A program made the position numbers and the translations under genes. Under the pieces are notes generated by a model. It ran no database searches. It had not been told where the DNA came from and worked only from the letters and a program-made list of their open reading frames with translations. From Actinomycetes bacterium (GTDB lineage Bacteria > Actinomycetota > Acidimicrobiia > Acidimicrobiales > SZUA-35), in NCBI GenBank assembly GCA_024227975.1, contig JAAETV010000611.1, forward strand, positions 1 through 15,090: a DNA stretch of 15,090 nt, given 5' to 3'. Each line of letters begins with the position of its first letter. The first letter of the stretch is position 1. Positions 1 to 15,090 of this stretch are shown here, piece by piece.

Positions 1-1
1 G

Positions 2-1000
2 ATACGCCGCCAGTTCCACCATGTCGTCGATCTGACACCAACGATCCTGGAAGCCGCCGGCGTCGATCAGCCAGAGGTGTTCCGTGGTCGACAACAGCTC
101 CCGGTGGCGGGGACATCGATGACCTATAGCTTCGATTCGGCTGACGCCCCGTCGGCCACGCAGGCCCAATACTTCGAGATGTTCGGTCATCGTGGTATCT
201 GGGCCGATGGGTGGAAGGCGGTGACCTGGCACCGGCGGGGCAAGCCGTTCGATGAGGACACCTGGGAGCTGTACCACCTGGATGATGACTTCTCCGAGTG
301 CAACAACCTGGCTGAAGGCCACCCCGAGAAGCTGGCGGAATTGATCGAGTTGTGGTGGAGCGAGGCCGAGCGCCACGGGGTCCTCCCCCTCGACGATGAC
401 GTCAGAGGGATCGTGTTTCGTGACCGGCGAGCCGGCACACCCCATTCGGGGACGACCTATCGGTACCTGCCTCCCATAGCGCGGATGCCATCGGACTCCG
501 CACCTGCGATCGGGGGTCGGAGCTGGGCCATGACGGCCACCGTCGACCCCAACCCAGAGGGGGGTGACGGGGTGCTTGCGGCCTGGGGCACCGCCAACAC
601 TGGCTTCAGCTGGTATCTGCACAATGATGAGCTCGTGTTCGACTACAACCTGTTCGGCACCCACCATGTCGCTCGTTGCCCGGTGTCTCAGCCCGCCAGC
701 GGATCGGTGACACCGATGGTTCGTCTCGACCGAAACGAAGGAGGGGCCCTCATCACGGTCAGCTACGACGGTTCGGCCGAGGCAACGGTGCAGATCCCGT
801 TCGTGTTGCGCATGATCGGGATGTCAGGCTTCGACATCGGTCGTGATGCCGGCTCGCAGGTCGGCCTTGACTACGAGGGTCCGTACCCCTTCGATGGGAC
901 ATACCACAGCCTGGACGTCGAGATCACCGATGATCTCACGGTTGAGGAGATCTTCCGTCAGGACCAGGAGCGGATCCGACAAGAGATGGCTCAGCAGTAG
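2..1000 (+). CDS. Sulfatase (arylsulfatase family), C-terminal part, 5' truncated by window edge
   Basis: The reading frame is already open at base 2 and runs to TAG at 998-1000, so the gene begins outside the window. The first visible residues (HHVVDLTPTILEAAGV) match the conserved stretch near the end of the catalytic alkaline-phosphatase-like fold of arylsulfatases. Next comes an RGRQQLPVAGTSM segment, then YFEMFGHRGIWADGWKAVTW, and an ELYHLDDDFSECNNLA block typical of type I sulfatases. The C-terminal domain (DIGRDAG, then a beta-rich end) is the usual accessory domain of this group. The formylglycine motif (C/S-x-P-x-R) and most metal ligands lie upstream and cannot be judged. Members hydrolyse sulfate esters, and the substrate cannot be told from this part. 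An internal ATG at 77 is not the start, because homology continues upstream of it. The family call is confident. Confidence 0.9.
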   Translation: MRRQFHHVVDLTPTILEAAGVDQPEVFRGRQQLPVAGTSMTYSFDSADAPSATQAQYFEMFGHRGIWADGWKAVTWHRRGKPFDEDTWELYHLDDDFSECNNLAEGHPEKLAELIELWWSEAERHGVLPLDDDVRGIVFRDRRAGTPHSGTTYRYLPPIARMPSDSAPAIGGRSWAMTATVDPNPEGGDGVLAAWGTANTGFSWYLHNDELVFDYNLFGTHHVARCPVSQPASGSVTPMVRLDRNEGGALITVSYDGSAEATVQIPFVLRMIGMSGFDIGRDAGSQVGLDYEGPYPFDGTYHSLDVEITDDLTVEEIFRQDQERIRQEMAQQ

Positions 1001-1053
1001 CCAGATATTGCTCCACCGACAGGCCGTGGCACCAATTCACTAACCTCCACAGG

Positions 1054-1467
1054 ATGGGACCTGTCGAGATGAAGGAACTGATTCGTCACATCATGGAGGA
1101 TGGCTTCAACCGGGCTGACATGGATGTTGTCTATGACTCATTCGTCGAGGACTATGTGCGGCATGGGTTCGGAGTGCCGAGTATGGGCTCGCTGGCTGAA
1201 CATGTCGAAGACCTGAAGTCTCGTCATGAAGCCTTCGACGGGGCTCGGTTCGAGATCCATCAGATGGTGGCCGAGGGCGACACAGTCGCTGTTCACTACA
1301 CGTTTCATGGGGTCCACACCGGTGAGTTCGCCGGGATCGCTCCTACGGGTCGCACGGTGTCACGGCCCTCATCGGCCTTCTTCACAATCGCCGACGGCAA
1401 GGTGCGTGAAGGGACCATCGTCTCCGACGGGGGCGGCCTGCTGGCGCAGCTGACCGACCCGGCCTGA
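1054..1467 (+). CDS. SnoaL-like / NTF2-fold ester cyclase-type protein
   Basis: This 137-aa protein has the size and pattern of SnoaL-like proteins, which form small alpha+beta cones. An N-terminal helix pair (about residues 5-60) is followed by beta strands. The motif GDTVAVHYTFHGVHTG (residues 75-90) and then FAGIAPTGRTV (92-102) is the family signature. Related proteins include polyketide cyclases, hydrolases and many without known substrate, so no reaction is assigned. The ATG at 1054 has AGG directly before it but no well-spaced ribosome site. ATG 1069 (MKELI) is an equally plausible start and would drop five residues. It lies 53 bp after the sulfatase stop and may be co-transcribed with it. 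Base use matches the neighbours. Confidence 0.8.
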   Translation: MGPVEMKELIRHIMEDGFNRADMDVVYDSFVEDYVRHGFGVPSMGSLAEHVEDLKSRHEAFDGARFEIHQMVAEGDTVAVHYTFHGVHTGEFAGIAPTGRTVSRPSSAFFTIADGKVREGTIVSDGGGLLAQLTDPA

Positions 1468-1488
1468 TCTGATGCCGGCTTCGACGGG

Positions 1489-2246
1489 GTGGTGGTGATG
1501 GAGTCGGCGGCCGAGGCTCTGCTGGCTATCGGCAATGGTGAACGAGACCGGGCTCTCTCCCTGGTTGAGGCAGGGTCGGTCGAGACGGGGTCGGTCGAGA
1601 TGGGGTCGGTCGAGGCCGAAGGGGCTGGGGATCGGGGGTCTGACCGGGGTGAAGCCGGGGGCGCGTTGGCAGCTGCCCTGGCTCGATTCCTACGCTCATA
1701 CTCCGGTCGTGGTGATGATGATGCGGGTCCGGCCGGGGTCTGTGTCGAGCCGTCGGCCTTCGAAGCCTTCATCGACAATGGTGACAATCCGAACCTGTAT
1801 GCCTCAACCATCGATGCCCTCGCCACGCGTCACGCTGAACTGGCACCCAGAACAGTGCTCGATATCGGCTGTGGTGATGGTCGGGTCACGGCGGGGGCTA
1901 TGGCGGCCGGCCCCCATGATGTGGGGCCTGGCGGGGCACCGATCGTCGATCTCGTCGAGCCATCAGAGGTACTGCTTGAAGCCGCAATGCACAGGCTGGC
2001 GACCGCTGGCATCACGAGGAAGGCGTCCGCCAGTACTTGGATCATCCGAACGTGATCGATGGGTTTCTACTCCCCGTTCTGGTTGGCCAGTTCGATCCCA
2101 CCCAACCCCGACACACCTTCGAGCAACCAGTCGACACCTGGTGCCAGCAACTCTCAGATGCCGGCTGGAGCCAGATCACCAGCCGCCCCGTCGCCTCCTA
2201 CTGGTGGGCGACCGCTCACCTCATCGAGGCTGTCGGTGCTACCTGA
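1489..2246 (+). pseudogene. Class I SAM-dependent methyltransferase, disrupted by internal deletion and frame change
   Basis: The first part (from the GTG/ATG cluster 1489-1500, frame 1) encodes the SAM-binding motif VLDIGCGDGRVTAG followed by the motif II region DLVEPSEVLLEAA. It then runs into unrelated residues and a stop at 2053-2055. The end of a methyltransferase of the same kind continues in frame 3 from about 1998 to TGA 2244-2246: EEGVRQYLDHPNVIDGF, then LPVLVGQFDPTQPRHTFEQ, and finally YWWATAHLIEAVG. The middle of the catalytic fold (motifs III-IV and beyond, probably 60-100 residues) is missing. This fits a deletion with a frame change near 2000-2015. Neither half would make an enzyme alone. 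The N-terminal region also carries a tandem GSVE repeat. A sequencing error alone would not explain the missing residues. Confidence 0.75.
1573..1617 (+). repeat. Three tandem 15-bp repeats encoding GSVE[T/M/A]
   Basis: Three head-to-tail 15-base units (1573-1587, 1588-1602, 1603-1617) share gggtcggtcgag and differ only in the last three or four bases. In the methyltransferase frame they encode GSVET, GSVEM and GSVEA, preceded by a partial copy (LVEA). The unit length is a multiple of three, so gain or loss of copies keeps the frame. It probably arose by replication slippage and sits in a linker before the SAM-binding domain. Confidence 0.85.
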
Positions 2247-2309
2247 GGTGAACCGGAGCCTTGGGTGTGAGAATGAGCCAGGGCGAAGGGAAGCGGTACG
2301 GTTGGGGCC

Positions 2310-2756
2310 GTGATGTACAGCCACACCCAATCGACGCTCAATGTCATCGTCGGTTTCGTCGTCTTGGTACTGGTGTTCTTGGTCGCCATGCTCGGCGATG
2401 AGACGACGACGGCGGGGGCGTTCGGGCTCGGTGCCTTCCTGGTGGTTGTGGGACTGCTACTGGCCAACTTCAGCCGATTGTCGGTCTCGATCGAAGGGGA
2501 CACGATCCATCTCCGGTTCGGTCGAGGTTGGCCCCACAAGGAGATCGCCCTGGCCGATGTCGCCACCGCCGATATTGTGCGAAACAAGTGGTGGTTCGGA
2601 TTCGGGATCCGCTACACACCACACGGTTGGCTCTACAACGTGTGGGGTCTCGATGCCGTCCAGCTCGATTTCACCTCGGGCAAGTCGTTTCGGATCGGTA
2701 CCGATGAACCGGACGAATTGATGGCCGCCATCAAAGCTTCACTCCCCTCTCGCTGA
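2310..2756 (+). CDS. Small membrane protein: two TM helices plus PH-like C-terminal domain
   Basis: The 148-aa product has two hydrophobic helices (about residues 11-28 and 36-53). A beta-rich cytoplasmic part follows: LSVSIEGDTIHLRFGRGW (57-74), then IALADVATADIVRNKWW, then GWLYNVWGLDAVQLDFTSGKSFRIGTDEPDEL (106-137). The pattern 'W...G..AV.L....G..F.IGTD.P..L' is typical of bacterial PH-like domains (YdbS/YdbT-type and related uncharacterised families). Function is unknown. The start is GTG 2310 or, equally likely, ATG 2313; a purine-rich stretch (gggcgaagggaag, 2281-2293) is too far upstream to decide. Its neighbours on both sides are gene remnants, so context says little about its role. 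Confidence 0.75.
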   Translation: MMYSHTQSTLNVIVGFVVLVLVFLVAMLGDETTTAGAFGLGAFLVVVGLLLANFSRLSVSIEGDTIHLRFGRGWPHKEIALADVATADIVRNKWWFGFGIRYTPHGWLYNVWGLDAVQLDFTSGKSFRIGTDEPDELMAAIKASLPSR

Positions 2757-2791
2757 GGGCGGGAGGCCGGCTCGGCTCCAAGGCGGTCCGC

Positions 2792-4060
2792 TCAGGAATG
2801 ACGAGGGGCAATGACCAGCGACCCCTCCACCATCGGCACAGTCACTTCTAGGCCCCTGTTGGCTTCCGGCTCGACGGCGGCCCCGTCGCCCCCGGGCTCG
2901 CTGCTTCGGCTGTGGCCAGGAAGGCGTTGTACTGGCCCCGAGGATGTTCCTCGTCGAGACCCATTCCCCACGTGAATTCACCCTCAGCTGGGCCCCAGGT
3001 CGGCTCGCCAGCCTCCCTTCTAGCTCACTCAACCCCCACTCCCGGGCCAGGACAGGGGCGGCCCCCCAGCCCCGACTGGCCGGCAGGGGCAATGGGAGCT
3101 GGCCGCCGAGCCCGGTATCGGCGCAGGCGGCGGCAAACAGACGACGGGCATCATCTGGCTCCTGGGAGGCGGCGTAGAACGATGTGGTGAGAGCCGAGCG
3201 GATGGGCAGCCGATGGTGTACGTCCATGTTTGGGTCGTAGTACAGCGTTGCCGACGATGGATCACCGTCGGTCTCCAGGTCGAGATAGTGCTGGCGGGCA
3301 TAGGCCCACCAGGGCCGAAACGCCTACTCATGCAAGTCGGTTCCGTGTCGGTTGTCGTGCAGCCTCAGACCGAGGCCCGCTCCAGCCCGTCAAAACGGCC
3401 AGATCTTGGTGTTCTCTCAATGGCACCCGATGGGGACAGCCAGCCACTGACGTTACAGGTGCTCGGCAATGCCAGTGTGGGTCCGGTCCAGGTGAGGGCG
3501 TTGTCACCGTCGCTGATCATCTCGAACGGCTCGTTCCACCGGTCATCGCTGCTGACCATCGAGCGGATGCCCGAGAGGACCAGGAAGAAGCCCTTGTAGA
3601 AGAGCATCCCGTCGGCGGCGACGGGGTCCATCTGTACGCCCCACGGTTCGATGTCATTTGCCGTCCAGCCTGGAGCGTCGTAGTCACCCCACAATTTGGC
3701 CGGTATCAGGGCCCGATGGCGATCGGGACATGAGGCCCGGTCGGGGTCGTGGCCGAACTGGGTCAGCCAATCAGCGGCCGACCACCAGCGCGTGTGCGCT
3801 CGATCAGCCGGTCGAGGATGGCGACATAGGGTTCGGTCCAGGCCGGAGTTGGCTGCGCCATCAAGCCCATGGCGTATGAAGAATCGTTGAGATCGAAGCG
3901 ATGCCAGCTGGCCATCGGTTCATCTGAGCGGTCATCCCAATGAGGGTGAGGTTGACCGCTACGACTCCAGTCGTCCGGGGTGTTGGCCTTTCGGTTGAGG
4001 TACCGCAGCCAGCCGGGGCGAAAGCGGGCCGGGGCTGGTGGCTGCCTGAGGATACGCCAT
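2792..4060 (-). pseudogene. Decayed linalool dehydratase/isomerase-family gene (multiple stops and frameshifts)
   Basis: Reading the - strand across frames recovers a near full-length protein of about 420 codons. In order: GWLRYLNRKANTPDDW; DLNDSSYAMGLMAQPTPAW; KLWGDYDAPGW, then DPVAADGMLFYKGFFLVLSG; ENTKIWPF; GLGLRLHDNRHGTDLH; LYYDPNMDVHHRLPIRSAL; LAREWGLSELEGRLA; FTWGMGLDEEHPRGQYNAF. The order and spacing of W-GD, the MYKG-like block, CE/EN and HGTD agree with my recall of linalool dehydratase-isomerase and its uncharacterised actinobacterial relatives. In-frame stops lie at 3453-3455, 3417-3419, 3390-3392 and 3324-3326. Frame changes are needed near 4030, 3789, 3484, 2995 and 2885. ATG at 4060 is the likely old start, and the last segment ends at TGA 2792-2794. 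It cannot make a functional protein. Confidence 0.75.
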
Positions 4061-4161
4061 GATCTGGGACTATAGACCCCGGCCGTTGAGCTGACTTCGA
4101 GTACCGGAAGCTAGGGGGAGGCTCAACCAAGCGATTGGTCGAGGGTGCCGTCTAGTCTCGG

Positions 4162-4866
4162 ATGGCGATGACGAACCTCAACTATTTCCTGTGGGACCAG
4201 ACCGGACCGATTGCCACCATCACCTTCAATCGACCGGAGAAGCGAAACGGTCTCGACCCACTGGTCATGTTGGAGTTCGAGTCGCTGGTTCACCGAGCTC
4301 GCGAGGCTGGTGACGTCAAGATCCTGATCGTCACCGGAACGGGCTCTGCCTTCTGTGCTGGCGCTGATCTGACTCTCGCCCGCGACGCCGTCGACGATGA
4401 AGAGCGAGCCCGCATCCAGCAGGACATGAACCGGGTACCGCGGATCATCGGTCGGGTCTTCGACGCCATGGTTCACATGGACATCATCTCCATCGCCGCC
4501 ATCAACGGCTATGCCGTCGGCGGTGGGTGGTCGATCGCTACTGGCTTCGACCATGTGATCGCGGTCGAGGGGGCCCAGTTCTGGCTGCCTGAGGTCGAGA
4601 TCGGCATGCCGTTCCGAGGATTGGCCAATATCAATCTGACCCAGCGTTTGGGTCCGGTGCTGGCCAAGGAGGCCATGATCTTGTGCCGACGTTTCAGTGC
4701 TGAGGAACTGCTCCAGTATCGGGTCATCAACCAGGTCTGTGCCCCGGGGGAACTGGAAGCCGAGACGAACCGGGTGGCCTCCGCCTACCTGGCTATGCCG
4801 TGGCGAGCGGCCATCAACACCCGCCGAGACATCAATGCGGCGGTCTACGGCCCCCAATATTATTGA
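4162..4866 (+). CDS. Enoyl-CoA hydratase/isomerase (crotonase) family protein with an atypical active site
   Basis: This 234-aa crotonase-fold protein has the N-terminal ITFNRPEKRNGLD block, the first oxyanion-hole motif FCAGADL (residues 64-70) and the second one, GYAVGGGW (116-123). Aligned to rat mitochondrial enoyl-CoA hydratase, the acid Glu164 is kept as Glu144 in LPEVEIG. The position of Glu144 (GGGCELA in classical enzymes) is Ser124 here (GGGWSIA). The glycine-rich loop PGAGGTQRL is replaced by FRGLANINLTQRL. The fold and CoA binding are therefore well supported, but simple hydratase activity is not. Isomerase, hydrolase or another crotonase reaction is possible. It is about 20-25 residues short at the C-terminus compared with usual members. 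ATG 4162 is used; ATG 4168 is an alternative, and neither has a clear ribosome site. Confidence 0.88.
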   Translation: MAMTNLNYFLWDQTGPIATITFNRPEKRNGLDPLVMLEFESLVHRAREAGDVKILIVTGTGSAFCAGADLTLARDAVDDEERARIQQDMNRVPRIIGRVFDAMVHMDIISIAAINGYAVGGGWSIATGFDHVIAVEGAQFWLPEVEIGMPFRGLANINLTQRLGPVLAKEAMILCRRFSAEELLQYRVINQVCAPGELEAETNRVASAYLAMPWRAAINTRRDINAAVYGPQYY

Positions 4867-5038
4867 TTCGATGTTCAATAGAGGGTGGTGACCGGTTGGT
4901 TCTGGGTGCCGACGAGCCTCCTGGCGCCGTCTGCTTGAACGAGTGAGCCATAGCTGCAAGAATCCCCGGAAGAAGGTTTGCCTATGTAGGCAAACCTTCC
5001 CCCCTTCGGGTGACGTTGCCATAGCAGAGGAGGCGGAG
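4867..5038. other. Intergenic leader region before small ORFs
   Basis: This stretch of about 170 bp after the crotonase gene holds only the inverted repeat at 4972-4999 and the ribosome site at 5027-5033. No other coding signal is seen. The 5183-5318 segment further on is also without recognisable content. Confidence 0.5.
4972..4999. promoter_or_regulatory. Perfect 12-bp inverted repeat with 4-base loop (operator or hairpin)
   Basis: The arms gaaggtttgcct (4972-4983) and aggcaaaccttc (4988-4999) are exact reverse complements around ATGT. Counting the central A-T pair, the dyad is 13 bp per arm with a 2-base centre. It lies 105 bp after the crotonase stop and 39 bp before a well-supported start codon (5039). 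It is followed by C-rich sequence, not a T-run, so it does not look like a standard intrinsic terminator. A dyad this long could be a repressor operator, including the type bound by metal-responsive regulators, or an RNA stem in the 5' leader. The sequence does not decide between these. Confidence 0.6.
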
Positions 5039-5182
5039 ATGGCAGTCCCAATCCAGATCACCCACCCCACGCTCGAAGAGCGGATCGCAGACCTCGACGC
5101 GACGCTGAAGCGGCTCAGGTCAGCCGGTCGGCGCGGGGCGCCGCCTGTTCCTCCCAGTCGATTCGCAATAGGCAAGCGATAA
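5039..5182 (+). CDS. Small ORF, 47 aa, hypothetical, strong ribosome site
   Basis: ATG 5039 is preceded by GAGGAGG (5027-5033) with a 5-base spacer, the best Shine-Dalgarno sequence in this half of the window. The product begins MAVPIQITHPTLEERIADL. Residues 9-25 form a probable amphipathic or coiled-coil helix (TLEERIADLDATLKRLR), followed by a basic, proline-rich tail (GRRGAPPVPPSRFAIGKR). I do not recognise a family. A longer in-frame reading from 4943 would run through the inverted repeat and lacks a ribosome site, so the shorter start is preferred. It sits between the dyad and the leader ORF of the REC-EAL gene and may be part of the same transcript. Confidence 0.5.
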   Translation: MAVPIQITHPTLEERIADLDATLKRLRSAGRRGAPPVPPSRFAIGKR

Positions 5183-5318
5183 GTTCGCACCCAGCGGCTG
5201 GTTCCCCCTCCCCGGTACGGGTCAGGATTTCGACGAAGGTCACAGCCTTCCTGGCAATAGGCTCAGGTCCGTCACTTCGACGACCGATGAAGATGGTGTC
5301 GTTGCCGGGAGGTCAGTT

Positions 5319-5405
5319 GTGAAGGGAAGCATCTTCTACGTTTTCGAAGACAGCGCTGTCTCTAGCCCAGGTGGAGAGATTGTCGGCTTCGACGATGTGA
5401 CGTGA
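5319..5405 (+). CDS. Candidate 28-aa leader ORF translationally coupled to the REC-EAL gene
   Basis: GTG 5319 has GGGAGG at 5307-5312 with a 6-base spacer. The ORF (MKGSIFYVFEDSAVSSPGGE and eight more residues) ends at TGA 5403-5405, which overlaps the GTG start (5402-5404) of the response regulator in a GTGA junction. The downstream GTG has no ribosome site of its own, so translation of this small ORF could deliver ribosomes to it. The frame is open back to 5172 but has no start codon before 5319. No family is recognised. It could be a true small protein, a leader peptide, or a chance ORF that happens to overlap. Confidence 0.45.
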   Translation: MKGSIFYVFEDSAVSSPGGEIVGFDDVT

Positions 5406-6556
5406 GCCCGACGGGGTGGCCTGTCGTGTTGCTGGTCGACGATGAGCCGGAATTGACCGAAGGGCTACGGCTGGCCCTTCGACGAGAACCGATTCAGATC
5501 GTCACCGCCAACTCTCCTCGCCAGGGCTTGGAGATCCTACGGGCGACGGCCGTCGACGTGGTCGTAGCAGACGAGACAACCCCTCAGGTGTCGGGGGCTT
5601 CCTTCCTGACCAGGGTACGGGCCGAGTTTCCCGATGTTGTAGGCATCGTCCTCGCTAGTCAGGCCTCGATGGAGGCCGCCATCATGGCCATCGACGACGC
5701 TCAAGTCTTCCATTTTCTGACCAAGCCGTGCCTTCCAGCCGATCTGATGGCAACGATCACCAAAGCCCTGGTGGCAAAGGAGGACCAACGTGGGCCGAAT
5801 CGTCGAAGTCGAGTGGAGCGACGAAGAGCGGACGCCGCTCTCGACCAGGCCTTCGGCGCCGCCCTGGCCGAAGCCACCATGGTCTACCAGCCGATTGTCT
5901 CCGCCAGTGACCGAGCACTGTTCGGCTTCGAGGCGTTGGTCAGAGTCAATAGCCGAGAGCTGCCCACCCCACAGGAGCTATTGAGGGCAGCTACGGCCCT
6001 CAACCGGCGCTTCGACCTCGATCGAGCCGTCCGCTCCCTGGTTGCCAATGATCTGCAACGGGCTCCCGAGGCAGTCCCTGTCTTCGTGAACCTGCTGCCC
6101 GAATCACTGGGCGACGAACGGCTCCTTCGCCCCGATGATCCGCTGCGGCCTCACGCCAAGCGGATTGTCCTCGAGATAACCGAGCGGGCTCCGCTCGACG
6201 TCATCGATGACGTCGGTTCCAAGCTCGATCACCTGCGGGCCATCGGCTATCAGCTGGCGCTCGATGATCTGGGAGCTGGCTATTCCGGCCTGACCAGTTT
6301 GGCCACCATGCAGCCTGAGATCGTGAAGTTCGATCGTGAGCTGATCAGTGGGATCCACCGATCGACGACGAAGACCAAGCTCGTGTCGGCCATGGTCGTG
6401 GTGTGTCAGGACCTCGGCGCCCTCACCCTGGCCGAGGGAATCGAGACCGAGGAAGAGCTTGCTCATCTCCATGACCTCGGTTGCGACCTCGTCCAGGGGT
6501 ACATCATCGCCAGGCCCGATGCTTCGTTCTCGGCCTTCGGCCACAAGCAAGGATGA
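5402..6556 (+). CDS. Response regulator REC-EAL, predicted c-di-GMP phosphodiesterase
   Basis: The 384-aa protein joins an N-terminal receiver domain (about residues 7-125) to an EAL domain (about 155-378). The receiver keeps the acidic pocket DDE (13-15), phospho-acceptor Asp57 (VVVADETTP) and Lys108 (FLTKPC). The switch Thr/Ser position reads VLAS (Ala85, Ser86). The EAL domain keeps every residue expected for catalysis: Glu177 in FEALVR, Asn230 in FVNL, Glu258 in EITE, Asp288-Asp289 in LALDDLGAGYS, Lys309 in VKFDREL, Glu345 in AEGIET and Gln365 in VQGYI. It should hydrolyse c-di-GMP to pGpG in the cytoplasm under control of phosphorylation. No histidine kinase gene is adjacent. The start is GTG 5402, the first start codon after an in-frame stop at 5363-5365. 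It has no ribosome site and overlaps the preceding small ORF. Confidence 0.9.
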   Translation: MSPTGWPVVLLVDDEPELTEGLRLALRREPIQIVTANSPRQGLEILRATAVDVVVADETTPQVSGASFLTRVRAEFPDVVGIVLASQASMEAAIMAIDDAQVFHFLTKPCLPADLMATITKALVAKEDQRGPNRRSRVERRRADAALDQAFGAALAEATMVYQPIVSASDRALFGFEALVRVNSRELPTPQELLRAATALNRRFDLDRAVRSLVANDLQRAPEAVPVFVNLLPESLGDERLLRPDDPLRPHAKRIVLEITERAPLDVIDDVGSKLDHLRAIGYQLALDDLGAGYSGLTSLATMQPEIVKFDRELISGIHRSTTKTKLVSAMVVVCQDLGALTLAEGIETEEELAHLHDLGCDLVQGYIIARPDASFSAFGHKQG

Positions 6557-6595
6557 GGGCATCCATCAGGGGGAGATGTCGCCGCACTCAGCGGT

Positions 6596-7399
6596 TCATC
6601 GGCGGAGGGCGCCTCGGCGGTCGGCCCGGGTGCGAATGATCTCGAGCTCCGCGGTCGTTGGCTCTGTCGTTGTCGGTATCTGATCGGGGACGATCAGATC
6701 GAAGCCGGTGTTTGCTACCACCTCGTCGACGGTCACTCCTCGATGTAGTGATTTCAGCCGCAGGTGCTTGGTGTCGTCGGTGAAGTCCATGACGCACAAG
6801 GGGGTGACACAGTACTTGGGGCCACCGCCCGGGAGACCAAGCCGGGTTCTGGCTTCAGGGTCGCCATCACCCCAGCCAAAGGCGCTGATGTAGTCGCAGC
6901 GCTCGACGAAGGTGCGGGCGGTGTGGGAGTTGAGCACGATGTAGTAGCGGCCCACATGGGTACTCAATGTCGGGGTCCCGACCGAGCCAGGGCCCCGGAA
7001 TCTGAGTCGGGTGTGGTCCTCGCCCACCCCGATCAGGTTGGTGTTGCCGTGAGGATCGACTTGGACGCCACCGATGAAGAAGACCCGACGGTCCCAATCC
7101 TTGACCCGGTCGAAGCGATGGCCGGTGTCGCTATAGGACTCGGCCCAGCGGACGACTCGGTGATCCCAGCTGAATTCTGGGGTGGGCAGCACGTCGAGAT
7201 GGGCCGCGTTCATGCGGGCCCCGATGAAGATCAGCTCCATGTTGGGGCCATGGGTGAAGTGAGCCAGGCGGACGGCGACCTCGGGTACCGGCATGGCCGC
7301 CCCGATCTGGAGGATTTCACCGTCATTGAGCTCGTTGGCCAAGAAGGCGGCCATGGTTTCGAGCCTGGTTGTTGGAGTTGTGGTCATGTCGGTGCTCAT
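6596..7399 (-). CDS. CoA-transferase family I, beta subunit (IpdB/GctB-like)
   Basis: This is the last gene of the six-gene operon (267 aa from ATG 7399; GTG 7402 is one codon upstream). It has the features of the B subunit of glutaconate/3-oxoacid CoA-transferases: GEILQIGAAMPVPEVAVRLA near the N-terminus, FFIGGVQVDPHGNTNL (about 107-122), the GPGSVGTP glycine loop, and LRLKSLHRGVTVDEV near the end. Classical transferases carry the catalytic glutamate just after the first beta strand (an IFE-x-G type site). Here the sequence is LIFIGARMNA, with no glutamate. As I recall it, the same loss is seen in IpdB, whose complex is a ring-cleaving hydrolase in steroid degradation. A hydrolase or lyase role on a CoA thioester is therefore as likely as CoA transfer. 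It forms a complex with the upstream gene, 24-27 bp away. Confidence 0.85.
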   Translation of the reverse strand: MSTDMTTTPTTRLETMAAFLANELNDGEILQIGAAMPVPEVAVRLAHFTHGPNMELIFIGARMNAAHLDVLPTPEFSWDHRVVRWAESYSDTGHRFDRVKDWDRRVFFIGGVQVDPHGNTNLIGVGEDHTRLRFRGPGSVGTPTLSTHVGRYYIVLNSHTARTFVERCDYISAFGWGDGDPEARTRLGLPGGGPKYCVTPLCVMDFTDDTKHLRLKSLHRGVTVDEVVANTGFDLIVPDQIPTTTEPTTAELEIIRTRADRRGALRR

Positions 7400-7426
7400 C
7401 ACAGATGCGTCTCGTGTTGCCTGGAA

Positions 7427-8341
7427 TCAGTACTCGTAGAGGGACAGGAGGCGTTTGACGCCGACCCGTTCCAGGTAGTCGGCATGGGTCTCGGGCTCGA
7501 TGCAGTATCGGCTGAGGAAGGCATCGAGAAGGCTCCGATCGCCGTCTTGGGCGGCGGCAGTGGCCGCATCGAGGTATGTCTTGGTGAAGGCCTTGTCCTG
7601 GACGTAGTAGCCCCGGCTGTAGAAGGGGTGGGCACCATAAGGAGCTCGGACCACGGCATCGATGCTGGCGATGGTGGTGGCCCAGGGGTCAGCCCGGATT
7701 GCCTCGTTGGAAACGATCTTCTCGACCTGGACGATGGTCCGGTCAGCGGCTCGCTGGAGAAACAGATCGAGCCAACCCGGCCCACCGATGTGCTGCACAT
7801 TGCCGTATGAGTCACTCACGGCGGCATGGAGGACGGCAACGTCGAGCTCGATGGCCGGCACGGCGATGAGGGTCTGACCCTTGATGGGGTCCTCCATCAG
7901 ACGAAGATCAGGGTTCAGCTCGGGGAGCGAAGTTCCGACCCCGCCCCGCCATGGGAGGAAGGGCAACCCCTGAGCCGCGGCCCGCAGGCCAGCAGTGAGG
8001 ATCCCCTCCTCACATTCCCAGACCTCGATCTCGCCCTGTTCGGCCGCCCGCCGAAACGACGGGGCAACCGCGCCCCCGAATCCACCGCCGACGTAGTAGG
8101 CCATCGTCTTGGCCACACAACCGGCGGCTACCAGCAGATCGAGGGCGAGCCCACTGCCGACCACGGTCAGCCCCGTCACTCCACGGCGGATGATCTGGCG
8201 GATCACGGCCATGGGAGCTGGGTCTCCGATGGCGATGGTCATCTCGTCGTCGATCCAGGAGGCGGCCTCGCCCTCATCCAGGATGCGCTGACGGCGCTGG
8301 TCGAGAGTGTGGTCTTGGCCGGCCTGATCGGGTTGGTTCAT
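7427..8341 (-). CDS. CoA-transferase family I, alpha subunit (IpdA/GctA-like)
   Basis: The 304-aa protein matches the A subunit of the glutaconate CoA-transferase/IpdA group. It has MTIAIGDPAPMAVIRQIIRR (34-53), GLTVVGSGLALDLLVAAGCV (57-76), EEGILTAGLRAAAQGLPFLP (111-130), GGVGTSLPELN, and a VSDSYGNVQHIG block. The glutamate of the EEGI motif (111/112) corresponds in position to the acidic residue proposed as catalytic base in mycobacterial IpdA (Glu105, from memory). The C-terminus ends with LERVGVKRLLSLYEY. The ATG at 8341 overlaps the stop of the LLM oxidoreductase by 4 bp (ATGA), so the two are translationally coupled. It works as a heteromer with the product of the next gene. The substrate is unknown. 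Confidence 0.87.
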   Translation of the reverse strand: MNQPDQAGQDHTLDQRRQRILDEGEAASWIDDEMTIAIGDPAPMAVIRQIIRRGVTGLTVVGSGLALDLLVAAGCVAKTMAYYVGGGFGGAVAPSFRRAAEQGEIEVWECEEGILTAGLRAAAQGLPFLPWRGGVGTSLPELNPDLRLMEDPIKGQTLIAVPAIELDVAVLHAAVSDSYGNVQHIGGPGWLDLFLQRAADRTIVQVEKIVSNEAIRADPWATTIASIDAVVRAPYGAHPFYSRGYYVQDKAFTKTYLDAATAAAQDGDRSLLDAFLSRYCIEPETHADYLERVGVKRLLSLYEY

Positions 8342-9357
8342 GGGGAACTGGCCGCCCGTATGGAGTCAACGATTTCAGCAATGGTCTCAGGCGATGGGGT
8401 CGGACCGTAGAACATCATGGTCGAGCGGTTGGCGAAGGTGTTGCGCTCGGCCATCTTGCGTCCCACCTCCGCCGGGCTCCCAGAGACTGTCAACAGACCG
8501 AGCAGCTCATCATCGATCTGCTCGGTCATCTCCCGCCATTGACCCTGTTTGCTCATCATGTTCAGCTCCGGTTGGAGCCCCTCGTAGCCATGATGATCGA
8601 GCACACCGGCGTAGGCCGGTGTCGATCCGTAGAAGGCCAGCTGAGCCTTGGCCTTCGAGCGGGCGTCGTCGAGCTCCTCGTCGTTGGTGCCGACGGCGAC
8701 GATGGTGATGCAGGCGATGTCGATTTCGGAACTGTCCCGCCCGGCGGCTACAGCTCCCTCCTCCAGAAGAGGAAGGGTGTCGGATCGGAGGAAGTCCACG
8801 GAGTGAAACGGGTGGACGAAGAACCCGTCTGCCACTTCGCCGATGACCCGCACCATGCGGGGCCCGACCCCGGCGACATAGATGGGAGGAGGGGGTACCT
8901 CATTGGGGCCGGGGCTGAAGGCCGGAGTCATCAGGGTGTGGGTGTAGAACTCACCCCGGAAGTCGAGCCGGTCCCCAGTTGACCAGGAGTGCCAGATGGC
9001 CCGTAGGGCGTGCACATACTCCCCCATCCTTCTCGCTGGATTCGACCAGGGCATCCCGTAGCGCTTCTCGATATGGGGCTTGATCTGGGTTCCCAGCCCG
9101 AGGATGAACCGGCCCCCTGACAGCCGCTGGAGATCCCAAGCCGTGACCGCGGCCGTCATCGGGGTCCTGGCGTAGGCAACGGCTATGGCGGTGCCCAACT
9201 GGATCCGCTCGGTGGTCTGGGAGGCCAGCGTCAGCGGTACAAAGGGGTCGTGGTTGGCCTCGAAGCTCCAGGCCCCAGCGAGGCCCATCCGCTCGAATTC
9301 AGCCGCCTCGGCTCCACTCCTGGTCACCGACATCGACAATGCGCCGTCGATCTTCAT
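8338..9357 (-). CDS. LLM-class (luciferase-like) flavin/F420-dependent oxidoreductase
   Basis: This TIM-barrel oxidoreductase has about 339 aa from ATG 9357. It starts MKIDGALSMSV and contains GLAGAWSFEANHDPFVPLTL, then RIQLGTAIAVAYARTPM, LSGGRFILGLGTQIKPHIE, FRGEFY, PPIYVAGVGPRMVRVIGEVADG, and a C-terminal GSPAEVGRKMAER. This arrangement is typical of the actinobacterial subgroup assigned to coenzyme F420; cofactor choice is by analogy. I chose ATG 9357 because GAGGAG lies 4 bases upstream (complement of 9362-9367) and family members begin there. A TTG at 9393, overlapping the previous stop, would add 12 residues with no similarity. The enzyme probably performs one hydride transfer or oxygenation in the operon's pathway. 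Confidence 0.88.
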   Translation of the reverse strand: MKIDGALSMSVTRSGAEAAEFERMGLAGAWSFEANHDPFVPLTLASQTTERIQLGTAIAVAYARTPMTAAVTAWDLQRLSGGRFILGLGTQIKPHIEKRYGMPWSNPARRMGEYVHALRAIWHSWSTGDRLDFRGEFYTHTLMTPAFSPGPNEVPPPPIYVAGVGPRMVRVIGEVADGFFVHPFHSVDFLRSDTLPLLEEGAVAAGRDSSEIDIACITIVAVGTNDEELDDARSKAKAQLAFYGSTPAYAGVLDHHGYEGLQPELNMMSKQGQWREMTEQIDDELLGLLTVSGSPAEVGRKMAERNTFANRSTMMFYGPTPSPETIAEIVDSIRAASSP

Positions 9358-9389
9358 CTGACTCCTCTTCCAACTCCGACTGGGACGGG

Positions 9390-10187
9390 TCAAGCAGATA
9401 CCCGCCGGGCCAAGACTTCTTCAACTCCTCCCCTGGCGTCCATCTCATAGAGAAGTCCGGACACCGGGGGTCGAGCGTAGTACCAGTGCACGCCCCGTCT
9501 ACTGGCCGAACCGAGCCGAGCCAAGACCGTGGGGCCCAGCACCATGGTGAGGTTCTCGGCCGTATAGGCATCGACGATGTCGGTCTCGGACCAACTGGCA
9601 CCCAGCCCATCGAGGCGGCGCTCGATTTCGTCGAGCACGGTGACTGTTCGTTCGATTCCTGACTCCTCCCACCCGGTGGTGCCACCGACGATGGCCTCCG
9701 GTCGCATGTCCGATTGGTCGTATACATCACCGGCACCAGAAGTGATGAACGACGGCCTAGCCCCATCGGTGGCCGCGACCGGGACGGTGTAGCCGAAGGC
9801 GAGCAGATGGGTCTCTTCGACAGGGTCGACGGCGGGGGCGACATTGGTCCTGGCCACGGGATTCACCCCGTCATCGAGCAAGATATCCCGAGCGGCCAGG
9901 GCCGATCGGTAGTCGTCATTGAACGAGCCGAAGCCGGCGAAGGAGTGGGGGGTCGGGCAACGCAGCTCGATCGAGCACAGGGCCCGGGCCGGGCGGTCAG
10001 CCTCGCCAATGACACGGTCGATCAAAGCGAAACCGTCTACCCACGGCACCGATGGATTCAGGGTGACGCGCCGGATCCTGAACCCAGGTTTGGCCACCAC
10101 CCCGGCTGAATAAGGGGCGATAGCGGGGATGTAGGCGTAGCCCCCATCGGGATGATCGACTTGGTTCATGGGCTCAGTATTGCTCAC
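9390..10187 (-). CDS. CnbZ/RidA-like protein (2-aminomuconate deaminase family)
   Basis: This 265-aa protein carries motifs I associate with CnbZ, the 2-amino-5-chloromuconate deaminase, and with its uncharacterised RidA-related homologues. They are NPVARTNVAP (109-118), a YTVPVAA strand, FITSGAGDV (147-155), ERRLDGLGASWSETD (189-203), and the C-terminal HWYYARPPVSGLLYEMDARG (234-253). Such enzymes remove an amino group from an enamine/imine-type intermediate by hydrolysis. Whether that reaction applies here is inference. GTG 10187 overlaps the stop of the upstream carboxyltransferase gene (GTGA), which supports this start; ATG 10169 is an alternative. Its place inside an acyl-CoA operon suggests an amino or imino intermediate, or removal of a reactive by-product. 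Confidence 0.7.
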   Translation of the reverse strand: MSNTEPMNQVDHPDGGYAYIPAIAPYSAGVVAKPGFRIRRVTLNPSVPWVDGFALIDRVIGEADRPARALCSIELRCPTPHSFAGFGSFNDDYRSALAARDILLDDGVNPVARTNVAPAVDPVEETHLLAFGYTVPVAATDGARPSFITSGAGDVYDQSDMRPEAIVGGTTGWEESGIERTVTVLDEIERRLDGLGASWSETDIVDAYTAENLTMVLGPTVLARLGSASRRGVHWYYARPPVSGLLYEMDARGGVEEVLARRVSA

Positions 10188-11629
10188 CAGGTATCGATTG
10201 GGTGCTTCTTGGTTGGGCGATGTAGGCGCCGATCGAGGCGGTTCAGCGTGCGGGTGATCATGGGCCTGGTAGCGGCCGGCGACACCACATCGTCATAGGC
10301 GCTCTGATTGCGGACCGCAGCGAAGCCATCTGGTCGGCCCAATTCGGTCGTCGGCCAGGCCAACCACAGCACCGGCACACTCCGGCCGCTGCTGAAACCA
10401 CCCATCACCGCTGGCCCCAGCCCACCTCCTCGCCGGATCTGGACGGCAAACAGCGGCACGGTCCGGTGGTGGTGAGCCATGACCGGACGGGTATGCCACC
10501 GGCTCATGCCAGGCTGGGTGGTCCTGCCCCCCCCAGCGGTGTCGTCAGTGCCAGCGGCCCGGGTGACGACACACCCTGGGGTGTCGATGAGAGACAGGAT
10601 CGGTAGCTCGTAGGCATCGCACAGCTCGACCATGCGCCCGACCTTGGTAGCACTGTTCTCGTCGATGGCTCCATCATCGACCATGGGCTGGTTGGCGATC
10701 ACACCAACCGACCGGCCGTTCATACGGGCGAACCCGGTGATCACGGAACGGGCGAAGCGGGGCCGGAGCTGAGCCAACGACCCGTCGTCGACCAGTGATT
10801 CGATCACCGCCACCGCGTCGTAGGGGCCATCGTCGGGTACCAGGTCCCCGATGGAGCCGGCTGAGGGGTGGGGGCGGCCTTCGGGCCTGTCGTCGTAGTA
10901 CGACAGGTATCGTTTGGCCGCCGCGATGGCCTCGTGTTCATTGCTGACGAGGAGGTCGATTCCCCCTGTCTGTTCGTGCATCTCGACCCCGGCCAACTCG
11001 TTGGCCGATAGTGAGATTCCGAGGGCAGCTTCGACCATGGGTGGCCCTCCCATCCCGATCGACGATCCGCCGGTTGCGATCACGATGTCGGAGAACCCAG
11101 CCAGGCTGGCGTGGCCGGCGAAGGATGGGCCGGACACGATGGCGATAGTTGGGGCCCAACCCGAGAGCTCGGCGATCCCGTCAAAGAGCTGGTACCGACC
11201 GAAGGGGCCGTTGAGCTCCAGATCGCCCCTACCGGCGCGAGGATGGCGGGCCCGGCTCCCTCCCCCGTCGACGAAGAACACCACCGGCCAGCGATGCTCT
11301 ATGGCCAAGGCGAAGAGCCGTTCCAGCCGCCCTGCCCCGTAGCCCCCTCCTCTATCGGTGAAGTCGGTGGAGGAGGTGATCACCGTCCTCCCTCCAACCG
11401 ATCCGATGAGGTCGACTCCGCCGGCCTCGGGGACCCAAGAACCATCGGAGGCCAGGGCCGCGATCGAGCCGAACTCCACCTCACTGTCGGGGTCGAGCAG
11501 GGCCCCAATCCGCTCCCGGGCCGTAAGTCGGCCGCTGGCATGGACCCGTTCAGCCGCTTCGCCCCTGGCGTCGTCGAGTTGTGACGCTCGAGCCTCCTCC
11601 AGTTCCTCGATGCGTTCGGACCTCACCAA
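10184..11629 (-). CDS. Acyl-CoA carboxylase carboxyltransferase-type subunit, C-terminal domain shortened
   Basis: The 481-aa protein has both halves of the carboxyltransferase (crotonase-like) fold. The N-terminal half shows GRLTARERIGALLDP, VDGGGSR (120-126, replacing the usual SGGAR), SGPSFAGHA (166-174) and the MGGPPMVEAALG loop (193-204). The C-terminal half shows GVIANQPMVDDGAID, FVELCDAY-like MVELCDAYELPILSLIDTPG, HHRTVPLFAVQIRRGGGLG and a final KKHPIDTW. Compared with its upstream paralogue it lacks about 37 residues after TTELG (430), removing most of the helical segment before YDDVVSP. It also has extra residues around 358-375. The start is TTG 11629, directly after the paralogue's stop, or GTG 11626 with GAGG upstream. 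Biotin carboxylase and biotin carrier genes are not in the window, so carboxylase activity is inferred from family only. Confidence 0.85.
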   Translation of the reverse strand: MVRSERIEELEEARASQLDDARGEAAERVHASGRLTARERIGALLDPDSEVEFGSIAALASDGSWVPEAGGVDLIGSVGGRTVITSSTDFTDRGGGYGAGRLERLFALAIEHRWPVVFFVDGGGSRARHPRAGRGDLELNGPFGRYQLFDGIAELSGWAPTIAIVSGPSFAGHASLAGFSDIVIATGGSSIGMGGPPMVEAALGISLSANELAGVEMHEQTGGIDLLVSNEHEAIAAAKRYLSYYDDRPEGRPHPSAGSIGDLVPDDGPYDAVAVIESLVDDGSLAQLRPRFARSVITGFARMNGRSVGVIANQPMVDDGAIDENSATKVGRMVELCDAYELPILSLIDTPGCVVTRAAGTDDTAGGGRTTQPGMSRWHTRPVMAHHHRTVPLFAVQIRRGGGLGPAVMGGFSSGRSVPVLWLAWPTTELGRPDGFAAVRNQSAYDDVVSPAATRPMITRTLNRLDRRLHRPTKKHPIDTW

Positions 11630-13168
11630 CTACCTCGGATCGATCGGGTGTTTCTTGGCCCCGGGGAAGACTCGGGGGATGGTGGACAACATGGTGATGA
11701 CCCGGTCCCGGGTCTCCGACGGGAGAACGACGTCGTCGAACGAGAACGTCCGTCCCGCCGACACTCCCGAGGCCGGGTCCCGCATCTCCTCGGCGTAGGC
11801 ATCGCGGATGGCCCTGGCCTCCTCTGGTGATTCGGCCCGCCGGATCTCAGCCCGCTTGACCAGGAAGGCGGCCCCTTCCAGCGACATCCCACCCGACTCG
11901 ACCGATGGCCATGCCAGTTTCATATCGGGAGCTATACGAGAAGTTCCCCATCCGGACATGGCCCAAGGCCCTAGCCCGTAGGCCTTGCGGAGCTGGACCG
12001 AACACAGAGGAACGGTCCGATGGTGCAGGGCGGCCAGGGGGCGTGCATGGTGGCGGGCGATCCCTTCGCGCTCGGCGTTGGGTCCGACCATATAGCCCGG
12101 ATTGTCAACCAGTGATACGAGCGGTAGCTCATAGGCATCGCACAGCTCGACGAACCGTGCTGCCTTGTCGGCGGCGGCTGAGTCGATGGCACCGGCGACC
12201 GGTGAGATCGGTTGATTGGCAAAGATTCCGACGGGGTACCCGCCCAGGGTGACCAGGGAGGTGATCATCGACGGAGCCCAGTGGGCGCCAAGCTCGAGAA
12301 CACTGTCGGCATCGGCCAGGGCATCGATGATGTGGCGGACGTCGTAGGGGTGACGTCGATCATCGGGGATGATCGAGGCGATGCTGTCGTGGGTGGGCGA
12401 TGGCTGCGCCGATCCGAACCCGTCGCCCCAGTAGGCCAGGTAGTCGGCAACAGTGGCGATGGCTTCGACCTCGTCGGCCACCACGACATCGACGCTCCCA
12501 TCGGCGGCCAGTTCCTCGACCGGCTGGGTGAAGACGGTGTTGGTTGAATCCGAGCCGGAGCGAGCAGTTGAGCCAACGCTGGAGGCCGAGCCTATCTCCG
12601 AGCCGGTGGTGGCGATGACACAGTCGCACAACAGGGCGATACCCGCGTTGCCGTCGAGGGCTCGCCCACTGATCACGGCAATTGAAGGGGCCCAACCCGA
12701 CAACTCGGCCAAACCCTCATAGACATCCCACATCCCTCGGGAGTAGACGACGATCGGGGGCAGAACAGGGGCCAGGTTCGGCCGGGCCCCGTCGCCGTCA
12801 ACGAAGCACACGAAGGGCCAGCGGTGCCGGTTCGCCAGGTACAGGAGCCGGACCAGCTTGCGCATATTGCGGTCAGTCTGGGTGCCCTGGTGAATGGTGG
12901 TGTCGTAGGAGGCGACGACCACGGGCTGATGGTTCACCTGTCCCATGCCGGCTACCAACCCATCGGCCAGAGCGTCATCGTCAGGTGCTGGAGAGCTTCC
13001 GGCCAGCTGGCCGTACTCGACGAAGGTATCTGCGTCGACGAGCTCGGCTATCCGCTGGCGGGCCGTCAAGCGGCCGGTGGCGTTGACGGCCGCTACCTCG
13101 GTTGGGCGGGCATCGTCGAGAGTCCTGGCTCGGGCCTCCACGATCTGGGTCAGCTGCTGGTCCTGCAT
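11630..13168 (-). CDS. Acyl-CoA carboxylase carboxyltransferase-type subunit, paralogue, N-terminal motif loop altered
   Basis: This is the first gene of the operon (512 aa, ATG 13168). It is a tandem paralogue of the next gene, sharing GRLTARQRI, HRWPFVCFVDGDGAR, LAELSGWAPSIAVISG, FVELCDAYELPLVSLVDNPGYMVG, ARPLAALHHRTVPL, RKAYGLGPWAMSG and a final KKHPIDPR. The C-terminal half is complete, including GGMSLEGAAFLVKRAEI (426-442) and FSFDDVVLPSETRDR. In the N-terminal half the loop that reads MGGPPMVEAALG in the partner is IGSASSVGSTARSGSDS (192-208), so this active-site region has diverged. The enzyme family transfers carboxyl groups between biotin and an acyl-CoA, and some members act in decarboxylases. 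The gene lies 20 bp from the divergent gene at 13189. Confidence 0.87.
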   Translation of the reverse strand: MQDQQLTQIVEARARTLDDARPTEVAAVNATGRLTARQRIAELVDADTFVEYGQLAGSSPAPDDDALADGLVAGMGQVNHQPVVVASYDTTIHQGTQTDRNMRKLVRLLYLANRHRWPFVCFVDGDGARPNLAPVLPPIVVYSRGMWDVYEGLAELSGWAPSIAVISGRALDGNAGIALLCDCVIATTGSEIGSASSVGSTARSGSDSTNTVFTQPVEELAADGSVDVVVADEVEAIATVADYLAYWGDGFGSAQPSPTHDSIASIIPDDRRHPYDVRHIIDALADADSVLELGAHWAPSMITSLVTLGGYPVGIFANQPISPVAGAIDSAAADKAARFVELCDAYELPLVSLVDNPGYMVGPNAEREGIARHHARPLAALHHRTVPLCSVQLRKAYGLGPWAMSGWGTSRIAPDMKLAWPSVESGGMSLEGAAFLVKRAEIRRAESPEEARAIRDAYAEEMRDPASGVSAGRTFSFDDVVLPSETRDRVITMLSTIPRVFPGAKKHPIDPR

Positions 13169-13188
13169 CGCCCCGTGAGCCTTTCACC
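13169..13188. promoter_or_regulatory. 20-bp divergent intergenic gap
   Basis: Only 20 bases separate the ATG (13168) of the left-going six-gene operon from the ATG (13189) of the right-going pair. There is no room here for two promoters and leaders. Promoters must lie inside the opposing coding regions, or one or both transcripts are leaderless. I could not identify convincing -10/-35 boxes. Confidence 0.4.
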
Positions 13189-13557
13189 ATGGTCGGCCAC
13201 ACTCAAGCACAGGCCGCGAACCCGGGGTTGTTCCTGTCGGGCAACGCCGCCTTCTGGCAGGTTCGGTTCGAGGTGCTCGGCACGGCGCCGGCTCACCTAT
13301 GGCTGACCGGAGAGGGTGCCCCTGGGCTCCCCGAGTCATACATCGGTGAGCTGAACTGGGTGGCCGAACGGCTCGGAGGGGCCGACATGGCCGAGAATCG
13401 GGAGCGGTATGCCCATGGCTATGCCGTGATGGGAGCGTTCAGCCGAGGCCGGAGCGAGGTGTTCACCGTTGGTTGTACCGACTGGGCCCATGGCCTGGTG
13501 AACGAGATCGTTTCCCAGCTGACTCGCAACCTGGTGTCCCGCTACGTCAAGCTGTGA
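13189..13557 (+). CDS. Short protein resembling the C-terminus of N,N-dimethylformamidase large-subunit family
   Basis: The 122-aa product contains LFLSGNAAFWQVRFE (14-28), close to the 'YLGGNGFYW' strand of N,N-dimethylformamidase large-subunit homologues. Near the end, EVFTVGCTDWAHGL (90-103) followed by QLTRNLVSRYV (110-120) matches the 'AGTTDWAHGL...ITRNVLDR' close of that family. Full members are around 700 residues, so this is either a stand-alone remnant of the C-terminal domain or a reduced protein. The frame upstream of ATG 13189 (GTG 13102 onward) lies inside the opposing carboxyltransferase gene and shows no similarity. No well-spaced ribosome site is seen. It ends 22 bp before the aminotransferase and is probably co-transcribed. 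The similarity is from recalled motifs and should be treated as tentative. Confidence 0.55.
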   Translation: MVGHTQAQAANPGLFLSGNAAFWQVRFEVLGTAPAHLWLTGEGAPGLPESYIGELNWVAERLGGADMAENRERYAHGYAVMGAFSRGRSEVFTVGCTDWAHGLVNEIVSQLTRNLVSRYVKL

Positions 13558-13566
13558 GGAGCCGCC

Positions 13567-13572
13567 AGGAGG
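13567..13572 (+). promoter_or_regulatory. Ribosome binding site AGGAGG for the aminotransferase
   Basis: AGGAGG lies 7 bases before ATG 13580. It fixes the start to 13580/13583 rather than any earlier codon and is one of the strongest ribosome sites in the window. Confidence 0.8.
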
Positions 13573-13579
13573 CAACACC

Positions 13580-14797
13580 ATGATGAACACGTCAAAGTCG
13601 CAGGAGCTGTACCAGCGGGCCAGAGCCGTCATTCCCAAGGGGATCTTTGGGCACTATGGGGCATCGGTGACCCCTGAGTCTCCCGTCTTCTTCCAACAGG
13701 CGAGTGGGTCCCGGTTCACCGATATCGATGGCAACGAGTACATCGACTGGATGTGTGCCTACGGTCCAATGATTTTGGGCTACAACCATCCGGTTGTCGA
13801 CCAGGCGGCAGCCCGCCAGATGGAGGCAGGCAACACCGTCAGCCTGGCCAGCCCGATCCTCGTCGAGCTGGCAGAGAAGCTGGTCGACATGGTCTCCGGT
13901 GTCGACTGGGCCCTGTTCGGCAAGAACGGGGCCGACAGCACCGGCCTGGCGGTGATGGTGGCCCGCGCCGCCACTGGACGCAAGTATGTGATCAAGGTCG
14001 ACGGGGGCTACCACGGCTCCGCGGCCTGGATGCAAGCCGAGGGCAACAAGGGAACGGTGGCCGAGGATCAGGGCCTGGTCATCACCGTTCCCTGGAACGA
14101 TGCCGCCGCAATCCAGCGAGCCATCGATGACCATCCGGGCCAGGTGGCCTGCTTCATGTCGTCGGCGTATCACCATCCGGTACTGGAAGACAATGTCCTA
14201 CCCGACCCCGGCTACTGGTCGGCGGTCGAGGCAACCTGCCGCAAAGCCGGCGTGGTCGTGATCGTCGACGATGTCAGGTCAGGCTTCCGCCTCAACCTGG
14301 CCGGATCACATGTCGAGTACGGCTTCCAGCCCGATCTGGTTTGCTTCGGCAAGGCCCTGGGCAACGGCCACCCCATTGCCGCCCTGACCGGCACCGACGC
14401 TCTGCGCGAAGCAGCCGCTGACACCTTCTTCACCGGCACCCAGTTTTTCAACGCCGCCCCGATGGCGGCCTCACTGGCCACCCTCAATGAGTTGGAGTCC
14501 GTTGATGCCGCCCGCCGTGTCAGCGAGCTCGGCGAGCAGTTGAATACCGGTCTGGTCGACGTTGCCGCTTCGAGGGGCTATGACCTGCGGGCCACCGGGA
14601 TCCCCGGTATGCCCTACTACCGGATCGCCAGTGAGGGTGGATTCGAGCTCCATGCTCGTTGGATCGCCGAGTGCGTGAAGCGGGGTGCCTTCATGCTGAG
14701 CTTCCACAACCACTTCGTGTCGACGGCCCACACCGACGACGACCTGAAACAGACCTGGGACATCGCTGATCAGGCTTTCGCTGCCATCTCCGACTAG
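13580..14797 (+). CDS. Class III PLP-dependent aminotransferase (glutamate-1-semialdehyde aminomutase-like)
   Basis: The 405-aa protein has the fold-type I layout of GSA aminomutase-like enzymes. It shows DIDGNEYIDWMCAYGPMILG (48-67), FGKNGADSTGLAVMVARAATGR (113-134, in place of VNSGTEA), YHGS (144-147), VVVIVDDVRSGFR (225-237, Asp binding the pyridine nitrogen of PLP), the Schiff-base lysine Lys258 in LVCFGKALGNGHPIAAL, and FFTGTQFFNAAPMA (283-296). It should transfer or shift an amino group using PLP. The genome's haem-pathway GSA aminomutase would normally be elsewhere, and the KNG motif fits the broader catabolic or secondary-metabolism subgroup. Its position beside the CnbZ-like operon suggests amino-group chemistry, but the substrate is unknown. 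Confidence 0.9.
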   Translation: MMNTSKSQELYQRARAVIPKGIFGHYGASVTPESPVFFQQASGSRFTDIDGNEYIDWMCAYGPMILGYNHPVVDQAAARQMEAGNTVSLASPILVELAEKLVDMVSGVDWALFGKNGADSTGLAVMVARAATGRKYVIKVDGGYHGSAAWMQAEGNKGTVAEDQGLVITVPWNDAAAIQRAIDDHPGQVACFMSSAYHHPVLEDNVLPDPGYWSAVEATCRKAGVVVIVDDVRSGFRLNLAGSHVEYGFQPDLVCFGKALGNGHPIAALTGTDALREAAADTFFTGTQFFNAAPMAASLATLNELESVDAARRVSELGEQLNTGLVDVAASRGYDLRATGIPGMPYYRIASEGGFELHARWIAECVKRGAFMLSFHNHFVSTAHTDDDLKQTWDIADQAFAAISD

Positions 14798-14845
14798 TCC
14801 GGGTGCCGGCTGCGCCGGAACCGATGTGGCCTTGATCAAGGAGAT

Positions 14846-15090
14846 CTAGGAGGCGGTGACGGCGGCCGCGGCCACGATCACTACGGCCAAGCCAAGGACC
14901 ATCTGCTGGATCCCGATCAGTGCCGCCCGACGTGGTGGGGTTCGTAGGTCACTGAGATGGATGATGGCGAGAAGGCCGATGACAAATGCGGCCGCCGCCG
15001 GAACCGCATCGGTCAACCAGCCAACGACGACGATGACGACCGCCATCAGCTGGGCCGCATCACTGGGCCAGGTCGGCCCGGGCTCGGGCC
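14846..15090 (-). CDS. Small membrane protein, two TM helices, possibly 5' truncated at window edge
   Basis: From ATG 15046 the product has 66 aa with two hydrophobic helices (AVVIVVVGWLTDAV...FVIGLLAII, and LGLAVVIVAAAAV) around a basic loop (LRTPPRRAALIG). The frame stays open from there to the window edge (15090), reading PGPTWPSDAAQL just before the Met, so the true start may lie outside. No family is recognised. It converges on the aminotransferase with a 48-bp gap, in which a short CCGGC-TGC-GCCGG stem (14806-14818) has no T-run. Confidence 0.5.
   Translation of the reverse strand, partial: PEPGPTWPSDAAQLMAVVIVVVGWLTDAVPAAAAFVIGLLAIIHLSDLRTPPRRAALIGIQQMVLGLAVVIVAAAAVTAS

Follow-up and report, generated by a model that had tools for sequence, protein, structure and literature searches.

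The window, the whole stretch of 15,090 nucleotides analysed here, carries two abutting genes for two-domain carboxyltransferases (CTs). CT512 (11630..13168, minus strand, as are all features given below; 512 aa) has an intact C-domain and a degenerate active-site segment in the N-domain, while CT481 (10184..11629; 481 aa) has an intact N-domain and a C-domain without 37 residues. The coordinates of both open reading frames stand as initially annotated; the gap between them is 0, and the TTG start of CT481 lies immediately 3' of the CT512 stop. Profile PF01039 matched both domains of each protein, with 245.2 bits (E 1.5e-72) for CT512 and 210.5 bits (E 5.1e-62) for CT481 at a cut-off of 22.3; the match to CT481 stopped at profile position 405 of 493. 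Both proteins consist of the CT only, with no fused biotin carboxylase (BC) or biotin carrier (BCCP). The AF2 models had a mean pLDDT of 82.8 for CT512 and 88.7 for CT481, and the best fold match for each was 5fif.

Next to CT481, and overlapping it by 4 bases, is the gene for a CnbZ-like protein (9390..10187; NF049982, 234.3 bits, cut-off 220), which is probably in one operon with it. Further along are an LLM-class F420-dependent oxidoreductase (8338..9393; TIGR03617, 444.4 bits, cut-off 278.15) and the alpha-like (7427..8341; PF01144, nearest solved sequences 6con, 6co6 and 1poi) and beta-like (6596..7402; PF01144, nearest solved sequence 1poi_B) subunits of a CoA-transferase. A conserved pathway operon around the pair was considered and rejected, as the flanking genes vary between groups. 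The BC search found no biotin carboxylase beside the pair in the window. Of 50 loci, one (L007) gave a neighbouring match, to a single-chain carboxylase that has a CT itself, and the other 49 gave none. Only one locus (L039) has a biotin-carrier match near the pair, and the window has none. The biotin-carboxylase domain PF02785, which is also present in other biotin enzymes, was matched in all 14 of the relatives' host genomes tested, and other CTs in the host genomes outnumber the biotin carboxylases there.

The two proteins differ in which segments they keep. In CT512, residues 192-223 (12500..12595) mark the site of a lost GGPPMVE-type turn and helix: the AF2 model has strands 191-196 and 211-216 with no helix between them, and residues 198-207 have pLDDT below 50. 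The C-domain RKAYGLG motif (residues 394-400, 11969..11989) and the GGMSLEGA helix with its lid segment (residues 426-474, 11747..11893) are intact; helix 427-437 is present in the model, with pLDDT of 64-69 over the block 426-474. Active-site loops of CT512 were poorly predicted, with pLDDT below 50 at 357-367 and over most of 398-407. In CT481, it is the N-domain segment IGMGGPPMVEAALG that is intact (residues 191-220, 10970..11059; helix 196-203 present, pLDDT 76-81 over the block). The C-domain helix and lid, 37 residues in all, are gone from CT481 and a scar of 12 residues remains (431-442, 10304..10339), where the model passes from strand 421-424 to helix 451-462 with no helix between; the counterpart of RKAYGLG has decayed to RRGGGLG (residues 399-405, 10415..10435). 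Thus, neither chain holds a complete set of N and C half-sites, as CT512 has no N segment and CT481 no C segment.

The initial annotation had described just this pair of complementary defects, and a family alignment of 57 CT481-type and 60 CT512-type proteins bears the description out. In all 57 CT481-type proteins the GGPPMVE-type segment of the N-domain is present and 37 C-domain residues are missing compared with CT512, while all 60 CT512-type proteins show the reverse, a degenerate N-domain segment and a kept C-domain segment. The C-domain segment is 12 residues long in 57/57 CT481-type proteins and 49 in 60/60 CT512-type proteins; the N-domain segment is 30 residues long in 57/57 of the former and ragged in the latter (16-43 residues, with 16-23 in 53 of 60). 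Neither the alignment nor a regular expression found a GGPx[MLV][VI] motif at the N-domain site of any of the 60 CT512-type proteins; two regex matches were rejected as being located elsewhere in the protein, and a bare GGP is retained in some members, such as P0217. RKAYGLG is present in 60/60 CT512-type proteins versus 0/57 CT481-type, where the outgroup-conserved Lys and Tyr of the site are kept in 2% and 11% of the 57, respectively. In a motif check of 120 listed homologues per type, GGPPMVE was unmatched in two CT481-type proteins (P0097, which reads GGPPMVA, and P0071, missed by a looser pattern too) and GMxLEGA was missing from one CT512-type protein (P0221). Since the losses occur family-wide, sequencing error is ruled out. 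Individual irregularities were also seen: the CT512 gene of L047, a chromosome-level record, is interrupted by a transposon-like insert, and the N-terminal part of CT512 in L045 is in a different reading frame.

A profile alignment of the N-domain with the C-domain showed that the two are homologous (E 1.2e-13), and it ends short of the lost segments. By the strand-turn-helix order in the AF2 models, where local confidence is moderate, the lost segments appear to be corresponding elements of the two domains.

Wherever a genome locus had room for both types, they were neighbours (47 of 47), so that the defects co-occur in tandem pairs; the source records of the loci carry Acidimicrobiia or Actinomycetota, Gammaproteobacteria, or Chloroflexi in their titles. 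Genome searches, which scored the best 6-8 candidates per genome in the large groups, found neither type alone except at contig ends, and mostly returned genomes already known for the pair. The positives of several group searches were entirely such genomes and therefore speak for rarity and add no new pairing. Two apparent solitary copies (G461 and G486) were rejected because a contig end cut off the partner, and in G462 the contig stops at the single copy seen. Eight pattern-scan matches (L051-L058) were rejected as members: one (L051) is a carboxylase of the single-chain type, and the five of the remaining seven that were read are ordinary CTs with both segments present. A plasmid search gave 746 matching records, none with identity of at least 60%; the ten matches listed were 32-35% identical, and four plasmid regions served as outgroups. 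Source annotations label members of the subfamily as ordinary carboxyltransferase or even as biotin carboxylase.

In the phylogeny, each type forms a single clade (bootstrap 100%), and these clades are sisters in three trees (100/99, 100/99 and 97/92), which together with the PF01039 matches agrees with the initial view of two-domain duplicates. A solo homologue with both the N and C segments intact was found in 11 of 197 genomes of one class, that of the genome of L043 (titled Dehalococcoidia). This solo CT (L090-L100) branches immediately outside the pair (97/92), as a sister and not a member. Because a sister with both segments branches just outside the pair, we read the history as a duplication followed by reciprocal loss.

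Conservation is mirrored between the two types. The N-domain was more conserved than the C-domain in 1596 of 1596 CT481 pairs versus 0 of 1770 CT512 pairs. The fraction of columns at least 90% identical was 0.53 (N) and 0.26 (C) for CT481, 0.29 (N) and 0.56 (C) for CT512, and 0.37 (N) and 0.41 (C) for an ordinary CT control. Ancestral N active-site positions (n=25) were retained at 0.87 in CT481 versus 0.62 in CT512, and ancestral C active-site positions (n=23) at 0.53 versus 0.87. The similarity of CT481 to the solo protein was nearly equal in the two domains (N 0.48 versus C 0.46; the N-domain was the closer one in 457 of 627 comparisons), so the decay of its C-domain is mainly divergence within the family plus the deletion. 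Taken alone, two losses would fall in opposite domains with a probability of 1/2; what gives the complementary losses their weight is that conservation is mirrored, pairing is strict and the solo sister is intact.

That the active site forms between the N-domain of one subunit and the C-domain of another, as had been assumed, holds in a solved relative: the MccB report (PMC5187497) places it between N residues 137-237 of one monomer and C residues 392-492 of another, with residues 452-477 as a helix-loop-helix lid. By residue mapping onto MccB, the deletion in CT481 would fall in the lid, and both segments in the active-site or lid region.

We consider it likely that CT512 and CT481 make up an obligate hetero-oligomeric, biotin-dependent CT built from reciprocally decayed duplicates, with the working site at N(481)/C(512). 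The pairing and the site proposed initially remain the most economical reading of the sequences. The refuting conditions named with that proposal did not arise: in the 47 loci and the genome searches neither type stood alone except at contig ends, and both segments would map to the active-site or lid region. The ancestor would have been one CT gene in which both half-sites were intact, as they still are in the solo gene; after its duplication, one copy would have lost the N-domain turn and helix (CT512) and the other the C-domain helix and lid (CT481). Most simply, the products would assemble as the usual six-subunit ring of three CT481:CT512 dimers. Of the two sites in each dimer, N(481)/C(512) would be canonical and N(512)/C(481) decayed. 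The reaction at the canonical site would most likely be the usual biotin-dependent carboxylation of an acyl-CoA, as a step of organic-acid catabolism, and the biotin carboxylase and biotin carrier would come from elsewhere in the genome. The second site may retain activity as well, some of its residues being kept.

It is improbable, though deserving of mention, that an acyl-CoA carboxylase has here re-evolved a split into acyl-CoA-side and biotin-side subunits of the AccD/AccA type, with the leftover doubly deleted site, which has lost turn, helix and lid from its two sides, gaining a new role as an open pocket that takes up a bulky CoA ester or binds a regulator or docking partner. Both losses would map to one composite site, and N(512) retains conserved blocks such as GLAELSGWAP, along with G-x-G-x-R, which is found in both N-domains and in 60/60 aligned members of the CT512 type. 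However, N(512) and C(481) change faster than the other two halves, with a segment of variable length (16-43 residues) in the one and no RKAYGLG in any of 57 members in the other.

The initial suggestion of decarboxylation or biotin independence found no support. A biotin-independent decarboxylase or transcarboxylase would suit the lack of a biotin carboxylase gene next to the pair in the window and the CoA-transferase genes next in the operon, but other CTs, too, are more numerous than biotin carboxylases in the host genomes. Moreover, C(512) retains RKAYGLG, GGMSLEGA and the lid, like biotin-dependent CTs, and the decarboxylase models all scored below cut-off: 24-33 bits versus 228-278 for the NCBIfam models of biotin-independent malonate decarboxylase (beta), and 224.2 and 195 bits versus 998.8 for methylmalonyl-CoA decarboxylase alpha (mmdA, TIGR01117). 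We regard this reading as very doubtful. There is similarly little to recommend one copy being active otherwise and the other a non-catalytic or regulatory partner, with homo-oligomers possible for each: MccB and other ordinary CT beta subunits do form homo-hexamers, but every site in a homo-oligomer of CT512 or CT481 would be without one half, and the two are strongly conserved in opposite domains and strictly paired. Decaying duplicates without joint function, or assembly artefacts, are scarcely credible despite the interrupted copy in L047, given an identical 37-residue loss in all 57 aligned proteins of the CT481 type, loci from several bacterial groups, and kept halves with more than half of their columns at least 90% identical.

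If the reading as an obligate hetero-oligomer is right, the pair marks a CT subfamily with predicted half-sites activity. It would be a comparative case for the passage from a symmetric homo-oligomeric enzyme to an obligate hetero-oligomer, of value in that a single-gene intact sister survives and loci of three bacterial groups share the losses. A literature search, beyond whose reach most subscription papers lay, found no report of such a CT pair.

Several known systems resemble the pair in part. The best sequence and fold match for both copies, the CT domain of the single-chain long-chain acyl-CoA carboxylase (5fif, 4rcn), shares motifs with the pair (GMGGPxMIE and RKxYGLG / GGMGLE in 4rcn). 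However, it has BC, BCCP and CT in one chain with intact half-sites, while the pair consists of two genes with divided half-sites and no BC or BCCP; neither copy thus belongs to the fused type. The solo CT is 47-50% identical to CT512 and 41-44% to CT481, and has a KKHP-type C-terminal end and both segments intact, but is a single gene. The MccB/PccB beta-6 CTs (5inf, 1xny) have the fold, domain order and N/C interface site in common with the pair; unlike it, they are homohexamers with equivalent sites. In the E. coli-type AccA/AccD CT, the active site is shared by an N-type and a C-type partner, each with one domain. Its structures (2f9y, 8uxz) are weak sequence matches to the pair, and CT512 and CT481, in contrast, are both two-domain proteins with one domain intact in each. 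The mycobacterial long-chain acyl-CoA carboxylase complex of the AccD4/AccD5 type (9t97, 9yx1-9yx5) is a precedent for a hetero-CT: it combines two different CT paralogues, in a 2:4 chain ratio (12 D4a and 24 D5a chains over the six entries); these are nearly full-length matches to CT512, and the matches show no reciprocal loss.

The two carboxyltransferase (CT) paralogues, CT512 (13168-11630, minus strand; the first gene of the window's minus-strand series) and CT481 (11629-10184, minus strand; directly after it), both matched PF01039, and the closest solved relative of each, by sequence and by fold, was the CT domain of the single-chain long-chain acyl-CoA carboxylase 5fif/4rcn. After CT481 the series continues with a CnbZ-like protein, an LLM oxidoreductase and two CoA-transferase subunits. 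Because of the 4-base overlaps at three junctions, the genes from CT512 to the CoA-transferase subunits probably make up a single operon. The CnbZ-like gene (9390-10187, minus strand), which overlaps CT481 by 4 bases, passed the cut-off of the NCBIfam model for 2-amino-5-chloromuconate deaminase CnbZ (234.3 vs 220 bits); its product had no match above 60 bits among the ORFs of 50 related loci. For the CoA-transferase-like pair (6596-8341, minus strand), the nearest solved sequences were 6con/6co6 and 1poi (alpha subunit) and 1poi_B (beta subunit).

Homologues were collected by searches of ~5.8 billion proteins, with the best 120 listed per copy; the alignments held 57 CT481-type and 60 CT512-type sequences (56 and 59 of the listed 120, each plus the window copy). 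The C-domain distance from the WP motif to FDD was 12 residues in 57/57 CT481-type sequences, 49 in 60/60 CT512-type sequences and 49-51 in 11/11 solo relatives (single-gene CTs with both active-site segments), a loss of 37 residues in CT481-type proteins relative to CT512. The N-domain segment starting at IGMGG had 30 residues in 57/57 CT481-type and 11/11 solo proteins, and from 16 to 43 in the CT512-type (16-23 in 53/60). These lengths confirmed the complementary defects proposed in the initial annotation. Among the best 120 listed of each type, GGPPMVE occurred in 118 CT481-type and no CT512-type proteins, GMxLEGA in 0 and 119, and RKAYG in 0 and 120, respectively. The AF2 models agree with these losses: a helix after the strand was predicted, with moderate local pLDDT (64-81), in the N-domain of CT481 (196-203) and the C-domain of CT512 (427-437), and was absent at the corresponding place in the C-domain of CT481 and the N-domain of CT512.

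In the published description of the hexameric CT MccB (PMC5187497), the active site lies where residues 137-237 of one monomer pack against 392-492 of another. Residues 452-477 of one monomer form a helix-loop-helix lid, visible only in the crystal form holding four substrate molecules. Contacts to the ribose and the thioester are made by Pro453 and Gly420, respectively. In the numbering of S. coelicolor PccB (A420 after GG; MGAQGAV from 445), and with the correspondence between MccB and PccB that we infer, the CT481 deletion would map to the MGxxGA helix and the lid, and the CT512 loss to the TGPDVIK segment near 206-212. The N- and C-domains are themselves homologous (HHalign E 1.2e-13).

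Of 58 loci obtained by scanning 84,980 species genomes with two patterns, 50 belong to the family; these come from records titled Acidimicrobiia or Actinomycetota, Gammaproteobacteria and Chloroflexi. Three of the 50 (L008, L036, L046) start at a contig edge, which leaves no space for a partner, and were left out. The question whether both defects co-occur in tandem pairs was answered positively: a CT512-type gene, or a contig-cut part of one, adjoined in 47/47 loci with room (in 44 it lies upstream and is on the same strand, in L039 and L043 it lies downstream, and in L022 it is convergent). This count includes L047 (2535-9979), a chromosome-level Pseudomonadales record where an insert of ~6 kb, bearing inverted repeats of 75 nt (92%) as well as a tRNA match, splits the CT512-type gene at its degenerate N-domain segment, while the CT481 gene is open.

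Among 247 class-level genomes, the same two carried each type, as did a single one of 194 order-level genomes; since all three were already known pair carriers, these searches show rarity. A single family of 39 genomes, several of which are also source genomes of the 50 loci, had CT481 in 13 genomes and CT512 in 14 (E 1e-171 or better); where the two did not match up (G461, G462, G486), the genes were at contig ends, with G462 undecidable. That family also gave seven weaker matches (E near 1e-138), of which the three fetched were single CTs of ~511 aa with both segments intact.

Besides the segment losses, the paralogues showed mirrored constraint. In CT481, the fraction of columns at least 90% identical was 0.53 for the N-domain and 0.26 for the C-domain; the corresponding values were 0.29 and 0.56 for CT512 and 0.37 and 0.41 for a control family of ordinary CTs (60 of the best 120 listed, selected by length and by taking every second row). 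N-domain identity exceeded C-domain identity in 1596/1596 CT481 pairs, 0/1770 CT512 pairs and 158/1770 control pairs. At site positions conserved across 11 solo, 5 LCC-type (single-chain long-chain acyl-CoA carboxylase) and 4 single 514-aa-type relatives, retention at the 25 N-site positions was 0.87 in CT481 and 0.62 in CT512, and at the 23 C-site positions 0.53 and 0.87. Against this pattern, the two CT481 domains were nearly equally close to the solo proteins (N 0.48, C 0.46), with N above C in 457/627 comparisons.

In the class to which G011 belongs (G011 being the genome of L043, titled Dehalococcoidia), 11/197 genomes had a single gene matching both profiles; the solo proteins have GMGGPPLVE as well as GGMGLEGA with the lid. 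In a midpoint-rooted tree of 48 rows they formed the sister group of the combined CT481 and CT512 clades (97/92); the three together had 100/100 support, and LCC-type, 514-aa-type and control CTs fell outside. In the CT481 clade the Chloroflexi members branched first, and in the CT512 clade their basal branching was unresolved, a pattern consistent with a single duplication. With 7-8 candidates scored per genome, no pair was found in the 11 solo genomes and no solo gene in three pair genomes (G011, G593, G662).

Other CT arrangements were also seen. At L063 (1930-6019) and L064 (2021-4961), an intact CT precedes one or two CT-like ORFs that are strongly degenerate (360 aa and a run-on 644 aa; 464 aa); these sets may have arisen independently as asymmetric heteromers. 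Tandem CTs at L065 (1890-4998) and L066 (1758-4911) have both active-site segments in each copy, and a 626-aa ORF at L067 (1871-3751, minus strand), read by eye, resembles a fusion of AccD and AccA, with a zinc-type CxxC at its start.

We consider it likely that CT481 and CT512 form an obligate heteromer; our literature search found no description of such a reciprocally truncated tandem pair. The changed chemistry also suggested in the initial annotation was left without support. In 14/14 host genomes (G001-G014, of L006, L015, L016, L023, L024, L032, L033, L035, L038, L041, L043, L045, L047 and L026) there were 3-12 biotin-carboxylase matches each. Neighbors in the scanned loci included amidohydrolase, enoyl-CoA hydratase, family III CoA-transferase and acyl-CoA ligase, but isocitrate dehydrogenase and peptide transporters as well; the set is a loose fit to acyl-CoA catabolism and points to no particular substrate. 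Across 785 kb of loci no biotin carboxylase lay near the pair, except a single-chain enzyme in L007, nor was one present in the solo flanks (L090-L100, 5-12 kb); L039 had a biotin-carrier match. CT matches (11-21 per genome, some being fragments) outnumbered biotin-carboxylase matches in all 14 genomes (e.g., 19 vs 3 in G011), which implies that many CTs either use shared partners or serve some other purpose. With biotin-carboxylase matches in every host genome, sharing is plausible: the pair and other CTs may use a common biotin carboxylase, by analogy with Streptomyces, where one alpha subunit is common to ACC and PCC (PMC5187497).
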